From positions 930,001-994,000 of the forward strand of contig NZ_CM001776.1 in assembly GCF_000332275.1 (NCBI RefSeq): 64,000 bases of DNA, in the 5' to 3' direction. The position numbers were made by a program, and so were the translations under genes. Positions 1 through 64,000 of the stretch are shown one piece after another. Position 1 is the stretch's first letter; the number at the start of each line of letters is the position of its first letter. This DNA comes from Synechococcus sp. PCC 7336. Its GTDB lineage: Bacteria > Cyanobacteriota > Cyanobacteriia > Thermostichales > PCC-7336. The notes beneath the pieces are model-generated. The model searched no databases, had not been told where the DNA came from, and saw only the letters and a program-made list of their open reading frames with translations.

Positions 1-171
1 GTTAATCGTTTCTGGCCGATGCTCAATAATACAGAATTCGTGAGTTTGTTGTTCGACATCATATAAGCAGATGTCGTGTTTACGGTCAGACCAGTCAATA
101 CCAATGTAGGCTGCTTCTGTGGGGCCTGCTGGCGAAGCATTTTGCAAAGAATTGATGATATCCATGTCCAT
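1..171 (-). CDS. IS110-family transposase, N-terminal part (cut by window edge)
   Basis: The reverse strand from 171 reads 57 codons without a stop up to the window edge. The product begins MDMDIINSLQ and contains IGIDWSDRKHDICLYD, the first conserved acidic block of the RuvC-like DEDD domain of IS110-family transposases (recombinases); the Asp of GIDWSD is the expected first catalytic residue. A purine-rich AAGGAAAG sits just before the first ATG, supporting this start over the second Met two codons on. The rest of the gene, including the Tnp_IS110 C-terminal serine domain, is outside the window, so I cannot tell whether it is intact. Family assignment is firm, subgroup (IS110 versus IS1111) is not. 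Confidence 0.85.
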   Translation of the reverse strand, partial: MDMDIINSLQNASPAGPTEAAYIGIDWSDRKHDICLYDVEQQTHEFCIIEHRPETIN

Positions 172-409
172 CTTTCCTTGTTGATGTCACAATAGAGCCA
201 GCTCGGAACCCTTGCCTCTGGCGAAAAGATTATGGAAGGATTCAGTGTATCCTTGCCCTGAGGATTCGTTAGTAGAAAGTAAGGGATTAAGGAGAGAGTG
301 CGATCGCTATGGTTATAGGCATCTTACTGCCAGTCACCGCACAGTCGTCACCCTCTCCCTCCGAGCCTGACATCGAGTCTATCTGACCCCTGCGTGGCTC
401 GTCTCCCCA
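1..409 (-). mobile_element. IS110-family insertion element, transposase-proximal end
   Basis: This comprises the transposase start (1-171) plus about 240 bp of non-coding sequence upstream of it. The right limit is inferred from the neighbouring attC: its sequence is like the other copies from ATTCGCCGC (about 410) rightwards, while the seven-base CCTAAC box that should precede it is replaced by unrelated sequence ending CCCCATA. IS110-group elements have a long non-coding end upstream of the transposase that encodes the bridge RNA, and 172-409 is the right size and place for it. A short hairpin (AAGGAT 236-241 / ATCCTT 249-254) lies there. Element end, subgroup and bridge RNA are inference. 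Confidence 0.6.
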
Positions 410-493
410 TAATTCGCCGCAGCGGATGCTTGGCTAAACTATTGCTCTTCGTTGAGAGTTGATCTAGCACCGCTAACCTCAAGGACGTTAGGC
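410..493 (+). other. attC site A (left box lost)
   Basis: Recombination site of the array's common attC family. The inner arms AGCGGATGCT (421-430) and AGCACCGCT (466-474) pair with one extrahelical A, and the right core box is GTTAGGC (487-493), matching GTTRRRY. The left box expected before 410 is absent (CCCCATA instead of ACCTAAC), apparently because the IS110-family element ends here. The interior differs from sites C, D and K at only a few bases. Confidence 0.7.
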
Positions 494-619
494 GACTCTG
501 AGCTAACGGGCTGGAATCATCTGAAAGTCTACTTCTAGAAAATGCCATGCTCATTAGGGTTGCCATTTGAAGTTGCTGTAGATTAGAACCGTTTAAACTA
601 ACTACTTTCTAAGGCTTTC

Positions 620-1942
620 ATGAAAGTGGCTCGCTCCCACGAAAATCTGCTGGAACTCCTACAAAAGAAGGAGCTAGGTGGTGATACCATCTCTGAGGAA
701 GAAATTCTTGAAACGACTGGATGGCAAAAGTCAACTTTCTTAACATATTGGAATAAAGGTCAACTTTCAGATTTTCTGAGTGAAGTTAAGGATGGATATT
801 TTGAAGCCTCTAATTCTATAGACCTTTCTGTTCAAACATTTACACAACTGCTTTCACAAAGTAAGCACAGAAGAGGCTTAGGACACAATTGTAAGTCAAG
901 GTTGGCAAAAGCATTACTCAAGAAATCCAGAGATAATATGCTGTTAGCCCTAGAGCTTTATAATAGGCCTTCTCTGGAAAATAGAATGGATGGCTTTGTC
1001 CTTTGTTTCTGTACCGCTTGGGAACAACTCTTGAAAGCTATCTTGATAGAAGAAAAAGGCGAAGAAGCAGTTTTTAGAAAAAGTCGAAATACTAAAGGAA
1101 TTCGAGAAACTATTTCACTCCGAGATTGCCTAGATAAACTCTACAAAACAGACAATCTGGTTAGAAAGAATATTGAACGAGTTGCATTTTATCGAGATCA
1201 AGCTGTTCATCTTCTAATGCCTGAAGTGCAAGGCATAATGTCCAGGGTTTTTCAGTCTGGTGTTTTGAACTATTCGACTAGATTTCAAGAATTTACTGAA
1301 CTCCCTTTTATTTCATCTACACATTCGGGGATGCTTTCGCTTGTTGGAGATTTAAGACAGCCCTCCATTGCCGCATTGCATAGTAATTACGGTCAAGAAA
1401 TTGGAAATGAAGTTTCTAGCTTAATTGCTGACTTAACGGAAGAAGCTACAAATACGGATGACATTCAGTTCGCTATACCCCTCAATGTAAGACTTGTTTT
1501 TGCTCGAAACGATGAGCAAGGTAATATGATCACTCTGGCAAGAGCGGAAGAGGGAATTGAAGGACTAAAAAAGGCAATTATCCTTGAAAAACCAACAGAC
1601 CGTGACAAAACACATCCCTTCAAAGAAAGCGCCGCAATAAACGAAATCAACAGGAGACTTTATGAACATTATTCAATCAATGTCCTAGCAGATAAACTGG
1701 TTGCCCGTAATAAGATAACTACAAAGCCTGAAATTAACAGTCACTGCTTCCGTTCTGTTGCTGCCAAACTTAAATGGAAAAATAGCAATAATAAATATCA
1801 TTATAAAAACAAAGATCCTGTTATTCACTATTATTCAGATTTTGCCGTTCAAGAGTTTATTGATAAAGTCATGAACATCGAAGGATATTTAGAAAAAGCT
1901 CGGAAAGGCAATTCAAATAAATCTAAGAGAAAAAGAAAGTGA
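620..1942 (+). CDS. DUF3644 / HEPN-like protein in an integron cassette
   Basis: A 440-residue cytoplasmic protein. Residues about 25-60 look like a helix-turn-helix (EEEILETTGWQKSTFLTYWN). Residues about 95-220 match DUF3644: a helical block with NRMDGFVLCFCTAWEQLLKA and then YRDQAVHLL. The R192-x4-H197 spacing fits the catalytic Rx4-6H motif of HEPN ribonucleases, a superfamily common in toxin and abortive-infection systems. The C-terminus is very basic (SNKSKRKRK). No attC lies between it and the next gene 100 bp downstream, so both travel in one cassette (about 494-3303). The A+T-rich coding sequence differs from the core genes to the right and suggests transfer. A role in anti-phage defence is inference; no substrate is known. 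Confidence 0.75.
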   Translation: MKVARSHENLLELLQKKELGGDTISEEEILETTGWQKSTFLTYWNKGQLSDFLSEVKDGYFEASNSIDLSVQTFTQLLSQSKHRRGLGHNCKSRLAKALLKKSRDNMLLALELYNRPSLENRMDGFVLCFCTAWEQLLKAILIEEKGEEAVFRKSRNTKGIRETISLRDCLDKLYKTDNLVRKNIERVAFYRDQAVHLLMPEVQGIMSRVFQSGVLNYSTRFQEFTELPFISSTHSGMLSLVGDLRQPSIAALHSNYGQEIGNEVSSLIADLTEEATNTDDIQFAIPLNVRLVFARNDEQGNMITLARAEEGIEGLKKAIILEKPTDRDKTHPFKESAAINEINRRLYEHYSINVLADKLVARNKITTKPEINSHCFRSVAAKLKWKNSNNKYHYKNKDPVIHYYSDFAVQEFIDKVMNIEGYLEKARKGNSNKSKRKRK

Positions 1943-2042
1943 TTGAGGGAATTATTTGAGTGGCCTTCCAATATTCTAAGACTTCTAGTGTAGAAGATAA
2001 GATAAAGTTATTAGTGTAAATATCGCTTTTCCTACTATTACG

Positions 2043-3077
2043 TTGGACAGTTCGCGGACAAAATCAGTATCGGAATCTGTAATGTTTTACTCTAGAAGGA
2101 TTAATAAAGAAACGCAGAAAGTCGAAGTCTGGGAATGCGAGTGGTCAAACAAGGGTACTGGCATGGCGAAGAAGGAATTTCTGCGAAAAATTGGTGACGA
2201 AGAAGATATAGCTTTTTCTCACGACGGCTACAGCGCGGCCGATGCCGTTTGTTGGGCACCAGGTAGGACAATCGGCAATATTGCGGTTAGTTCTGAAGAA
2301 GCCTTCGGCATGTTTGAGGGAAAATCAGGTGATGATGCTGTACTCCCTTGTCAAATTATCCCCGCAGGCAAATTTCGAAATGGGGCGAAGCGCTGGTATT
2401 GCAAGACCCATCAGATACATTGGGGGGTTAAGGCTGACTACGCGGCTACATCCGAGTCAGGAGAAGTCTTTTGCAGTAATCATCTTACAAAGATGAGCTA
2501 TGTCGTTAACCCTCTAGAGATCGAGTTCAAGAATTTTGAGGAAATTGGTATTTGGTGTTCACTTCCCCCAGCACTTTCCACCGAAGATATCGAGAAAAGA
2601 GCTCCTAAAATTCATGTCCATAAGCGATTCCAAGAAGAGTCGAACAAGCTTATAGACAGAGACTTTGATGCAATCGTGTGCTCCTACAACGAAAATATGG
2701 GACTCTTTGCTAATCCAGAAATTACAAAGATACAAGTTACACCGCCTGCAGCATTCGAGTTTGTCCGTTCACTGGAGGAGGAACGGGAAATGTCATGTGT
2801 TACTTGTAAGAAATGTGGTTACCCACATTTAGACTTAGGCGATTTTGCTAGAAAACCGCACAAAAAGCATTTCTGCGGTAATTGTGGTAACGACAGCATT
2901 TGGAGTCCTGAGCCAATTGTCTCTACCCCCCTAAAACCCCTGCATGATCAGTTCAGTAACAGCAATACTTACATCATTCCTGACAGAGCTGTTAATCTTG
3001 ATGAATACACTGGTTTAAAGTTTGAATTATGGGCATCTACGCCAGCTGTCCTATGGACAGCAAACCGTCCTCAATAA
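2043..3077 (+). CDS. Cassette protein with two zinc-binding clusters; probable premature stop
   Basis: I do not recognise the family. The 344-residue product has a C-terminal zinc ribbon (C255-x2-C258 ... C278-x2-C281) and an earlier C120-x2-H123 ... C144-x2-H147 cluster, suggesting two structural zinc sites. The open frame begins at TTG 2043; ATG 2082 is an alternative, and neither has a strong ribosome site. The TAA at 3075-3077 is followed in the same frame by 44 sense codons of protein-like sequence (KGIHAHVYDRGRRVVDD...) ending in TGA at 3210-3212, four bases before the attC, where cassette genes normally end. The ancestral protein was therefore probably about 389 residues and the present TAA a nonsense change. 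It is the second gene of the DUF3644 cassette. Confidence 0.65.
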   Translation: MDSSRTKSVSESVMFYSRRINKETQKVEVWECEWSNKGTGMAKKEFLRKIGDEEDIAFSHDGYSAADAVCWAPGRTIGNIAVSSEEAFGMFEGKSGDDAVLPCQIIPAGKFRNGAKRWYCKTHQIHWGVKADYAATSESGEVFCSNHLTKMSYVVNPLEIEFKNFEEIGIWCSLPPALSTEDIEKRAPKIHVHKRFQEESNKLIDRDFDAIVCSYNENMGLFANPEITKIQVTPPAAFEFVRSLEEEREMSCVTCKKCGYPHLDLGDFARKPHKKHFCGNCGNDSIWSPEPIVSTPLKPLHDQFSNSNTYIIPDRAVNLDEYTGLKFELWASTPAVLWTANRPQ

Positions 3078-3212
3078 AAAGGAATTCATGCCCATGTTTA
3101 CGATAGGGGCCGACGAGTTGTTGACGATACCTTTGGAATCGTAATTCTTCACGGCCAGGAGCTTCAACGAGATAAAATGTGGGAAAACATGGTTCAGAAT
3201 ACGCTGTACTGA
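3078..3212 (+). pseudogene. In-frame continuation of the zinc-cluster gene after its TAA
   Basis: Forty-four sense codons and a TGA in the same frame as the upstream gene, reading like a protein C-terminus (VVDDTFGIVILHGQELQRDK and onward, ending QNTLY). It ends right at attC B. It has no start of its own at its beginning, so it is best explained as the tail detached by the TAA at 3075. Translational read-through is possible but not indicated by an obvious signal. Confidence 0.5.
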
Positions 3213-3216
3213 TGTC

Positions 3217-3303
3217 GCCTAACAACCCTGGTGCAGCGGATTGACTAAGGTTGCTTGGATAGGATGTAAAGATCTCGACAACCGCTGACCAGGAACGTTA
3301 GGT
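3217..3303 (+). other. attC site B (canonical)
   Basis: Left box GCCTAAC (3217-3223) and right box GTTAGGT (3297-3303) match RYYYAAC and GTTRRRY. The inner arms CCTGGTGCAGCGGATTG and CAACCGCTGACCAGG pair throughout except for two extrahelical bases, G and A, the hallmark IntI uses to recognise the folded bottom strand. Length is 87 bp. It closes the two-gene DUF3644 cassette. Confidence 0.88.
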
Positions 3304-3393
3304 TTCTGTTTTCCTTAAGTTTTGTGGGTGAAATTAGGAGGTGCTAACCTGCGATCGCCCTAATGGGTTTAGCTACCGCAAGTTGGCCATCAA

Positions 3394-3483
3394 ACCTAAC
3401 TACTCGCTGCAACGGATGCTTGGCTAAACTGTCGCTCTTCGTTGAGAGTCTCTCTAGCACCGCTGACCTCAAGGACGTTAGGT
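3394..3483 (+). other. attC site C
   Basis: Boxes ACCTAAC (3394-3400) and GTTAGGT (3477-3483). Inner arms ACGGATGCT and AGCACCGCT pair around one extrahelical A. It closes the first gene-less cassette of the tandem. Confidence 0.82.
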
Positions 3484-3573
3484 TTCTGCTTAGCTTAAAT
3501 TTTGTGGGTGAAATTGGGAGGTGCTAACCTGCGATCGCCCTAATGGGTTTAGCTACCGCAAGTGGGCCATCAA

Positions 3574-3663
3574 ACCTAACCATTCGCCGCAGCGGATGCT
3601 TGGCAAAACTATTGCTCTTCGTTGAGAGGTTATCTAGCACCGCTAACCTCAAGGCCGTTAGGT
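3574..3663 (+). other. attC site D
   Basis: Boxes ACCTAAC (3574-3580) and GTTAGGT (3657-3663); inner arms AGCGGATGCT / AGCACCGCT with an extrahelical A. Closes the second tandem gene-less cassette. Confidence 0.82.
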
Positions 3664-3753
3664 TTCTGCTGTCCTTAAGTTTTGTTGGTAAAGTTGGGAG
3701 GTGCTAGCCTGCGATCGCCCTAATGAGTTTAGCTACCGCAAGTTGGCCATCAA

Positions 3754-3844
3754 ACCTAACCACTCGCCGCAGCGGATGCTTGGCTAAACTGTCGATCTTG
3801 TGTTGATAGTTAATCTAGCACCGCTAGACTCAAGGCCATTATGC
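3754..3844 (+). other. attC site E (degenerate right box)
   Basis: Left box ACCTAAC (3754-3760) and intact inner arms, but the right box reads ATTATGC (3838-3844) instead of GTTRRRY, so the conserved G at the crossover point has become A. The site may no longer recombine, which would fix the following DUF3800 cassette to its left neighbour. Confidence 0.7.
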
Positions 3845-3904
3845 CGCTGAGTCATTTGTAGGATTGTCACCTAAACGGTATCTTAGGAGGAGCCTCAGAT
3901 GAAG

Positions 3905-3933
3905 TAGGCAATGTGTGGAGCAAGTGATATAAT
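3905..3933 (+). promoter_or_regulatory. Candidate sigma-70 promoter of the DUF3800 cassette
   Basis: TAGGCA (3905-3910), a 17-bp spacer and a perfect TATAAT (3928-3933). Transcription would start near 3940, about 85 nt before the ATG at 4025, giving a leader that contains a predicted stem. Carrying its own promoter would free this cassette from dependence on the integron promoter. Confidence 0.5.
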
Positions 3934-3941
3934 TACGGGCA

Positions 3942-3995
3942 CAGTCAAGAGATCTGACCTTTTCGGATCGTGGGAGCATGGTCTTCCCTTGACTG
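3942..3995 (+). promoter_or_regulatory. Folded leader between promoter and DUF3800 gene
   Basis: An 8-bp inverted repeat, CAGTCAAG (3942-3949) and CTTGACTG (3988-3995), encloses a second stem GATCTGA/TCGGATC (about 3951-3970). Together they would fold nearly the whole leader RNA upstream of the start codon. No T-run follows, so a plain terminator is unlikely. Alternatively CTTGACTG is a palindromic operator half. Not matched to a known riboswitch. Confidence 0.4.
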
Positions 3996-4024
3996 ATTTT
4001 GCTTTTAAAGGGATATGAAGCAGC

Positions 4025-4717
4025 ATGTATCTACTGTACGTAGATGAGTCTGGTACAACCCACGACCCAAATCAACAGTATTTCGTGCTAGCTGGGTTTT
4101 GTGTATTTGAGCGACAAGGATATTGGATTGCTAACCAGCTTGACCAAATTGCAGCTAGGTTTGATCCTGCTGATCCAGCAGCAGTTGAGTTACATGGTAG
4201 CCCAATATTCGGAGGAAGAGGGCGATGGAGGAGTCATCCTAAAGAAGATCGGCATCAAGCGATTGAAGATGCCCTAAAAGTTTTTCTACAATCTCATCCC
4301 AGCAATCGATTGTTTGCAAGCGTGATCAAGAAATCTGCGGTATATCCAAAAGACCCCGTTGAGGCTGCATTTGAGCAGTTAGCCAGTAGATTTGATAAGT
4401 ATTTAATGAGATTGCATAGGAACGGCAACACGCACAGAGGAATCATCATCTTTGATAAATCCACTTATGAGACAACAATTCAATCCTTGGCAACTGATTT
4501 TAGGACGATTGGATACACCTGGGGTGTGATAAGGAACTTTTCAGAAGTACCTCTCTTTTTAGATTCAAAAGCATCAAGACTGATTCAACTTGCTGACTTG
4601 ATTGCATACGCTGTTTTTAGGCATTTTGAAAAGGGGGATAATAGATTTTTCCCTATCATTGAACCTAGATTTGATTCAGAAGGTGGTGTAGTTCACGGAC
4701 TACACATCTTGCAATGA
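4025..4717 (+). CDS. DUF3800 domain protein in an integron cassette
   Basis: A 230-residue protein with the DUF3800 signatures: N-terminal YVDESG (D7, E8), IIIFDKS (D144) and DSKASRLIQLADLIAYA (D180, D191), followed by an HGL motif near the end. The conserved acidic residues at strand ends suggest an RNase-H-like fold and possible nuclease activity; this is a family-level inference, not shown. DUF3800 genes are common in mobile DNA including integron cassettes. It ends 6 bp before attC F, the usual cassette layout, and has a likely promoter and a folded leader of its own. The length is normal for the family and no defects are visible. Confidence 0.85.
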   Translation: MYLLYVDESGTTHDPNQQYFVLAGFCVFERQGYWIANQLDQIAARFDPADPAAVELHGSPIFGGRGRWRSHPKEDRHQAIEDALKVFLQSHPSNRLFASVIKKSAVYPKDPVEAAFEQLASRFDKYLMRLHRNGNTHRGIIIFDKSTYETTIQSLATDFRTIGYTWGVIRNFSEVPLFLDSKASRLIQLADLIAYAVFRHFEKGDNRFFPIIEPRFDSEGGVVHGLHILQ

Positions 4718-4723
4718 GTCGCG

Positions 4724-4810
4724 GCATAACAACCCGGTTGGAACGGACTGCCGAGAGATCTTGGTGATGTTGCAAAGTTTCCTAACAGCCGCTCAACCGG
4801 AACGTTAGGT
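4724..4810 (+). other. attC site F (canonical)
   Basis: Left box GCATAAC (4724-4730), right box GTTAGGT (4804-4810). The inner arms CCGGTTGGAACGGACTG and CAGCCGCTCAACCGG pair with extrahelical bases at the expected places. Length 87 bp. Closes the DUF3800 cassette. Confidence 0.87.
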
Positions 4811-5000
4811 TTCTACTGTCCTTAAATTTTGTGGGTAAAACTGGGAGGTGCTAGCCTGCGATCGCCATAATGGGCTTGGCTGTTGCAAGTCGGCCATCAA
4901 ACCTAACCATTCACTTGACCTTAAGATTTTTGGGTGAAATGGGGAGGTGCTAGGCTGCGATCGCACCATAATTGGATTATCTGTTTTAAGTCGGCCATCA
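4811..5000 (+). repeat. Two gene-less cassette bodies fused by loss of the attC between them
   Basis: Body copy four is at 4811-4900, then ACCTAAC plus six bases (4901-4913), then immediately body copy five (about 4914-5000). All but the first 13 bases of the intervening attC are missing, so a deletion joined two units. Copy five is the most diverged (GGATTATCTGTTTTAAG in place of the usual tail) and is followed by degenerate attC G. Confidence 0.7.
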
Positions 5001-5091
5001 ACTCTAAGCACTCCTGCAGCAGATTCTTGTCAAAACTATCGATTCTCTTTTAAGAGTCGATCTATCACCGCCGAGCTCAAGGCCGTTAGCC
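5001..5091 (+). other. attC site G (decayed)
   Basis: It aligns with the common attC family over its whole length but has lost the consensus at both boxes: ACTCTAAG in place of ACCTAAC (5001-5008) and GTTAGCC (5085-5091) in place of GTTRRRY. The inner arms no longer pair well. Probably an inactive relic. The following 5092-5200 is an unremarkable leader of the next gene pair. Confidence 0.55.
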
Positions 5092-5200
5092 CTAGGGATG
5101 CCAAAGTGACTTCCAGCCTTACAAGTTTTGCATCTCGGCTGGGAATTGGGACATGGGCTGATAAGATTCTGGGCAAGATCTAACCAGCAACTCTCTTTCA

Positions 5201-5548
5201 ATGTCTACTCCAGAAGCACTTGATGCCCTGATTGCCCAGCTTACTCAGGAACTTGACCAAGTTCAGCAGATTGCCCAACATGGTCTGAAAATCACCTGGG
5301 AAAAACTTCGAGCAACTCCAGATAGTACCGAACTCACTCGATTATTTGCAATTTTCAACAATGTCTCGTTTTTTGCAGAAAACTATAGAGGGCGAATTCA
5401 GACAACGGTAAAAACAATTTCCGAAGCAAACCTAGAAGCAGAACGACTTCAAGACGCTGGTGAGGAGTTAGCAGCCTTACTTGGAGTGACATTAGAGGCT
5501 AAAATGTTGGTAGAGAATTCTGTTCGTCGCTTGAGCAAGCTATCATGA
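5201..5548 (+). CDS. Small helical cassette protein of unknown function
   Basis: A 115-residue protein with no family I recognise. It is predicted to be almost wholly alpha-helical, with heptad-like Leu/Ile/Val spacing (ALIAQLTQELDQVQQIAQ near the N-terminus; ANLEAERLQDAGEELAALL later). There is no signal peptide or membrane segment. Its stop overlaps the next start as ATGA at 5545-5548, so the two genes are translationally coupled. Size and coupling resemble toxin-antitoxin pairs, but no toxin fold is evident. The pair is flanked by decayed attC G and a weak attC candidate, so it forms one cassette. Confidence 0.65.
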   Translation: MSTPEALDALIAQLTQELDQVQQIAQHGLKITWEKLRATPDSTELTRLFAIFNNVSFFAENYRGRIQTTVKTISEANLEAERLQDAGEELAALLGVTLEAKMLVENSVRRLSKLS

Positions 5549-5718
5549 CACAAGTAGAACAAAGCACTGTTGGTCAATCTAAGCTAGAGGAAGTCGTTTC
5601 ATTAGCCGAAGCTGCGGAAGCTAAGATGCAGCTATTTTCTCAACAGGCCGAGGAATTCACAGCCAAGTGGGAGCAAACCGTTAGCCAACATAATAGCTCA
5701 CATCAGGCTAATGCTTAA
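5545..5718 (+). CDS. 57-residue acidic partner protein in the same cassette
   Basis: ATG 5545 to TAA 5718, overlapping the stop of the upstream gene by four bases. The product starts MTQVEQSTVGQSKLEEVV and ends HNSSHQANA; it is rich in Glu, Gln and Ala and probably a single long helix. The stop codon overlaps a GCTTAAC box at 5713-5719, the typical way a cassette gene runs into its attC. Function unknown. Coupling with the 115-residue protein suggests that the two act together. Confidence 0.55.
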   Translation: MTQVEQSTVGQSKLEEVVSLAEAAEAKMQLFSQQAEEFTAKWEQTVSQHNSSHQANA

Positions 5719-5804
5719 CCCTGTACTACAAGGGATGCTCAATTCATACGTTGCCTGCTTGAATTTTAGATTGTCTTTCGCGCCTCTGAGCACCACCGTT
5801 AGGT
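5713..5804 (+). other. Weak attC candidate H
   Basis: Boxes GCTTAAC (5713-5719) and GTTAGGT (5798-5804) fit the consensus and are 92 bp apart, and the next cassette body begins right after 5804, as it does after sites B, C, D and F. The inner arms do not pair convincingly, so this site is either highly diverged or damaged. A small AATTCA/TGAATT hairpin lies in its middle. Confidence 0.4.
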
Positions 5805-5894
5805 TTCTGCTGAGCTTAAATTTTGTGGGTGAAATTGGGAGGTGCTAACCTGCGATCGCCCTAATTGGTCTAGCTATTGCAAGTTGGCCATCAA
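5805..5894 (+). repeat. Gene-less cassette body, sixth copy
   Basis: Nearly identical to the copy at 3484-3573, with the same core GGGAGGTGCTAACCTGCG and tail GGCCATCAA directly before the ACCTAAC box. It forms a 180-bp cassette with attC I, so the same unit occurs on both sides of the DUF3800 and small-gene cassettes. Confidence 0.75.
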
Positions 5895-5984
5895 ACCTAA
5901 CCATTCGCTGCAACGGATGCTTAGCAAAACTGTCGCTCTTTGTTGAGAGATTATCTAGCACCGCTGAGCTCAAGGACGTTAGGC
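5895..5984 (+). other. attC site I
   Basis: Boxes ACCTAAC (5895-5901) and GTTAGGC (5978-5984); inner arms ACGGATGCT / AGCACCGCT with an extrahelical A. Ninety bp, same family as A, C, D and E. The Fic cassette begins after it. Confidence 0.82.
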
Positions 5985-6045
5985 TGACTTTTGTGTGAAA
6001 TGCTTCTGCAAACAGCACCCTCGATTCAAATATTTTTTGCATTTT

Positions 6046-6101
6046 GGCTTTACTTGTTTTAACGATCTCTAGTAAAGTAAAGCCTAGTTTGCTTTACTAA
6101 G
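6046..6101 (+). promoter_or_regulatory. Operator-like repeats upstream of the Fic gene
   Basis: A perfect 10-bp inverted repeat, GGCTTTACTT (6046-6055) and AAGTAAAGCC (6075-6084), is followed by a third half-site GCTTTACTAAG (6091-6101), and CTTTACTAAG recurs just inside the gene at 6122-6131. Four copies of one motif around a start codon suggest a binding site. The Fic protein ends in a winged-helix-like domain, so self-repression is the likely use. Confidence 0.55.
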
Positions 6102-6113
6102 AATTCTGTAAGT

Positions 6114-7331
6114 ATGCCATCCTTTACTAAGAAAGCAGAACGGGCAGGGCAGTGGGTGTGGCAGGGCAGTGGTGAAACTTCTTATGAGGCCTTTATTCCT
6201 GCGCCTTTACCACCTGTTCCAGCAATTACGGTAGACTCAGCGCTTCAGCGACAGCTTGAAGCTGCCGGGTTGGCCTTAGGGCGACTTGATGGGATTGGGC
6301 GACTACTACCAGGGCCAGAAGAACTTCTATACAGTTACATCCGGAAGGAAGCTGTGCTGTCAAGCCAGATTGAGGGAACTCAGTCATCCATTGCTGATTT
6401 GCTTCTGCATGAGAATCAGTCAATGCCGGGAGTTGTATTGGAAGATGTTCAAGAGGTTTCCAATTACATCGGTGCATTGGGCTATGGCATTGATCGCCTT
6501 TCGACGCTGCCGCTCAGCTTACGCCTGATTCGCGAGTCTCATGAACGACTTGTCCGTGGCACTCGTGGCGATCGAAAGGCACCTGGAGAGTTCAGACGTT
6601 CCCAGAACTGGATTGGGGGAAGTAAACCCAGTGATGCCATGTTTGTGCCACCTCCCCCCCATGAGTTACCAGACATACTCAGTGCGTTCGAAAAATTTCT
6701 CCATTCTACGGAGTATCCTGTTTTGCTCAAGGTAGGGCTTGCACACGCGCAATTTGAGACAATTCACCCCTTTCTTGACGGCAATGGTCGAGTAGGTCGT
6801 ATGCTCATAGCACTTATGCTTGTTGCAGAAGGAGTATTGGAAAGGCCGTGGCTTTATGTGAGCCTTCATTTTAAAAAGCACCGTGACAAGTATTATAGTC
6901 TTCTTCAAGACGTAAGAACCCAAGGAAATTGGGAAGAGTGGCTTGTATTTTTCCTTGAAGGTGTTACCGTCACTGCCAATCAAGCTACAGATAAGATCCG
7001 TGCTCTAATGGCCCTCTTTGAGCGAGATCGGAAAGTAGTAGAGCAGTCGCGGAAAGGCTCGATTTACCAGTCAGTTGCAGTGCAGTCAAACTTGACAGTC
7101 TACGATTACTTAAAGAAAAGGATCGCAATCCGGATTCCTGAAACTGCAGAAGCCTGTGGAACAACGAAGCCAACTGTTAAACGTGCTATCGACGATCTTC
7201 AAAAACTTGGTATCGTGACCGAGGCAACAGGTAAACCCAGGAATAAAGTGTATATCTATACAGAGTACCTAGATATTTTGAATCAGGATGACGGCACCTC
7301 TAAACTATCGAATGAACGCAGTAATGAGTGA
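6114..7331 (+). CDS. Fic-family AMPylase-like protein with C-terminal winged helix
   Basis: A 405-residue protein. Residues 218-229 read HPFLDGNGRVGR, the complete Fic active-site motif HPFx(D/E)GNGRxxR, so adenylyl (or other nucleotidyl) transfer to a hydroxyl side chain is possible. An N-terminal inhibitory helix carries SSQIEG (S83 to E87), the (S/T)xxxE(G/N) motif of class II Fic proteins, which blocks ATP until relieved. Residues about 335-385 form a DNA-binding winged helix (ETAEACGTTKPTVKRAIDDL). The architecture is that of the widespread Fic/DUF4172-like regulators. It sits in its own cassette between attC I and attC J; repeated CTTTACT motifs upstream suggest autoregulation. The target is unknown. 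No defects seen. Confidence 0.9.
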   Translation: MPSFTKKAERAGQWVWQGSGETSYEAFIPAPLPPVPAITVDSALQRQLEAAGLALGRLDGIGRLLPGPEELLYSYIRKEAVLSSQIEGTQSSIADLLLHENQSMPGVVLEDVQEVSNYIGALGYGIDRLSTLPLSLRLIRESHERLVRGTRGDRKAPGEFRRSQNWIGGSKPSDAMFVPPPPHELPDILSAFEKFLHSTEYPVLLKVGLAHAQFETIHPFLDGNGRVGRMLIALMLVAEGVLERPWLYVSLHFKKHRDKYYSLLQDVRTQGNWEEWLVFFLEGVTVTANQATDKIRALMALFERDRKVVEQSRKGSIYQSVAVQSNLTVYDYLKKRIAIRIPETAEACGTTKPTVKRAIDDLQKLGIVTEATGKPRNKVYIYTEYLDILNQDDGTSKLSNERSNE

Positions 7332-7379
7332 GCGAAGCTGATTCATAATTGTCCCGTCTTTTTTTCCACTAAATCAATC

Positions 7380-7463
7380 GCCTAACTCTTGCATGCACCG
7401 GACGGACTAAGAATGTTTCGCTTCGTTTACATCTTCTTCCCGCCGGTGATGCAACCGTTATGC
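7380..7463 (+). other. attC site J (canonical)
   Basis: Left box GCCTAAC (7380-7386), right box GTTATGC (7457-7463). Inner arms TTGCATGCACCGGACGG and CCGCCGGTGATGCAA pair fully apart from an extrahelical G and A. Its sequence is unlike the common family, as expected for an independently captured cassette (Fic). Confidence 0.87.
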
Positions 7464-7496
7464 CGCTGATTGATCGGTGAGAGTGTAAGCGAAAAG

Positions 7497-8219
7497 CTAA
7501 CGATCGGGGTTTGGCAATTTCAAACTTAGCACATGGTATTTTGTTGCTGAAAGTTGCGCAACCATTTCGGCACGAGACGAAACCTCAAGCTTACGGAACA
7601 TTCGCTTCAGAGCTTGCTTCACAGAATTCTCGGTAATCCAAAGTTCAGTCCCAATTTCTGCATTGGTTCGTCCCAAGGCGACTAATTCAGCAATTTGTAA
7701 TTCACGAGGCGTCAAGCAATCTGCCTTGAATGATGGGTGTTGAGATTTTCCTTCGGAAACACTTCGTGAACGCACTGTTGAAACCCAATCAGACAAGTGT
7801 AAACAGACAGCGCTCAAATCGGCTAGATTTTGTGTATTGAAGGCAGGCATTGACTGTTCGCGAGTGAAACCTACAGTCCCAATTAATTGACCACGACTGA
7901 CGATCGGTCCTGCCATCACATGCCAATGATCCGGACGAGGACAGATTAACTTCCAAGCCTTGGGTACCGTCACCAATCTCTCATGGACGGGAGTGTGGCG
8001 TTCTGCGACGTAACGCGCTACTGGATTATGCTCCAGAGACAGGGCAAGGTTGAGAACGGGTTGAAACCTTAGATCTTCCAAAAGTTGGTCGAAGAAAAAT
8101 ATTCCCGATCGCTTGGCAGCAAAGTATTCCCCAAGCTTGGGCGCAAGGCGCGATCGCAAGTTATCTTCATCCGTTGCCCGGTGGATTTCTTCAAATAATG
8201 GGCTCAAGGAAATAGTCAT
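7497..8219 (-). CDS. LuxR-type transcription regulator with GAF-like sensor
   Basis: A 240-residue protein. Residues about 1-150 resemble a GAF-type sensor domain; residues about 165-225 are a LuxR/GerE helix-turn-helix (LTPRELQIAELVALGRTNAE). It has no receiver domain, so it likely responds to a small ligand or redox state. It is divergent from the DJ-1-family gene at 8315 with 95 bp between the starts, and is the obvious regulator of that pair. It is read against the general cassette direction and ends 34 bp past attC J, so it lies inside the same cassette as its presumed targets. Start at ATG 8219. Confidence 0.85.
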   Translation of the reverse strand: MTISLSPLFEEIHRATDEDNLRSRLAPKLGEYFAAKRSGIFFFDQLLEDLRFQPVLNLALSLEHNPVARYVAERHTPVHERLVTVPKAWKLICPRPDHWHVMAGPIVSRGQLIGTVGFTREQSMPAFNTQNLADLSAVCLHLSDWVSTVRSRSVSEGKSQHPSFKADCLTPRELQIAELVALGRTNAEIGTELWITENSVKQALKRMFRKLEVSSRAEMVAQLSATKYHVLSLKLPNPDR

Positions 8220-8314
8220 GGTGAAAAGAGTACCCGATCGAGGACTATGCCGGGCTGATCGCCGCTTCTAGTATAAGAGGAGATTCAATGCAGTCACCCA
8301 AAGGAAATTAATTC

Positions 8315-8992
8315 ATGACCGACCCACAAAAATACGTTATTGGCTTGGTTTTTTATCCTGGCATGACCTCACTGGATATAGTCGGCCCCCATCAAGTTTT
8401 TAGCGCCCTCCCCAATGTCACACTACATCGCATCTGGAAAGCGCTAGACCCCATTGTCTGCGATGACGGATTGTCGATTGTGCCGGATACCACCTTTACA
8501 GATTGCCCACCCCTGGACGTGATTTGTGTCGGCGGCGGTTTAGAACAACAAGCCGTGGGAGACGATCCAGAAGTGCTGGAGTTTTTCCGCAAACAGGGCA
8601 GCACGGCAAAGTTTGTCACTTCTGTGTGTGGCGGATCGGAGTTTCTGGCGAAAGCGGGTCTGCTCAAGGGGTACCGAGCAGCGACCCACTGGGGAATGCG
8701 CCAACAACTCATGACACATCCAGGCGTTGAGGTGGGGACTGAGCGTGTCGTGGTCGATCGCAATCGTATCACGGGTGGCGGTGTGACAGCAGGGATTGAT
8801 TTTGGTTTGACGATCGCGAGCATCCTTTACGATGAGGAAACCGCCAAGATCGTTCAATTATTACTGGAGTACGATCCCGCCCCACCCTTTGATACAGGTT
8901 CTCCCGAAAAAGCAGGCCCTGAAATCGTTAATAAAGCAATGTTATACATGCAGAAACTGTCCAGCTTAAAACTCGCAAAAACAGCAAGCTAA
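8315..8992 (+). CDS. DJ-1/PfpI-family protein, isonitrile hydratase-like
   Basis: A 225-residue cytoplasmic protein of the DJ-1/PfpI (class I glutamine amidotransferase-like) superfamily. VTSVCGGSEF places the nucleophile at C105; SLDIVGPHQVF near the N-terminus supplies the conserved acid (D21). The overall pattern resembles the InhA (cyclohexyl-isocyanide hydratase) branch, in which SVCTG is usual; here it is SVCGG. The exact substrate is unknown. AAGGAAA precedes ATG 8315 at normal spacing. The next gene starts 2 bp after the stop, so the two form an operon, divergent from a LuxR regulator. Confidence 0.85.
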   Translation: MTDPQKYVIGLVFYPGMTSLDIVGPHQVFSALPNVTLHRIWKALDPIVCDDGLSIVPDTTFTDCPPLDVICVGGGLEQQAVGDDPEVLEFFRKQGSTAKFVTSVCGGSEFLAKAGLLKGYRAATHWGMRQQLMTHPGVEVGTERVVVDRNRITGGGVTAGIDFGLTIASILYDEETAKIVQLLLEYDPAPPFDTGSPEKAGPEIVNKAMLYMQKLSSLKLAKTAS

Positions 8993-8994
8993 TC

Positions 8995-9432
8995 ATGATT
9001 ACAGCTTTGGAGAAAGATCGCGATATCACCGTTTCAAATCGGGTAAAGATTAGTTTCTATGTGATTTCCATCGTTTTTAACGTTTGCTTAATTGCTCAGG
9101 TATTAACGGTTGGCGTTGCCTACTTTAGCGATCCTGCCTGGTGGACTATTCATGTGTGGCTCGTGCGAGGGTATGGCGGACTATCGCTGATATTGTTGGC
9201 AGGAGCATTAATGGCTCCATTCTCAAACAGAGTTCGATCGCTTGCTGTCAGTCTACCGGTGCTGCTGGGACTTCAGTTTTGCAGTATCCATCTGAAAACT
9301 TCGCTTCACTTAGAGGTGCTGCATCCTCTCATTGGCTTCACGTTGTTCTATGTTTCTTCAAGCCTCGTACACCGTGTATCGCGTGAGTACATGAAACAGG
9401 GAGGTGAAAAGAGCGCAGCAAAATCGGGATAG
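8995..9432 (+). CDS. DUF6220-like membrane protein, 3' end overlapped by a group II intron
   Basis: A 145-residue protein with four predicted membrane helices (about residues 20-45, 53-75, 83-105 and 108-125), resembling small DUF6220-type proteins. It is cotranscribed with the DJ-1-family gene. The last codons (TCG GGA TAG) lie inside the group II intron whose 3' end I place at 9423, so the original C-terminus and stop have been replaced by intron sequence. The loss is probably small, since the hydrophobic core is complete. No attC follows before the intron, which is unusual for this array. Confidence 0.7.
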   Translation: MITALEKDRDITVSNRVKISFYVISIVFNVCLIAQVLTVGVAYFSDPAWWTIHVWLVRGYGGLSLILLAGALMAPFSNRVRSLAVSLPVLLGLQFCSIHLKTSLHLEVLHPLIGFTLFYVSSSLVHRVSREYMKQGGEKSAAKSG

Positions 9433-11360
9433 GGAGAAGTGTTTAACTCCCCCCTCCCACACCGCCCTGCAAGCGGGTCCGCACAGGGCGGTTCAATATC
9501 GCGGAGCAAACATGAATTGAGGCTATTTCGCATACCCTTGGGCTTTCATCCAAAGGTCGCGAATTGATAGCAATCCCTGCTCTTTTAGCCACTCATTAGT
9601 CATCCCACTGTGCGTCGCCAGCGTTCTTGACAAGCGCCAATAACCTTTACGGCTAAGGCCGGTCAAAATTGCCTGACGCTTAGACGTACCCAACTCCAGA
9701 AGATTACGAATGCGAGTGCGCGCTCGTCGCCACTGTTTCCAGTAGCACATCCGAACCCGCCTCCTCAACCATCCGTCTAACTCTGGAATCGGTTGGTAGT
9801 ATTGCGAGATGCCAAAGTAGCCCATCCATCCTCGCAAGTACTGGTTTAACCGAGTCAGGCGTTCTTCCATTGAGACCCCAACTGCGGGAGGTGAGTCCAC
9901 GCAGTCGATGTTTGAAGTCATCAAAGGCTTTCTGCGACCAATACACCCGCATCCCTCGGAAGCTGAATCCGAGCTCCTCCAATGCTTGGACACTGACCAC
10001 CTGAGATTTCTGCCGATTGACCCGCAGCTTTAACGTTTGGGTCAGATATCGGCTGATACTTGCCATCACTCGCTGACCTGCCCGGATACTTTTGACCAGA
10101 ATGACCAGGTCGTCCATATAGCGGACAAAGCGGTGACCTCGTTTCTCCAGTTCTCGCTCGAGATCGTCCAACAGGATGTTGGCGAGCAAAGGCGATAACG
10201 GAGACCCTTGCGGCGTCCCCAATGCCGTTGCCTGGACGAGGCCGTCCACCATGACGCCTGCCCGCAGGTATCGACCGAGCAGCCGCAGGAGCACTTTGTC
10301 ATGCACCTGCCGCGATACGCGAGCCATCAATACATCGTGCTGCACTGTAGCGAAGAATTTCTCCAAATCCAGGTCAACCGCGATACGATGTCCCGCTTTC
10401 CTGTGGTCTTTTACCTGTGCAATGGCTCCGTGGGCAGAGCGCTTGGGTCGGCTGCCGAAGCTCGATTCCGAAAACTCAGGGTCGAACATCGGCGTTAGCA
10501 CTTGCAAGACAGCTTGCTGGATGAACCGGTCTAGAACACAAGGCACCCCTAGCAATCTGTCTCCTCTGCCTCCCGGCTTGGGGATGACCACCCGGCGCAC
10601 GGGAGCAGGTTGATACGTGCCCTCCAATAGGGATTGGCTGATTGTGGGCCAATGCTTTCGGGCGTAGGCGGGGAAGTCCTCTAAGCTCATCCCGTCACTG
10701 CCGGGTGCGCCTTGGTTGGACTTCACACGCTGCCATGCCTGTCGGACATTGGCGCTCTCCACAACTCGACCCATCAGGTTCAAGCCTAAGGCTGGCTGTA
10801 TGCCGTAACGCCAGTCCGTATCTCCCCCGCTCGGGTTCATTGACACGCCTGAGTTCGTCATGGCTCCTCCTTATGCGACACTGTTCGGTCCTTCACTGCG
10901 ACAGCAGCTACTATGACCTCTGCTGACTTCTGCCCAATGCGGCTGCTGTTGCCAACAGTCGTGCTGTCTGAGTCTCCGTAGGGTCCGGTGGTTTCCCCAT
11001 CTCTTTCGCGATGGACCTCAGTCCGACTCCCATAGATTCCCTGACTGCCCTCGGACAGACCTGCCCGGATAAGAACGTGAACTGTCCCTGCACAACCGCG
11101 CCATTTACCGTGTCCTTTGAACCAGAGGGCTTCGTTGTGTGGTGCCAACTCGCCCCAAGAATCTCGGCCTTCTATGACGTTTCTGTTCGTCGGCTCGCAG
11201 TTTTGCTGCTGGCTTCCTTCAGACATTTCCTCGCGGAAACACCCTTGCCTTAAGCTAGTCGTTGTTGTCTCTCGGCTCCCATGACTTTCGAGCATTTGGA
11301 CTCTGGTTCTCCGACAGGGGACTTTCACCCCATGAGTTCACGCCCATGCCGGGCGTACAC
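9423..11360 (-). mobile_element. Group II intron (probably group IIC), antiparallel to the cassettes
   Basis: On the minus strand the RNA starts GTGTACGCCCGGCATGGG at 11360, a typical group II 5' end, followed by a TGGGGTGAAAGTCCCC element. Domain V lies at about 9460-9494: stem ACCGCCCTG/CAGGGCGGT with CCGC at the triad position, consistent with the CGC triad of group IIC. Domain VI follows and ends CCCGAT at about 9423. Length is about 1.94 kb and it encodes its own maturase. The 5' splice site falls inside attC K, next to where its left box should be. Group IIC-attC introns are known to invade the bottom strand of attC sites, giving exactly this orientation. On the other flank the attC left box is missing, implying a later deletion. 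Confidence 0.8.
9523..10861 (-). pseudogene. ltrA: Group II intron reverse transcriptase/maturase, frameshifted
   Basis: Two overlapping frames together encode one LtrA-type protein of about 430 residues. The first (from ATG 10861) carries the reverse-transcriptase blocks: VVIPKPGGRGDRLLG, ALGTPQGSPLSPLLAN and the catalytic FVRYMDDLVIL. The second, ending at 9523, carries the maturase/X domain (RLNQYLRGWMGYFGI, LRRRVRMCYWKQWRR). The break is in a run of four Gs near 9887, where SRSWG in the first frame should continue as VSMEERL in the second; a net +1 shift (one base gained or two lost) explains it. There is no HNH endonuclease domain, as in group IIC. Recoding or a sequencing error in the G-run cannot be excluded. 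Confidence 0.8.
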
Positions 11361-11443
11361 CACTCGCTGCAACGGATGCTTGGCTAAACTATTGCTCTTC
11401 GTTGAGAGGTTATCTAGCACCGCTAGGCTCAAGGCCGTTATTG
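11361..11443 (+). other. attC site K, interrupted by the intron
   Basis: From CACTCGCTGC (11361) it matches the common attC family: inner arms ACGGATGCT / AGCACCGCT with an extrahelical A, ending GTTATTG (11437-11443). The left box (ACCTAAC) that should precede 11361 is replaced by the intron 5' end. The right box departs from GTTRRRY and reads straight into an aac(3)-I-like coding sequence. Confidence 0.72.
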
Positions 11444-11745
11444 CCCTTGCTGCGTTAAAGCACGGCGAGGTGGTGGGCGGTCTCGCGGCGTACGAACTAC
11501 AAAAATTCGAGCAAGAACGCAGTGAAATCTATATCTACGATTTGGCCGTTTCGGCTGCACACCGTCGTGAAGGTATAGCGACAGCGCTCATTCAGGAGCT
11601 TAAAAGTATTGGCACATAACGAGGGGTCTATGTCATTTTCGTTCAGGCCGATATCGGTGATGAGCCTGCTATTGAGCTATACACTAAACTTGGCGTGCGA
11701 GAAGATGTATTGCACTTCGATATTGTGGTAAATGATGATGGGTGA
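11437..11745 (+). pseudogene. aac(3)-I-like aminoglycoside acetyltransferase remnant
   Basis: The frame [19 protein letters not shown] ... [20 protein letters not shown] matches the GNAT core of AAC(3)-I enzymes, which acetylate the 3-amino group of gentamicin-type aminoglycosides with acetyl-CoA. After a TAA at 11617-11619 the same frame continues with [20 protein letters not shown] and [16 protein letters not shown] to a TGA at 11743. The stop replaces one residue without shifting the frame, so it is a point nonsense change. The first 50 or so residues are missing: attC K is joined directly to the codons for IALAA. Not expected to be functional. No attC follows it. Confidence 0.8.
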
Positions 11746-11903
11746 TTGGTAGCATCTACGCAGATTGACCTTAGTAAAGTGCAATCGTATCGCTATGATA
11801 AAAACCAGAGATCGAGCGCTGCATAATAATACCCATACACGCCAACCACCGAAGGTCGATCGGTTATGATTTAGAGATAGTTTGTGGAGTGACGGGTAAC
11901 GGC

Positions 11904-12392
11904 ATGAATGTTCGAGTAGCGGAATGGGCCGATATCGATACTCTCTTTGAAATCAGAACTAGCGTTGTAGAAAATTATCAATCTCGCGAAGAGATTGCTG
12001 AACTCGGTATTACACCAGAGTCAGTTGCCGAAATGCTAGCAACAGACTGTTGTGCGTGGATTGCTGAGATTGGAGAGCGATCGATTGGTTTCTCAATTGC
12101 CAATGCTACAGAAAAAACGATATTTGGTATATTTGTCCTTCCTGCTTTTGAAGGCCGAGGAGCTGGACGTGCCCTAATGGAAGCAGCTGAAAACTGGTTG
12201 AGATCGAAGGGTATTGAAGAGATTTGGTTGGTTACGGGCAACGATCCCAACTTGAGAGCTTACGGCTTCTATCGCCATCTCGACTGGATTCCAGTAGGTG
12301 TTGAATTTGATGGAGACTTCAAAGGGGAAATGAAATTTGTTAAAAGCCATAGAGCCAAATCATCAGTTCCCTCGGGAGGGATGGTCTTATGA
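11904..12392 (+). CDS. GNAT-family N-acetyltransferase
   Basis: A 162-residue GNAT protein. The acetyl-CoA loop is at FVLPAFEGRGAGRALMEAAE (about residues 76-95, R/Q-x-x-G-x-G/A type), with WLRSKGIEEIWLVTG and YGFYRHLDW completing the fold. The substrate is unknown; the sequence is not specific enough to call an antibiotic resistance enzyme. ATG 11904 is preferred; an in-frame GTG at 11889 would add five residues. It lies just right of the cassette array and no attC-like stem follows it (GTTAGGC at 12438 has no pairing partner), so I treat it as outside the array. The following 12393-12561 shows nothing clear apart from the sigma gene's ribosome site. Confidence 0.8.
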   Translation: MNVRVAEWADIDTLFEIRTSVVENYQSREEIAELGITPESVAEMLATDCCAWIAEIGERSIGFSIANATEKTIFGIFVLPAFEGRGAGRALMEAAENWLRSKGIEEIWLVTGNDPNLRAYGFYRHLDWIPVGVEFDGDFKGEMKFVKSHRAKSSVPSGGMVL

Positions 12393-12561
12393 TTCCAACC
12401 CAACGCCTCATCTCGAGTGCAAACGCATTGCCTGTGGGTTAGGCGAGCGATGGGGCAGAGCAGGCTTCTAGCATCTATGTCAATAGTCACTTCGAATCAA
12501 CTCGCGAACCTTTTCGAGTGACTTGCAGTCGAAAGTAGCGTGTAGGTGAGGAGCAGCCACT

Positions 12562-13125
12562 TTGAGCGCAGCGTCCGACTCAGAACGCCAACTGGTACAA
12601 GCCTGCTTGCAAGGAAATCCCCAAAGCTTTGCGATTCTCTACGATCGCTTTCAGCAGCCAGTTCGCTCCACCCTGTTTCAACTGTGCGGTGCAACGCAGC
12701 TTGACGACTTGGTGCAGGAGGTGTTTCTGCGGGCCTGGAAAGGACTGCCTAAGTTTCGGCACAATGCCAAATTCTCCACTTGGCTGTACCGCATTGCCTG
12801 GAATGTGGCCTCCGATCGCCGCAAGCAATTGGCTCGCACGCGATCGCGAGAGCAATCTGCGCTCCGCGATGTGGCAACCTTCGGGCAAGCCGCTACCCGC
12901 GAGCGAGGGATCGATCGCCTGCACTATCGAGATGTCGTTCAGAAGGGATTGGCTCAACTGAGTCTGGAGCATCGCAGCGTGTTGGTGCTGCACGACTTAG
13001 AGGATGTGCCTCAAAAAGAGGTGGCGGACATTTTGGGCATTCCGGTCGGTACCGTCAAATCTCGCCTGCACCACGCCCGTACCGCCATGAAGCGCTACCT
13101 AGAGCAGCAAGGAGTTGAACTATGA
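12562..13125 (+). CDS. ECF-type RNA polymerase sigma factor
   Basis: A 187-residue sigma-70 family protein with only regions 2 and 4. Region 2 covers about residues 20-90 (DDLVQEVFLRAWKGLPKF, FSTWLYRIAWNVASDRRK); region 4 covers about 125-180 (LEDVPQKEVADILGIPVGTV, KSRLHHAR). The start is TTG 12562, chosen because GAGGAG lies 8-9 bp upstream. The next gene overlaps it by four bases and encodes a small membrane protein that fits an anti-sigma factor, and the third encodes a Spy/CpxP-like periplasmic protein. The trio suggests an envelope- or metal-stress circuit, inferred from organisation only. Confidence 0.88.
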   Translation: MSAASDSERQLVQACLQGNPQSFAILYDRFQQPVRSTLFQLCGATQLDDLVQEVFLRAWKGLPKFRHNAKFSTWLYRIAWNVASDRRKQLARTRSREQSALRDVATFGQAATRERGIDRLHYRDVVQKGLAQLSLEHRSVLVLHDLEDVPQKEVADILGIPVGTVKSRLHHARTAMKRYLEQQGVEL

Positions 13126-13472
13126 CAGTTCCGCCTGACGAGGAGCAAAAGCTAGTTAACTTTCTGCGGCAATATTGCCCCGATCCTCCCCCTGCCGATC
13201 CCGCCCTCAGGGACGAGATCTTGGCACGGGCGGTGCTGCATCCCCATTCGCCTCGCAGCCGCTGGCGGCGCTGGCGATGGGCGATTCCGCCTGTAGTCGC
13301 TGCTGCCATTTTGGCCGGTTGGCTGTGGCCTCGTCCCTCCCTCACCACCGCCGAACTGGAGGAGCTCGAGAACTATCTCATCTCCAGTTGGAGCGCCAGT
13401 ACCACCATCGAAGCCGATCCCTTCGATGACTGGCTGCAAGAGGATGATTCCGCTTTCTTCAACGATCTGTAA
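13122..13472 (+). CDS. Putative membrane-bound anti-sigma factor
   Basis: A 116-residue protein with a short cytoplasmic N-terminus, one membrane helix at about 53-69 (AIPPVVAAAILAGWLW) after a basic RSRWRRWRW stretch, and an acidic periplasmic tail ending DDSAFFNDL. ATG overlaps the sigma gene stop (ATGA, 13122-13125), implying translational coupling. No HCC zinc motif is present, so it is not a ZAS-type anti-sigma. The role is inferred from position and topology; no homologous family is recognised with certainty. Confidence 0.6.
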   Translation: MTVPPDEEQKLVNFLRQYCPDPPPADPALRDEILARAVLHPHSPRSRWRRWRWAIPPVVAAAILAGWLWPRPSLTTAELEELENYLISSWSASTTIEADPFDDWLQEDDSAFFNDL

Positions 13473-13503
13473 TTTTGAACGAACTGTAATTTTGTCTGGA
13501 ACG

Positions 13504-14037
13504 ATGCAAAGACTTCCCCATTCCTCCAAACCTCGATGGCGTCGTCGGGCGGCGATCGCCGTCCTTCTGAGTGCCACTGCCCTCCCGTTCGCAGTCAGTC
13601 CAGCGTCAGTGCGCGCCCAACCCCAGTTCGACGGTGCCCGCATGCCGCTGTTGGAAGAACTCGATCTCGCCCCCGAGCAACGGCAACAAATCCGAGCAAT
13701 TTGGCAGGATGCCCGTGCTGATTTTCTCGATCGCCGAGCGGAACTGCAGGCCGAGCGAGAAACGTTGCAAGGGCTGCTTGCGGGCACGGCTCCCGTGGAA
13801 GATATCCGCCCCCAATTCGATCGCGTTCAAACCCTTCGCCAGGAAATGGCGACGCTCTATTTCGAAAATCTCTTGGCGATTCGCGAACTGCTCACCCCCG
13901 AACAGCGCACTCTGCTGAGCGATCGCCTTTCCCAGCATCGGGGCAGAGATCGGCGGCGGGGAGGAGGCCATCGCAGCTTTGAGGGCGATCGGTTTGGGCA
14001 ACCCCCCGGGCTGCAGGACGATGGCGGTGAGTTTTAA
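13504..14037 (+). CDS. Spy/CpxP-like periplasmic protein (LTxxQ motif)
   Basis: A 177-residue exported protein. An N-terminal signal peptide (basic KPRWRRRAAI, then a hydrophobic stretch, cleavage near VRAQ) is followed by a helical domain with two LTxxQ-type motifs, LDLAPEQRQQI and LLTPEQRTLL, as in Spy, CpxP and ZraP. Such proteins bind unfolded proteins or metals in the periplasm and often feed signals to envelope-stress regulators. The C-terminus is Arg/Gly rich. ATG 13504 is chosen because it places the signal peptide first; the open frame extends upstream to 13426 into the previous gene. Third gene of the sigma operon. Confidence 0.75.
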   Translation: MQRLPHSSKPRWRRRAAIAVLLSATALPFAVSPASVRAQPQFDGARMPLLEELDLAPEQRQQIRAIWQDARADFLDRRAELQAERETLQGLLAGTAPVEDIRPQFDRVQTLRQEMATLYFENLLAIRELLTPEQRTLLSDRLSQHRGRDRRRGGGHRSFEGDRFGQPPGLQDDGGEF

Positions 14038-14996
14038 GGGGTGAAGGGCAATCCGGCAAACCGATCTGTCGCCTCCACTAAAGCAGACAAAATCCCCGGT
14101 TCCGACACCGAATGCCCCGCATCCGGCACCACAATAAACTCTGCTTCCGGCCAAGCCTTGTGCAGTTCCCAAGCCGTTATCGTCGGGCAGACCACATCGT
14201 ACCGACCCTGCACGATAACCCCCGGAATCTGGCGAATTCGATCGATGTTCTGGAACAACCAATCCTCGCGATCGAAAAAGCCCTGGTTGACAAAATAGTG
14301 GCACTCAATCCGCGCAAACGCATCCGCAAAGCCATCGCGCCCAAACTGAGCTGCCACATTGGCATCGGGATACAGCTTGCTGGTGCTGCCCTCCCAAATC
14401 GACCAAGCCCGCGCGGCCTCCTGCCGCACCTCGGGATCGACACTCGTCAGTCGTTTGTAATAGGCTGCTACCAAATCCTCCCGCTCCTCCAGCGGAATCG
14501 GTTTGAGATAGTCCTCCCACGCCTCTGGAAAAATATGGTTGGTGCCCTCCTGATAAAACCAGCGGATTTCCTGTTGCCGCAGCATAAAAATGCCCCGCAA
14601 AATCAGGCCGCAACAGCGATCGGGATGACTCTCCGCATAGGTGAGTGCCAACGTACTGCCCCAACTGCCTCCAAACACCGTCCATTGTTCGATGCCGAGA
14701 TGCTGGCGCAGGGTTTCGATATCCGCCACCAAGTCCCAAGTGGTGTTGTCGGTCAGTTCGGCATGGGGGGTACTTTTGCCGCAGCCCCGCTGATCGAACA
14801 ACACAATTCGCCACAGTTCGGGATTGAAGTACTGACGATATTTGGGCAGACTGCCCCCACCGGGACCGCCGTGCAAAAAGACTGCGGGCTTGCCGTTGGG
14901 ATTGCCGCATTCTTCAAAGTAAATGCGGTGCATGTCAGATACCTGCAGTTTGCCAGCGTTATAGGGCTCGATCGCCGGGTAGAGATTGCGCGCCAT
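14034..14996 (-). CDS. pip: Proline iminopeptidase
   Basis: A 320-residue alpha/beta-hydrolase of the S33 peptidase family that removes N-terminal proline from peptides in the cytoplasm. Visible features are the oxyanion HGGPGGG (42-48), the nucleophile elbow GGSWGS (S111), the acid D267 in GRYDVVCP and H295 in DAGHS. The start ATG 14996 is four bases after the stop of the upstream pentapeptide-repeat gene; an in-frame upstream start would overlap that gene by 48 bp. Its 3' end overlaps the Spy-like gene by four bases in convergent orientation. Length is normal for the family. Confidence 0.92.
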   Translation of the reverse strand: MARNLYPAIEPYNAGKLQVSDMHRIYFEECGNPNGKPAVFLHGGPGGGSLPKYRQYFNPELWRIVLFDQRGCGKSTPHAELTDNTTWDLVADIETLRQHLGIEQWTVFGGSWGSTLALTYAESHPDRCCGLILRGIFMLRQQEIRWFYQEGTNHIFPEAWEDYLKPIPLEEREDLVAAYYKRLTSVDPEVRQEAARAWSIWEGSTSKLYPDANVAAQFGRDGFADAFARIECHYFVNQGFFDREDWLFQNIDRIRQIPGVIVQGRYDVVCPTITAWELHKAWPEAEFIVVPDAGHSVSEPGILSALVEATDRFAGLPFTP

Positions 14997-15000
14997 TTTG

Positions 15001-16917
15001 CTAGAGTAACGCGTTCTGTTGCCGACCCGCCTGACGGTTGGCAATCTCGGTCAAGAGTTCCTGCTGTCGGGTGGCATCGGCAATCTTAGTGGCGCTTAAC
15101 GTCGCTGTTTGCAGATCGCCGCCCTCGAGCGCGGCGAGGGCTATTTGATAGTGGGCTTCATCCACAATGGGTAACGCCTGCGCCTTCCAGAACTCGTTGG
15201 AAATAATCTCTACTGCCACGATCGCCGCCTGCCAGTTTTGGCTGTCGAGTTCCTGTTGCGCGGCGCGAACGTAGTTGCGATCGGAGTCCCATTTCCACTG
15301 CCAGATCTCGATGGTGCTGCGGGCTAGATCGGCGTCGCCACTGCTGTCTGGAATCGAGGCCAAGAGCGCGATCGCCTCATCCAGCTCGCCCGTCCGGTAG
15401 TGTTCTGCAGCGCGGACAAAGCGCGGATCGGAGGATTGACTGCTGGGGAAAGTGGCGATGGTGGAGGTCAGCTCGTTAAGAGTGTTGACGGATGAGCCAG
15501 TTGAGGCGATCGCAGGCCCCCGCTCGCTGGAGGGTGCCGAAGTCTGTCGGTAGATTTGATAGGCGGCATAGCTTCCCCCCGCCAGCACGGTTGAGGCAAG
15601 TGCGATCGAGGCAAGTAGGAAGGGCGAGCTGGCGATCGCAGGCTGCTTCGATCTGGCATGGGTGGCCCGATCTCGCTCGACCTGAGGGGATTTGAGCGGA
15701 GGAGGCACAACAGATGAGCCAACAGGCGGAGTGACAGCCTGCCTGACGGCAGTGTCGCTCGCTTTCATGCCCGCACCAACCGGATCGAACCGCGCTGGCA
15801 AGCGGGTGGCTGTATTGTAGAGGGCGCGATCGAGCAGCGCTCCCTCCAGGTTGGCGGTACTCAGATCTGCACCGTTGAGATTGGCCTGCGTCAGGTTGGC
15901 TTGCGTCAGGTTGGCCTGCGTTAGCTGGGCATTTTGCAGGTCGGCATGGGAGAGATTGACGCCAATCAGAGAGGTCTGCTCTAACTGGGCACCGCACAAT
16001 ATTGCATGGGCCAGGTTGGCTCCTCTAAAGTTCGCTCGACCCAAGTTGGCACCCGCGAGTCGAGCCCGCTTGAGTTGAATGTGACTTAAGTTCGCACCTC
16101 GTAAATCCACTTTAGTCAGGTTGCTTCCCAGCAGGGTGGCATAGCCCAAATTAGCCCCTTTGAGAATGGCGCGGGTGAGGTTAGCCCCCCGGCAATCCAC
16201 TTTAGTCAGTTCGGCTCCACTCAAGTCAGCCCCGCTTAAATCGACTGGGCCGAGAAAGACTCTTTTCAAGCAAATTCGTTTAAAGTTACGTTCCCCCAAG
16301 CGATAGCTCTCCAGCAGGCGATCGCCTTCATTGGCCTGGGGTTTAGCCTGTTTCATGCCTGCTCTCACCGGATCGAAGCGATCGGGAAAGCGGGTGGCGT
16401 CACTGTAGAGAGCATCGCTAAAAATCGTTTGTTCGAGCTTCGCTGCACTCAGATCTGCCCCCACCAGGTTGGCGAGGCTCAAGTTGGCTAGCGTCAGATT
16501 AGTCTGTTGCAAATTTGCATCGGTCAGATCGGCTCTGCTTAAAAACGCTTGCTTTAAATTGGTGCCGCACAGGCTGCTGGAGGAGAGATCGGCTTGGTTC
16601 AGATTTGCCCGAACCAAATTGGCGTCAGTCAGACAGCTAGCCTGCAGTTGCATCTGTTCTAAATCGGCCCCGCGCAAATCTGCACTGGCGAGATCCGCCG
16701 CCGTAAAGGTTGCCCGCCCGAGATGTGCACCTCGGAAAATCGCTCGACTCAGCTTCACCCCTTCAAACTTGGTATGGGTTAGATTTGCACCACTAAAATT
16801 GGCTTCGCTCAGATCGACCTGTTTCAATTGAGATCGACTGAGGTCGATGCGGCTAAAGTCGCGTTTTCCCAGACGGTATTGCTCCAGTAATTCTTCAGCA
16901 GGGAGGGTGTGAAACAT
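15001..16917 (-). CDS. Pentapeptide-repeat protein with one membrane segment
   Basis: A 638-residue protein. Two blocks of A(D/N)LxX pentapeptide repeats (about residues 20-170 and 215-365) each begin with an EQYRLGKRDFSRIDLS-like lead-in and end with a TRxPxRFDPVxAGMK motif, so the N-terminal half is a duplicated right-handed quadrilateral beta-helix unit. A Pro/Ser linker precedes a membrane helix at about 425-450 (LLASIALASTVLAGGSYAAY). The C-terminal 170 residues are helical, TPR-like and probably on the other side of the membrane. It shares its repeat architecture with the next upstream gene (17003-18901). Function unknown; proline iminopeptidase follows four bases downstream in the same operon. 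Confidence 0.8.
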   Translation of the reverse strand: MFHTLPAEELLEQYRLGKRDFSRIDLSRSQLKQVDLSEANFSGANLTHTKFEGVKLSRAIFRGAHLGRATFTAADLASADLRGADLEQMQLQASCLTDANLVRANLNQADLSSSSLCGTNLKQAFLSRADLTDANLQQTNLTLANLSLANLVGADLSAAKLEQTIFSDALYSDATRFPDRFDPVRAGMKQAKPQANEGDRLLESYRLGERNFKRICLKRVFLGPVDLSGADLSGAELTKVDCRGANLTRAILKGANLGYATLLGSNLTKVDLRGANLSHIQLKRARLAGANLGRANFRGANLAHAILCGAQLEQTSLIGVNLSHADLQNAQLTQANLTQANLTQANLNGADLSTANLEGALLDRALYNTATRLPARFDPVGAGMKASDTAVRQAVTPPVGSSVVPPPLKSPQVERDRATHARSKQPAIASSPFLLASIALASTVLAGGSYAAYQIYRQTSAPSSERGPAIASTGSSVNTLNELTSTIATFPSSQSSDPRFVRAAEHYRTGELDEAIALLASIPDSSGDADLARSTIEIWQWKWDSDRNYVRAAQQELDSQNWQAAIVAVEIISNEFWKAQALPIVDEAHYQIALAALEGGDLQTATLSATKIADATRQQELLTEIANRQAGRQQNALL

Positions 16918-17002
16918 CGATCGCCATCCGGGGCAAAGGGTCGAGCTGGGGGGATTGTGCCTGCATCACTGGATGCTTCTATCGGTCAAATCCGAGCGCT
17001 AC

Positions 17003-18901
17003 CTACGGCTCTGTCTCGGATAGACAGTGTTTGAGACGCGCCCAAAACCGGTTGAGCGCCTCGTAGTCGATCGCATAAGCAAACCCAAACGACTTTTTAG
17101 TGACGAAGTGTTTGAAGTAGACGGGGAATTGACCCTTGACCCAGCCGTCGCCACGTTCGACTTTAGCCACATACGAAGTTCTATAGCTCACCAGTTTCCA
17201 GCGAACTCGTGCCAAAAATAGATTGCAGAGGGTTTCAAATCCGTCAAAGGGGTTTCGAGCCCTTAACTCGTCCAGCACTGCCAGTTGAGCTGCGAACCCA
17301 AATTTGCCCCGCGACATCTTGCTCCACAAGCGATCGATCGTTTGAATGGCTTCCTCGGGGATGGTGGCGATCGCCCGCTCGTCCAATTTGCTGCGTTCCT
17401 GTCGGCAACAGGCCAGTAACAACTTGACAGTCTCGGTACTGGCCTCTTCCCAAGATTCTCCAGCCAGTAGAGCCATTAACGTCGAGGTATCAATACTAAA
17501 GGCCAAGTTCAACATCGACGGGACAGGTTCGGCGATCGGGATGGAAACCGTTTGATGCTCCCGCCTGGAAATATTGGAGGGATTGACTTTGGCGAGTAAG
17601 TGCGCGCTGCCGCCGTTGAGGGTCGGTGCGAGGGCAGCAGTGTGCTGCGATCGAGAACTCTGCGATCGCGCTTGTACGGACTGAGATCCATTCGCCTCGA
17701 CCGGAATGGTTTCGGACAAACGGCGATCGCCCGAGACTTGCATCCCTCTGACTGACGGTTCGAACAACAGGGGAAAGCGCGTGTCTGGGCTGTAAATAGC
17801 CCCTGCGAGTCGGGCAAGAATGAGGTTCGTACCCTGCAGATCGGCACCGCACAAATTGGCTCGTTCGAAATTGACTCGGTTCAGGTTGGTTTGGGCGAGA
17901 TTGGCATCGCTGAGATCGGCCCCCGCAAAATCGGCCCCCGCCAAGCAGGCTTGCTCTAGATTTGCCCTCTGCAATTGGGCACCCGCTAGATTGGCGGCAC
18001 TTAATTCTGCTCTAGCCAAGTTGACGCCTGCAAGGTTGGCGTTCGCGAGCTGGGCATTTTCTAACTCTGCCCCCCGCAGATCCGCTCGAGTCAAATTTGC
18101 CTCTGTGAGAATGGCATCGTTGAGGCTGGCCCCTCTGAACAGGACTTGACTGAGGTTGGCAGAAGTAAGGTTCGTCTTTGTCAGATCGGCACCGCTCAAA
18201 TCTGCTTCGCTCAAGTCAACCCCCCGCAGTTGAGCCCGACTGAGGTCGATGCGGTTAAAATCTCGCTGACCCAATCGGTATTGCTCGATCGCCCGATCGG
18301 CCAATTCCGAACGTTGGTCAATGGGTTGCATTCCCGCTGCCACCGGATCGAAGTGTTCGGGGAAGCGGGTGGCTTCGCTATAGAGTGCCCCCTCCAGGCA
18401 GGACTGGTCCAGCTTGACCCCGACTAAATTGGCCCCACTGAGGTTGGCCTGCGCGAGATTGGCTTGCTCTAGGTTGGCGCGGGCCAGATCGGCGTCGGTC
18501 AGGTTGGCCTCGACCAAAGACACTTGTCCCAGATTGGCCCCGCACAGGCTGCTGGCCGCGAGATTGGCCCCGCTCGCATTCGTTCTACTCAAGTTGGCAC
18601 CGGCCAGATCGGCCCCTTCAAGCTGGGTGCATGCCAACTCGGCCCCCTGCAGATCGGCCTCGGGCAGACTCGCCTCGTCTAGCAGGGCGCGGTCTAGACA
18701 AGCACCCCGCAAGCTAACGTTGTTCAGAATGGCAGCGGTGAAGTTGGCATGGGTTAAGTCAGAGCCGCTGAAGTCGGCTTCGCTCACATCAATGTGGCTG
18801 AGATCGACTTGACTGAGGGCAATGCGGCTAAAGTCTCGCTGTCCGGCTTTGTATTGTGCGAGCAACTGATTGCGATCGGTGGGACTATCCATACTACCCA
18901 C
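17003..18901 (-). CDS. Pentapeptide-repeat protein with C-terminal GUN4-like domain
   Basis: A 632-residue protein with the same duplicated pentapeptide-repeat architecture as its downstream paralogue (blocks at about 20-180 and 215-375, each ending TRFPxxFxP), but no membrane helix. The last 130 residues contain IQTIDRLWSKMSRGKFGFAA and later KGQFPVYFKH, resembling GUN4, a porphyrin-binding domain that activates Mg-chelatase in chlorophyll synthesis; cyanobacteria carry many GUN4-like fusions whose ligands are mostly unknown. The match is recognised by pattern only. It is 85 bp upstream of the paralogue on the same strand. Confidence 0.72.
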   Translation of the reverse strand: MGSMDSPTDRNQLLAQYKAGQRDFSRIALSQVDLSHIDVSEADFSGSDLTHANFTAAILNNVSLRGACLDRALLDEASLPEADLQGAELACTQLEGADLAGANLSRTNASGANLAASSLCGANLGQVSLVEANLTDADLARANLEQANLAQANLSGANLVGVKLDQSCLEGALYSEATRFPEHFDPVAAGMQPIDQRSELADRAIEQYRLGQRDFNRIDLSRAQLRGVDLSEADLSGADLTKTNLTSANLSQVLFRGASLNDAILTEANLTRADLRGAELENAQLANANLAGVNLARAELSAANLAGAQLQRANLEQACLAGADFAGADLSDANLAQTNLNRVNFERANLCGADLQGTNLILARLAGAIYSPDTRFPLLFEPSVRGMQVSGDRRLSETIPVEANGSQSVQARSQSSRSQHTAALAPTLNGGSAHLLAKVNPSNISRREHQTVSIPIAEPVPSMLNLAFSIDTSTLMALLAGESWEEASTETVKLLLACCRQERSKLDERAIATIPEEAIQTIDRLWSKMSRGKFGFAAQLAVLDELRARNPFDGFETLCNLFLARVRWKLVSYRTSYVAKVERGDGWVKGQFPVYFKHFVTKKSFGFAYAIDYEALNRFWARLKHCLSETEP

Positions 18902-19018
18902 ACCTCGACAAGGGGATTTTTACGAGATATTTTAGTTTATTTTTCTACACGAGTTTGTTTAGCTTTACAATTTGTCGAAGCGAGTGGTGCTGTTCCACAG
19001 GTGCGTTTGAACGGCTCG

Positions 19019-19957
19019 TCACGGCTGGCCCTGCCGATCGCCATATTCTGCAAACGAGTAACCGACTAAACCGGAGAGGGTGCCGAGCCCGCGAGCAATC
19101 TGCAAGAGCGATCGCACTAAGGCGGGTTTACCCGCGATCGCCGTCGGCAGCAGCGCCACCCCCATGCCGATCAGGCCCAGCCCCTTGGCAAACCGGATCG
19201 GCTGCACGCCCCATCCGGGCTTGAGTTCCCGTTCGCACAAGCTGTGGGAGCCCCAAGAGCGAAAGCCCCGCTGCAGAATCCATTTCACCGTGGTGCGGCT
19301 GGCGGGAACCGACTCGCGCACGATCGCCTCTGAGGCCCAGACAATCGCGTGACCGGCTCGATGGATGCGCATAAAAAAGTGAGTATCTTCTCCGCCCGTG
19401 AGGGCAAAGCGGCGATCGAAGGGGGCTGGACCCATTTCTCGTACGATCGCCGCCCGGATGAGGATATTGTTGGTGGAGGCAAACTCTAGGCGAGCGCCAT
19501 TGGCAAACGAGCGCGGTTGGAAAAAATTCCCCGCGATCGCCCAGTGCGGCGTTGCAGGATCGTTCAAGATCGGGATGACAGGCCCCCAGACAACATCTGC
19601 GTCGTGACGGCTTTGCGCGGTCAGCAGTGCTTCTAGCCAGACCGGATCGGGGACTTCGTCGTCATCGATAAAGGCTAAAAAGTCGGTCTCGGCAGCCACC
19701 TGAGCGATGGCTCGATTGCGGGCGTAGGAAATCCCGCGCTGGGGTTCGAGCGCGTAGTGCAGGGGCCAGCTCGATGTGGCTTGGAGGGGCTCGCAAACCG
19801 ATCGGGCCGAGCCTGCAGCATCGTTATCCACCACGATAATGTCGAGCTCGGGGGGGGCGATCGCCTCAAACTGAAGCTGATTCAGCGCTTGCAACAGCAA
19901 GGCCAATTGGCTGGGACGCCGATAGGTGGCAATGCAGATACTGACTCGGACCGTCAC
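19019..19957 (-). CDS. Family 2 glycosyltransferase
   Basis: A 312-residue GT-A glycosyltransferase. VRVSICIATYRRP starts the nucleotide-binding fold; LDIIVVDN and LAFIDDDEVPDP (the DxD metal site) follow, with TGGEDTHFFMR as the acceptor-side ED motif and hydrophobic segments near the C-terminus suggesting membrane association. The start is GTG 19957, not the far upstream ATG: AGGAGGT lies six bases before it and the GTGA overlaps the stop of the sulfotransferase gene. With the two sulfotransferases upstream it probably builds a sulfated surface polysaccharide or glycolipid. The donor sugar is unknown. Confidence 0.85.
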   Translation of the reverse strand: MTVRVSICIATYRRPSQLALLLQALNQLQFEAIAPPELDIIVVDNDAAGSARSVCEPLQATSSWPLHYALEPQRGISYARNRAIAQVAAETDFLAFIDDDEVPDPVWLEALLTAQSRHDADVVWGPVIPILNDPATPHWAIAGNFFQPRSFANGARLEFASTNNILIRAAIVREMGPAPFDRRFALTGGEDTHFFMRIHRAGHAIVWASEAIVRESVPASRTTVKWILQRGFRSWGSHSLCERELKPGWGVQPIRFAKGLGLIGMGVALLPTAIAGKPALVRSLLQIARGLGTLSGLVGYSFAEYGDRQGQP

Positions 19958-20742
19958 CCCCGCACCTCCTCTTTGACGGCTGCTGGTTGGGCCGGTTTGG
20001 CGAGCCAGCGCGGCCCCTGTCCCCGCTGGCGTTTCCAATAGCGCCAATACAACTGCCGGGGGATGCTGGCGACTCGATAGGCGACTTCGCTGGCGGGAGG
20101 CACCGGAATATCCTGCCAATCTGCTGGGAACTCGTAGCCCCATCGCTGCATGAAGGGACCGAACACCCACTTAGCGCGCGATCGCGCCTCGGGCGAGAAG
20201 TAGATAAAGGGATTGCTTTGCTTTTCTCGCGTTTTATTGCCCACTGGAATGGGGCGCACCTGTTGGAGTCCGAGGCGATCGAGTACTGCCGAGAAGTCCT
20301 CTTGTAGCGACTCGTAGCGAATGACGCTATCGAGCTGTCGGTGGTTGAGGCTGCTCCAATTGTCGTAGGGCAGGCGGTAGTAGCGTTGGAAGAAGGTGGA
20401 AAAATCTGCGCCCGCCTGTACGAAGGCGAATTGCGATCGGTGGGTGCGGGTCATCCAGCCGCCGTTTGGTTTGAACTGGGATGGGTTGGTGAATTGGCCG
20501 CCGTGGTTGGTTTTGTATTTGAAATAGCGGGTGGTGACTTCGTCGATGGGGTTGCGGATGCTGGAGAAGGCAAAGTATTGCCGTTGGTCGGCACTGGCCA
20601 GCTTTAAAAAGTCTCGGTAGGTGGAATGTTTGAACAGAATGTTTTCGCCGTCGTAGTGCTCTTTGAGCTCTTGGCTGATGCTGGTGGAGGCGGTGTGGGG
20701 CAGGGCGATGAAAACGTAGCGGTGTTGGTGGCTGATAATCAT
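19954..20742 (-). CDS. Sulfotransferase-family protein
   Basis: A 262-residue protein of the sulfotransferase family 2 type. The N-terminus YVFIALPHTASTSISQEL corresponds to the 5'-phosphosulfate-binding loop, and FAFSSIRNPIDEVTTRYF supplies the 3'-phosphate-binding Arg/Ser. It would transfer sulfate from PAPS to a hydroxyl group, probably on a glycan. The last four bases overlap the GT2 start, and the second sulfotransferase lies 33 bp upstream, so the three genes form an operon. Confidence 0.75.
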   Translation of the reverse strand: MIISHQHRYVFIALPHTASTSISQELKEHYDGENILFKHSTYRDFLKLASADQRQYFAFSSIRNPIDEVTTRYFKYKTNHGGQFTNPSQFKPNGGWMTRTHRSQFAFVQAGADFSTFFQRYYRLPYDNWSSLNHRQLDSVIRYESLQEDFSAVLDRLGLQQVRPIPVGNKTREKQSNPFIYFSPEARSRAKWVFGPFMQRWGYEFPADWQDIPVPPASEVAYRVASIPRQLYWRYWKRQRGQGPRWLAKPAQPAAVKEEVRG

Positions 20743-20775
20743 GGCGATCGCAGGCGGTTGGGTTTCAGTGAGGGG

Positions 20776-21768
20776 TTATGTAGCAGGTAAATAGCTGTGG
20801 TAATGGGTGGAGGCCATCGTGCGGGCTAGCTGGCGCTCGATCGCCGCCACTTCCCGGTCCGAAATGTAGTCTTGCCACTGTTTGGTTGTGGCCTCAATTT
20901 TGCTGAGCAAGGTTTTGCGCAGCGGGTTGACTTTAGCGCTGGCATCGTTGCGGGTGTCGTCATCGGGTATGCATTGCGGCTCGAAGTCTTCGCCGATAAA
21001 GTCAAACACGCCGGTCAGGGTGCCGGGGGGATCGGCCACTAGGTCGTCGTAGCGCACCATCTTGAAGTTTTGGGGATCGGTCTGCTGGGCTTTGAGGGCT
21101 AGCCGCATGTAGGAGGCGTAGTTGCGGGAGAAGCGGCTGGGGGAAATTTGCAGCCAACTGAGGCGATCGCTTTCAATGCCTAAGTCGAGGGAGTTTTTGA
21201 GGCGACGGCGATAGGAGGTGAAAACGTCGATGGGGTGGCGGTGGATGAACAGATATTTGGCCCTGGGAAAGCTGGCGCGCATTTCGGGTAGGCGATAGAT
21301 GTGGGTGGGGGTTTTTTCCACTAAGCGATCGGCTCTCCGAGCTTGTTGGGCGTAGTAAAAGTAGGCATGCACGAGGCGATCGTTTTTGAGCGCTTTCCAG
21401 ACTGCGCCGCGATGGAAGTGGGTGCGGCGGGCGATCTTTTGGTAGAGCTGTTTGGCGGGAATACTGGCATGAAACTTCTGGATGGGGGCGGTGGCGGTGC
21501 GAAAGGCGCGGTAGCAGTTGTCGTTGTCGAGCATGAATTGGCTCGTGCTGCCGGGGTCGGCGGCGTAGGACTGATAGGGGGAGTCGAAGATTTTGGTTTC
21601 GGTGAGTTCGATGCCGGCTTTGTCGAGGTGGTTTTGTAGGTGGAAGTGGGAATGGCGTTGCAGGATGCGGTAGAGCAGGCTACTGCCGCTGCGGGGGGCT
21701 CCGACGATGAAGACGGGGGAGGTGGGGGCGATCGCCGCTGAGATGTTTGAGAGGGTGGGCTGAGTCAT
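20776..21768 (-). CDS. Sulfotransferase
   Basis: A 330-residue PAPS-dependent sulfotransferase. The 5'-phosphosulfate loop is FIVGAPRSGSSLLYRIL (about residues 20-36), and KYLFIHRHPIDVFTSYRRRL is the 3'-phosphate-binding segment. The first gene of the sulfotransferase-sulfotransferase-glycosyltransferase operon. The start ATG 21768 puts the P-loop at its usual distance; the open frame continues to 21909 but the extra residues are not protein-like. Confidence 0.85.
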   Translation of the reverse strand: MTQPTLSNISAAIAPTSPVFIVGAPRSGSSLLYRILQRHSHFHLQNHLDKAGIELTETKIFDSPYQSYAADPGSTSQFMLDNDNCYRAFRTATAPIQKFHASIPAKQLYQKIARRTHFHRGAVWKALKNDRLVHAYFYYAQQARRADRLVEKTPTHIYRLPEMRASFPRAKYLFIHRHPIDVFTSYRRRLKNSLDLGIESDRLSWLQISPSRFSRNYASYMRLALKAQQTDPQNFKMVRYDDLVADPPGTLTGVFDFIGEDFEPQCIPDDDTRNDASAKVNPLRKTLLSKIEATTKQWQDYISDREVAAIERQLARTMASTHYHSYLPAT

Positions 21769-22125
21769 GGGCGAGCGAGAAATTGTGGCGGAATTTGCGA
21801 GAGATGTCTGTAGTTTTCCCAAGTCTCGCCATGACAGGCAAGGCTCGTTGCCGGTGCCCAGCGAGAACCCATTCCCGGCCGCCCTGGCAAGACGCCCTGG
21901 AAAACGCAATCGAACAAGTCAAATCTGCCGCTGTTCTTGTGGGTAACGGCGGTATCGCCTCCAATGGGGCATCGCTGCCTAGAAAAACAAGTAGCCCACG
22001 CAGCTCAAACTTGGCTCAGCCAGCGATCGGCATCGCCGCCCCGAAACAAACTCCATCAACCCTAGCGCAGCCGGAGATCTGTATCTGATGGAGTCCAATC
22101 TCTAAAACCAAAATGAAGAACAGCT
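21769..22125. other. Intergenic stretch with one copy of a direct repeat
   Basis: No gene seen. 21991-22034 is a 44-bp sequence (GTAGCCCACGCAGCTCAAAC and onward to CCAGCGATCGGCATC) that recurs with about five mismatches at 22653-22696, on the far side of the toxin-antitoxin locus. The rest shows no clear promoter or terminator. Confidence 0.6.
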
Positions 22126-22287
22126 CTACTCGAGCAAGTCCAAAGCAATTGCTAGTGCTCGGTTGAGTTGTCGTATTACCTCATTAGAAATTGCATCTCG
22201 ACTCACGATAATAATGGGCCGGGTTCCAGCCTGTTCCGAGCCTTCTGTAGGGTCGAGTCGCGCGTTGAAGACTTCGCCTCGTTTCAC
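22126..22287 (-). pseudogene. MazF-type toxin gene with its centre deleted
   Basis: It reads 53 codons from GTG 22287: VKRGEVFNARLDPTEGSEQA, GTRPIIIVSRDAISN, then directly VIRQLNRALAIALDLLE. The first 35 residues are a standard MazF/PemK N-terminus and the last 18 a standard MazF C-terminus. About 60 residues between them, including the second catalytic strand region, are missing without a frame break. Normal members are about 110 residues. The start overlaps the antitoxin stop (GTGA), as in intact mazEF loci. The toxin is almost certainly inactive. Confidence 0.75.
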
Positions 22288-22568
22288 GACCGTTCATTCA
22301 ACTTGAAGGCTTCCCAGTCAGCCACTGCAAACTCTTCGCACATTTCCAGACATTCTTCTCGATAGTCCAAATCTTCTGCCATCGCGGCAAATTCAGCATC
22401 AATCTGCTCTTGTTTGAGAATAGCCAACTCGTGCCGTAGGGCTCGAGCAACGAGCTCATTACGGCTGCGCGCTTTGCCTGCGCGGATAGCTCTGTCAGTT
22501 GCTTCTATTAACTCTGAGGGTAGCGATAGAGTTGTTCTAGTTGTCTCGGATGAAGACATCTGTGCCAT
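22284..22568 (-). CDS. Ribbon-helix-helix antitoxin (MazE/CopG-like)
   Basis: A 94-residue protein. The N-terminal 50 residues form a ribbon-helix-helix DNA-binding domain (TRTTLSLPSELIEATDRAIR, then SRNELVARALRHEL). The acidic C-terminal tail (DLDYREECLEMCEEF) is the usual toxin-neutralising segment. It overlaps the truncated MazF-type gene by four bases. With the toxin broken it may persist as an orphan regulator or as an antitoxin against other MazF proteins. Direct repeats lie on both sides of the locus. Confidence 0.85.
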   Translation of the reverse strand: MAQMSSSETTRTTLSLPSELIEATDRAIRAGKARSRNELVARALRHELAILKQEQIDAEFAAMAEDLDYREECLEMCEEFAVADWEAFKLNERS

Positions 22569-22850
22569 AATCGCTGCCTAAACTGATGCTTAATATGATG
22601 ATTGTAATGCGATCGAGATATCAATCGATCGCCCTTCGGGATCCGAGTCCGAGTAGCCCCCACAGCTCAAACTTGGCTCGACCAGCGATCGGCACCACAG
22701 CCCCCAGCAGAATCTATTTCCGTGCTGATGTCAATTCAGCTCGGAATGTCTGTCGATCGGATCGGGCTTCTTGCCGACATCCCACCGGCAGAGATCCAAA
22801 CGCTGTCTGGAGAGAACTCGAACTCCCGAGCAGATCGGAGCAAGCACAAA
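22569..22850. other. Spacer between the antitoxin and atpG, with second direct-repeat copy
   Basis: 22653-22696 is the partner of the repeat at 21991-22034. No gene is seen. The region also holds whatever terminates the ATP synthase operon, but I see no strong hairpin with a T-run. Confidence 0.5.
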
Positions 22851-23792
22851 TTACATATTCGCGCCGCCCACAACCTCCAGAATCTCCTGGGTAATACTCG
22901 CTTGACGAGCCTTGTTATAGCTCAAATTAAGCGTTGAAATGAGCTCTTTAGCATTATCGCTGGCATTGTTCATGGCCGTCATCCGACAGGCCAATTCACT
23001 CGCTGCCGACTCCTGCAACGCCCGCAAAAGCTGGCTTTCGGTGTAAAGAGGCAAGAGAGCATCCAAAATCTGTGTCGGAGCCTGTTCGAAGATCGTGTCC
23101 TGAGGGGCGGGGGACAGGTCAACATCAACAATATCGCGCTCGACGGTAAATTTCCCCTGACGAACCAACATCCTGAACACTTCATCCTGCTGGTTTTGCA
23201 ACACCTCGACAGACATCGGCAATAGCGTCTGTAAGACAGGGCGAGAGCTAATGAGCGAGACAAAGCGAGTGTAAATCAACTCGACTCGATCGATCTTGCC
23301 CGCAACAAATGCCGCCATCAGCGAATCGGCAATGTCACCCGCTTCAGAAGCGATCGGGATCTGCTCTAGGCCGATGAAGGTTTTAGCCGGAGTAACACCG
23401 CGACGCTTGAAATACTGCACGGCCTTGCGACCGACTAAAAAGTACTCGCACTCAATCCCCTCATCCGCCAACTCCGCAGCCCGCTGCTCGGTTTTCTTGA
23501 GGACGTTGATGTTGTAGGCACCGCACAAACCGCGATCGCCCGACACCACCAACAGACCCACCTTCTTGACAGGGCGCTGCTCCAGCAGGGGCAGCTCCAC
23601 ATCCTCCATTTCCAAGCGCGTCTGCAAGCGGAAGAAGACCTGTGCCAATCGATCGGCAAACGGACGAGATGCATTCACCTGCTCTTGTGCCCGCCTCACC
23701 TTAGCCGCAGCCACCAACCGCATTGCTTCGGTGATCTTGCGAGTGTTTTTGACAGACTTAATGCGATCGCGAATAGCCTTCAGATTCGACAT
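22851..23792 (-). CDS. atpG: ATP synthase gamma subunit
   Basis: A 313-residue central rotor stalk of F1. The N-terminal helix [20 protein letters not shown] and the C-terminal helix ending LEVVGGANM are those of the family. It includes the cyanobacterial/chloroplast-type insertion around residues 195-230 but without the redox-regulated cysteine pair of plants. Last gene of the atp operon (called atpC in some cyanobacterial nomenclatures), 50 bp after atpA. Confidence 0.95.
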
Positions 23793-23842
23793 GACAGGTC
23801 TTCCTGATAGGTAACAAATTAGGCGGTTGAATGATTGGAGGG

Positions 23843-25390
<1,548 letters not shown>

Positions 25391-25438
25391 TCAACATAGT
25401 TAGGGGTCAACACAGTTAGAAATGTGTGAGAAATATAG

Positions 25439-25984
25439 TTAAGAAAGCTGGTAGGCCAAGCGGCGCAACTGACCGCGCAAACTGGCATCAATCACCTGAG
25501 AGCCAACGCGGATAATGACGCCCCCAATCAGTTCGGGGTCCACCTTTGCCTGCAGCTCTACGCCTTCCGCTTGGGAAATCTGCCTGACGCGCTCGATGAC
25601 GGACTGTTTTTGAGCATCACTCAGCTCGGTTGCAGAGGTCACTTCAGCCAAGGCGATTTTCTGTAGCTTGCGCTGCAGCGCTAGATAGCCATCGCAGACC
25701 TGGCGCAGAAAGAAAATGCGGCGGCGATCGGCCAACAGGTTGAGGATATTCAGCACGAATGGCTGCACCTTACCTTCGAATGCTTGTTGTAACAGGGATT
25801 TCTTGTTGTCAGTCGGAACCAGAGGATTTCCCAAGAACGCTTCTAGCTCGGAACTGGCATCGAGCACAGAGAGGATGCCGCGAGCGTCTTCGCCAAACTC
25901 GTTCACGAGGTTTTGTTCCTTAGCGATGGAGAGCATGGCTTCGGAATAGGGCGCGGCAATTTGTTGGGCAATATTGCCAGACAT
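25439..25984 (-). CDS. atpH: ATP synthase delta subunit
   Basis: A 181-residue OSCP/delta subunit that joins F1 to the peripheral stalk. The N-terminal helical bundle (YSEAMLSIAKEQNLVNEF) and the C-terminal VDPELIGGVIIRVGSQVIDA signature are present. The start is 1 bp after the atpF stop, so the two are translationally coupled. Confidence 0.94.
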   Translation of the reverse strand: MSGNIAQQIAAPYSEAMLSIAKEQNLVNEFGEDARGILSVLDASSELEAFLGNPLVPTDNKKSLLQQAFEGKVQPFVLNILNLLADRRRIFFLRQVCDGYLALQRKLQKIALAEVTSATELSDAQKQSVIERVRQISQAEGVELQAKVDPELIGGVIIRVGSQVIDASLRGQLRRLAYQLS

Positions 25985-25985
25985 C

Positions 25986-26498
25986 TTACTGTCCTCCCAA
26001 TAACTGAATACTGCTGTCGATCAAGCGGGACTGAGCGTCGTCGGTCAAGCGGCTCGGTAATTCGCGCTCGACCTCTTCGAGGGCTTGTTTCACCACTTGG
26101 CGGCGCAGTTGGGCAATGACGCGATCGCGTTCGGCAGCAATTTCTTTATCGGCAGCAGCCCTGAGCTTTTCGATGTCGCCATCCACCTTGCCGAGAATCT
26201 CGGCACGCAAGGCAGCAGCCGTTTCTTTCGCTTGCTCCAGGATGGTTTCTCCCTTTTGCTGAGCCATGGCAAGATTTTGCTTTTGTTGATTGAGCTCTGC
26301 CAGTGCTTGCTTTTTGGCCTGCTCTGACTCTTCAATCGCCTTGACAACGGCAGACCTGCGCTCGGTCAAAATATTTGAGATCGTGGTTCGACCCAGATAA
26401 ATTAGCAGGCCCAAGATAATAGCAATATTAATGATATTGCTGTCGAGAATATCGAATTCCAACCCAAATCCAGTAGATGACGCAAGCAGCATCCTCAA
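25986..26498 (-). CDS. atpF: ATP synthase subunit b
   Basis: A 170-residue peripheral stalk subunit: one N-terminal membrane helix (IINIAIILGLLIYLG, about 23-37) followed by a long charged coiled coil. It pairs with b' as a heterodimer in photosynthetic bacteria. Thirteen bases separate it from atpF2. Confidence 0.94.
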   Translation of the reverse strand: MRMLLASSTGFGLEFDILDSNIINIAIILGLLIYLGRTTISNILTERRSAVVKAIEESEQAKKQALAELNQQKQNLAMAQQKGETILEQAKETAAALRAEILGKVDGDIEKLRAAADKEIAAERDRVIAQLRRQVVKQALEEVERELPSRLTDDAQSRLIDSSIQLLGGQ

Positions 26499-26511
26499 GT
26501 CTCCTATTTAC

Positions 26512-26988
26512 TTATGCGGCACCTAACAACTTTTCAGTCACCTGACTGCTCAAGTCAGTCACCTGAGCTTCTAAGACTTCTAGTGCAGCATTCTTCTCGG
26601 CTTCAATCGCCTGCCGAGCTTCTTGCACTCTGGCTTGGGCTTCTTGCTGGGCGGCAAGCACTTGTTGATTGCGCAGTGCAGTCGCTTCGGCTTCTGCATC
26701 CGAGATCAGGGATTGGGCTGCCAATCGAGCTCGGGCAGCTTCCTGTTTGTATTTCTCGGCCAAAGACTGAGATTCCGCCAGCTTTACTTTCGCATCCGCT
26801 GCCGTGTCGCGCACGTAATCGTTGCGTTCGTCGATTGCGTCTGTCAGAGGGCCGAAGAAGGTTACTTTCAAAACCGCCATCAGCAGTAAGAACTCGGCCA
26901 CAATAATCGGGAGTGTGGCGTCGAATCCAAACAGACTGGCTTCCTGTTCGACCGCTTCAGTTGCAACGATTAAAGACCAGTGAATCAT
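26512..26988 (-). CDS. atpF2: ATP synthase subunit b'
   Basis: A 158-residue second peripheral stalk subunit: a membrane helix near residues 26-45 (LPIIVAEFLLLMAVLKVTFF) and a long Ala/Glu/Gln coiled coil. ATG 26988 is preferred; a GTG five codons upstream (27003) is possible. Called atpG in some cyanobacterial annotations. Confidence 0.92.
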   Translation of the reverse strand: MIHWSLIVATEAVEQEASLFGFDATLPIIVAEFLLLMAVLKVTFFGPLTDAIDERNDYVRDTAADAKVKLAESQSLAEKYKQEAARARLAAQSLISDAEAEATALRNQQVLAAQQEAQARVQEARQAIEAEKNAALEVLEAQVTDLSSQVTEKLLGAA

Positions 26989-27024
26989 GTTTTTCGAGGG
27001 CACTAAAGTTGCTAGGGAAAGGGC

Positions 27025-27060
27025 ACCCAGAGACGATCGGCCGAGGCCCAGCCTCTGGGT
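27025..27060 (-). promoter_or_regulatory. Stem-loop between atpE and atpF2
   Basis: ACCCAGAG (27025-27032) and CTCTGGGT (27053-27060) form an 8-bp stem over a 20-base loop, 17 bp after the atpE stop codon. Placed here it could block exonucleases or partly terminate transcription, raising c-subunit output relative to downstream genes, which matches the 13-15 copies of c per complex. No T-run on the minus strand, so processing or stabilisation is likelier than termination. Confidence 0.5.
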
Positions 27061-27077
27061 ACCGGATAGGGCGAAAT

Positions 27078-27365
<288 letters not shown>

Positions 27366-27460
27366 TTAATGTAACGTGGTCGGAATTGTTAGCAGAGAGC
27401 ACTAACAAACTTGTCGGGGGAATGGATGAGAGAACGCCAAGTCGATCGCGACAGTCTCAT

Positions 27461-28210
27461 CTAGTCGTGGTGTTCTCCACCGTGTCCCTCCAAAGCTTCC
27501 CCGATATAGTTGGCACTCAGGGTCGCAAAAATCAAAGCTTGAATGGCCCCCGTAAACAGGAAGAGAATCATCAGAGGTACCGGAATGAAGAGAGGTACCA
27601 GCAAAACAATCACAGCGATAACCAATTCCTCAGCCAGAATATTTCCGAACAGGCGGAAGCTGAGGGAAAGGGGCTTGGTCAGATCTTCCAGGATGTTAAT
27701 GGGCAGCAGAATTGGGGTGGGTTCGATATACTTTTTGAAATATCCGAAGCCTTTTTTACGAATTCCGGCGTAAAAGTAGGTCACGCTCGTCAACAAGGCC
27801 AAACCCAATGTGGTGTTGATGTCGTTGGTGGGGGAAGCAAGTTCGCCTTCCGGCAGAGTAATAAACTTCCAGGGGAAGAGGTTACCCATCCAGTTGGAGA
27901 CAAAGATGAACAGGAAGAGCGTGCCGACATAGGGCACCCAAGCCCGATATTCTTTTTCCCCAATTTGGGATTTCGCTAACCCTTGAACGAACTCTAGGGT
28001 GTATTCCAAAAAGTTTTGCGGTCCGGTCGGAACGCGCTCGATGCTGCGGGTACCCCAGAACACTAAGCCGAGGATGATAGCGATCGCAATCCAACTGCCG
28101 ATCAAGACCTGACCGTGGATCGTATAGCTTCCCAGTTGCCAGTAGAGATGGTAGCCCACTTCGAGTTCGGCAAAGGGCAAGAGCTGGGATTGGAGGACAA
28201 AGTCAATCAT
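27461..28210 (-). CDS. atpB: ATP synthase subunit a
   Basis: A 249-residue membrane subunit forming the proton channels against the c-ring. [20 protein letters not shown] (about 190-209) carries the essential Arg. It has five to six membrane helices. ATG overlaps the atpI stop by four bases. The 27345-27460 gap before atpE is longer than elsewhere in the operon but shows no obvious promoter. Confidence 0.96.
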
Positions 28211-28680
28211 GGAATATCGGACTTCCGAGACGGGACCAGCGTTTGAATTGCATACACAAATAAGGCCGCTTTGTAGGTCATGAACCCAAAGAAGATGGGT
28301 AAAACCTCAAGGGATTCTACGCGAGTGGCAACAACAATTAGGGCAGCGAACAATACGAGGCGATTGGGACCCCCCAACCTTCGATTTGACGGCCCCAACC
28401 GAGCCACGCCTTTAGCCAACATCCGAAAATAAACTAAGCCAAAGACAGCACCCAGCCCGTAATTCGCGACTATATTGAATGGGTAAATCCAAGCAATGGA
28501 TAGGGCGATAACAATACTGCAAGCCAACGTCGTGACTAGCAGTTGCTGGGTAAGTTGGCTGTATTCTCCCCCCGCTTGCATCCGATCGAGTGGCGGTGCC
28601 GTTTCGGAAGGAGACTCGGTCGAACTGGCATCCGCAGATATCAGTTCGGGCTCAGCCTCGATAGATTCAGAGTGACTCAT
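28207..28680 (-). CDS. atpI: ATP synthase protein I (AtpI-like)
   Basis: A 157-residue accessory membrane protein with an acidic, Ser-rich N-terminus and four hydrophobic segments in the second two-thirds (for example [20 protein letters not shown]). AtpI-type proteins assist c-ring assembly or Mg2+ supply and stand first in the operon. ATG 28680 ([10 protein letters not shown]) is preferred over the much longer open frame from 28902, whose extra residues are not membrane-protein-like. Confidence 0.82.
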
Positions 28681-29086
28681 ATATCCACTCAGACCTACTT
28701 TGATGAGATTTCGGAGATGAGATTTCGGATTTGCCCGAGAGAAAACAAATGACTCTAGAGCAGCCGACCCCGTTGCGATGCAACGGTCAACTCGTGCCAG
28801 AAGAGCACGGCGACCGCTACTTAACATATCACAATAAGTATTTATGCTTACTGCAAATGTCGAGCGATGATGCCTCAAACGATCGCAATCTCCGATTTTC
28901 ATCGCTGAAACCAGATGAGCAATCGGCTCAATCCCTTGTGTGGCCTAGTAGCGCGAGATTGGCGTTAACGCTTCAATAGGAGTTTATCATCAAGCGGGAG
29001 CGGTCTACGTCCGAATCAAAAGAATTCCTAAACTACACATTGAGTAAAGTTTCGTGTCAAAAAAGACTGTCATCTTAGCGTTTGCT
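28681..29086. other. Intergenic region upstream of the atp operon
   Basis: About 400 bp between the methyltransferase gene (ending 29087) and atpI. It must hold the atp operon promoter on the minus strand, and it is locally A+T-rich around 28820-28860 and 28980-29060. I cannot point to a specific -10/-35 pair with confidence. No gene is seen. Confidence 0.5.
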
Positions 29087-30310
29087 TCAAATAGCTTCAA
29101 GCAGCAGCACTTGCGATCGCCACAGTTGCATTAACTCTTCTGCCGTGGGAGGTTCGTCGAGTGCGGCACGGAGCTCGGCTACAGTGCGCTGGCCGTCTGC
29201 CGCTTGCAGAAAAGCGTAGGCTGACTCGGAAAGTTGGACCGATTCGAAATTGTAGTTGAGCAGTGTCGTACCGGGCCAATACCAGAGACAGGGACTGCGG
29301 TGGGCGATCGCCGCTTTCGAGTTCTCTGCCGTCCAGTCGAACTTCGGTAGGGGGGGCTTGGCGAGATAAAACTCATAATGGGCATTGACGGGATCCAGCA
29401 GTTCCACTAAGCGGTATTGCTGCTGGCGATCGAGCTGTTGGGCTCGGGCGAGTAATTCGGGGCGATCGCCCAGCAGGCGATCGAGATTCCAAAATTGGGG
29501 ATTAGAAAAGCGGACGAACTCCAAACCGGAGGTTTCGATCCAGGCAAACAGACTATTGCAGTTATAGTCCACCTCTTGAGGGTGGAGGTACATGTCGGCA
29601 AAGTTTTCATCCGCTCGATTCTCGCCCGCCCAGCGTGCTTTCTCTTGAGAGACGATGCGGTTGTTCTCGGGCAGGATCTCGAAGAGTTGGCGTCCGGCCT
29701 GCAAGCCGGCTTGCAGTTGCTCCACCGTCTCCATGTTGGCGGACTCATCCCCTGCCACCAACAGTCGCAGGGCTTGCTGCATCAGGCGAATTTCCCAGCG
29801 GCCCAGCTCGCCGTAGACAAAGACGTGCATAATGCCGCCGGTCGCCAACTTGTCTGCCAGTGCTTTGAGACCAGCAGTGGGGTCGGGCAAGTGGTGCAGG
29901 ACGCCGACACAGTTAATGAAATCAAAGCTGCCGGGAATTTGCTCTACATCGTAGAGACTGAGGTGGCGGAATTCGACCGGGGGAGACCCGGACTTGTGGC
30001 AGCGCTCTCGGGCGATCGCTAGGGCATTGGCACTCAGGTCAATGGCCCATTTTTCGGCCTCGGGATTCTGGTGAGCGATGTATTCGGTGCCGCAGCCAGA
30101 GCCGCAGCCCGCATCCAGAATGCGCGGTTTTTTTGGATAGGGATAGCCCCCCGTGCAAAAGGAATAGGCTTGGGGCCAACTCCAGCGCCAGTTAAAGCCT
30201 GGAGGTTCGCCCCCCGCAATCGGCTCGCCGGGGAAGGGAAAGCGATCGTAAAGTTGTTGCACTCGGGCGGTGACGCGATCGGCAGAGTCTGGGGGGGCGG
30301 GATTGACCAT
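29087..30310 (-). CDS. Class I SAM-dependent methyltransferase
   Basis: A 407-residue protein. Residues about 65-180 are a Rossmann methyltransferase domain with motif I ILDAGCGSGCGTEYIA, the acidic WAIDLSANAL and the post-I CVGVLHHLPDP. The C-terminal 200 residues match the extension seen in a cyanobacterial family of such enzymes; the last 50 resemble a small helical partner domain. The substrate is unknown. ATG 30310 (MVNPAPPDSA) is the likely start; the open frame reaches 30394. It stands alone, 400 bp upstream of the atp operon and in the same direction. Confidence 0.82.
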   Translation of the reverse strand: MVNPAPPDSADRVTARVQQLYDRFPFPGEPIAGGEPPGFNWRWSWPQAYSFCTGGYPYPKKPRILDAGCGSGCGTEYIAHQNPEAEKWAIDLSANALAIARERCHKSGSPPVEFRHLSLYDVEQIPGSFDFINCVGVLHHLPDPTAGLKALADKLATGGIMHVFVYGELGRWEIRLMQQALRLLVAGDESANMETVEQLQAGLQAGRQLFEILPENNRIVSQEKARWAGENRADENFADMYLHPQEVDYNCNSLFAWIETSGLEFVRFSNPQFWNLDRLLGDRPELLARAQQLDRQQQYRLVELLDPVNAHYEFYLAKPPLPKFDWTAENSKAAIAHRSPCLWYWPGTTLLNYNFESVQLSESAYAFLQAADGQRTVAELRAALDEPPTAEELMQLWRSQVLLLEAI

Positions 30311-30431
30311 GGGGATTGAAATGGGGTAGACAAAATGTGCTGCACGGAGGAGTGGGCGCAGCACATTGGAGATTACCATTCGGGCTTTCACCAACGGTGT
30401 GAAGCCTTATGAATTGGCAGGGCTCGACAGC

Positions 30432-31094
30432 TTAGTTGGGGCTGCTAAAGGGATTGTCGTAGGGGGTATCCACAAAGCCCAGTTCGAATAATTGATTGTA
30501 GGCCCGTACCCCCAAGTCGCGGGTGGGGCCTTGACTGGAGATGACTTGTACGAGCTGGGCCACGGCTTCTTCGGCTTTGTTATCGGCACGATAAACAATG
30601 GCCAATTCAAATGCCACTTCATCCCGCGACTGGGCTGCCTCGCGAGCTAAGCCCCTGAGAGAATCGGAAATGCGATTGTCGATACCGGCAAAGCTGCGGG
30701 ACAGCTCTTGGTAGTAGTTGGAGCGGGTATTAAAGGCGTTAAATGTCTCCTCTAGCAGCTCTGCTGCTCTAGCAAAATTCTGCGCGTCTGTGGCGGTGTT
30801 GGCCTGCTCTAACAACAGCTCCGCCCGTCGGAAACTGAGGTTACTGCCAGCTTGTTCGAGGGCACGAAATTGTTGGGGATCGGGAATTTCTTCCGCTTGA
30901 GCGAATAAGACTGGCGAGGCGGAAGGGGGTTCGACATCTGCCAGTACCTGCGCTGCCGACGTGCTCCAGCCCAAACTGACAGTGGCAGCGGCGATCGCGA
31001 TCGCCATGTGGCGAAGGGGAGTGACTGACAAGTGAGAACGGGATCTATTGGCTGCCTCGCGACAGGACTCTAGCAAACGCATACGAAACTCCAA
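30432..31094 (-). CDS. Exported cyanobacterial protein with TPR-like helices
   Basis: A 220-residue protein. A basic N-terminus and a hydrophobic stretch (MAIAIAAATVSLGWSTSAAQ, about 30-49) form a signal peptide. The mature part is helical, with repeats such as FARAAELLEETFNAFNTR and AVAQLVQVISSQGPTR resembling TPR units. No enzyme motif is seen. It probably lies in the periplasm or lumen. Its function is unknown; the family appears restricted to cyanobacteria. It stands between the methyltransferase and groESL, all on the minus strand. Confidence 0.65.
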   Translation of the reverse strand: MEFRMRLLESCREAANRSRSHLSVTPLRHMAIAIAAATVSLGWSTSAAQVLADVEPPSASPVLFAQAEEIPDPQQFRALEQAGSNLSFRRAELLLEQANTATDAQNFARAAELLEETFNAFNTRSNYYQELSRSFAGIDNRISDSLRGLAREAAQSRDEVAFELAIVYRADNKAEEAVAQLVQVISSQGPTRDLGVRAYNQLFELGFVDTPYDNPFSSPN

Positions 31095-31242
31095 CCGTTA
31101 TGTGAACGCTTCAACAAAAACTTTTGGGAGGGGGACGCGATCGCCATCGCTCGGGCATCGGCCTTCTCTAGCAATCCGTATCCTATCATCCAGTTTCATT
31201 CCGGGCTGCTGCGATCGCGCGGGTGTGTCAGCGGCACGAGAC

Positions 31243-31274
31243 AACCGCCGAAATCGCTAGCGATTTCGGCGGTT
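31243..31274 (-). terminator. Perfect 32-bp palindrome downstream of groEL
   Basis: AACCGCCGAAATCGCT (31243-31258) is followed by its exact reverse complement, giving a 16-bp stem with no loop; in RNA it would fold with a small terminal loop. It lies about 80 bp past the groEL stop and before the next minus-strand gene. There is no T-run, so it is either a factor-dependent/processing terminator or a stabilising stem. Confidence 0.55.
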
Positions 31275-31355
31275 ATGTACCATCTGGCGGGCAGCCGCTC
31301 AACCGGCAAGACCGAGGAGAACGGCTCGTGCGCAGCTCGTACCCGTCAGGCCGAT

Positions 31356-33065
<1,710 letters not shown>

Positions 33066-33118
33066 TCAGCAGAGACAGCCATTCGGCCGAAGAATCGCGG
33101 TTTGAATGGGGTAGGGAT

Positions 33119-33430
33119 TTATTCCACAACTGCCAAAATATCTTTTGCCGCCAGCAGAATGTGCTCGGTATCTGCCAACTTGAGTTCGGTTCCAGCATAT
33201 TTGCTATAGAGCACTTTGCTGCCCACGGCGACTTCTGGGGGAACGCGATCGCCTTTATCGTTGAAGCTGCCGGGGCCGACAGCGACAACTTCACCCACTT
33301 GGGGCTTCTCTTTCGCCGCATCGGGCAGCAGGATGCCTCCAGCCGTCTTTTCCTCTTGGGGGGCGACTTTGAGTAAAACGCGATCGCCGAGGGGTTTGAG
33401 GGTGGAGGCAGACAAACTCAGACTAGCCAT
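33119..33430 (-). CDS. groES: 10-kDa co-chaperonin GroES
   Basis: A 103-residue lid of the GroEL cage: [20 protein letters not shown], the mobile loop around [14 protein letters not shown] and the C-terminal [15 protein letters not shown]. First gene of the groESL operon, 79 bp downstream of a perfect CIRCE operator. Confidence 0.98.
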
Positions 33431-33508
33431 ACTAGCAGGTGTTCCTCTTGGGTTTCAGTTCTGGTTTACCGGGCTGGACAGTACTGGTGACGACACAGAT
33501 CGTCCCGA

Positions 33509-33535
33509 TTAGCACTCTCCTGCTCCGAGTGCTAA
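33509..33535 (-). promoter_or_regulatory. CIRCE heat-shock operator
   Basis: TTAGCACTC (33509-33517), nine bases, GAGTGCTAA (33527-33535): an exact match to the CIRCE consensus bound by the HrcA repressor. It lies upstream of groES, so the operon is predicted to be repressed by HrcA at normal temperature and released on heat shock. hrcA itself is not in the window. Confidence 0.97.
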
Positions 33536-33633
33536 TGGTAGCTCACCCCCGCTAGCCAGTTCAACCGGATCGAGGCTAAGCCTAGGGTGCGAATATCCGC
33601 ACCCCGAGAGCTTTTAGTGTCATCAATAGATCG

Positions 33634-33879
33634 CTATTGCGAAAACCGATCGCGTTGTTTCCGCATCCAGCTCCAAGCACCGCTAGCTAAGGCCCCCGCC
33701 ATAATCAGCCCGAGGATGGGCTGAAACAGAGGTTGCCACAACTGCATCCACAGGTCGTATCCCAACGACATCCCTGCAAACGCCCCAGCGACAGCAACGG
33801 CAAACCAGGCAAAGCTGGCTAACGCGGCAAAAATAGCGAAACTGAGAATGCGATCGATCGCCTGCTTAAGGGCTTGCAT
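33634..33879 (-). CDS. Small membrane protein
   Basis: An 81-residue protein with two hydrophobic helices (about 12-35, FAIFAALASFAWFAVAVAGA, and about 52-70, FQPILGLIMAGALASGAW) and a basic end RKQRDRF. Its start overlaps the 3' end of the D,D-carboxypeptidase gene by 14 bp, so the two are cotranscribed. Function unknown. Confidence 0.65.
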   Translation of the reverse strand: MQALKQAIDRILSFAIFAALASFAWFAVAVAGAFAGMSLGYDLWMQLWQPLFQPILGLIMAGALASGAWSWMRKQRDRFSQ

Positions 33880-35149
33880 GGGCCTGTGGGGAATTCAAAT
33901 CTACAGACACTTGTAACATTTCCCGCAACAACTGGCTCTGCAGTTGGCGCACTGCGTAGATATCCCAGCCCTGGTTGAGCAGGACAAAATAGGTGCCGTC
34001 TGGCAGCGTCCCCGCCAATGTGGTGACGCTGTTGAGGGTGCCGGTTTTCGCAGCAATACCGTGGGGAACATTGCGGTTGGAGAGGGTACCGGGATCGATC
34101 CCGGAGACCGGCAGCCAATCGTGCAGGCTTAAGCCACCCGCTGCCGCTCTCTCGTCCAGGGCCTGCAAGATGGCCACAACAGCTCTGGCAGAAAAGCGAT
34201 TGTCCCGTCCCAAGCCGGAGGCAGTCACCACCTGCATTTCGCGGGCGGGCAGGTAGGGGCTCACTTTGTCCGATAGCACCGAGATGCCCCCCAAACGATT
34301 GGCTAACATATCGGCCATAACGTTATTGCTGTAGGTGTTGAGGGCTTTGAGAATTTCCGTCAGCGATCGCGAGGGATGCTCGAATAGCGGCTGGGCTTCT
34401 GGGGGCAGGGCCGCAAGCGTCTGAATTCCCCCAGAGAAGCTGACTGCAGGAGCGCGAACATTGGCGCGATCGCTGGCCCATTGCTGAAACTGATGGCGCG
34501 CTTCCAGGGGCCAGAGCGACTCGTGCATGCCCCAGCGCAAGAGCTCGGCGGAGGTGGACAGATTGGGATAAAAGTTCATGTAGAAGGGGGTCACCACCTG
34601 AAAATCGCCCGCGATGTGGCGAATGCCCAACGCGCCAATTTGCGATCCCAGCTCAAAGCTGTCTTCCCAAACAAAATAGGGATCGCCATCCCCCGCCACA
34701 ATCAGGTCGCCGTACAAAACATCCTCTCGCAGCTCCCCGGTGGCATAAATTTTGGTCGTAAACCGATGGTTGGGCTCCCACGTCTCCAGTGCCGCTAGGG
34801 AGGTGGCCAATTTGGTCACTGAAGCGGCAGGCAACATCAGAGTCGGTTGATGAACCGCCAGTTCGCGCCCGCGAGCATCCACAAACAGCACCCCCTGCCA
34901 GGTGCGATCGAAACCGCGAGCCTGCAGGCGATCGAGAAACCGATTGACCGCAGCTCGATATGCTGGCGAGACGGGGGGCAAGTCCTCTGCCGAGACACTT
35001 GGCGGAGACACCAGTCGCTCTACCGTCGGTTGCTCTGCCGGTGGGAACTCTGCCGATCGCACCCACGGCGTTGGCGATGCCCCCCACCCCAGTAGTCCTG
35101 CAACTGCGGCCAAGCCAACGCCAACCGTTCCTATCCATATCCAGCGCAT
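33866..35149 (-). CDS. dacB: D-alanyl-D-alanine carboxypeptidase (PBP4 class, peptidase S13)
   Basis: A 427-residue exported penicillin-binding protein that trims peptidoglycan side chains. An N-terminal hydrophobic anchor or signal (about 4-22) is followed by the active-site motifs SVTK (S110, K113), YSNN (SxN) and KTGTLNS (KTG). AGDGDPYFV is the S13-family signature. It is shorter than E. coli PBP4. ATG 35149 (MRWIWIGTVG) follows GAGG at good spacing; the open frame extends to 35269. Confidence 0.9.
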   Translation of the reverse strand: MRWIWIGTVGVGLAAVAGLLGWGASPTPWVRSAEFPPAEQPTVERLVSPPSVSAEDLPPVSPAYRAAVNRFLDRLQARGFDRTWQGVLFVDARGRELAVHQPTLMLPAASVTKLATSLAALETWEPNHRFTTKIYATGELREDVLYGDLIVAGDGDPYFVWEDSFELGSQIGALGIRHIAGDFQVVTPFYMNFYPNLSTSAELLRWGMHESLWPLEARHQFQQWASDRANVRAPAVSFSGGIQTLAALPPEAQPLFEHPSRSLTEILKALNTYSNNVMADMLANRLGGISVLSDKVSPYLPAREMQVVTASGLGRDNRFSARAVVAILQALDERAAAGGLSLHDWLPVSGIDPGTLSNRNVPHGIAAKTGTLNSVTTLAGTLPDGTYFVLLNQGWDIYAVRQLQSQLLREMLQVSVDLNSPQAHASP

Positions 35150-35283
35150 ATCTGCCTCACCACCCCGAATTGCCCGACCCATATCTGAATTGACTGGACA
35201 TCCCCCATCGTTGCTGAATGGCAGGGGGTTGCGTCCGGCGTCAATTGTCTTCCGTTGCTGCGCAACCAATCGCGATCGCTACT

Positions 35284-36333
35284 CTAATCTGAAGATAATT
35301 TTGTCGCACCGAGTTTATCCTCGATCGCCTGCAAGCGCTTCTGAAGTTTGCGAACGGATGCAGCCAAATCCGGCAGTTTCCGCTGTACGGCTACTGTGCG
35401 TTTCCAATCGCGCGCTGCTTGGTGGGGATAGCCACCCACAACTGTATCCGAGGGCACGTCGGTGGAAATGCCAGTTTGGGCGGCAGCGATGACGCGATCG
35501 CCCAATTCGATATGGTCCGCCAGTCCCACCTGTCCGGCTAGCAAGACATTTCGACCCAACCTCGTTCCGCCCGCAATGCCCACTTGAGCGCACAGCAAGG
35601 TATGGGCTCCAATCGTCACGCCATGCCCCAACTGCACCAGATTGTCAATTTTAGTGCCTGCACCAATGCGAGTTTCCCCCACTGCCGGACGGTCGATCGC
35701 CGCGTTTGCACCCACTTCCACGCCGTCTTCCAAGACCACCCGTCCCGCTTGTAGCATCCGGTACCAACTGCCATCCGCTTGGGGCACGTAGCCAAACCCA
35801 TCGTCGCCAATACTGGCGCCGCTGTGGATGATACAGCGATCGCCCAATTGGGTGCGCTCGTGCAAGACGCAGTTGGCCAGCAAGACGCAGTCGCTGCCAA
35901 TCTCTACACCGGGATAAAGGGTGACATTGGCATGGATCTGGGTGCGATCGCCTAGCTTAACGCCGGACATGATCGCCGCATTGGCCCCAATGGCTACCTC
36001 GGCCCCTAACTCCACATCGGGGGCAACAACAGCACTGGGGTGAACGCCTGCCGCAGCCTGGTAGGGGCGGTAAAACCACTCGATCGCGCGGGCAAAGTCC
36101 AGGCGAGGATTGGGCGATCGCACCACCGCCAGCTCTGCAGGCACGGGGCTATCGAGGGCCACAAGGACAGCACTGGCCCGAGTTTGTTTGAGTAAGGGCA
36201 AATACTTGGCTTCACTGACAAAGCTGAGATCCCCCGCTCGGGCTGCCTCTAGAGCTGCAACACCTCGAATCTCGATCTCCCCCGAGCCTTCGCAATCACA
36301 CCCCAGACGCCTTGCAATCTCTGATAGCTGCAC
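35284..36333 (-). CDS. lpxD: UDP-3-O-acylglucosamine N-acyltransferase
   Basis: A 349-residue enzyme of lipid A synthesis that adds the second 3-hydroxyacyl chain. The N-terminal domain (LSEIARRLGCDCEGSGEIEI) is followed by a left-handed beta-helix of hexapeptide repeats (about 100-300), with the catalytic His in HSGASIGDDGFGY (about 235) and the C-terminal trimer helix. The start is GTG 36333, preceded by GGGAGG at about six bases. It marks a Gram-negative-type envelope. Confidence 0.93.
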   Translation of the reverse strand: MQLSEIARRLGCDCEGSGEIEIRGVAALEAARAGDLSFVSEAKYLPLLKQTRASAVLVALDSPVPAELAVVRSPNPRLDFARAIEWFYRPYQAAAGVHPSAVVAPDVELGAEVAIGANAAIMSGVKLGDRTQIHANVTLYPGVEIGSDCVLLANCVLHERTQLGDRCIIHSGASIGDDGFGYVPQADGSWYRMLQAGRVVLEDGVEVGANAAIDRPAVGETRIGAGTKIDNLVQLGHGVTIGAHTLLCAQVGIAGGTRLGRNVLLAGQVGLADHIELGDRVIAAAQTGISTDVPSDTVVGGYPHQAARDWKRTVAVQRKLPDLAASVRKLQKRLQAIEDKLGATKLSSD

Positions 36334-36683
36334 TGCCACCTCCCACGCTTCAACGAGCAACGAGTCAATCTCAATCGGATTCTAGCGGCAGATCGCGCAG
36401 CCATACGAGCTAGGAAAGAAGCCTCTTTTCCTCGGGAAGAGACTGGTCTAAAATCAGAAATTTGTCAAAATTTTGCCGCGATTGAGAACCTTACCTAAAG
36501 GATTTGAAGGCTGTTTAAGCAGTGTAAACATAAGGGCACAAACCCCTTCATATCCCGTTACGTTCCTCAGGAAGGCGCAGCCGCCATGATAAAAGTAAGA
36601 AATTCAATATACCGATATTTGTATTTACGTAGCTCTTTATTGCCATTTATGCAACTCGCACTAGACATGTCTCTAGACAGTTT
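36334..36683. other. Spacer between lpxD and the RRM gene
   Basis: About 350 bp between divergent genes, A+T-rich towards the RRM gene. It contains TTCCTCAGGAA (about 36564-36574) and AGACATGTCT (36663-36672), both palindromic, the second just before the RRM start codon. Long leaders upstream of cyanobacterial rbp genes are often involved in cold induction; no known element is recognised here. Confidence 0.4.
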
Positions 36684-36929
36684 ATGACCATATTTGTGGG
36701 TAACTTGAATTATACTGCCACAGCCGAAGACCTAACTGGGTTTTTTAGTCAGAAATGGGAAGTTACATCTGTCAGTATTCCCATCGATCGCGAGACTGGA
36801 AGGGGACGGGGTATAGCCTTTGTCAATCTCGCCAGCTCCGCTCAAGAAGACGAAGCGATTGAAACAGCAAATGGGACCGATTTTATGGGCCGTCCGCTAA
36901 GGTTAGATAAGGCAAAGTCTCGGCAGTAA
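36684..36929 (+). CDS. RNA-binding protein (RRM, cyanobacterial Rbp type)
   Basis: An 81-residue single RRM domain: RNP2 is IFVGNL (3-8) and RNP1 is RGIAFVNL (about 42-49), with R/GRGRG in between. Such short Rbp proteins bind RNA, are often cold-induced, and some direct mRNAs to thylakoid membranes. Here the RNP1 starts RGIAFV instead of the usual RGFAFV. No ribosome site is evident before ATG 36684. The Gly-rich tail found in some Rbp proteins is absent. Confidence 0.93.
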   Translation: MTIFVGNLNYTATAEDLTGFFSQKWEVTSVSIPIDRETGRGRGIAFVNLASSAQEDEAIETANGTDFMGRPLRLDKAKSRQ

Positions 36930-37000
36930 TACCTTCAATCGCCTTTATTTTTGAGCCGAACGATTCAGTCAGATCGCGTCGTAATTGTTTGGGTGAATTG

Positions 37001-37420
37001 ATGGAACTCGCAGCCAAGTCTCTCCCCTTTATGCGGCTTGGAACCGATATTGTCTATGTGCCTCGAATCCAACAAGCATGGGAGCGATTTGGCGATCGCT
37101 TTTTAGCAAAAGTCTATACTTCGGCAGAACGGGATTACTGCTTGCGCTCGGATGCCCACACCCTCCACCGTCTGGCTGGGCGGTGGGCGGCGAAGGAAGC
37201 TGCTGTCAAAGCAATGGGAACGGGCTGGAGAGGTGTGGGCTATACCGATGTGGAAATCTGTCGGGCTCAATCGGGGGCGCCCTCCATCCAATTGCACGGG
37301 CGGGGAATGGAGGTGTTGCACCAGTTTGGCTTCCAGGCCGAGCAGGTGGCTTGGCAGGTGAGCTTTACCCACGATCGCGACTACGCCTTTGCAACGGTTC
37401 TGTTGGTGGCGATCGCCTAG
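37001..37420 (+). CDS. acpS: Holo-[acyl-carrier-protein] synthase
   Basis: A 139-residue enzyme that transfers 4'-phosphopantetheine from CoA to acyl carrier protein. LGTDIVYVPRIQ carries the Mg-binding Asp and AGRWAAKEAAVKAMGTGWRG the conserved WxxKEA motif. Start choice is uncertain: ATG 37001 is given; ATG 37031 (MRLGTDIV) would give the more typical N-terminus, and TTG 36989 is open upstream. Convergent with mrp, 14 bp apart. Confidence 0.9.
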   Translation: MELAAKSLPFMRLGTDIVYVPRIQQAWERFGDRFLAKVYTSAERDYCLRSDAHTLHRLAGRWAAKEAAVKAMGTGWRGVGYTDVEICRAQSGAPSIQLHGRGMEVLHQFGFQAEQVAWQVSFTHDRDYAFATVLLVAIA

Positions 37421-37434
37421 CGTCAGCCCATTCT

Positions 37435-38526
37435 CTACGTCATCGGCTGAGGCTGCAGGGCGAGGACGGATACCTTGCCCGCCACTGTTTTGGCAATTTG
37501 GGTCAGGGCCAAGGCGGAAGCGGAATCGGGATTGGAGACGGCGATCGGTAGACCGCGATCGCTCTGTTCCCGCAGGGCTATCTCCAGCGGAACGGTCCCC
37601 AGCAGCGGCACATTCAGTTCGCCAGCCGTTTTCTCGCCGCCCCCCGAACCAAACAGGTCGTAGCGCACATCCGGTCGATCGGGGGGGATAAAGTAGCTCA
37701 TATTTTCCACGATGCCGATGATGGGCACCCCCAATTGCTCGAACATTTTGAGGCCCTTGCGGGCATCGTGCAGGGCAACGGTTTGGGGGGTGGTCACGAT
37801 GACGGCACCGGCAATCGGAACCGCTTGGGCTAAGGTCAGTTGAGCATCTCCCGTGCCCGGCGGCATATCCACAATTAGATAATCTAATTCCCCCCAGACC
37901 GCGTCGTACAAAAAGCGACGAATGATGCCGTTCAGCATGGGGCCGCGCCAAATCACCGGCTGATCGCGATCGATTAAAAAGCTCATGGACACGAGCTTGA
38001 CCCCGTGGGCCTCAACTGGATGCAAGCGCTCTTGCCCTTGAGGGGTTTTCTCCACCTCCACTGGCTGTCCCTGCACCCCCAACATCAGCGGCATATTGGG
38101 ACCGTAAATGTCGGCATCGAGAATGCCCACTCGCGCCCCCGTTTGAGCCAGCGCCACTGCCAAATTGGCAGATACCGTACTCTTGCCCACCCCCCCTTTG
38201 CCGCTGGCCACAGCAATAATATTGCGTACGCCGTCTATCCCCTGGCGATCGGGCAGCCCCACCGATTGCGGCGTCTCTGCCGTCACCTCCACATCAATTG
38301 CGTCCACCGGCCCCAGAGTGCGAATGGCATCTTTGCACTCGTCCACGATGAATTCCCGCAGGGGGCAAGCTGGTGTCGTCAGCACGAGGGTAAAGGCGAC
38401 ATTCTGCCCCTCTACCGTCACGTTGCGAATCATGTTCAGCTCCACCAAGCTCTTGCGCAGCTCGGGATCGCAAACTGGGCGCAAGACATCGAGAATTGCT
38501 TCGGGGCTGAGGGTTGTGGCGGTCAT
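37435..38526 (-). CDS. mrp: Mrp/ApbC-family P-loop ATPase (Fe-S carrier)
   Basis: A 363-residue protein. An N-terminal DUF59/MIP18 domain (about 1-90, ending near TTPACPLREFI) is followed by a deviant Walker A VASGKGGVGKSTVS (about 110-123) and YLIVDMPPGTGDAQLT (Walker B). Family members assemble or deliver Fe-S clusters. The CxxC that usually holds the cluster (NMSYFxCPxC) is replaced here by NMSYFIPPDRPD, so cluster binding may be altered; this variant is common in cyanobacterial Mrp. Confidence 0.92.
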   Translation of the reverse strand: MTATTLSPEAILDVLRPVCDPELRKSLVELNMIRNVTVEGQNVAFTLVLTTPACPLREFIVDECKDAIRTLGPVDAIDVEVTAETPQSVGLPDRQGIDGVRNIIAVASGKGGVGKSTVSANLAVALAQTGARVGILDADIYGPNMPLMLGVQGQPVEVEKTPQGQERLHPVEAHGVKLVSMSFLIDRDQPVIWRGPMLNGIIRRFLYDAVWGELDYLIVDMPPGTGDAQLTLAQAVPIAGAVIVTTPQTVALHDARKGLKMFEQLGVPIIGIVENMSYFIPPDRPDVRYDLFGSGGGEKTAGELNVPLLGTVPLEIALREQSDRGLPIAVSNPDSASALALTQIAKTVAGKVSVLALQPQPMT

Positions 38527-38624
38527 TGCAGCTTCAGTGAGTGAGTTTATTTTCAATGTAATGCAAGGTTTGCTGGCAGATTTAGATCGATCGCCCCCAT
38601 CATCCCTGCAACTGTTCTAGAGCC

Positions 38625-40058
38625 CTATGCCCGATTGGCCCAATTCTCCGCCCAATCCAGTAAGGCTTCCACAGCTTCGGGGCTCAATGCTTCGCAGTAC
38701 AAGCGCAAAACAGGCTCGGTGCCGCTGGCCCGAATCATCAACCAACTGCCATCTTCCAAGACAAATTTGTGCCCGTCTTGGGTTAAATGGGCTTGCACCT
38801 GCCTACCTTCGATCGCCTGGGGAGGAGTTTCATCCAGCGATCGCATTAACTTCTCTTGCTTTGACTTGTCTGGCAGGTGCAGATCGCGGCGATTGTAATA
38901 GGAGGTATAGCCGGTGCGTTCCTGCAGATCGCGGTAGAGATCGCTCAGATCCCTTTCGGTGGCGGCGATCGCCTCCAGTAGATACAGGGCTGACAGCATG
39001 CCATCCCGCTCGGGAATGTGGCCCGTAAAGCCAATGCCCCCAGACTCTTCCCCGCCCAGCAGCACATCTGTGGCTAACATTCGATCGGCCAAGTACTTAA
39101 ATCCAATCGGCGTTTCGGTGACGGGAATATCGTAGAGGGCGGCCACTTTGGCAAAGAGCTCCGAGCCGCTCACGGTTTTGACCAACTCCCCGCTGTAACC
39201 GCGCCGCTCGGCAAGATGCTGGATCAGAATGGGGATTGCAATTTGAGGACTGAGAAATTTCCCCTTGCCGTCTATCGCCGCAATGCGATCGCCATCTCCG
39301 TCAAACACCAGTCCCACTTTGAGCGGGGCGGGATCGGCCGCGATCGCCTCCATCGTTGTTGCCAACTGCGGCGGCAGCGGCTCGGGGGACATGCCGCCAA
39401 ATAGGGGATCGCGATCGCCGCGTATTTCTCGTACGCGATCGCCCAACAAGCGAGTCATTCCTCCCGCCGCCGAGCCATGCATCGCATCGATCCAGATTTT
39501 GACCGAGGACTGACGGATCGCGTCTAAGTCCACCTGCTGACTCAACTGCCCTAGATACATCGGCCAAGGATCGAAATCCTCAATTGCAACGGGAGCAGTG
39601 GATTCCACCGCCACTGGCAAATCGGCGAGCAACTCCTCCACCTGGCGAGTGATATCCGCCGAGACCGAGCCACCAAACGCCCCTTTGAGCTTGATTCCAG
39701 AATATTCGGGCGGGTTATGACTAGCCGTAACGACCAAAGCACCCTGCAAACCCAACTGATGGACAGTCCAACTCAATGCGGGGGTTGGAGTTGCTTGGGA
39801 GGATAGCTTCACTGGAATGCCGATGGCGGCGATCGCTTCGGCAGCCGCTCGGGCAAAGTGTTCGGATAAAAAGCGATTGTCGTAGCCCACCGCAATGCCG
39901 TTACCCGCATAGGTCTGGGTCAAAATTCGAGCACTCGCTTGCGCCACCCGTTTCACTTGCGGATACGTAAAGGCGTCGGCGATCTCGGCCCGCCAGCCAT
40001 CCGTGCCAAAGCGAATGGGCGGCAGACCGGTGGCGGAGGGAGAGGCTGCAGCAGTCAT
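38625..40058 (-). CDS. Phosphohexomutase (phosphoglucomutase/phosphomannomutase family)
   Basis: A 477-residue alpha-D-phosphohexomutase with four domains. IRFGTDGWRAEIADAFTYPQ opens it; the phosphoserine loop is VVTASHNPPEYSG (about 110-122), the Mg loop FDGDGDR (about 254-260), and the sugar loop GGEESGGIGF (about 335-344). RASGTEPVLRLY is the phosphate-binding loop. Substrate (glucose-, mannose- or glucosamine-phosphate) cannot be told from motifs alone. Confidence 0.92.
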   Translation of the reverse strand: MTAAASPSATGLPPIRFGTDGWRAEIADAFTYPQVKRVAQASARILTQTYAGNGIAVGYDNRFLSEHFARAAAEAIAAIGIPVKLSSQATPTPALSWTVHQLGLQGALVVTASHNPPEYSGIKLKGAFGGSVSADITRQVEELLADLPVAVESTAPVAIEDFDPWPMYLGQLSQQVDLDAIRQSSVKIWIDAMHGSAAGGMTRLLGDRVREIRGDRDPLFGGMSPEPLPPQLATTMEAIAADPAPLKVGLVFDGDGDRIAAIDGKGKFLSPQIAIPILIQHLAERRGYSGELVKTVSGSELFAKVAALYDIPVTETPIGFKYLADRMLATDVLLGGEESGGIGFTGHIPERDGMLSALYLLEAIAATERDLSDLYRDLQERTGYTSYYNRRDLHLPDKSKQEKLMRSLDETPPQAIEGRQVQAHLTQDGHKFVLEDGSWLMIRASGTEPVLRLYCEALSPEAVEALLDWAENWANRA

Positions 40059-40072
40059 GAATTTCGTTTGAA

Positions 40073-40157
40073 GGCGAACGGTTATAGCATACCGACTGGT
40101 GGGGCTCTGCCCCTATAGATCGCATAGATCGCAGCGGGAGCGGGCTAAAGGATAAAC
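40073..40157 (+). repeat. Direct repeat flanking the zeta-like toxin locus, left copy
   Basis: It begins GGCGAACGGTTATAGCATA, contains GGGCTCTGCCC and GCAGCGGGAGCGGGCTAAAG, and ends GATAAAC. The right copy at 41017-41088 has the same blocks in the same order and direction. Between the copies lies only the toxin gene and its small partner. Confidence 0.7.
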
Positions 40158-40189
40158 GATCGAGTCTGTCGTGGCCGCGCTCGCCTTCC

Positions 40190-40354
40190 TTAAGCTTTTA
40201 GGTTATCGGGGGCATCTTCGCCAATTGCTACAGCTTTGCCATCGCGCCAGATAATAGCGTAATGCCCTAGCCGTCGTTTTCGCTCGAGGGTTTCTGCGGC
40301 AACTTTTTGCAGGCAGTCCAACATTTGCTGAGTCTCGGGGCGAATAGTTGTCAT
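40190..40354 (-). CDS. 54-residue partner of the zeta-like toxin
   Basis: ATG 40354 overlaps the toxin stop (ATGA) and the gene ends at TAA 40190. The product starts [20 protein letters not shown] and ends [12 protein letters not shown]. It is predominantly helical with a basic ERKRRLGHY centre. The order toxin-then-small gene is found in several zeta-type loci where the small gene is the antitoxin. Family not recognised; the role is inferred from coupling. Confidence 0.6.
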
Positions 40355-40938
40355 GGGTTGACCTGTTGCGCGAGGTGGCTAAACAGTTCTGGATTTACGA
40401 TTTCGCGGGTCTGACCTTGCTGGTCGAAGACTAGCCGGGGAGAATTGCCTTCATTCATGAAGCATCGGGTGCGGTCGGCAGCAACGCTAAACTCAACGAG
40501 CAGGTTGCGTAGGCTGCGGGGAAATCGACGTTCTATGTCTGACAATGGGACATTGTGTCCGCCGTGGGCAACCCGTTCCACTACTCGCAATTTTGACATT
40601 TCTACGTTAGGGAGTGCCAAGTAGATGAGTTCTACTTGCCAGCCGCCTGCGTGCAGACGGGCAATTGTTTTGAGGTGGGTGCGGCCCGAGAGGGTGGTTT
40701 CAAAGGCGAAGTCTTGTCGGGCTCGGATGCGGTGTTGAATTTCTTTGATGAATAGTCGGCTTGCAGCGAGTAGTTCGGTTTCGGGGGTTAGGGGGGAAAG
40801 TCCGGCGGCTATGAGGTCGGCGTTGACGAAGTTGCGGCAGTTAGCGACAGTGGGTAGATATTGAAGTGCGAAGGTGGTTTTGCCTGCTCCGTTGGGGCCT
40901 GCGACGATCCAGCAGGTGGGGGGAGATGGTTTGCTCAT
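40351..40938 (-). CDS. Zeta-toxin-like P-loop kinase
   Basis: A 195-residue protein. [20 protein letters not shown] holds the Walker A (GPNGAGKT, about 14-21); [13 protein letters not shown] and [16 protein letters not shown] are the substrate-binding and catalytic segments typical of zeta-toxin/AAA_33 proteins, which phosphorylate UDP-N-acetylglucosamine in the best-studied cases. The start is ATG 40938 ([10 protein letters not shown]); the open frame runs further upstream into the flanking repeat region. Coupled to the 54-residue gene and enclosed by direct repeats, it looks like an acquired toxin-antitoxin unit. Confidence 0.82.
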
Positions 40939-41016
40939 ACCAGTCGTGGTTTGTCGGTAAGAAGCTCTGACATCATGCCTTGTGAGGGCTTGGGTTTTGG
41001 TGCGACAGACTTCTAG

Positions 41017-41088
41017 GGCGAACGGTAATAGCATAGCGGGCTCTGCCCGCATAGAGCGCAGCGGGAGCAGGCTAAAGGTAAGATAAAC
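41017..41088 (+). repeat. Direct repeat flanking the zeta-like toxin locus, right copy
   Basis: GGCGAACGGTAATAGCATA, then GCGGGCTCTGCCCGC (itself a palindrome), then GCAGCGGGAGCAGGCTAAAG, ending ATAAAC. Same orientation as the left copy at 40073-40157, which has about 13 extra bases. It ends 14 bp before the ZIP-type gene. Confidence 0.7.
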
Positions 41089-41102
41089 TGCATTGTGCCG
41101 AG

Positions 41103-42392
41103 ATGGTCGAGCCTACTATGCCCGCGATCGCCCTCCTGCAGGGATTGTTAGCTGCTTCCAGCTTGTTGGTCGGATCGCTGTTGGGCCTGGTGTGGCAACC
41201 TCGCCGCGCCGTATCGGCAGCCATTATGGCCTTTGGCAGCGGCACCTTGATTTCGGCGATCGCCTTTGAAATTGCCCTGCCTGCTTACCAAAGCCACGGC
41301 CTCTGGCCGCTCTTTTTCGGTTTTTTTTGTGGCGGCGGCTTGTTTACTGCTGCAACTCAATACATCGACAAATTGGGGGGCTTTCTGCGCCATCCCGCCA
41401 ACCGCCGCCGCTTTCTCTTCCGCCGCCGCCAGCAGGAGGCCGAATCGGTTCTCTTAGACCTCTCCAAAATCAAGGCTCTCAGGGGCATTCCCCCCGCCGA
41501 GGCTCAAGCCATTGTCGGGGCCGTGGAGCAGCTGCAGCTCGATGCCGACGAGGTTTTATTTAACGAAGGAGATGAAGGGGATTGGTTGGGGATGATTGTG
41601 GATGGGGAGGCCGATGTGCGGGTGAACCAGCGATCGATCGCCCATTTAGGCCCCGGCGAAGTGTTTGGGGAAATGGCCCTACTGACTGGAGAGCCGCGCT
41701 CCGCCAGTTTGGTCGCCTGCTCCGACATGACGGTCTACCGGCTGGACCGCAGCCACTTTGACGAGTTGCTGGCCAAATCCCCCCATCTGGCCAGTTCCCT
41801 CAGTCGCGTTTTGGCTCAGCGGTTGCGATCGACCAATACCTCCCGCGTCCGAGCCGAAGAAAATTTGGCCGCTTGGCGGCGTCAGGCGATCGACAGTATC
41901 GAGTTGGACCTGTCCCCGGCCGAAGAACAAAGTCTAGCCGCCTCCCTGTCCGCCGCTTCTGCACCGCTGGCGATTTTTGTGGGCACGATGCTAGATAACA
42001 TTCCCGAAGCCGTCGCGATCGGCATGACCGCCCATTCGCCGGAGGTGGGCACTGCCTTTTTGCTCGCCGTTTTTATCTCCAACTTGCCCGAGTCTCTGAC
42101 CAGTTCCATTAGCATGCGTCAGTCTGGCTATAGCGTGCGGCGAGTACTAACTCTGTGGGGCAGTCAGATCCTCTTATCGGGGCTGTGTGCCCTAGGCGGC
42201 AGTCTGCTGCAAGCCTATACCCCCGATGCAACCGTCGCTCTGATTCAATCTTTCTCGGGCGGTGCCGTCCTTGCCATGCTGGCCAGCACCATGATGCCAG
42301 AAGCTTATGAATTGGGAGGCGGTATGGTTTCACTCGCCACTATCCTGGGTTTTTTAACCAGCTTTTCTATCTCCGCCGCTCAGTTAGACTAA
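41103..42392 (+). CDS. ZIP-type metal transporter with inserted cyclic-nucleotide-binding domain
   Basis: A 429-residue membrane protein. Three N-terminal membrane helices (to about residue 90) and five C-terminal ones (from about 290) match the ZIP fold. [10 protein letters not shown] (about 302-311) and [10 protein letters not shown] (about 330) stand where ZIP transporters have the metal-binding HNxPEG and ExxxxN motifs, but the His is Asp. Between TM3 and TM4 lies a complete cNMP-binding domain (about 130-250: [40 protein letters not shown]), with the phosphate-cassette [14 protein letters not shown]. Metal or ion flux gated by cAMP is plausible; the substrate is unknown. The start could also be ATG 41118. 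Confidence 0.85.
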
Positions 42393-42454
42393 GTTCGGCA
42401 AAATTTATCGTGCGTCACCTGAGTTCGATGACTCTGCATTGCCCTCACCCCCGG

Positions 42455-42544
42455 CCCCTCTCCCAAGCTTGGGAGAGGGGAGCAGCAGCCTCAAACCCGC
42501 AATCTACCGTTCTATTCCCCTTACCCCAATTTTGGGGGAAGGGG
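42455..42544. repeat. Cyanobacterial G/C hairpin repeat upstream of ubiA
   Basis: A 26-bp perfect palindrome (42455-42480, CCCCTCTCCCAAG and its complement) is followed by a second inverted repeat CCCCTTACCCCAA / TTGGGGGAAGGGG (42517-42544). The CCTCTCCCAAGCTTGGGAG type is a known dispersed repeat in cyanobacterial intergenic DNA. The rest of 42393-42630 shows nothing else. Confidence 0.65.
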
Positions 42545-42630
42545 TTAGGGGATGGGGGCCAGTCCCTTGTCGAACTCACGTTGCCCCCTACCCCAAACCG
42601 CCAAAACTGCCAAAATTCAACGGGACTGCC

Positions 42631-43506
42631 ATGAACTCCTTGCTTGCGATCGTGCAGCTCTTGCGCTGGGATAAGCCCGCAGGACGCCTGATTCTCATGG
42701 TGCCAGCCCTGTGGGGAGCCTTTCTAGCGGGTCGAGGAACCCCTCCCCCCTTACTGATTGCAGTGGTGGTGGTGGGAACCCTCGCGACCAGTGCAGCAGG
42801 CTGTGTCATCAACGATATCTGGGATCGCAATCTCGATCCGTTAGTAGACCGCACCAAAGACCGTCCGCTCGCTTCCCAAAAACTGTCCCTCGGAGTTGCA
42901 GCAGTAGTCGGAACTATCTCTCTAATCTGTGCCTTCGTTCTGGCAACGTTTCTCAATCCCGTCACCTTTGCCTTGTGCGTTGCTGCCGTACCGGCGATCG
43001 CCTTATATCCGGGGGCGAAGCGCATCTTTCCAGTCCCGCAGCTGGTGTTGGCGATCGCCTGGGGATTTGCCGTTCTGATTAGCTGGACCGCTGTTGCCGG
43101 ACAATTGCCCGATTGCCCCATTTGGGAGCCTGCCACGCTCTTCCTCTGGGGAGCTACTGTGCTGTGGACACTCGGATTCGATACAGTCTACGCCATGTCC
43201 GATCGCAGCGACGACGAGCGCGTTGGCATTCTCTCCAGTGCCCGCTTTTTCGGCCCGCTGACCCCCACCGCAGTCGGATTCTTCTTTTTGGGCACGGCGA
43301 TCTTTTTAGTCTGCGTGGGCTTGACGATGCAGCTACACGCCAGCTTTTACGCGGCACTAGGACTGTGTGTTGCCGCTTGGGGCTGGCAAACAAAAAGGCT
43401 GCACCAACGCCAGCCCCCTAAATCTCTATTTCCGCAAGTGTTTCGGCAAAATGTCGCGATCGGCTTCGTACTATTGGCAGGGATGATCGCTGGAACCCTT
43501 CTCTAA
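42631..43506 (+). CDS. ubiA: 4-hydroxybenzoate polyprenyltransferase
   Basis: A 291-residue membrane prenyltransferase with eight to nine helices. NDIWDRNLDPLVDRTKDRP (about 67-85) is the first Asp-rich NDxxDxxxD motif and DTVYAMSDRSDD (about 186-197) the second. In cyanobacteria it attaches solanesyl diphosphate to 4-hydroxybenzoate for plastoquinone. ATG 42631 is chosen from homology; the open frame begins at 42439 in the hairpin repeat, and the extra residues come from that repeat. Confidence 0.92.
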   Translation: MNSLLAIVQLLRWDKPAGRLILMVPALWGAFLAGRGTPPPLLIAVVVVGTLATSAAGCVINDIWDRNLDPLVDRTKDRPLASQKLSLGVAAVVGTISLICAFVLATFLNPVTFALCVAAVPAIALYPGAKRIFPVPQLVLAIAWGFAVLISWTAVAGQLPDCPIWEPATLFLWGATVLWTLGFDTVYAMSDRSDDERVGILSSARFFGPLTPTAVGFFFLGTAIFLVCVGLTMQLHASFYAALGLCVAAWGWQTKRLHQRQPPKSLFPQVFRQNVAIGFVLLAGMIAGTLL

Positions 43507-43599
43507 CAACACCGCCCAAACTACTGTAGGTAGACGCATGCACTATCCCTACCACTCTCTCACAGGGTAAGGCGGGGCAAGCAAATCCTGATAGCGAGG

Positions 43600-43851
43600 C
43601 TAATAACGGGGCATGACTTCAGTTTCTGGCAGAGGTAACTCGAAACTTGCCGGATCGTGCAAGAAGCGAATCACTTCCTCTTCCAATCGACGCATCTCGA
43701 ACCCCTCAAACACCGCCAGCGTTCGCAAAGCCATCAAATAGCCGTCCATCACGAGCCGCAAGTCATCCATGCGATAGCCGCGCTGCCACAGATCCACCAT
43801 GGAATCAGTGATGGACTGATAATGGCGAATGAGTCTGTAGTCCTGCAACAT
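43600..43851 (-). CDS. DUF6761-like cyanobacterial protein
   Basis: An 83-residue protein, MLQDYRLIRHYQSITDSMVD at the start and EEEVIRFLHDPASFELPLPE near the end, matching a short family conserved across cyanobacteria. Helical and soluble, of unknown function. The gene stands alone, downstream of the Crp-family regulator on the same strand but 296 bp away; 43852-44147 is A+T-rich with no gene seen. Confidence 0.8.
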   Translation of the reverse strand: MLQDYRLIRHYQSITDSMVDLWQRGYRMDDLRLVMDGYLMALRTLAVFEGFEMRRLEEEVIRFLHDPASFELPLPETEVMPRY

Positions 43852-44147
43852 AAGTTTGAAGTAACGCTAAGTCTTTTATAGCAATAGAAATGGCTCTTGA
43901 GGAGATATTATTCGGCATTGTTAATACATCGATAACAGTTGGTTATATTTTGTGAAGATTTTACCTTTACGGTCAACCCTACTAGCTAGCAGACACCCTT
44001 TTCAGCACTTGCCGACCCATCAATTAAATCTGCCGCAACCCCTGTACGGCTTGAATTCGGCGACGCGCAATCAAAAATGACGCGCAAATAAGGGCTTTAC
44101 GCGCCATCGTGGTGAAGAAGTGGGTCAACACTTCGCTTTGCTCGAAC

Positions 44148-44834
44148 TTAATTATGTCCGGGTTGTGCGAGTTCGTACCCAGACGGACCGTCAAATCCTT
44201 CCTGCTGGACTGCCACACTGGTGTTTGGCAAGCACAATTGATTTTGATCCAGTACTTTCACAAAGCCGCGAGTCCGTAAGGTGCCCAAAGAGCGAGTGAC
44301 CGTGACTCGAGTTGCTCCAATTGCATCCCCAATTTGGGAGTGCGTTAAGGTCCAAGGCAGCACCAGACCGTGGGGAGAAGGCTCGCCGTACTCTTCCAAT
44401 AAGAGGGTGAGGAAACCTTTGAGACGATCGATCGCGCGACGTTGACCCAAGTTTCCCAACCACAACAACTTGCGCTGTAACTGCTGGCGGAATGCAGCTT
44501 GAACGCTTTGGTACAAGCGGGGCCACTCTTGCAGGTCCTCCCAGTAGAACCACATGACCGTGGTGAAATCGGTATGGCTAAATGCCTGGATCTGAAACTG
44601 CTCTGTGGAGATCACTTCAAAGGGAGAGCCCCCGAAGTGAAAGCCCACAAACACTTCCCGCCGTTCGGGGGTAATACTTACCACGCGCACCATCCCCTGC
44701 TGAACTAGGTAGACTAAACCGGGTCGAGTGGGAATGCGCTCGTCTTTAGCGAAGGTACGGGAGTGGAAGCGCTCTTCCGCCCACTGACAGACCTCTCGCC
44801 ATTCTGGCGCTTGCCGAATTGAAACAATACTCAT
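44148..44834 (-). CDS. Crp/Fnr-family transcription regulator
   Basis: A 228-residue protein. A cNMP-like beta-roll domain (about 15-115; GLVYLVQQGMVRVVSITPER, FVGFHFGGSPFEVI) lacks the cAMP-binding FGELALxxxxPRxA cassette, so the ligand is not cAMP in the usual way. A dimer helix precedes the HTH_CRP winged helix (LTHSQIGDAIGATRVTVTRS, about 172-191), whose recognition helix resembles that of NtcA. No Fe-S cysteines as in Fnr. ATG 44834 is chosen; the open frame starts at 44849. Target unknown. Confidence 0.85.
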   Translation of the reverse strand: MSIVSIRQAPEWREVCQWAEERFHSRTFAKDERIPTRPGLVYLVQQGMVRVVSITPERREVFVGFHFGGSPFEVISTEQFQIQAFSHTDFTTVMWFYWEDLQEWPRLYQSVQAAFRQQLQRKLLWLGNLGQRRAIDRLKGFLTLLLEEYGEPSPHGLVLPWTLTHSQIGDAIGATRVTVTRSLGTLRTRGFVKVLDQNQLCLPNTSVAVQQEGFDGPSGYELAQPGHN

Positions 44835-44849
44835 AATCCAACCTCGCAT

Positions 44850-45478
44850 CGCGTGTGAGAGACGGCTTTAGCAGAGCCTTAAAATAGCCTGCAGTGCCAA
44901 CCTCTTTCGTCATTAAGGTGAAGATAAATGTGCGATAGAGTCCAGCTTTTCATGAAAACTTTACACTTTCGCGCCATCCTCTCCGCACTATCTTCACAAT
45001 GCCATCTCGACTTTGTGAACTTATATCAGTATATACAGGTAAAATCCGTAAATCCACCGTGCAATTGCTGGAGTGCTTTTCAAGCCTCACTATTTACCGA
45101 TGGGTCGAATCTGGATGTACCTGCAAGTCGAAGTCGAACTGAGTTTGTCGCCATGAATGAACCCTAAGGCACAGTATCAATCGGCGGGATCGTACAAAAA
45201 ACGCACGGAGCTGCCTTCTGAGACAGATATCCGAACCACATCAATGTTCTGTTCCAAGGGTGAAGTATTCATCCTTTGATAGGAGCATCGAGCGGGCAAT
45301 ATCTATAACAAATCGACGAAGCAGTGACAATCGCGACTTCATGAGTAAAGTTTATCCCATAAACCTATGGATGCACGGATAATAATGCTGAAAGATGTAA
45401 AGATCTTGATGCAAATATAAATGAATCCTAATGGATCTACGGAAAATATGAGAATGTCGATTGCGTATCTAACCTGCA
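44850..45478. other. Long intergenic region with a possible 31-codon remnant
   Basis: Six hundred A+T-rich bases with no clear gene. On the minus strand 45272-45177 reads a 31-residue frame ending EGSSVRFLYDPAD, faintly like the EEEVIRFLHDPASFE end of the DUF6761-like gene at 43600, so it may be a decayed relative. I see no strong promoter or terminator elements otherwise. Confidence 0.3.
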
Positions 45479-45940
45479 ATGGGAGCTGGGAAGCCGCTGG
45501 ATTCTGAAGTTTTTGGGGTGTGGCGAGGGGGCAGTTGTAGGTGCTTTATTGGCGTTGTTGAGGAACCCTGGCAGAGGCTTTTGCGACCGATAATTTTCAC
45601 CAATCGTTTATTCATCGTTTGGCAAGTGGAAGGAGATATTGTGACCTCTTTACCGATCGCTCGCTTGGAACTATACAGTCTCGCCCACCCTCAGGAAGTC
45701 TTGCTGGTGGAAGCTACAATCGAGGCCGAGCGAGATGAAGTGTTGGTTTATAAGGGATATTCCAGCTCGTTAATGCGACCGACTGCTGCCGATCTAGATA
45801 TCCCCGTATTGCCTGAAGGAACAACGATTGAGGCGATTTCTCGCCTGCGCGCACCCTATACTCCCCGATCGCCCCAATACCTCGAACGCAGCATTCTCTG
45901 GCATCAATTCGAGCAGCGCTTAGCGAGGGAAGGCTTCTGA
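45479..45940 (+). CDS. DUF7734-like cyanobacterial protein
   Basis: Up to 153 residues. The conserved part starts near residue 33 (RLLRPIIFTNRLFIVWQVEG) and continues with LVEATIEAERDEVLVYKGYS and YLERSILWHQFEQRL. It resembles a small cyanobacterial protein family of unknown function. It is soluble, with no signal peptide. The true start is unclear: the open frame begins at 45479 but the first 30 residues fit less well. The downstream neighbour is tRNA-Gly on the other strand. Confidence 0.65.
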   Translation: MGAGKPLDSEVFGVWRGGSCRCFIGVVEEPWQRLLRPIIFTNRLFIVWQVEGDIVTSLPIARLELYSLAHPQEVLLVEATIEAERDEVLVYKGYSSSLMRPTAADLDIPVLPEGTTIEAISRLRAPYTPRSPQYLERSILWHQFEQRLAREGF

Positions 45941-46042
45941 CAAGGGCTGGAGGTGGAGGAAATTGCGGCGATCGCAGTCGCTCAATTCAATTCAAACAAT
46001 CGAGCAGTACTCGTTTTGCAAGGTGGCAACCTGATTTTGCGA

Positions 46043-46113
46043 AGCGGGTGCCGGGACTCGAACCCGGTTCTCTAGCTTGGAAGGCTAGGGCACAACCCAT
46101 ATACCACACCCGC
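46043..46113 (-). tRNA. tRNA-Gly (anticodon TCC)
   Basis: On the minus strand it begins GCGGGTG (46113-46107) and ends CACCCGC (46050-46044) plus a U discriminator, a complete 7-bp acceptor stem. The anticodon arm is CTAGC-CTTCCAA-GCTAG with anticodon TCC, and the T arm is CCGGG-TTCGAGT-CCCGG. CCA is not encoded. It decodes GGA/GGG. Confidence 0.95.
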
Positions 46114-46774
46114 CTATCTGAGCCCCAGGATTGAATTATCATGCCCCGCTCGAGTGCGATCGCCACTTCAGGCTAACAGATCTTTTAACAGATCTTTAAA
46201 TTTAACAGAGCTTTAAAGAGGGTTAACCGAACCTTGAAGGGGGAATTTATCGCTAAAAAGCCCCACTCAAAGCGGCCACCTCAGCTCAACTTGATGACAA
46301 TTGACCGATTACCGAACAACTGAGTGGGAGCAGCGCAGAATGGAGCCTCACTGGGATGACAGTTTTGGCAGGGGTACAAACCTTGAGAGGAGGCAGAAGG
46401 GAGGAGGCAGAAACTGAGGGGGGTCAGTCCCTACCTCCAGATCGAAATTTTAGCACCCCGAATAGCTCCCTGCACGACAGACAGCCAACGTGAAAAAAAA
46501 TTTCATTTGACAAGCCCTACCTAAAACAGCACTCGGGGCTGGAAGGTTTGTAAATCTTTAGAGTTGAGGTCAAAATTGTTAACTTACGCTAAGCCTGACG
46601 ATAGGGGACGTGCCGCGCGCGCGATCGCCTCCATTGCCTGCTCGATATGAGGATACGCCGTGCAACTCGCCAGCTAAGTCAGAGGAGCTGCCGATAAAAG
46701 TTGTAGCAAGCGTGTCATAATCCTTATCATAGGATTAATAATTTGAGCTGCTGGCGTCAAAAAGGAGAGTTGCG
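46114..46774. other. Intergenic region upstream of psbE
   Basis: No protein gene seen. It holds a tandem TTAACAGATCTT-type repeat (about 46176-46215), an inverted pair CCCACTCA (46262-46269) / TGAGTGGG (46321-46328), and a short direct repeat GGAGGCAGAAG (about 46390-46415). Close to psbE, AATCCT/AGGATT (about 46720-46735) forms a small inverted repeat. The psbE promoter must lie in its right part. Confidence 0.4.
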
Positions 46775-47020
46775 ATGGCAGGTACTACAGGCGAACGGCC
46801 TTTCGGCGAAATTGTGACTAGCGTTCGTTATTGGGTGATTCATACCCTAACTATCCCCGTTTTGTTTATTGCGGGTTGGCTGTTTGTCAGCACTGGTCTA
46901 GCTTACGATGTGTTTGGCACCCCTCGCCCGGACGAGTACTTCACGTCTGCCCGCCAGGAATTGCCGATCCTGCAGGATCGCTACAATGCTGTCGAGCAAA
47001 TTCCCGAATACCAGAAGTAA
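46775..47020 (+). CDS. psbE: Cytochrome b559 alpha subunit (PsbE)
   Basis: An 81-residue photosystem II core subunit in the thylakoid. [20 protein letters not shown] contains the haem-ligating His (about residue 23) and the single membrane helix. AAGGAGAG lies seven bases before the ATG. First gene of psbEFLJ. Confidence 0.98.
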
Positions 47021-47065
47021 GGCCATCCAGTTTGCAAGCTTGTAATTGTCGTTCAGGGTTGTTTG

Positions 47066-47200
47066 ATGAATTCTTCCAACATTGACGAGCCAGTCTATTA
47101 TCCCGTATTTACGGTGCGCTGGCTGGCCATTCACACTTTGGCGATTCCCACCGTGTTTTTCGTCGGTGCGATCGCTTCAATGCAGTTTATTCAAAGGTAG
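47066..47200 (+). CDS. psbF: Cytochrome b559 beta subunit (PsbF)
   Basis: A 44-residue subunit with one membrane helix; the second haem His is in [20 protein letters not shown]. It pairs with PsbE around the b559 haem. It lies 45 bp after psbE. Confidence 0.97.
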
Positions 47201-47206
47201 GTCTAA

Positions 47207-47338
47207 ATGGCTGACGGCACTCAACCAGATAAGAACCCCAATTCTCAACCCGTAGAACTCAACCGCACGTCCTTATACTTAGGGCTGCTGTTGGTGTTCA
47301 CCACCGCACTGCTGTTTTCCAGCTACTTTTTGAATTAA
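47207..47338 (+). CDS. psbL: Photosystem II protein PsbL
   Basis: A 43-residue single-helix protein ending [17 protein letters not shown], with the usual [10 protein letters not shown] before the helix. It stabilises the PSII dimer and QA site. It starts six bases after the psbF stop. Confidence 0.97.
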
Positions 47339-47373
47339 AAAACTTTATGTTCGCGTTTTACGGAGAGACAATC

Positions 47374-47493
47374 ATGACAGGTCAACCTCGCATCCCAATT
47401 TGGATTGTTGGAACCATTGCTGGGATGGGCGCTATTGCCGTTCTCGGTTTGTTCTTCTACGGCGCTTATGTCGGCGTTGGTTCCGGTCTCTGA
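47374..47493 (+). CDS. psbJ: Photosystem II protein PsbJ
   Basis: A 39-residue single-helix protein: [20 protein letters not shown], then [20 protein letters not shown] precedes the ATG. Last gene of psbEFLJ, followed by a shared terminator. Confidence 0.97.
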
Positions 47494-47578
47494 TACCGCT
47501 AGCTCGATCGACACCCGCAAGTTAGTTCCGCCAGCGATCGCCGGGCACTGTTCTCAGTAGATCGCAGTCACCTAGCTT

Positions 47579-47608
47579 AAAGCCGCTCAGAGTAAAATGA
47601 GCGGCTTT
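47579..47608. terminator. Bidirectional terminator between psbJ and psaI
   Basis: AAAGCCGCTCA (47579-47589), an eight-base loop, TGAGCGGCTTT (47598-47608): an 11-bp stem with A and T runs at its outer ends, suitable for termination of psbEFLJ on the plus strand and psaI on the minus strand. Confidence 0.85.
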
Positions 47609-47647
47609 GAAATTTATAGGGGCATGAGATTCAACTGGAAGCCGCGC

Positions 47648-47755
47648 TCAAGCGGGCTCGTTCTCAATCCACAAAAACAGGGCCACGATGGAAATAGCAG
47701 GCAGAACCAAACCAATTGCCATCACCATATAGGGTTGAAGATATGCTGCGGTCAT
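47648..47755 (-). CDS. psaI: Photosystem I subunit VIII (PsaI)
   Basis: A 35-residue single-helix protein, MTAAYLQPYMVMAIGLVLPA followed by ISIVALFLWIENEPA. The GLVxPAIxxxxLFL core matches chloroplast and cyanobacterial PsaI, which supports trimer contacts with PsaL. It is too short for most gene finders. Convergent with psbEFLJ across a shared terminator. Psa proteins are small and the match is by pattern, so some doubt remains. Confidence 0.8.
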   Translation of the reverse strand: MTAAYLQPYMVMAIGLVLPAISIVALFLWIENEPA

Positions 47756-47841
47756 GAAGGCATCCTAAAAAGACAGACACTCCTGACAACATATCACGGC
47801 AGATTTATCCGAATCCCAAACGTTAAATCCTGTAACTAACC

Positions 47842-49737
47842 TTAGCGATGCGCTCGACTCCCGCTCGCTGTCGAAGCAGGTCGCCAAGTGGAACGAACGG
47901 GCTCGGCATCCGGCAACAACCAGGCGCGAATGGTACGAGCTGCCGATCGCTGTACCCAACGGGACACCAGTTGTCCGCCCAACTCTCGGGCCTCGGGGCG
48001 CAGAGCGGCTCGACCGACAACGGGTAAGAATTTGAGGGGCTCGAAACTCTCATCTTGCTGCAAGATATCCCACAGTCGCTGCAATCGCTCCAGGCTGTGA
48101 CTGCCGTTGTTGTGGGCTGAAAATACCACTTCGGTAATTTGGTCTCGAATGAATTCCCCCCGCTCGGAAAAGAGAAAGTCGAGTGCCCGAGTGGCGGCAT
48201 CCTCAAAATCGTAGTCTTCGCTGCTGCTGGCATTGCGAAGCAAATTCTCTAGACGGTTCCAGCGAAATTCGCCATCGCTGAAGAGGATATTTTGCAGCGA
48301 CTCGCGCAGGGCTGGGGCGTCGTCTGCCAAGAGACGATTGGCAATGTAAGGATAGGCTACATTGAGGACTTTAAAGTCGGGGTCGATGCCGATGGCGATG
48401 CCTTCCAAGGTGAGCAGCGATCGGATAATCAGGGCGTAATAAGCTGGCACCCGAAACGGGTATTCGTACATTACGGAAGACAGTTGGTCGGTGATGCTCT
48501 TGAAGTTGAGCTCGCTCACACTGGCCCCCATTGCACTGGCAAACACCTCTGATAGAGCCGGAATGATGGGGGATAGATCGGTGTCAGGGGTGAGAAAGCC
48601 CAATTCCACATAGTCGTGGGCTAACCCTTCAAAGTCACGATTGACCAGATGCACGATCGCATTGATCAAGCCGTAGCGCTGATGGGGCTGGACGTTGCTC
48701 ATCATGCCGAAGTCGAGATAGGCCAAACGGCCATCCGCCATTGCCAAGAGATTGCCGGGATGGGGATCGGCATGGAAAAAGCCGTTCTCTAGCAACTGAC
48801 GCAACGAGCAGTTCACCCCCGTTTCGATCAACTGACGACTGTCTAATCCTTGCTTGGCAATCTTGTCGAGCTCGGTCAACTTGATCCCGTCAATCCACTC
48901 CATCGTCATGACTTTACGTCGGGTATAAACCCAGTGGATTTTAGGAACGTAGATGGAGGGATGGGAGTAGAGGCGGCGGAATTTTTCAGCGTTGCGCCCT
49001 TCTTTCTGGTAATCCATCTCTTCGTAGAGTTTGGAGGCAAACTCGTCCACGATCGCGACTAGGTCGCTTTTGATGCGCGCGATATTATCCCGGGCCCAGC
49101 GGGCCAAGATGCGGACAATATAAAGATCGATGGAGATGCGATCGACGAGGTCGGGTCGCTGCACTTTGATGGCAACCGCTGCGCCGTTACTTCTGAGATA
49201 GGCCTTGTAGACCTGTCCCAAGCTGGCTGCAGCAATGGGATTGGAGGAGAGGCGTTGAAAAATCTCGTCGGGTTTAGCGCCCAGTTGTTCTTCAATCAGT
49301 TGGTAGGCTACCGCATTAGAAAAGGGGGGCAACTGGTCTTGCAGTTTCGTGAGCTCTTCTAAAAAAACCGGAGAGACTAAATCGGGTCGGGTGGACAGGG
49401 CTTGGCCAATTTTGATATATGCAGGGCCGAGCTCGGTCAGAATTTCTCGCAGGCGGATGGCATAGTGGGAGCGGCGTTCTGGTTCGCGTCCGAGCAAGCG
49501 ATCGCAGCGGGACTGAATCCACAGCCACAAGAACGGCAGCACGACTGAAACAATGCGGCGGGCTATTTTCCAGTACTGCCCGCGATAGCGATCTGCGATC
49601 GTGTCGGGATTGTAGGGAACATCGGGGGGAGCGTCTAACCACTCCTCAATATCGGTGGGGTTTGAGGGGGGTAATAACCTCAGGTGACGGCGGTCTGACA
49701 GACGGCCTGGAGAGAGTTCGACAGGTGCGGCAGCCAT
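47842..49737 (-). CDS. ABC1/AarF/UbiB-family atypical kinase
   Basis: A 631-residue protein. RLREILTELGPAYIKIGQAL (about 95-114) is the KxGQ signature; AAASLGQVYKAYLRSNGAAV is the Ala-rich nucleotide loop that replaces the usual P-loop; HADPHPGNLLAMADGRLAYL and DFGMMS are the catalytic and metal-binding loops. Family members act in quinone synthesis or in lipid homeostasis, and plastid relatives sit in plastoglobules. A membrane-proximal hydrophobic stretch lies near residues 60-75. The C-terminal 150 residues are variable. Confidence 0.92.
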   Translation of the reverse strand: MAAAPVELSPGRLSDRRHLRLLPPSNPTDIEEWLDAPPDVPYNPDTIADRYRGQYWKIARRIVSVVLPFLWLWIQSRCDRLLGREPERRSHYAIRLREILTELGPAYIKIGQALSTRPDLVSPVFLEELTKLQDQLPPFSNAVAYQLIEEQLGAKPDEIFQRLSSNPIAAASLGQVYKAYLRSNGAAVAIKVQRPDLVDRISIDLYIVRILARWARDNIARIKSDLVAIVDEFASKLYEEMDYQKEGRNAEKFRRLYSHPSIYVPKIHWVYTRRKVMTMEWIDGIKLTELDKIAKQGLDSRQLIETGVNCSLRQLLENGFFHADPHPGNLLAMADGRLAYLDFGMMSNVQPHQRYGLINAIVHLVNRDFEGLAHDYVELGFLTPDTDLSPIIPALSEVFASAMGASVSELNFKSITDQLSSVMYEYPFRVPAYYALIIRSLLTLEGIAIGIDPDFKVLNVAYPYIANRLLADDAPALRESLQNILFSDGEFRWNRLENLLRNASSSEDYDFEDAATRALDFLFSERGEFIRDQITEVVFSAHNNGSHSLERLQRLWDILQQDESFEPLKFLPVVGRAALRPEARELGGQLVSRWVQRSAARTIRAWLLPDAEPVRSTWRPASTASGSRAHR

Positions 49738-50037
49738 ACCAACCCTTTAGACATTTACTTAATACATCTTAACGTGACCGCTGGCGATCGCCAGATTTGT
49801 TTCGGCAAGTTCCCACTGCGAGTTCCGTCAACCGACTCCAATAGAGCAATTTTCAGGTGGACAACGTACGCTCTAATTTTCAAACCTAGAATCTCCAATC
49901 TCCTTCGGTACAGAAGGTATACCACCAACCTGGAAAATGCTCTAGAGGGCAGCTCTCACAAAAGCTCCATTGCTAAAGGTTTGTGGGTTTGAGGATTTGA
50001 GGCTTGACTGAAAGTGTAAATCTGCGTTAGGGCACGA
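49738..50037. other. Intergenic region between the ABC1 kinase and DUF1815 genes
   Basis: Three hundred bases with no convincing gene or hairpin. Confidence 0.4.
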
Positions 50038-50373
50038 CTAAACTTCCACGATTTCTGGTTTGGCAGCAATAGTCAGCTCTTTAAGTAGGTCAACCAGTTC
50101 CTGCAACTGCTCGATCGCCGCACCGCCTTCTAGCTTCACGATCTCGCGATCGCCCTGCATCTCCGTCCAAGTGGTGGCGCATTCGGAGACTAAAACCCGA
50201 ACCAGATGGCCCTCTTGCTCACTCACCATAAACGATGCGCTCTCGCAATCATCGCCGCTTGTGTAGCAGGAAGCCATATAGCCGCGCCGCTCCAACACGA
50301 TCGCCAAAGCCTGCAAGCTCATAATCAGATCGCGATTGAATTGACGGTGTTGCTGAGCGAGTCGGTTAAACAT
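50038..50373 (-). CDS. DUF1815 protein
   Basis: A 111-residue cyanobacterial protein: MFNRLAQQHRQFNRDLIMSL, ALAIVLERRGYMASCYTSG and TTWTEMQGDREIVKLEGGAA are the family blocks. It is soluble, of unknown function, and conserved across the phylum. It is divergent from the HTTM gene (100 bp between starts). Confidence 0.88.
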   Translation of the reverse strand: MFNRLAQQHRQFNRDLIMSLQALAIVLERRGYMASCYTSGDDCESASFMVSEQEGHLVRVLVSECATTWTEMQGDREIVKLEGGAAIEQLQELVDLLKELTIAAKPEIVEV

Positions 50374-50473
50374 TCCACTCCTCCAGATTTCGCGGACAGC
50401 GAAAACCGCGAACGCGGAATCACATCACGGCAGCTTACGGGCTATAGCTATTTCTACTTATGGTAACAGAATT

Positions 50474-52174
50474 GTGAAGTTTTATAAATTTATATGTATT
50501 AATGCTTCATTCGGGCCAGAGATTGTGCGTTGGCCTGGGGCGATCTGGGGCTTCCTGTTTCAACCCGTCGATATTGCTAGCATTGTTGCCTTCCGAGTGG
50601 CCTTTGGCGGTTTGATGGCCTGGGAGACACTGCGCTATCTCCGCCTCGGTTGGGTCCGCGAGCTGTGGATTGAGCCGAGCTTTCACTTTTCCTATGAGTG
50701 GCTGGGCTGGCTGGCCCCTTGGACGGGGATCGGCATGCTCTTCCACTTCTATGCCTTAGCGGCTCTTGCCCTTTGCTTGGCTGCGGGTTTGTTCTACCGC
50801 TGGAGCAGCATTCTCTTTTGTCTGGGCTTTACCTTTGTCTTCCTGTCGGAAGCTGTCTATTACCAAAACCACTTTTATTTGATTGCCTTGCTGAGCTGCC
50901 TGCTGATCTTTATTCCGGCCCATCGCAGTTGGGCCATCGATCGCACTCTGACCCCCAAAATTGCCAGCTCCAGCATCCCCGCATGGTGTCTGTGGCTGCT
51001 GCGCTTTCAGGTGGGCTTGCCCTATTGCTTCGGAGGCATCGCCAAACTCAACAGCGACTGGCTGCAGGGACAACCGATGCAGTTGTGGCTGTCCGAACGT
51101 CAAGATTTCCCCCTCGTGGGGCAATGGTTCGATCGCTCTTGGCTGGCGGACCTACTCAGCTATAGCGGACTGGCGATCGACCTCGCTGCAGTGCCGTTAC
51201 TGCTGTATCGAAAAACCCGCCCGCTGATGTTTTTGGCGCTGCTGATGTTTCATTTCACCAATGCGCGCCTGTTTGACATTGGCGTCTTTCCCTGGCTGGC
51301 GATCGCCGCGACCACCCTATTCTTTCCCCCCGATTGGCCCAAGGTCTTATGGACTCACTTGCGAGGATCGGCCCTCAGCCGGTTTGCATTTGCCGTTGGA
51401 GCCCTGTTGGGGATGGGGGCCGTGCTGGGGTGGAGTGGAAAGCAGGATATCGTGCTCGTTGCAGTGGGGGCGATCGGTACCGGTCTCGCGACTCTGGCAT
51501 TGGCAGAACAGTTGGGTTTTGCAGGCGATCGGGAGGACTTGGCCTTGCCAGTCAATGCTTCACAACCCGATCCTCTCTTGCAATGGACATGGACGCCGAC
51601 CCGTCAATGGGTTATCGCACTGCTGCCGCTGTGGGTACTCGTGCAGCTATGGCTGCCCCTGAGACACTACTTCATTCCCGGCGATGCTAATTGGACGGAG
51701 GAAGGTCAGCGATTTGCTTGGCGCATGAAGTTGCGGGACAAGCGCGGCTCGGCGGTGTTTTATGCCTTCAATCCCGCCACACAAGTGGGGAACGAGATCG
51801 ATCCGCGCGAGATCCTGCGCCCCTGGCAGTATGTCAGGATGCTGCAGCGGCCCTATGCGATCGCTCAATTTGCCCGCCATCTGGGCGATCTGCTGGCAGA
51901 GGCGGGGGTTCCCGAAGTGGAGATTTACGCCCGCGTGCAGGTTTCCCTTAACGGTCGCCCCCCGCAATTTCTCATCGATCCCACCGCCAATCTGCTCGAT
52001 CGCGCCTCAAACATTGTGCCCGCACCGTGGATTTTCCCCTTACTGGAATCGCTGCCCCCCAACGCTCGATCCCGAGAAACCTCAGAGGCGATCGCTGCTT
52101 TGCCACCGACCGTCGAGCCAACACCCCAAGACCTTGCCCGTTACAGTTTGGCCCCACCAGGGGGTGGCGGCTGA
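50474..52174 (+). CDS. HTTM-domain membrane protein (vitamin K-dependent carboxylase-like)
   Basis: A 566-residue protein with about eight membrane helices in the first 350 residues. IVAFRVAFGGLMAWETLRYL, YYQNHFYLIALLSCLLIFIP and CFGGIAKLNSDWLQGQPMQL match the HTTM/VKGC family, whose animal member carboxylates glutamate using vitamin K hydroquinone. The soluble C-terminal part (from about 400) contains DANWTEEGQRFAWRMKLRDK, also seen in VKGC relatives. The bacterial substrate is unknown. The start given is GTG 50474. Its last 93 bases overlap the 3' end of the dihydroorotase-like gene on the other strand. Confidence 0.82.
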   Translation: MKFYKFICINASFGPEIVRWPGAIWGFLFQPVDIASIVAFRVAFGGLMAWETLRYLRLGWVRELWIEPSFHFSYEWLGWLAPWTGIGMLFHFYALAALALCLAAGLFYRWSSILFCLGFTFVFLSEAVYYQNHFYLIALLSCLLIFIPAHRSWAIDRTLTPKIASSSIPAWCLWLLRFQVGLPYCFGGIAKLNSDWLQGQPMQLWLSERQDFPLVGQWFDRSWLADLLSYSGLAIDLAAVPLLLYRKTRPLMFLALLMFHFTNARLFDIGVFPWLAIAATTLFFPPDWPKVLWTHLRGSALSRFAFAVGALLGMGAVLGWSGKQDIVLVAVGAIGTGLATLALAEQLGFAGDREDLALPVNASQPDPLLQWTWTPTRQWVIALLPLWVLVQLWLPLRHYFIPGDANWTEEGQRFAWRMKLRDKRGSAVFYAFNPATQVGNEIDPREILRPWQYVRMLQRPYAIAQFARHLGDLLAEAGVPEVEIYARVQVSLNGRPPQFLIDPTANLLDRASNIVPAPWIFPLLESLPPNARSRETSEAIAALPPTVEPTPQDLARYSLAPPGGGG

Positions 52175-53380
52175 GAGCGTGTGCATCGACTGGCGATCGC
52201 AGGTCCAAGTTTTGTAGGGAGCCAAAATCGTACAGTTGGCGGGCTGTCCCAGATCGAGTTTGGGCGCGATCGCTTGTAAGACTTTTGCCGGACCCACAGA
52301 GAGCGCCGACCACAGCTCCGTCGCCGAGAGACGATCGGTCTCCACCAACTGCTGCCACAACATCGGCAAGGCCAATTCCAAGCCGATCGCGCCTGGAGGA
52401 GACTCTGCAAACGAGACGGTTTTTTCCTCAAAGGTATAGGGGGTGTGGTCGGTGGCGATCGCGCTCAGCGTCCCCGCTCTGACAGCATCGATGAGGGCTT
52501 GGCGATCGGTAGCGGTGCCCAAAGGGGCGTGCAGGTGCAAGGCAGGATGGTAGTGGAACAATTCGACATCGCGATCGCACAGCAGTAGGTGCATCCAGGA
52601 GGTGCTGGCGGTGACGGGCAAGCCAGCGGCGCGGGCGGATTCGACCAGTTCCAGACTGCGCGCCTGGGTGAGACGCATTAGATGAATGGGGGTGTGGGTG
52701 TAGCGCACCAATTCGATCGCGGTGGCCACCGCGATCGATTCTGCCACTGACGGAATCCCTTTTAACCCCAATCGCACCGACCATTCCCCCTCTAACATGG
52801 CTCCGCCCGCCAGCGATCGCTCCTGCGGCCACAACAACAGTGGTTTGCCTAAGGGCTGCACGTATTCCAACAGCCTTCGCAGCAGCGGCACCGAGTCAAT
52901 TGGCCGACCGTCACAAAATCCAGCCGCCCCACTGGCTGCCAATTCTGCCAGCTCGGTCATGGTTTCCCCTCGGGCTGCTCGGGTGATTGCGGCCAAAGGA
53001 TGCCAGTGGGGAGTGTGACCGGGGCGCGCCTGTTGTCGAATTGCCTCTAATTGAGCGGGATCGTCCGCCACGGGATGGGTTGTCGGCAAGAGGGCCACTT
53101 GCGTAAATCCTCCGGCGATCGCCGCTTTGCCCAACGACTCCACTGTTTCTCGCTGCTCGAATCCCGGTTCCCCCGACTGGGCATAGAGATCCACCAGTCC
53201 CGGCCCGATCGCCCAATCTCTCCCGTCCACGATGTCTGTGCCCTCGGGAACCTGGAGCGAATCTTCAATGGCGCGCAGCACTCCCCCGGCAATCCAGACA
53301 TCGCCAAGGCGATCGCCAACGCCCGCCGGATCGACGATGCGAATCTGGTTCAGCAGATAGGAGCGATCGGAGGCGAACAT
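52082..53380 (-). CDS. Dihydroorotase-like protein lacking metal ligands
   Basis: A 432-residue protein of the type I dihydroorotase/amidohydrolase fold. The metal-binding DxHxHxREP segment reads GLVDLYAQSGEPGFEQRETV here, so both histidines are gone; the later PHH of the family is SWMH, while SAIATDHTPYTFEEK keeps the conserved Asp. Such members (PyrX/PyrC' type) are catalytically dead partners of aspartate transcarbamoylase in some bacteria. A true pyrC should therefore exist elsewhere. The 3' end overlaps the HTTM gene. Confidence 0.85.
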   Translation of the reverse strand: MFASDRSYLLNQIRIVDPAGVGDRLGDVWIAGGVLRAIEDSLQVPEGTDIVDGRDWAIGPGLVDLYAQSGEPGFEQRETVESLGKAAIAGGFTQVALLPTTHPVADDPAQLEAIRQQARPGHTPHWHPLAAITRAARGETMTELAELAASGAAGFCDGRPIDSVPLLRRLLEYVQPLGKPLLLWPQERSLAGGAMLEGEWSVRLGLKGIPSVAESIAVATAIELVRYTHTPIHLMRLTQARSLELVESARAAGLPVTASTSWMHLLLCDRDVELFHYHPALHLHAPLGTATDRQALIDAVRAGTLSAIATDHTPYTFEEKTVSFAESPPGAIGLELALPMLWQQLVETDRLSATELWSALSVGPAKVLQAIAPKLDLGQPANCTILAPYKTWTCDRQSMHTLSAATPWWGQTVTGKVLGCWLDGRWQSSDRL

Positions 53381-53516
53381 TGCGAGGCACCAGACACACC
53401 ATTAGGATTCTGCCGTATTGCGGCGATCGCGAGACTTTACAGAACGTCTCGCTCGCTCTCTAAGCCTCCAACGATAATAAAAGTGGGGGAAGCGCGATGA
53501 CTGGGAGGATATCGCC

Positions 53517-53627
53517 ATGAGGACATTTCCAACAGCCGATCGTTCGGCCTATGTAGCAATTCAATGGGCGATCGCTCTATTGGCAGTTCTGTTGGTACTC
53601 GCCATTTTTGCACCGATTGCCATTTAA
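53517..53627 (+). CDS. 36-residue single-helix membrane protein
   Basis: ATG 53517, preceded by GGGAGGA at seven bases, to TAA 53627. The product is MRTFPTADRSAYVAIQWAIA followed by LLAVLLVLAIFAPIAI: a short polar N-terminus and one membrane helix. The size is that of photosystem, cytochrome b6f or NDH small subunits, but I do not recognise it as any of them. An AGCG/CGCT-type stem follows at about 53656-53682. Confidence 0.55.
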   Translation: MRTFPTADRSAYVAIQWAIALLAVLLVLAIFAPIAI

Positions 53628-54193
53628 CCAACTGCCCACTCGGAATTTGTCGGTTGCTCGCGAGCGTCCTCTCACAAGGCCGCTCGTGGGGGGGTAGCTC
53701 GAATTTTATGCGCAGATTATAGAATTCGCGGTCGTTTAAATGAATTTGAAACGACTTCTTTTTTTCATCTTTAAATCAGTTTTGAAACCAAGATGGCTGG
53801 GCGTAAAATGCCATCTCATCTCTATTGAATGCTATAGACCTTGCAATCGAATGCTTGACTCTTACCAGTCATATTCCAGCAAGGAGATGCAATCGCATTG
53901 TACTCAGCCAAATCTTTACAGCAGAGTTTAACTTCACAAGAACTTGATTTAAAACTCGATCCATCTTTACAGTGGTTGGGTATCCTAATGGCATAGATCT
54001 AAAGTTCCCCATCCATCAGTCTGAGTGGTGAAACGCTGCTTTCGATGGCATCTGCGACATTCTCGATAACTCACTTGAGTGCGATATCAACTCGTAATTG
54101 ACTCGACCCCGCCAGACCTCTCACAAGTTCCCCGCTGGCGGATTTGCGGGAACAAATGCGGTGTTTGACAGAGCCAGTGGGATGAGCTAGATC
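53628..54193. other. Intergenic region upstream of the histidine kinase
   Basis: About 565 bases, A+T-rich from 53705 to 54000. CGAGCG/CGCTCG (about 53660-53685) could form the terminator of the small gene before it. No further gene seen. Confidence 0.4.
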
Positions 54194-56521
54194 GTGGCCG
54201 CCTCCATCACACCAACATTCATGCAGCTATTATTTTCCAGAAATAATAAAAGCTTCACCCGTGAAGACAGCTCGAACAAGCATGAGCAAATACCAGTAGC
54301 CCAACAACGGCCGTCGCTGGGTTTGAGGGTTAAGGTGCTGTCGATTGTCGGCACAGCTTTTGGCATCATCTTTCTCGGTCAATTTGCCATTGCTCGCTTT
54401 ATCCTACTCGATAGCTACGTTCAGCTTGAGGTTGATAAAGCTCGGGTAGATGCCGCGCGGATACAAAATGCGCTCGATACCAAACTCGCACAATTGGACG
54501 GGTTCAGTCGAGACTATGCGGCTTGGGATGACACCTATGACTTTGTCGAATCTGGCAACCCCGCCTACATGCAGTCGAATGTGGTCGATTCTACCTTTAT
54601 CGACGGCGAACTGAATGTCCTGATAGTTGCCAACCGTTCGGGTGAGTTACCGATCGCCGCAGGCTTCGACCTAGAGGCTGAAACCCGTGTCCCGCCACCG
54701 CCAGAGCTGATTCAACTGGCCGCAGTTGGCCATCCTCTATTCGTTCACCCCGATGCCAACAGCAGCCACGTGGGCATCCTCCCCCTCTCGGAGGGACTCA
54801 TGCTGGTGGCGTCTCAACCGGTACTGACGAGCAATTACGACGGTCCCGTTCGCGGGGCCTTCATTGTGGGTCGCTGGCTCGACAGTGCAGCCGTCTCGGA
54901 GGTGAGTGAGATGACAGAACTGCCGGTCAGCCTACATCGGTACTACACCCCTGGGCTGGCACCCAATCCCCAGGCGATCGCTGCTGCAATGGATGCAGAG
55001 AATGAGGGTGTTGCCGTCCAGATTCTCGACGGGAGTACCATTGCCAGCTATGCCTCGATGCGAGATTTGAGTGGGCAACCGGCCCTGATGTTGAGTGCCC
55101 AAACCCCCCGTCGCATTTACGAACGAGGGCGGGCGAGCTTGACCTATTACTTTTGGTCGACCCTATGTATCGGTCTAGTGCTTTGCGGCGTGGCCCTACT
55201 GCTGCTCGAAAAATTGGTTTTGGCCCGACTGACCTGTCTCAGCCAAGGGGTGAGCGAAATTGGCACCACAGCGAGGTTAGACCAGCGGCTGTTGCTGTCG
55301 GGCCGCGACGAACTGGCTAGTCTGGCGGGAACCATTAACCAGAGCCTGGATCGACTGGAACACTCCCAGCGGGCTTTGCAAGAGAGTGAAGAACGTTACG
55401 CACTGTCTGTGCGCGGTGCCAATGACGGCGTCTGGGACTGGAATTTACGATCTGGAGAACTCTATTTGTCTCCTCGCGGAAAATCGCTTCTGGGCTATGG
55501 GGATGACGAAATTGGCGATCGGCCCGAGGAGTGGTTCCAGCGGGTTCACCCTCAAGACATCGAGCGGGTCAAGTCGGCGATCGCCGCGCACCAAGAGGGG
55601 CAAACCGACCAATTTGAAAGCGAATATCGGATTCGGCACAAACATGGCAGCTACCGGTGGGTGCTCTGCCGAGGGGTGGCGGTCCGGGCCGAGTCGGGTG
55701 AGCCCGAGCGGATGGCAGGCTCGCTGACGGACATTACCGATCGCAAACTCGTAGCAGATCTCTTAGCCCGCCAAGCGAGTGAATTAAAGCGTTCCAACCA
55801 GGAATTGGAGCAGTTTGCCTCGGTGGCGTCCCACGATCTGCAGGAACCGCTGCGCAAAATTCAGGCGTTCGGCGATCGCCTCCACAGGAAGTTCAGCTCT
55901 GAGTTGGGCGAGCGCGGTCGAGATTATCTGAACCGCATGCAGGAAGCCTCCCAACGCATGCAAACTTTGATTCAAGACCTACTCGCCTGTTCTCAGGTCA
56001 CCACCAACGCTCAACCGTTCGCCCTCGTCAGCCTGGAAGACATTGTCAAGGCAGTGCTCTCCAACCTAGAAGAGTGCATTCAACAAACCGACGCAACCGT
56101 CGAAGTCGGCCCATTGCCCGACATTGAGGCCGAGCCCTTCCAGATGCGCCAACTGTTTCAAAACCTGATTGGCAATGCCCTGAAATTTAGCCAGCCGGGG
56201 CAGCCCCCCGAGATCGCAGTCAAAAGCGAAATCGTAGCGGTCGAATCTCAAGGGGAAGAGGCCGGTAGAGACATCTGCCGCATCTGGGTGGAGGACAACG
56301 GTATTGGCTTTGACGAACAGTATCGAGAACGCATATTCGAGATGTTTCAGCGCCTGCACGGTCGCAGTCACTATCCCGGGACTGGAATCGGTCTGGCGGT
56401 CTGCCGCAAAATTGTCGAACGCCACAGCGGTACGATCTCCGCCCGCAGCCAGCCCAATCGAGGCGCGACCTTCACCCTTACCCTGCCCATGCGACAGCCG
56501 TTGAGCGATCCCTTCTCGTGA
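54194..56521 (+). CDS. Membrane sensor histidine kinase (CHASE4-HAMP-PAS-HisKA)
   Basis: A 775-residue kinase. TM1 is at about 48-70; a periplasmic CHASE4 sensor follows (about 75-300; AWDDTYDFV, LNVLIVANRSGELPIAAGFD), then TM2 (about 318-340) and HAMP. A PAS/PAC module (about 400-515; DGVWDWNLRSGELYLSPRGK) leads to the phytochrome-type HisKA box ASVASHDLQEPLRKIQAFGD (His about 550) and an HATPase domain with GNALKF, EDNGIGFD and GTGIGLAVCRK. The start is GTG 54194; ATG 54221 is an alternative. It is 79 bp upstream of a response regulator that shares its PAS type, so they may form one pathway. Confidence 0.9.
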   Translation: MAASITPTFMQLLFSRNNKSFTREDSSNKHEQIPVAQQRPSLGLRVKVLSIVGTAFGIIFLGQFAIARFILLDSYVQLEVDKARVDAARIQNALDTKLAQLDGFSRDYAAWDDTYDFVESGNPAYMQSNVVDSTFIDGELNVLIVANRSGELPIAAGFDLEAETRVPPPPELIQLAAVGHPLFVHPDANSSHVGILPLSEGLMLVASQPVLTSNYDGPVRGAFIVGRWLDSAAVSEVSEMTELPVSLHRYYTPGLAPNPQAIAAAMDAENEGVAVQILDGSTIASYASMRDLSGQPALMLSAQTPRRIYERGRASLTYYFWSTLCIGLVLCGVALLLLEKLVLARLTCLSQGVSEIGTTARLDQRLLLSGRDELASLAGTINQSLDRLEHSQRALQESEERYALSVRGANDGVWDWNLRSGELYLSPRGKSLLGYGDDEIGDRPEEWFQRVHPQDIERVKSAIAAHQEGQTDQFESEYRIRHKHGSYRWVLCRGVAVRAESGEPERMAGSLTDITDRKLVADLLARQASELKRSNQELEQFASVASHDLQEPLRKIQAFGDRLHRKFSSELGERGRDYLNRMQEASQRMQTLIQDLLACSQVTTNAQPFALVSLEDIVKAVLSNLEECIQQTDATVEVGPLPDIEAEPFQMRQLFQNLIGNALKFSQPGQPPEIAVKSEIVAVESQGEEAGRDICRIWVEDNGIGFDEQYRERIFEMFQRLHGRSHYPGTGIGLAVCRKIVERHSGTISARSQPNRGATFTLTLPMRQPLSDPFS

Positions 56522-56600
56522 CCGTTCTTCTGTTCGCACAGCCCCCACTCGCCCCTGCCATCCCCGCCCAGCTCGATCGAACGGAAGGATAAGATTTGCA

Positions 56601-58745
56601 ATGACCGTAAAGGAATCACTAACCGTTCTGCTGGTGGAAGATGATGAAGATGATTTCGTGCTAGTGCGCGACTTGCTGGAGGATATCCAGGATACAGATT
56701 TTCAACTGGATTGGGTCAGTTCGACAGCAGAAGCTCGGTCAGTTTTGCAGCATCGCACCTACGATCTCTGTCTGTTGGACTATCACATCGGTCCCAACAG
56801 CGGTATCGAGCTCTTGCGGGACATCGTCTCCCAGGGCGATCGGATGCCCGCGATTTTGCTGACCGGCCAGAACGATCGCCAGACAGACTTAATGGCGATG
56901 CAAGTCGGTGCTGCCGACTATCTCGTCAAGGGGACCATCGACACGGCCCAGTTGGAACGCTCGATTCGCTATGCGGTCGATCGGGCGCGCACCTCATCGG
57001 CCTTGAAACGCAGCGAAGAACGATACGCTCTAGCGGCGCAAGGCTCCCACGACGGTCTCTGGGATTGGGACTTGCAAGCGCAAACCATATATTATTCGCC
57101 CCGCTGGAAATCGATTCTGGGATATGGCGAGACGGAATTGCCCGACAGTCCTGAAGCCTGGTTCAATCACATCCATCCAGAAGACTGCGACCGGTTTCAG
57201 ACCGCCTTTGAGGCCCACCTGCGCGGCCAAACCCCTTCGTTGCAAATTGAGTACCGCATCCGACACCAATCGGGAACCTATACTTGGTGCCTGAGCCGGG
57301 GATTGGCAGTGCGGGATGCCGAGGGCAAAGCCTATCGAATCGCGGGTTCGCTCACCGATCTGAGTCGGCACCGCATTCTGTACGATGACTTGACCGGGTT
57401 GCCCAACCGACGGTTGTTCCTCGATCAGCTCGATCGGGCTCTAGACAGAACTCGGCAGAACCCCGACTACCGCCTTGCCCTCTTATTTCTAGATTTCGAT
57501 CGATTCAAACTGGTCAACGATAGTTTGGGCCATTGGGTGGGAGACCAACTGCTGGTCGCCATTAGCCAAAGGCTAGAAGCGTTGCTGCGTCCGGGGGATA
57601 TCTTGGCCCGCATGGGTGGGGACGAATATGCCATTCTGCTAGAAAATATCGACCGGACTCCGATCGCCGCCACAACCCTTGCCAACCGCATCAATCAGGT
57701 GCTGAAGCAACCGTTTTATATCGATCGACATCCGATTTACATCAACTGCAGTATTGGCATTGCCTTGAATTCGCCCGACTCTCAGGATGTCGAGAGCCTG
57801 CTCCGCAATGCCGATACGGCCATGTACCGAGCTAAAGCACTGGGCAAAGCACAGTTTGTCGCCTTCGATCGCGAGATGCACCTGGAGGCACAACATCAGC
57901 TTCAGCTCGAAACTGACCTGCAACAGGCGATCGCCTGCAACCAGTTTTATCTGCTCTATCAGCCAATCTTGAACCTGAGCGGGAACTACGTCATCGGGTT
58001 CGAAGCGCTGATCCGCTGGCAGCACCCCACGCGCGATTCGATTGCTCCCCTGGAGTTCATTTCATTCGCTGAAGAAACCGGGCTGATTTTTCCGATTGGC
58101 GATTGGGTCCTGCGCGAAGCCTGCCGACAACTGCGGGCTTGGCAACAGCAATCTCCCGCTTTTGAAGGATTGGCTATCAGCGTTAATGTGTCGCGCAGGC
58201 AGTTGTCCAGCCCCGACCTCACCGAGCGAGTGGCGAGCATCCTCATTCAAACGGGATTGCCGGCTCACTGCTTAAATTTAGAAATTACCGAAACTGCCAT
58301 TGCCGAAAATTTAGACAAGGCCGCAGCGGTACTCGGTCAATTAAAATCTTTAGGGGTCGGCTTGCATATCGATGATTTTGGCATTGGGCAGTCATCCCTA
58401 CAGTGCTTGCATGCTTTTCCGATCGACACCCTCAAGATTGACAAATCTTTTGTCCGCCAAATGGGCGAGCGGCATGGCGATAACGCGATCGTGCAAGCGA
58501 TCGTGACCCTCGCCCATAGTTTGGGGATGGAAGTATTGGCAGAAGGGGTGGAAACGGTCGAGCAGCGCGATCGACTGCAAGCCTTTCAGTGCGATCTCGC
58601 GCAAGGCTATTACTTTGCCCGCCCCTTGCATGTCGAGGAGGCCTGCGCTCTTCTGGCGGAATCTGGCCGCCCATTCGATGGCACACTCGTAGATGGCTGC
58701 CTCAGCTGCGACCCCACCGTTCCCGCTTACAGTGTTGCGTCTTAA
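56601..58745 (+). CDS. Response regulator with PAS, GGDEF and EAL domains
   Basis: A 714-residue protein. REC (about 5-125) has acidic VEDDEDD and phospho-Asp in LCLLDYHIG (about residue 55). PAS/PAC is at about 140-255 (DGLWDWDLQAQTIYYSPRWK). GGDEF (about 265-430): DDLTGLPNRRLFLDQL, I-site RPGD five residues before ARMGGDEYAILL. EAL (about 440-690): VIGFEALIRWQHP, EITETAIAENLD, DDFGIGQSSL, all ligands present. It could make or degrade c-di-GMP, probably controlled by the upstream histidine kinase. The net direction cannot be told from sequence. Confidence 0.93.
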   Translation: MTVKESLTVLLVEDDEDDFVLVRDLLEDIQDTDFQLDWVSSTAEARSVLQHRTYDLCLLDYHIGPNSGIELLRDIVSQGDRMPAILLTGQNDRQTDLMAMQVGAADYLVKGTIDTAQLERSIRYAVDRARTSSALKRSEERYALAAQGSHDGLWDWDLQAQTIYYSPRWKSILGYGETELPDSPEAWFNHIHPEDCDRFQTAFEAHLRGQTPSLQIEYRIRHQSGTYTWCLSRGLAVRDAEGKAYRIAGSLTDLSRHRILYDDLTGLPNRRLFLDQLDRALDRTRQNPDYRLALLFLDFDRFKLVNDSLGHWVGDQLLVAISQRLEALLRPGDILARMGGDEYAILLENIDRTPIAATTLANRINQVLKQPFYIDRHPIYINCSIGIALNSPDSQDVESLLRNADTAMYRAKALGKAQFVAFDREMHLEAQHQLQLETDLQQAIACNQFYLLYQPILNLSGNYVIGFEALIRWQHPTRDSIAPLEFISFAEETGLIFPIGDWVLREACRQLRAWQQQSPAFEGLAISVNVSRRQLSSPDLTERVASILIQTGLPAHCLNLEITETAIAENLDKAAAVLGQLKSLGVGLHIDDFGIGQSSLQCLHAFPIDTLKIDKSFVRQMGERHGDNAIVQAIVTLAHSLGMEVLAEGVETVEQRDRLQAFQCDLAQGYYFARPLHVEEACALLAESGRPFDGTLVDGCLSCDPTVPAYSVAS

Positions 58746-58766
58746 CCTCCCGTTCTCGCCACCTGC

Positions 58767-60020
58767 ATGACTGTACCTAAACCCCTCAGAGCGATCGCCA
58801 TTGGCGGAGGGGCCGCAGGCTTTTTTGGCGCGATCGCCGCTGCCCGTCCCCACACCCGGGTCACGCTGCTGGAAGCGGGTCGTCAAGTGCTGGCCAAAGT
58901 GCGCATTTCCGGTGGCGGACGCTGCAATGTCACTCACGCTTGCTTCGATCCGGCCCGACTGGTCAAACATTACCCGCGCGGCCACAAGGCTCTGCTCGGT
59001 CCCCTCAATCAATTCCAGCCGCGCGATACGGTGGCTTGGTTTCAACAGCGGGGGGTGCAACTCAAAACTGAAGCAGACGGACGCATGTTTCCGGTGACGG
59101 ATGATTCTGGCACCATCGTGGATTGTCTCGTGCAATCGGCTCGTCGCGCAGGTGTGGAAATGCGGACGGGGTCGCCTGTGGTGAAGGTGGCTCGCCGAGG
59201 TACAGATACGCCACTATTTGACGTTCACTTGCAATCGGGGGAGGTGTTGGAGTGCGATCGCCTGTTGTTAGCCACCGGCAGCAGTCCTCAAGGCCATAGA
59301 ATAGCCCGCAGCTTGGGCCATCGCATTGTGCCGCCCGTGCCGTCGCTGTTTACCTTCAATATCCGGGACGATCGCCTGCAGGGGTTGGCGGGTGTGTCTG
59401 TTCCCGAGGTTAACCTCAAGCTCCAAATGGCTAACAAAACCAAGCTGGAGCAGTCGGGGCCGTTACTCGTGACCCATTGGGGGGTGAGTGGACCGGCAGT
59501 GCTGAAGTTGTCCGCTTGGGGGGCGCGGGCACTGCACGACAGTCACTATCGAGCGCAGCTCTCGATTCATTGGCTGCCCCAATGGAATGGGGAGGAAGTG
59601 CGGCAGCAGTTGCGAGCGCTGAAGCTAGAGGCTGCCAAACGGGCGATCGCCTCCCGTCCCTGTTTTGGCTTGCCGAAGCGGTTGTGGCAGGCGATCGCGA
59701 TCGCGGCAGGAATTCCAGCCGATCGCCGCTGGGCAGATCTATCGAACAAGATGCTCAATCGACTGGCCCAGGCGCTTACCCAGAGTCAATTTGAGATTCG
59801 GGGGAAGAGCAACTTTAAGGAAGAATTTGTCACCTGCGGCGGTGTGGAGCTCGATCGGGTGGATTTTAAAACGATGGAAAGTCGCTGTTGTGCGGGCTTG
59901 TATTTTGCTGGCGAAGTGTTGGATATCGATGGCGTGACGGGTGGGTTTAATTTTCAAAGTGCTTGGACGACAAGCTGGATTGCGGGGAGGGCGATCGGGC
60001 GATCGATGCGATCTCGCTGA
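58767..60020 (+). CDS. FAD-dependent oxidoreductase (HI0933/BaiN-type flavoprotein)
   Basis: A 417-residue flavoprotein: the dinucleotide-binding loop GGGAAGFFGAIAAA (about 13-26), VRISGGGRCNVTHA (about 46-59), the hallmark of this family, and GGVELDRVDFKTMESRCCAG near the C-terminus with the second FAD motif GEVLDIDGVTGGFNFQSAW. The substrate is unknown. It follows the GGDEF/EAL gene by 21 bp and may be cotranscribed. Confidence 0.88.
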   Translation: MTVPKPLRAIAIGGGAAGFFGAIAAARPHTRVTLLEAGRQVLAKVRISGGGRCNVTHACFDPARLVKHYPRGHKALLGPLNQFQPRDTVAWFQQRGVQLKTEADGRMFPVTDDSGTIVDCLVQSARRAGVEMRTGSPVVKVARRGTDTPLFDVHLQSGEVLECDRLLLATGSSPQGHRIARSLGHRIVPPVPSLFTFNIRDDRLQGLAGVSVPEVNLKLQMANKTKLEQSGPLLVTHWGVSGPAVLKLSAWGARALHDSHYRAQLSIHWLPQWNGEEVRQQLRALKLEAAKRAIASRPCFGLPKRLWQAIAIAAGIPADRRWADLSNKMLNRLAQALTQSQFEIRGKSNFKEEFVTCGGVELDRVDFKTMESRCCAGLYFAGEVLDIDGVTGGFNFQSAWTTSWIAGRAIGRSMRSR

Positions 60021-60101
60021 CTTTACTGCTAGAAGAACTGAAGACCCTGCTTGCCGATCGTAAGACTTCTCTCGAATAATAGTGTGGAGCCAATTTTAGC
60101 A

Positions 60102-60524
60102 ATGGATACAGCATCACTGATCGATATTCTCGAACAGGATTATCGGCGTTTCCCGCAGGAGCAAACGTTCGATATTTATGCCGAGGATGTCTACTTCAAA
60201 GACCCCCTGAATGAATTTCGGGGGCTAGAGCCCTATCGGCGCAATATTGCCTTTATCGAACGGTGGTTTCAGCAGCCGCAATTGGATTTACAGGCGATCG
60301 AGGCTGCAAGCGATCGGATTGTGACTCGCTGGATACTGAGCTGGACGACGCCGTTGCCCTGGAAGCCGCGTATTGCGATCGCCGGTTGGAGCGAGCTAGA
60401 GGTGAACGAGCGCGGTTTAATTCAATCCCACATCGATTATTGGCACTGCTCGAAGTTAAACGTCATCGCGCAGCATTTTTGGCCCCAGCAAGCAAATGGC
60501 CGCGCCTCATCCGATCCTGAGTAG
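60102..60524 (+). CDS. DUF2358 protein
   Basis: A 140-residue protein: LEQDYRRFPQEQTFDIYAED, VYFKDPLNEFRGLEPYRRNI and GLIQSHIDYWHCSKLNV are the blocks of DUF2358, an NTF2-like cyanobacterial and plant-plastid family of unknown function. The start is ATG 60102; the open frame extends to 60051. The 3' end converges on phoH. Confidence 0.85.
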   Translation: MDTASLIDILEQDYRRFPQEQTFDIYAEDVYFKDPLNEFRGLEPYRRNIAFIERWFQQPQLDLQAIEAASDRIVTRWILSWTTPLPWKPRIAIAGWSELEVNERGLIQSHIDYWHCSKLNVIAQHFWPQQANGRASSDPE

Positions 60525-60534
60525 CACTGATGGG

Positions 60535-61533
60535 TCAGGCCCGAGCACCAACCCCCTTGCGCTGGGGCGGAACTTTGGCGGCCGCTTCGTATTGTTCGTA
60601 AGCTGACACGATCCGACGCACGAGTGGATGTCTAACCACATCCTGCCGATCGAACGTGCAGGTGGCAATTCCCTCTACCCCCTGCAAAATCCGGGTTGTG
60701 ACCGAGAGCCCCGACAGTTGATGGGCTCCTAGGTCCGTTTGAGAGAGATCCCCCGTTACCACCATGCGAGATTGAAAGCCGATGCGGGTGAGCACCATTT
60801 TCATTTGTGCGGGGGTGGTGTTTTGGGCTTCGTCCAGGATGATGAAAGCGTTGCTGAGGGTGCGCCCGCGCATGTAGGCCAACGGGGCAATTTCGATGGT
60901 GCCCTGCTCCATGAATTGAGCAACTTTTTCGGGCTCGATGAACTCGTAAAGCGCGTCGTAGAGGGGGCGCAGGTAAGGGTTGATTTTGGCTTGCAAATCC
61001 CCCGGCAAAAAGCCGAGCTTTTCGCCAGCTTCGAGTGCCGGTCGGGTCAAAATCAGGCGATCGTATTGGCGATCCTTCAATGCCTGAATGGCCATGACCG
61101 CGGCCAAGTAAGTCTTCCCCGTCCCTGCCGGACCGAGGCCGAAGGTGAGATCGTGGGAGGCGATCGCCCGTACATACTTTTGCTGGCGAGGGGTCTTGGG
61201 GCGGATCGATTCCCCTTTTCGATTGACCGCCAAGACTTGGTTTTGGGAATCGCGATAGCGATCTTCTTGGTGGGTATTGAGAGCTGTTAGAGCCGTTTCG
61301 ACATCCACCTCAGTCACCGCACTACCCTGTTCCCACAGAGGTTTGAGCAGCTCCACCAAGGCCCGGACTCGATCGCGCTGCACTGCAGTGGCAGTCACCC
61401 ACAAGGCATCTCCGCGTAGAGCCAGTTGTGCCCCCGTGCGGCGACCGATTAGCTTGAGGTTGGTGTCTTGAGGACCAGCCAAACAAAGGGCATTGCTGCT
61501 GCTGTAGAGGGCGATCGGCTCGGATTCAATCAT
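60535..61533 (-). CDS. phoH: PhoH-family ATPase
   Basis: A 332-residue protein. An N-terminal KH-like region (NLKLIGRRTGAQLALRGDAL) is followed by the PhoH P-loop domain: FGLGPAGTGKTYLAAVMAIQ (Walker A, about 138-157), FIILDEAQNTTPAQMKMVLT (Walker B) and the sensor VVTGDLSQTDLG. Family members bind RNA and are linked to phosphate starvation or ribosome and RNA metabolism. The exact role is unclear. Confidence 0.92.
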   Translation of the reverse strand: MIESEPIALYSSSNALCLAGPQDTNLKLIGRRTGAQLALRGDALWVTATAVQRDRVRALVELLKPLWEQGSAVTEVDVETALTALNTHQEDRYRDSQNQVLAVNRKGESIRPKTPRQQKYVRAIASHDLTFGLGPAGTGKTYLAAVMAIQALKDRQYDRLILTRPALEAGEKLGFLPGDLQAKINPYLRPLYDALYEFIEPEKVAQFMEQGTIEIAPLAYMRGRTLSNAFIILDEAQNTTPAQMKMVLTRIGFQSRMVVTGDLSQTDLGAHQLSGLSVTTRILQGVEGIATCTFDRQDVVRHPLVRRIVSAYEQYEAAAKVPPQRKGVGARA

Positions 61534-61555
61534 GTGGAAAATAGTTTTCGGACCT

Positions 61556-62680
61556 CTAGGCTAACTTGCGAGCTAGGGTATAACGACTCACAAAGTGGGT
61601 GCTAACATTTAACACCTCGCAGTTAGCCGCCTGCAGGCGATCGCCTAAATCGTCGCGAATATAGTCGCGATAGTAGGGCTCGTGGAAGGTGCTGGCAAAG
61701 TTTTCCATCGATTCCAGCAGTTCGGGGGAGTCTCCCAGTTGGATAGAGTCACAGATAGCGATCGTACCCCCCGGTTTGAGGACGCGACTGGTTTCGTTAA
61801 GAGCGTTTTGGCGAGCATTGCCGGGAAGTTCGTGGAATAGAAAGACACTGGTGACGAGATCGAAAGTGGCGTCGGCGTAGGGCAAGGCTTCTGCGTTCGC
61901 TTGCAGCAGTTGGGGCAATTCGCCGGGACGTTCGCTCAAGAGCTGATTGGCTTTGCGCAAGTAGGCCGGAGAGAGGTCGGTGCCGAACAGTTGAGCAGAG
62001 GGGAAGGCAGCACGCAACATGCGCAGGGTGCGACCGGTGCCGCAGGCCAGATCGAGGATGCGGGTAAATTTGTCAGGTTTCGTGCCTGCGATTTCGACAA
62101 TGGGACGAATGATGCGGCGACGCATGGCGTCGGCACTGCCGCCGAAGAGTAATTCCACTTGCAGATCGTATAGCTCTGCCGAGCGATCGCTGAGATACCC
62201 GTCGGTTTGGTGGTGGAAGTTTTGCAGGTAGTACTGAGGGTAACCTTCAGTATCGATGTCGGGAGAGAACTCTTGGTGTTGCTTGCGGCTGATGCGATCG
62301 CGGATAGAGAGGAGATCGAGCCAGACTAGGGGGTAAGTGCGGGCAAAGTCGAGCCAAGGGAGATCGAACAGCAGCGATTTGGGATAATAGCCCGCCTCTG
62401 CATCTCGATAGTCTACCGCTAAAAGTTGTTCGTAACGCTGCCGTACCAACTGGAGTGTGGAGTCACTCACCTTTGCGGCAGCCTTCTGTGGAGAGGAAGA
62501 GGCTTGTCCGCCTAAAAATTGCTGCGGTAACTCGGTGACGTCTGCGAGGAAGCGGCTGGCGCGCGAGGAGGTTAACTTGTGCAAGACTCCGAAGTAGTTC
62601 TTACTCCACTGGATGGCTTTGTAAGCGTTTTCTTCGAATGAATGAGAGGCTAGATCGGCAAAGTTGGGAACGACTTGCAT
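61556..62680 (-). CDS. Class I SAM-dependent methyltransferase
   Basis: A 374-residue protein. The N-terminal 190 residues are specific to a cyanobacterial family; a Rossmann methyltransferase domain follows: ILDLACGTGRTLRMLRAAFP (motif I, about 209-228), LFGTDLSPAYLRKANQLL and VTSVFLFHELPGNARQNAL. The substrate is unknown. It is 22 bp upstream of phoH on the same strand, so the two may form an operon. Confidence 0.85.
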   Translation of the reverse strand: MQVVPNFADLASHSFEENAYKAIQWSKNYFGVLHKLTSSRASRFLADVTELPQQFLGGQASSSPQKAAAKVSDSTLQLVRQRYEQLLAVDYRDAEAGYYPKSLLFDLPWLDFARTYPLVWLDLLSIRDRISRKQHQEFSPDIDTEGYPQYYLQNFHHQTDGYLSDRSAELYDLQVELLFGGSADAMRRRIIRPIVEIAGTKPDKFTRILDLACGTGRTLRMLRAAFPSAQLFGTDLSPAYLRKANQLLSERPGELPQLLQANAEALPYADATFDLVTSVFLFHELPGNARQNALNETSRVLKPGGTIAICDSIQLGDSPELLESMENFASTFHEPYYRDYIRDDLGDRLQAANCEVLNVSTHFVSRYTLARKLA

Positions 62681-62757
62681 GGCTGCGAGAAGGCAATACT
62701 GCTTAACTTATATTCATGTAACTGAATATAACGCATACTTCACTGACAGCCCCCGCG

Positions 62758-63597
62758 TCACTCCCGAGCGGGGCTATTCGATCGATGTATTGAGCGGTCC
62801 CGAGACATTCTCTGCCGTTTGGCCTCGTACAGCAACAGCGCCCCAGCCACCCCCACATTGAGAGACTCCACTCCGGCCGCCATCGGAATGTCAACCGCCG
62901 CATCTGCGATCGCCAACAGCTCGTCCGACAACCCAGCCCCTTCATTCCCCAATAAAAACAGCGTCGGTTGCGTCAAATCTAATTGCCAAAACGAGACAGC
63001 CGTGCGAGTGGCCGTCTCTGCTGCCGCCGCCAACAACTGTACTCCCTCTCCCTGACAGGTATTCAGCCAACTGGGCAAGTGGACAATCTCGGGGGGCTGG
63101 CGAAACCACTGACCGGCAGATGCCCTCAATACCTTGGGATGCTCTGGATCGACACTATCCGAACTCAGCCAAAGACCATCCGCACCTGCCGCCACTGCCG
63201 TTCGGATCGACATCCCCAAATTGCCGGGATCTTGCAGGCTGGCGAGGGCCAACCCCAAGCTCGGGATCGCAGGCTTGGCGATGGCGCGATGTTGGCAAAG
63301 GGCGACGACGCCATCGGGGGTTTGGGTGGTGGCGATCGCCGCCAACACCGCGTCTCCCACCAACTGCTGCCTGACTCCCGCCGGGATTTGTGCCTTCAAA
63401 TGAGGGTGGCGCTCCGACCACTGGGGCGTAAAACAGACGGCGTCGATCGGCCATTGGGTGGCGATCGCCTCTTGCAATAAATGGGTCCCCTCCGCCAAAA
63501 AGACAGCCTGTTCCCGTCGCCCTTTGGCCCAGTGGAGTTGGCGCAACTGCCTTATCCAAGGGTTGCGGGTGCTGGTCAAAATGGCAGGGGTATCCAC
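62758..63597 (-). CDS. SpoU/TrmH-family RNA 2'-O-methyltransferase
   Basis: A 279-residue protein. An N-terminal substrate domain (NPWIRQLRQLHWAKGRREQA, FLAEGTHLLQEAIA) is followed by the SPOUT domain: motif 1 LQDPGNLGMSIRTAVAAGA, motif 2 LFLLGNEGAGLSDELLAIAD and motif 3 IPMAAGVESLNVGVAGALLL, including the knot and SAM-binding residues. It resembles 23S rRNA (RlmB-like) enzymes; the position modified is unknown. Confidence 0.93.
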   Translation of the reverse strand: MDTPAILTSTRNPWIRQLRQLHWAKGRREQAVFLAEGTHLLQEAIATQWPIDAVCFTPQWSERHPHLKAQIPAGVRQQLVGDAVLAAIATTQTPDGVVALCQHRAIAKPAIPSLGLALASLQDPGNLGMSIRTAVAAGADGLWLSSDSVDPEHPKVLRASAGQWFRQPPEIVHLPSWLNTCQGEGVQLLAAAAETATRTAVSFWQLDLTQPTLFLLGNEGAGLSDELLAIADAAVDIPMAAGVESLNVGVAGALLLYEAKRQRMSRDRSIHRSNSPARE

Positions 63598-63678
63598 GAT
63601 CGGGCTCGCTGAGAAGGAGGTCGAAGCTGAGTTAAAATCTATAGGCTATTGGGATGGGAGATCGGGTGTCGAGATAAG

Positions 63679-64000
63679 ATGGGAATTCTGCAATCGCTCG
63701 ATATTGAAGCATTTTTGCACCAGAGTGTTGGTGAATGGATGTCGCAACAGACGAGCCATCAAGTGGCCTTTCGTCGCTACGAAAGTGGTCAATCCACCCT
63801 CGAGATCGAATGGGTGAGGGCCGATGCTCCCGAGGCGATTGCTGCCTGCGAGCAGCACGGCCTCAATCCTGCGATTGCCTTGGGCGGTCTCAGCACTACC
63901 TGGAGGGGGCGCCTGGGGCAAGAAACTGTCGAACGCACCGAACGCAACCTTCTCATCCTCCTGCCCGATCGCGATAATCCCAGACAGGGCAAGCTGGTAT
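63679..64000 (+). CDS. CpcS/CpeS-type phycobiliprotein lyase, N-terminal part (cut by window edge)
   Basis: The 107 codons seen read MGILQSLDIEAFLHQSVGEW, MSQQTSHQVAFRRYESGQST and RNLLILLPDRDNPRQGKLV, the start of the lipocalin-like CpcS/CpeS/CpcU fold that attaches phycocyanobilin to Cys-84-type sites of phycobiliproteins. The end lies beyond the window. It is divergent from the SpoU gene with an 81-bp gap. Subtype not assignable here. Confidence 0.85.
   Translation, partial: MGILQSLDIEAFLHQSVGEWMSQQTSHQVAFRRYESGQSTLEIEWVRADAPEAIAACEQHGLNPAIALGGLSTTWRGRLGQETVERTERNLLILLPDRDNPRQGKLV

Follow-up and report, generated by a model that had tools for sequence, protein, structure and literature searches.

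Why does a 180-bp unit that holds no gene recur between the gene cassettes of an integron in the cyanobacterium Synechococcus sp. PCC 7336, and does the unit do anything for its host? We followed up an earlier note on this DNA in a window of 64,000 nucleotides (contig NZ_CM001776.1, positions 930,001 to 994,000) and extended the analysis to the whole genome and to other cyanobacteria. The repeated unit is almost certainly a gene-less integron cassette, with a body of ~90 bp and an attC of ~90 bp, which recombination by the integron integrase (IntI) would have spread.

Gene-less cassettes in the window

The 180-bp repeats were confirmed in the window as four full cassettes (3304, 3484, 3664, and 5805) and two partial ones (4811 and 4910) (Table 1). 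The other three full cassettes are 87-90% identical to the first across 180 bp, with E values of 1e-57 to 1e-90, and chance is excluded as the source of the repeats. The tandem periods of 180, 180, and 181 bp given in the earlier note are correct, the third tandem unit being 181 bp. The note also listed 4811 and 4914 as bodies with an attC, and here repeats are present but the first has no attC, while the second body starts at about 4910 and has a degenerate attC.

Every intact copy begins immediately after GTTAGGT (in rare cases with a single base altered) and finishes with CCTAAC and the attC. The attC sites of these copies have matching R boxes; integron core sites (GTTRRRY) delimit each unit, which carries one attC. 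Because intact copies begin at the GTTAGGT core and run into an attC, the units appear to be real cassettes moved by integron recombination. The boundaries and the scatter of the copies suggest excision and integration by IntI. The attC sites were judged by homology and boundaries (one attC scanner was too strict, and a second was noisy).

No protein-coding gene was found in the body. Stops interrupt the frames and no frame on either strand falls below column-shuffled controls, which speaks against coding on either strand and bears out the note's statement that no reading frame is conserved. The well-conserved core that the note described is borne out only marginally. Variation in a stretch of 20 nt (GAGGTGCTARCCTGCGATCG) is lower than elsewhere in the body at p = 0.03-0.05 (column permutation), and this stretch contains GCGATCGC, the HIP1 octamer, found 100 times in the window against about 1.3 expected.

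Table 1. Features of the window around the gene-less cassettes (window positions unless marked as genome positions)
Feature	Position	Strand	Remarks
IS110-family element end	1-411	-	DEDD transposase at genome 928873-930171; inserted in the attC of the first-position copy
attC downstream half, first-position (attI) copy	412-493	+	body outside the window, genome 928581-928676
DUF3644 gene	620-1942	+	cassette downstream of first-position copy
attC of preceding gene cassette	3217-3303	+	loop unrelated; ends in GTTAGGT core where cassette 1 begins
Full gene-less cassette 1	3304-3483	+	body 3304-3393, attC about 3394-3483
Full gene-less cassette 2, tandem	3484-3663	+	
Full gene-less cassette 3, tandem	3664-3844	+	181 bp; attC with one additional base; last core mutated to ATTATGC
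Sigma-70-like site (TAGGCA-17-TATAAT, TG before second hexamer)	3905-3933	+	before DUF3800-VI motif; scan result only
DUF3800-VI RNA motif	3942-3995	+	within DUF3800 gene leader
DUF3800 gene	4025-4717	+	cassette downstream of copy 3
Body copy 4, without attC	4811-4909	+	runs directly into body copy 5
Body copy 5, 5'-truncated	4910-5092	+	attC about 5004-5092, degenerate (76%)
Full gene-less cassette 6	5805-5984	+	
Fic-family gene	6114-7331	+	cassette downstream of copy 6
Group II intron	9432-11360	-	RT ORF 9704-10861; D1-D4 matches 10888-10963, 11074-11240
attC half, gene-less-cassette family	11361-11443	+	adjoins group II intron

Spread through the genome

The repeats lie where the earlier note placed its six copies, but across the genome we count about 24 bodies, together with 23 attC sites, at three integron loci and at several places that have no integrase. 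The mean pairwise identity among the bodies is 87%. The note had proposed a search for more copies, and this succeeded inside the genome but not outside it: 59 relatives and 390 genomes of the class gave no homologue, nor did plasmids, phages, or viral contigs, and this set contains no same-family genomes. Matches in other organisms, GTDB contigs among them, were short (18-21 bases) and centred on HIP1, and we took them as chance.

Two intI remnants are each followed, beyond matching attI regions, immediately by a copy of the cassette (genome positions 928574 and 2575391), so that at both attI sites that can be recognised in the genome the gene-less cassette comes first. One of these two remnants scores over the NCBIfam TIGR02249 cut-off. 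All three intI genes of the genome are broken. Since all three integrases have decayed, spread driven by resident integrases has probably stopped. Other elements have since split some attC sites. The sites at 410 and 11361, which the note took for attC relatives without a body, are really halves of attC sites, the first split by an IS110-family element and the second by a group II intron. At genome 4806075 the same IS110-family end again adjoins an attC half, and the intron end recurs behind body copies at genome 1137362, 2588906, and 4527874.

The copies are many, as the term "amplified" in the note implied, but simple local tandem duplication did not produce them. By nearest-neighbour identities, bodies at distant loci are often more alike than tandem neighbours, which rules out in situ tandem duplication as the sole cause. 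Of 378 pairs of variable sites, 180 fail the four-gamete test; the copies are thus also kept similar by exchange among themselves. The cassettes almost certainly entered at attI and between other cassettes through IntI, and the copies have traded sequence with each other since the spread. Diversity in the body (0.124) is about the same as in the attC (0.133). Recent spread and inter-copy exchange can account for the conservation of the body, and because the copies exchange sequence, conservation alone is weak evidence of a body function.

Possible role of the body

The body would most likely act as DNA or as an untranslated leader that supplies transcription or translation signals to the next cassette. 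We judge the chances about even that it serves as a promoter or leader for a cassette inserted behind it, and about even likewise for our explanation as a whole (cassette identity, spread, and a promoter or leader body). Copies in the window sit before the DUF3800, 115-aa ORF, and Fic cassettes. The start of a DarT-type gene comes 12 bases past the attC of a copy, which leaves the gene little room for a promoter of its own. A GNAT gene at genome 4252563 is fused naturally to the cassette: its ATG directly follows the query's 5' 53 bases, core site and GGGAGG included. The attI position, the DarT spacing, the GNAT fusion, the convergent gene-less cassettes, and the precedent in Vibrio and Treponema are observations on the side of a promoter or leader.

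The promoter for downstream cassettes suggested in the note agrees with this context, but the bodies hold no better sigma-70-like sites than shuffled sequence does, and this is true of four other families as well. This missing excess counts against a promoter or leader, as do DUF3800 and toxin-antitoxin cassettes, which would not need the body. Toxin-antitoxin cassettes usually have their own promoters, and for the DUF3800 cassette a promoter of its own is predicted, along with a cis-regulatory RNA. A promoter role of the body is possible.

Comparison with known cassettes

Non-coding cassettes have precedents in Vibrio, Treponema, and Xanthomonas, the last of which the note had cited correctly. 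Chromosomal integrons of Vibrio hold paralogous non-coding cassettes, with 45 copies in V. vulnificus CMCP6; gene conversion is suspected among them, and close homologues in related species are described for most, not all (Boucher et al., 2006, PMC1382264). The family described here is likewise non-coding and attC-bearing, has many copies per genome, and is confined to one lineage among the genomes searched, with no visible pseudogene origin. It differs in its cyanobacterial host, its length of 180 bp, its first-position copies at attI, and its several loci around broken integrases. In Vibrio, most of 30 gene-less cassettes have sense-strand promoter activity, and these promoters are not predictable in silico (Blanco et al., 2024, PMC11014356). 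The Vibrionaceae superintegron cassettes are also gene-less, interspersed in the array, and oriented as gene cassettes, but they were shown by experiment to drive transcription and derive from cassettes of 491-666 bp, whereas our cassette is much shorter and its promoter only putative. ORF-less Treponema cassettes have measured promoter activity, and one stands in the first position (Tansirichaiya et al., 2019, PMC6557892). Our cassette shares the lack of an ORF and the first position at attI with Treponema TMB4, which is a single oral-metagenome cassette, whereas ours is an amplified family. Paralogous non-coding cassettes (Vibrio) and promoter cassettes (Vibrio, Treponema) are thus already known; the attI position is unusually consistent here.

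Gene-less cassettes in other cyanobacteria

Our literature search suggests that cyanobacterial integrons are little described. The IntI model cut-off was exceeded in 62 of 194 sampled genomes of the class. Other cyanobacterial integrons carry unrelated gene-less cassettes (135-308 bp) repeated from attI onward; gene-less cassettes stand at attI in 14 of about 56 integrase loci, in five families in all. No significant alignment joins our body to the other gene-less families, and a common origin was rejected. One gene-less cassette is common to 32 of 38 Pseudanabaena-family genomes and has a 40-nt block whose conservation exceeds expectation (p = 0.003). Contig ends within 1.5 kb of intI fall more often on the array side (11/43 versus 2/43; Wilcoxon p = 0.01), which fits repeats at attI, and other repeats could also cause it.

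Alternative explanations

The cassette could instead be a selfish or neutral passenger: short, cheap, with an efficient attC, moved often by IntI with a preference for attI, its body without host function. We consider this a serious alternative, if a somewhat doubtful one. The bodies of different cyanobacterial families are unrelated, yet all are short, gene-less, and at attI; the matched diversity of body and attC and the exchange between copies fit as well, and the same alternative was proposed for Vibrio (Boucher et al., 2006). For a passenger, the persistence and the conserved block of the Pseudanabaena-family cassette are much, and the GNAT fusion and DarT spacing point to leader use. The body of a selfish cassette could still be conserved if it aids recombination.

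A small regulatory RNA, which the note had put forward, is improbable. The body is multi-copy and non-coding, and Xcc1 of Xanthomonas campestris, as cited in PMC6557892, is an ORF-less cassette that encodes a demonstrated trans-acting small RNA. Both are ORF-less integron cassettes, but the RNA signal was not found in ours. The covariation check proposed in the note gave no supporting pair, with none changed on both sides among 20 aligned bodies. Fold energies resemble those of shuffles (z-scores between -1.3 and +1.3), no match to the body was found in Rfam, and terminator-like sites in the bodies do not exceed chance. The independent Pseudanabaena-family cassette also lacks covariation across 32 sequences. 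The absent covariation, the shuffle-like folds, and the Rfam result do not support a structured small RNA, and the unrelated gene-less cassettes at the front position in other cyanobacteria favour an expression module or a selfish passenger over a small RNA.

It is very unlikely that the cassette is an empty scaffold, the leader and trailer of a former gene cassette amplified after gene loss. The GNAT gene does lie behind the 5' half of the body, and another gene or insert precedes the 3' half plus attC at genome 2583929, 4253969, and 3512751. However, the two halves flank no single gene, the fusion junctions differ, and the fusions appear derived from the gene-less form rather than ancestral. 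Such an origin would be compatible with a promoter or leader role.

A hidden antisense peptide, read from a minus-strand open frame across attC and body, is the least credible and already mostly refuted: its terminal TAG is invariant, length changes fall mostly outside the frame, and pN/pS is 0.42 over the 3' body, but an attC stop closes the frame in several copies, the start is not conserved, the third-position excess is not significant (p = 0.14), and no frame departs from the column-shuffled controls.

Implications

New cassettes arrive at the first position of an integron and are expressed best there, so this position is expected to turn over fast. We tentatively suggest, as a possibility less probable than its converse, that in cyanobacterial integrons a gene-less cassette belongs quasi-permanently to the platform. 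Such a cassette may hold the attI-proximal place, be re-copied through the array, and provide the signals for expression that come from a fixed Pc promoter in other integrons. Lineages would have recruited unrelated sequences for this, and the cassette may be passable between families. With gene-less cassettes at attI in 14 of about 56 loci and five families, the question of promoter or passenger becomes testable.

Cassette structure and spread

Every intact copy of the repeated 180-bp cassette starts directly after GTTAGGT, with one base altered in a few. The gene-less body of about 90 bp ends in CCTAAC and is followed by a 90-bp attC recombination site with complementary R boxes, usually with GTTAGGY at its terminus. 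In front of a copy lies either attI, the entry site beside the integrase gene intI, or an attC belonging to a different gene cassette. These core-site boundaries and varied upstream sites are the signature of an integron cassette rather than of a transposable element or simple tandem repetition. The one chromosome holds three intI genes, all broken: one is frameshifted, one is in pieces with an insert, and one is an N-terminal fragment. Copies follow directly behind the first two remnants, after matching attI regions (genome 928574 and 2575391). It is close to certain that this is a gene-less cassette spread by the integrase IntI.

The earlier note had suggested searching for further copies. 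The search recovered the body about 24 times and the attC 23 times in the 5.07-Mb genome (one contig, of which the window spans 930001-994000), across several loci, with E values down to 1e-90, leaving no room for chance as the source of the repeats. Local amplification accounts for the copies only in part, because their nearest relatives are often at distant loci and copies exchange sequence. The closest relative of copy 3664 is a copy at 2.58 Mb and that of copy 3484 is copy 5805, while the tandem pair 2575398/2575578 shares a mere 86% identity. All four combinations are found for 180 of the 378 biallelic site pairs among 14 full copies, which indicates sequence exchange as well. The tandem runs are therefore explained by repeated insertion plus exchange.

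The attC sites at 410 and 11361 had been described as lacking a body, which is only apparent, since both are attC halves. The site at 410 is the downstream half, separated by an IS110-family element from its upstream half and body (genome 928581-928676); the attC half at 4806 kb adjoins the same element end. The half at 11361 abuts a group II intron, whose opposite end comes after bodies at genome 1137362, 2588906, and 4527874. An end of the intron also precedes an attC half at genome 213972. Group IIC introns associated with attC have been described (PMC7923331), and IS1111-attC elements are named in published papers; we infer that the intron and the element are of these respective types.

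Coordinates of the cassette copies and associated features
Feature	Window	Genome	Remarks
Full 180-bp units	3304, 3484, 3664, 5805		four
Partial units	4811, 4910		4811 without attC; 4910 truncated, attC degenerate
Copies at three integron loci		928-941, 2575-2589, 4252-4255 kb	
Copies outside integron loci		214, 726-728, 1137, 3071, 3508-3513, 4528, 4806 kb	
intI remnants		927338-928277, 2574022-2575093, 4251138-4251437	broken
IS110-family element	1-411	928678-930411, 3508084, 4806075	splits the attC at a fixed position
Group II intron	9432-11360		RT ORF, Rfam D1-D4 matches
DUF3800-VI RNA motif and sigma-70-like site	3905-3995		motif Rfam RF02915, 40.7 bits (gathering 35); sigma-70-like site just upstream of it
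ParE-type toxin-antitoxin cassettes		2583320-2584081, 4253360-4254121	nearly identical; reverse orientation
Gene-less attI units, other genomes			G134 306-308 bp (two integrons); G184 213-217 bp; G132 241 bp; G086 135 bp

Gene-less cassettes in other cyanobacteria

The cassette sequence was not found in the other genomes searched, which included no other member of its family. Of 194 genomes of the class, 62 had an IntI score above the curated NCBIfam cut-off, and in-frame stops or truncations were frequent in these genes. Integrons of cyanobacteria seem to be widespread but sparsely described. We fetched 60 intI regions and sought repeats starting at attI. A draft contig ended less than 1.5 kb from intI in 11/43 cases on the side of the array vs 2/43 on the opposite side.

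Four other genomes carry short cassettes without a conserved gene, repeated from attI onward. The G134 unit, in which lengths of 306 and 308 bp alternate, has degenerate internal repeats and is treated as gene-less with the caveat of a long antisense open frame. The 308-bp form (intI region L077, 1177-1482) contains about three such repeats of 55-60 bp. Searching with this cassette gave 51 matches within its own genome, and 14 of the 42 genomes in its family had matches as well. It lies at attI in G121 and G192 and, as a fragment, in G178; G192 and G178 are each from another family. A copy within an array of G003, from the order of the genome studied here, is 87% identical across orders (L060 7036-7295, in array orientation, vs L077 1177-1482), which suggests that a non-coding cassette was transferred horizontally. 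Matches to the G184 cassette are present in 32 of the 38 genomes of its family, to which Pseudanabaena galeata CCNP1313 and Pseudanabaena sp. ABRG5-3 belong, and relatives of the cassette are at attI in G143, G079 and G030. A relative of the G086 cassette is at attI in another family (G161). By repeat and homology detection only, a gene-less first cassette is recognisable at an estimated 14 of the roughly 56 intI loci whose downstream sequence was usable. Where every second cassette of an array is a gene-less copy, first position by itself is no surprise. The body of the 180-bp cassette shows no significant alignment to the other gene-less families.

Possible function of the body

The 24-nt core of the body, previously called well conserved, has a diversity of 0.061 (whole body 0.124, attC 0.133, attC loop 0.187). 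Across 20 columns, the tendency of conserved positions to cluster is marginal (p 0.03-0.05), and the core contains HIP1, GCGATCGC, an octamer present 100 times in the 64 kb. Among the 32 bodies aligned from the Pseudanabaena family, conservation exceeds chance over a 40-nt block (p = 0.003), with no covariation and no coding signal. As first noticed, the body has no conserved reading frame, and none of its frames behaves as coding. That it encodes a small RNA is unlikely, since its alignment has no covariation, its fold energies are ordinary, and no Rfam family matches it.

We favour, at about an even chance, a role of the body as promoter or leader for cassettes, because of experimental precedent (PMC11014356, PMC6557892), its interspersion, its first position next to attI, and a natural fusion of its 5' part to a GNAT gene (genome 4252563). 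This fusion and a DarT-type gene beginning 12 bases behind a copy hint at a leader role. The gene of the DUF3800 cassette, which starts at 4025 and follows the tandem copies, has its own sigma-70-like site and RNA motif in its leader, a hint against such a role, and promoter-like sites in the bodies show no excess over shuffles. Close behind in probability, the body may be a selfish or neutral passenger.

As an integron cassette, the DUF3800 unit brings along a promoter-like site and a cis-regulatory RNA of its own. On their attC side, the ParE-type cassettes have the 3' half of the gene-less body, and the region upstream of the antitoxin-like gene would include body sequence.

The same two alternatives, promoter or leader and passenger, were posed for Vibrio families (Boucher et al., 2006; PMC1382264), so this kind of element is already known. 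Our literature search, mostly outside subscription journals, found no paper on cyanobacterial gene-less attI cassettes. The cyanobacterial case and the repeated occupancy of attI by unrelated gene-less cassettes seem to be new.

Follow-up and report, generated by a model that had tools for sequence, protein, structure and literature searches.

An overlapping pair of small genes in a cyanobacterial integron cassette, a candidate toxin-antitoxin-like family

We describe a conserved family of two small genes, here called ORF A and ORF B, which share a fixed ATGA-type overlap, and show by computation that B is retained at many sites where A has been deleted or broken. Our best reading is that the pair is a candidate new toxin-antitoxin (TA)-like family within the cyanobacterial phylum. 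We think it probable, with considerable room for doubt, that A-B is a mobile two-gene module that acts like a toxin-first protein toxin-antitoxin pair. The pair from which the analysis started lies in a stretch of 64,000 nucleotides, hereafter the window, which covers positions 930001-994000 of a 5.07-Mb single-contig genome. The features of the window that concern the pair are the following:

5201-5548, + strand: ORF A, 115 aa, predicted three-helix bundle, proposed toxin-like partner
5545-5718, + strand: ORF B, 57 aa, acidic, predicted single long helix, proposed antitoxin-like partner
5545-5548, + strand: ATGA, overlap of the A stop with the B start, the same -1 overlap as in 37 of 41 complete pairs
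5713-5804, + strand: attC-like site (R'' GCTTAAC, L'' GGATGCT, L' AGCACC, R' GTTAGGT)
5086-5798, + strand: putative cassette with deduced boundaries, A and B being its only recognised genes

The initial annotation described a 115-aa and a 57-aa ORF overlapping by ATGA, with the stop of the second gene overlapping the attC box. The ORF list and the letters at 5545-5548 confirmed the overlap, and the B stop (5716-5718) does lie inside the R'' heptamer GCTTAAC (5713-5719) of a site that ends with GTTAGGT at 5798-5804. We took the cassette to extend as far as the R' box at 5798 from an R'-like box at 5085-5091, which would belong to a degenerate attC on the upstream side. A scan of 4700-6100 revealed neither a sigma-70-type promoter nor a terminator-like site.

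The coupling of A and B is more than chance, as the overlap recurs in homologous pairs and dN/dS was below 1 in every group that yielded a value. The -1 overlap of A stop and B start is identical in 37 of the 41 complete pairs. Thirteen copies at one site in genus g62 gave a dN/dS of 0.41 for A and 0.24 for B, each being the ratio of sums over 78 comparisons. Comparison of the window copy with its closest relative, in genome G534, gave 0.25 for A and no value for B, and two Planktothrix-type copies (L029 and L085) gave 0.88 for A. We attach next to no weight to the idea that ORF A and ORF B are spurious or decaying; copies of the family are often decayed, the second copy in the same genome included, but the value of 0.25 for A, the 72% identity of the window and G534 proteins across A+B, and the conservation of overlap and length all argue against it. 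In the second copy (L002, G000:C1:3835688-3836136), A lacks its first 15 residues and B is an intact 50-aa ORF.

Homologous pairs were searched for in several genome samples. The initial annotation had named the lack of a homologous pair elsewhere as one part of the grounds for giving up its proposal; such pairs exist. With the window A as query, 4 of 96 related genomes matched, its own genome included, while the A profile matched 13 of 386 genomes of a phylum sample and the B profile 14 of 388 genomes of a class sample. A joint A+B profile matched 24 of 61, 3 of 29 and 20 of 50 genomes in three families that were picked for already holding matches, and up to 14 matches fell in a single genome when A and B were scored separately. 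Two further matches, one to B in G231 (E 4e-4) and one to A over 24 residues in G703, were left out of the counts. We use ‘cyanobacterial’ for where the search reached, other phyla having been covered by one single-sequence scan. A phage collection and three viral-contig scans gave no match to the pair. The only match of the single-sequence scan, in a Verrucomicrobiota contig (41% over 58 aa), lay inside an 844-aa ORF and was set aside as chance.

The module is also carried by plasmids. Homologues of A were present on plasmids of Planktothrix and Gloeothece, and two Planktothrix agardhii plasmids matched A over its length. The P. agardhii plasmid NZ_LR882937.1 has A and B annotated as two overlapping ‘hypothetical protein’ genes. 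The pair in G668, met in the search of the window's phylum, shares 512 identical nt with that of a P. agardhii plasmid; from this and the plasmid homologues we took the phylum to be Cyanobacteria. A Gloeothece citriformis plasmid has, in the neighbourhood of TA genes, B together with an A that is split between two frames; TA-type and restriction-type genes were near the module at several sites. The surroundings of the G534 pair include a DNA methylase, a DUF433 gene and a Uma2 gene, and a first, stricter box search found no attC boxes there. As the window pair is in a putative cassette and the stricter search showed no attC boxes at the G534 pair, the module seems to occur both in and out of integrons. 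The selection of neighbours scanned at 14 pair loci revealed no fixed functional partner. Contig C4 of G090 (L051) was considered as a plasmid and dropped from the plasmid evidence, its ORFs being mainly transposase-like by eye.

To take a census of the copies, we scanned 166 loci, many of them overlapping, from genomes of one phylum and two plasmids with local HMMs and, after merging copies identical over the last 60 nt, obtained 106 distinct copies of A, B or both. A was scored as full when at least 100 of its 115 model positions were covered in a single frame, and B when at least 36 of its 56 were; under this definition a few full B may lack a natural start. The copies were distributed as follows:

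A full and B full: 42 of 106 copies
A full, B undetected by HMM: 3 of 106 copies
A fragment and B full: 17 of 106 copies
A absent and B full: 33 of 106 copies
A fragment and B absent: 5 of 106 copies
A absent and B fragment: 4 of 106 copies
A fragment and B fragment: 2 of 106 copies

The three copies with A only by HMM (L106, L118 and L119) each have a B-like ORF downstream, by eye. L009 was moved out of the full pairs, its A being interrupted after about 16 codons by an insert, and L061 (stop in B) and L115 (frameshift in B) were removed from full B. These corrections left 41 pairs, 3 copies with a full A whose B was recognised by eye only, and 49 copies with a full B but no full A. The 49 were spread over 38 of 69 flank-similarity clusters, and the pairs over 25. 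A full-length A was followed by a B-like ORF in 44 of 44 cases (three by eye only), and no full-length A without a B-like ORF was found among the 106 distinct copies. Because the A profile is the longer of the two, detection should have favoured a full A lacking B over a full B lacking A. The insert in L009 (1380-1510), which divides A near codon 16, is about 110 bp long and has AGCGGTTTTC ends in inverted orientation.

The sequence just upstream of solo B indicates where many of these copies came from. Twenty-one of the 34 copies without A retain the last six residues of A, which is above the 99th percentile of random positions, and these solo B copies therefore derive from A-B pairs; the six codons before the overlap typically spell RLENLQ in them. 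We found an SD-like tetramer (GGAG, GAGG or AGGA) at ribosome-binding distance in 18 of the 34 copies without A and in 21 of the 41 complete pairs, the frequency at random positions being 0.11. The C-terminal codons of A can double as the ribosome-binding site of B, which would explain the retention of the A tail. It is very improbable that B is a member of a generic antitoxin pool and that solo B serves unrelated toxins encoded just upstream. Some solo B copies do follow HepT-like, nucleotidyltransferase, BrnA, RelE-like or DUF6876 genes, but the descent of the 21 copies from A-B pairs and the variation of the upstream genes between sites both speak against such a pool.

We examined the loss of A and the upkeep of B at an orthologous site in g75. 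The site has A and B in G416 and no A in nine relatives, whose downstream flank is 97-98% identical; seven of the nine also match the upstream flank of G416 (75-96%). In the seven intact solo B copies, 8 changes on 111 nonsynonymous sites stood against 9 on 30 synonymous sites (Fisher p = 0.002; dN/dS 0.22), and B was decayed in two of the nine relatives (G179 and G707). Part of this constraint may predate the loss of A, and some of the losses in g75 share one ancestral event. At four g75 loci, solo B is immediately preceded by a HepT-like or nucleotidyltransferase gene. In L057, L113 and L122, a HepT-like ORF, compared with Pfam in L057 only, ends about 90 nt upstream of solo B, at the place of A in G416.

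The constraint on the g75 B protein and the abundance of solo B would also agree with reversed roles, B being the active small protein and A a co-translated regulator or inhibitor whose loss frees B. We consider this improbable, as it would leave B an uncontrolled effector at dozens of sites; moreover, every full-length A found was accompanied by a B-like ORF, and conservation in the pairs is no lower for A than for B (mean pairwise identity 0.41 vs 0.34). With A as the toxin-like partner, solo B would be a remnant after A was purged. Among known TA families, solo antitoxins and solo toxins are both frequent (PMC2701414), and solo B is therefore no proof by itself. We used BrnT/BrnA as a control in 49 genomes of one family and counted at least 319 BrnT vs 105 BrnA matches, with no B-like asymmetry; the totals are sums of per-genome counts and are confounded, partner swapping being likely. 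The TA reading for A-B is supported but not calibrated, the known-family control having failed to reproduce the asymmetry.

A different pattern was seen in g62, where the pair is present at one chromosomal site adjoining a glycosyltransferase gene that is common to 15 of 26 loci tested, the query's own place included. This looks like stable vertical inheritance rather than selfish mobility. One could suppose that A and B are subunits of a non-toxic stress, defence or cell-surface adaptor complex, A being unfoldable without B and B being kept by a second, independent role. The upkeep of the g62 pair beside the glycosyltransferase gene fits such a complex, as do the start of A 12 nt after an epimerase gene in L041 and the lack of a toxin signature in A. 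We nevertheless regard the complex as rather unlikely, given that the neighbours elsewhere are unrelated and that an autonomous module better accounts for the several copies per genome, the presence on plasmids and in an integron, and the recurrent loss of A.

We predicted the structures of both proteins with AlphaFold2. The A model has three antiparallel helices (5-38, 43-74 and 80-114; mean pLDDT 91), in line with the helical protein proposed in the initial annotation, and the B model, made from a single sequence, has one helix (3-56). B was rightly called acidic (pI 4.7); A is also acidic (pI 5.0), and residue composition showed that both proteins are acidic on average. The arrangement had been likened to a TA operon with no known fold. 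The likeness gained support from the recurring coupled pair, its multiple copies, its presence on plasmids and the retention of B without A, but ‘no known fold’ was too strong, since the models predict an ordinary antiparallel three-helix bundle for A and a single helix for B. Amphipathicity was significant for helices 1 and 3 of A (p 0.0005 and 0.016, respectively) but not for helix 2 (p 0.23); the moment of the B helix was borderline amphipathic (p = 0.023 for 3-56 and 0.051 for 10-42). The conserved positions of A include P4, G87, E88, G95, E99 and K101. No His or Asp in A was conserved at ≥75% of aligned homologues, which makes a classical RNase-type toxin unlikely, and His accounts for 0.5% of A residues. 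We saw no known toxin motif or catalytic signature in A, and family scans recognised no DNA-binding domain in B, which is predicted as one helix.

Searches against known families were consistent with a family of its own. The window A and B had no usable match in Pfam, PHROGs, NCBIfam or PADLOC, and in scans of their homologues any one family matched at most 2 of 17 A (Pfam, NCBIfam) or 3 of 22 B (Pfam), all weakly. Scattered weak matches to PF12236 (one A homologue, E 0.009), PF03539 (one B homologue, E 0.0015) and DUF4315 (three B homologues, best 0.029) were attributed to chance. PDB sequence profiles gave nothing below E 0.09, and a Foldseek search of PDB and BFVD with the A model had no match at E ≤ 0.001. 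The top VIA-align 2 matches of the A model were designed three-helix bundles and unrelated helical bundles. A chain of a PezAT entry (2p5t_A, Z 8.9, 84 aligned) in a lower VIA-align 2 row was in the range of helical bundles and was given no weight. A literature search found no published description of the A-B family.

We propose that free A would be harmful or unstable and that the single amphipathic helix of B would pack on A, perhaps completing a four-helix bundle, and so neutralise it, while overlapping translation would keep B production in step with A. The action is probably by binding, not catalysis. In the window, the pair would have turned integron gene cassette, a setting in which such modules can stabilise an array. 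A more specific proposal, that of a cyanobacterial TA family with a bare three-helix-bundle toxin without active site, an antitoxin helix that completes a four-helix bundle and a history, readable at orthologous sites, of repeated toxin loss in which the antitoxin and its ribosome-binding site are retained, is tentative and less likely than not.

The pair was compared with several known systems. The toxin-first gene order (T-AT) is listed for type II TA modules in a cyanobacterial survey that also gives 69 TA pairs and seven stand-alone components in one strain (PMC4963859). Like toxin-first type II modules, A and B are small, co-directional, overlapping genes conserved as a pair, with a patchy, multicopy distribution, plasmid and integron carriage and solo antitoxin-like remnants. 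Unlike the known ones, neither protein matches a known toxin or antitoxin family, B is without a recognised DNA-binding domain and A is only a candidate toxin. A DNA-binding domain is common, not universal, in type II antitoxins. The pair resembles HEPN-MNT (HepT/MntA) in that A is small and all-helical and in the HepT-like or nucleotidyltransferase genes upstream of solo B at the four g75 loci; it differs in the lack of a conserved histidine in A and in B, which is predicted to be a single helix rather than a nucleotidyltransferase. The HEPN motif is RX4-6H, and no histidine was present in the A columns conserved at ≥75%. Chromosomal integrons are known to hold TA cassettes, which carry established TA families. 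A-B is like them a two-gene module between attC sites without a sigma-70-type promoter match, and unlike them it belongs to an unnamed family and has an attC site with unequal spacers. The msoT1/msoA1 pair of Microcystis, as outlined in PMC12390103, is another candidate new cyanobacterial TA family; it is of type I, with a predicted membrane protein as toxin and an antisense RNA as antitoxin, whereas B is a protein-coding gene whose protein sequence is constrained. If the TA reading for A-B is confirmed, a phylum already rich in TA loci would hold a TA family invisible to current libraries, with a toxin acting by binding rather than catalysis. The many sites at which B outlasts A provide a natural system for studying why antitoxins outlive toxins.

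A and B lie between attC-like sites with an integron integrase match nearby, the arrangement expected of an integron cassette. A search for the boxes R'', L'', L' and R' yielded four attC-like sites on the + strand of the window, 5713-5804 among them. The - strand had no such site, nor did any of 20 Markov-model sequences, each of one strand's length; the spacer range in this search had been widened after a stricter first version missed the 5713-5804 site. The spacers of this site are unequal (13 and 3 nt, vs 13 and 15 at the other three), and its single-strand fold was no better than shuffles (z 0.22), so that it is attC-like by its boxes but may be poor as a recombination site. An integron integrase match lies about 1.7 kb to the left of the window, with a TIGR02249 match above the cut-off at G000:C1:927338-928087 and its start at 928083-928277. 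The whole match (G000:C1:927338-928277; L031, L035) is split over two frames that overlap by a few bases, and the integrase may therefore be inactive or mis-sequenced. Further partial integrase matches were found in the genome at 2574022-2575093 and 4251138-4251437.

Other elements were observed in the array region. Repeats of about 180 bp, 72-88% identical to a reference copy, occur at 3282-3842 and 5783-5983 of the window; several carry attC boxes and they share a GCGATCGC motif, and they look like ORF-less cassettes. Group II intron matches lie beside or inside the array at 9704-11240, a region with an ORF judged by eye to be reverse transcriptase-like. The ORFs at 620-1942, 4025-4717 and 6114-7331 gave DUF3644, DUF3800 and SoFic matches, which suggests conflict-related cargo; the DUF3644 ORF is the PADLOC candidate PDC-S19, and the Fic protein matches the PADLOC SoFic model.
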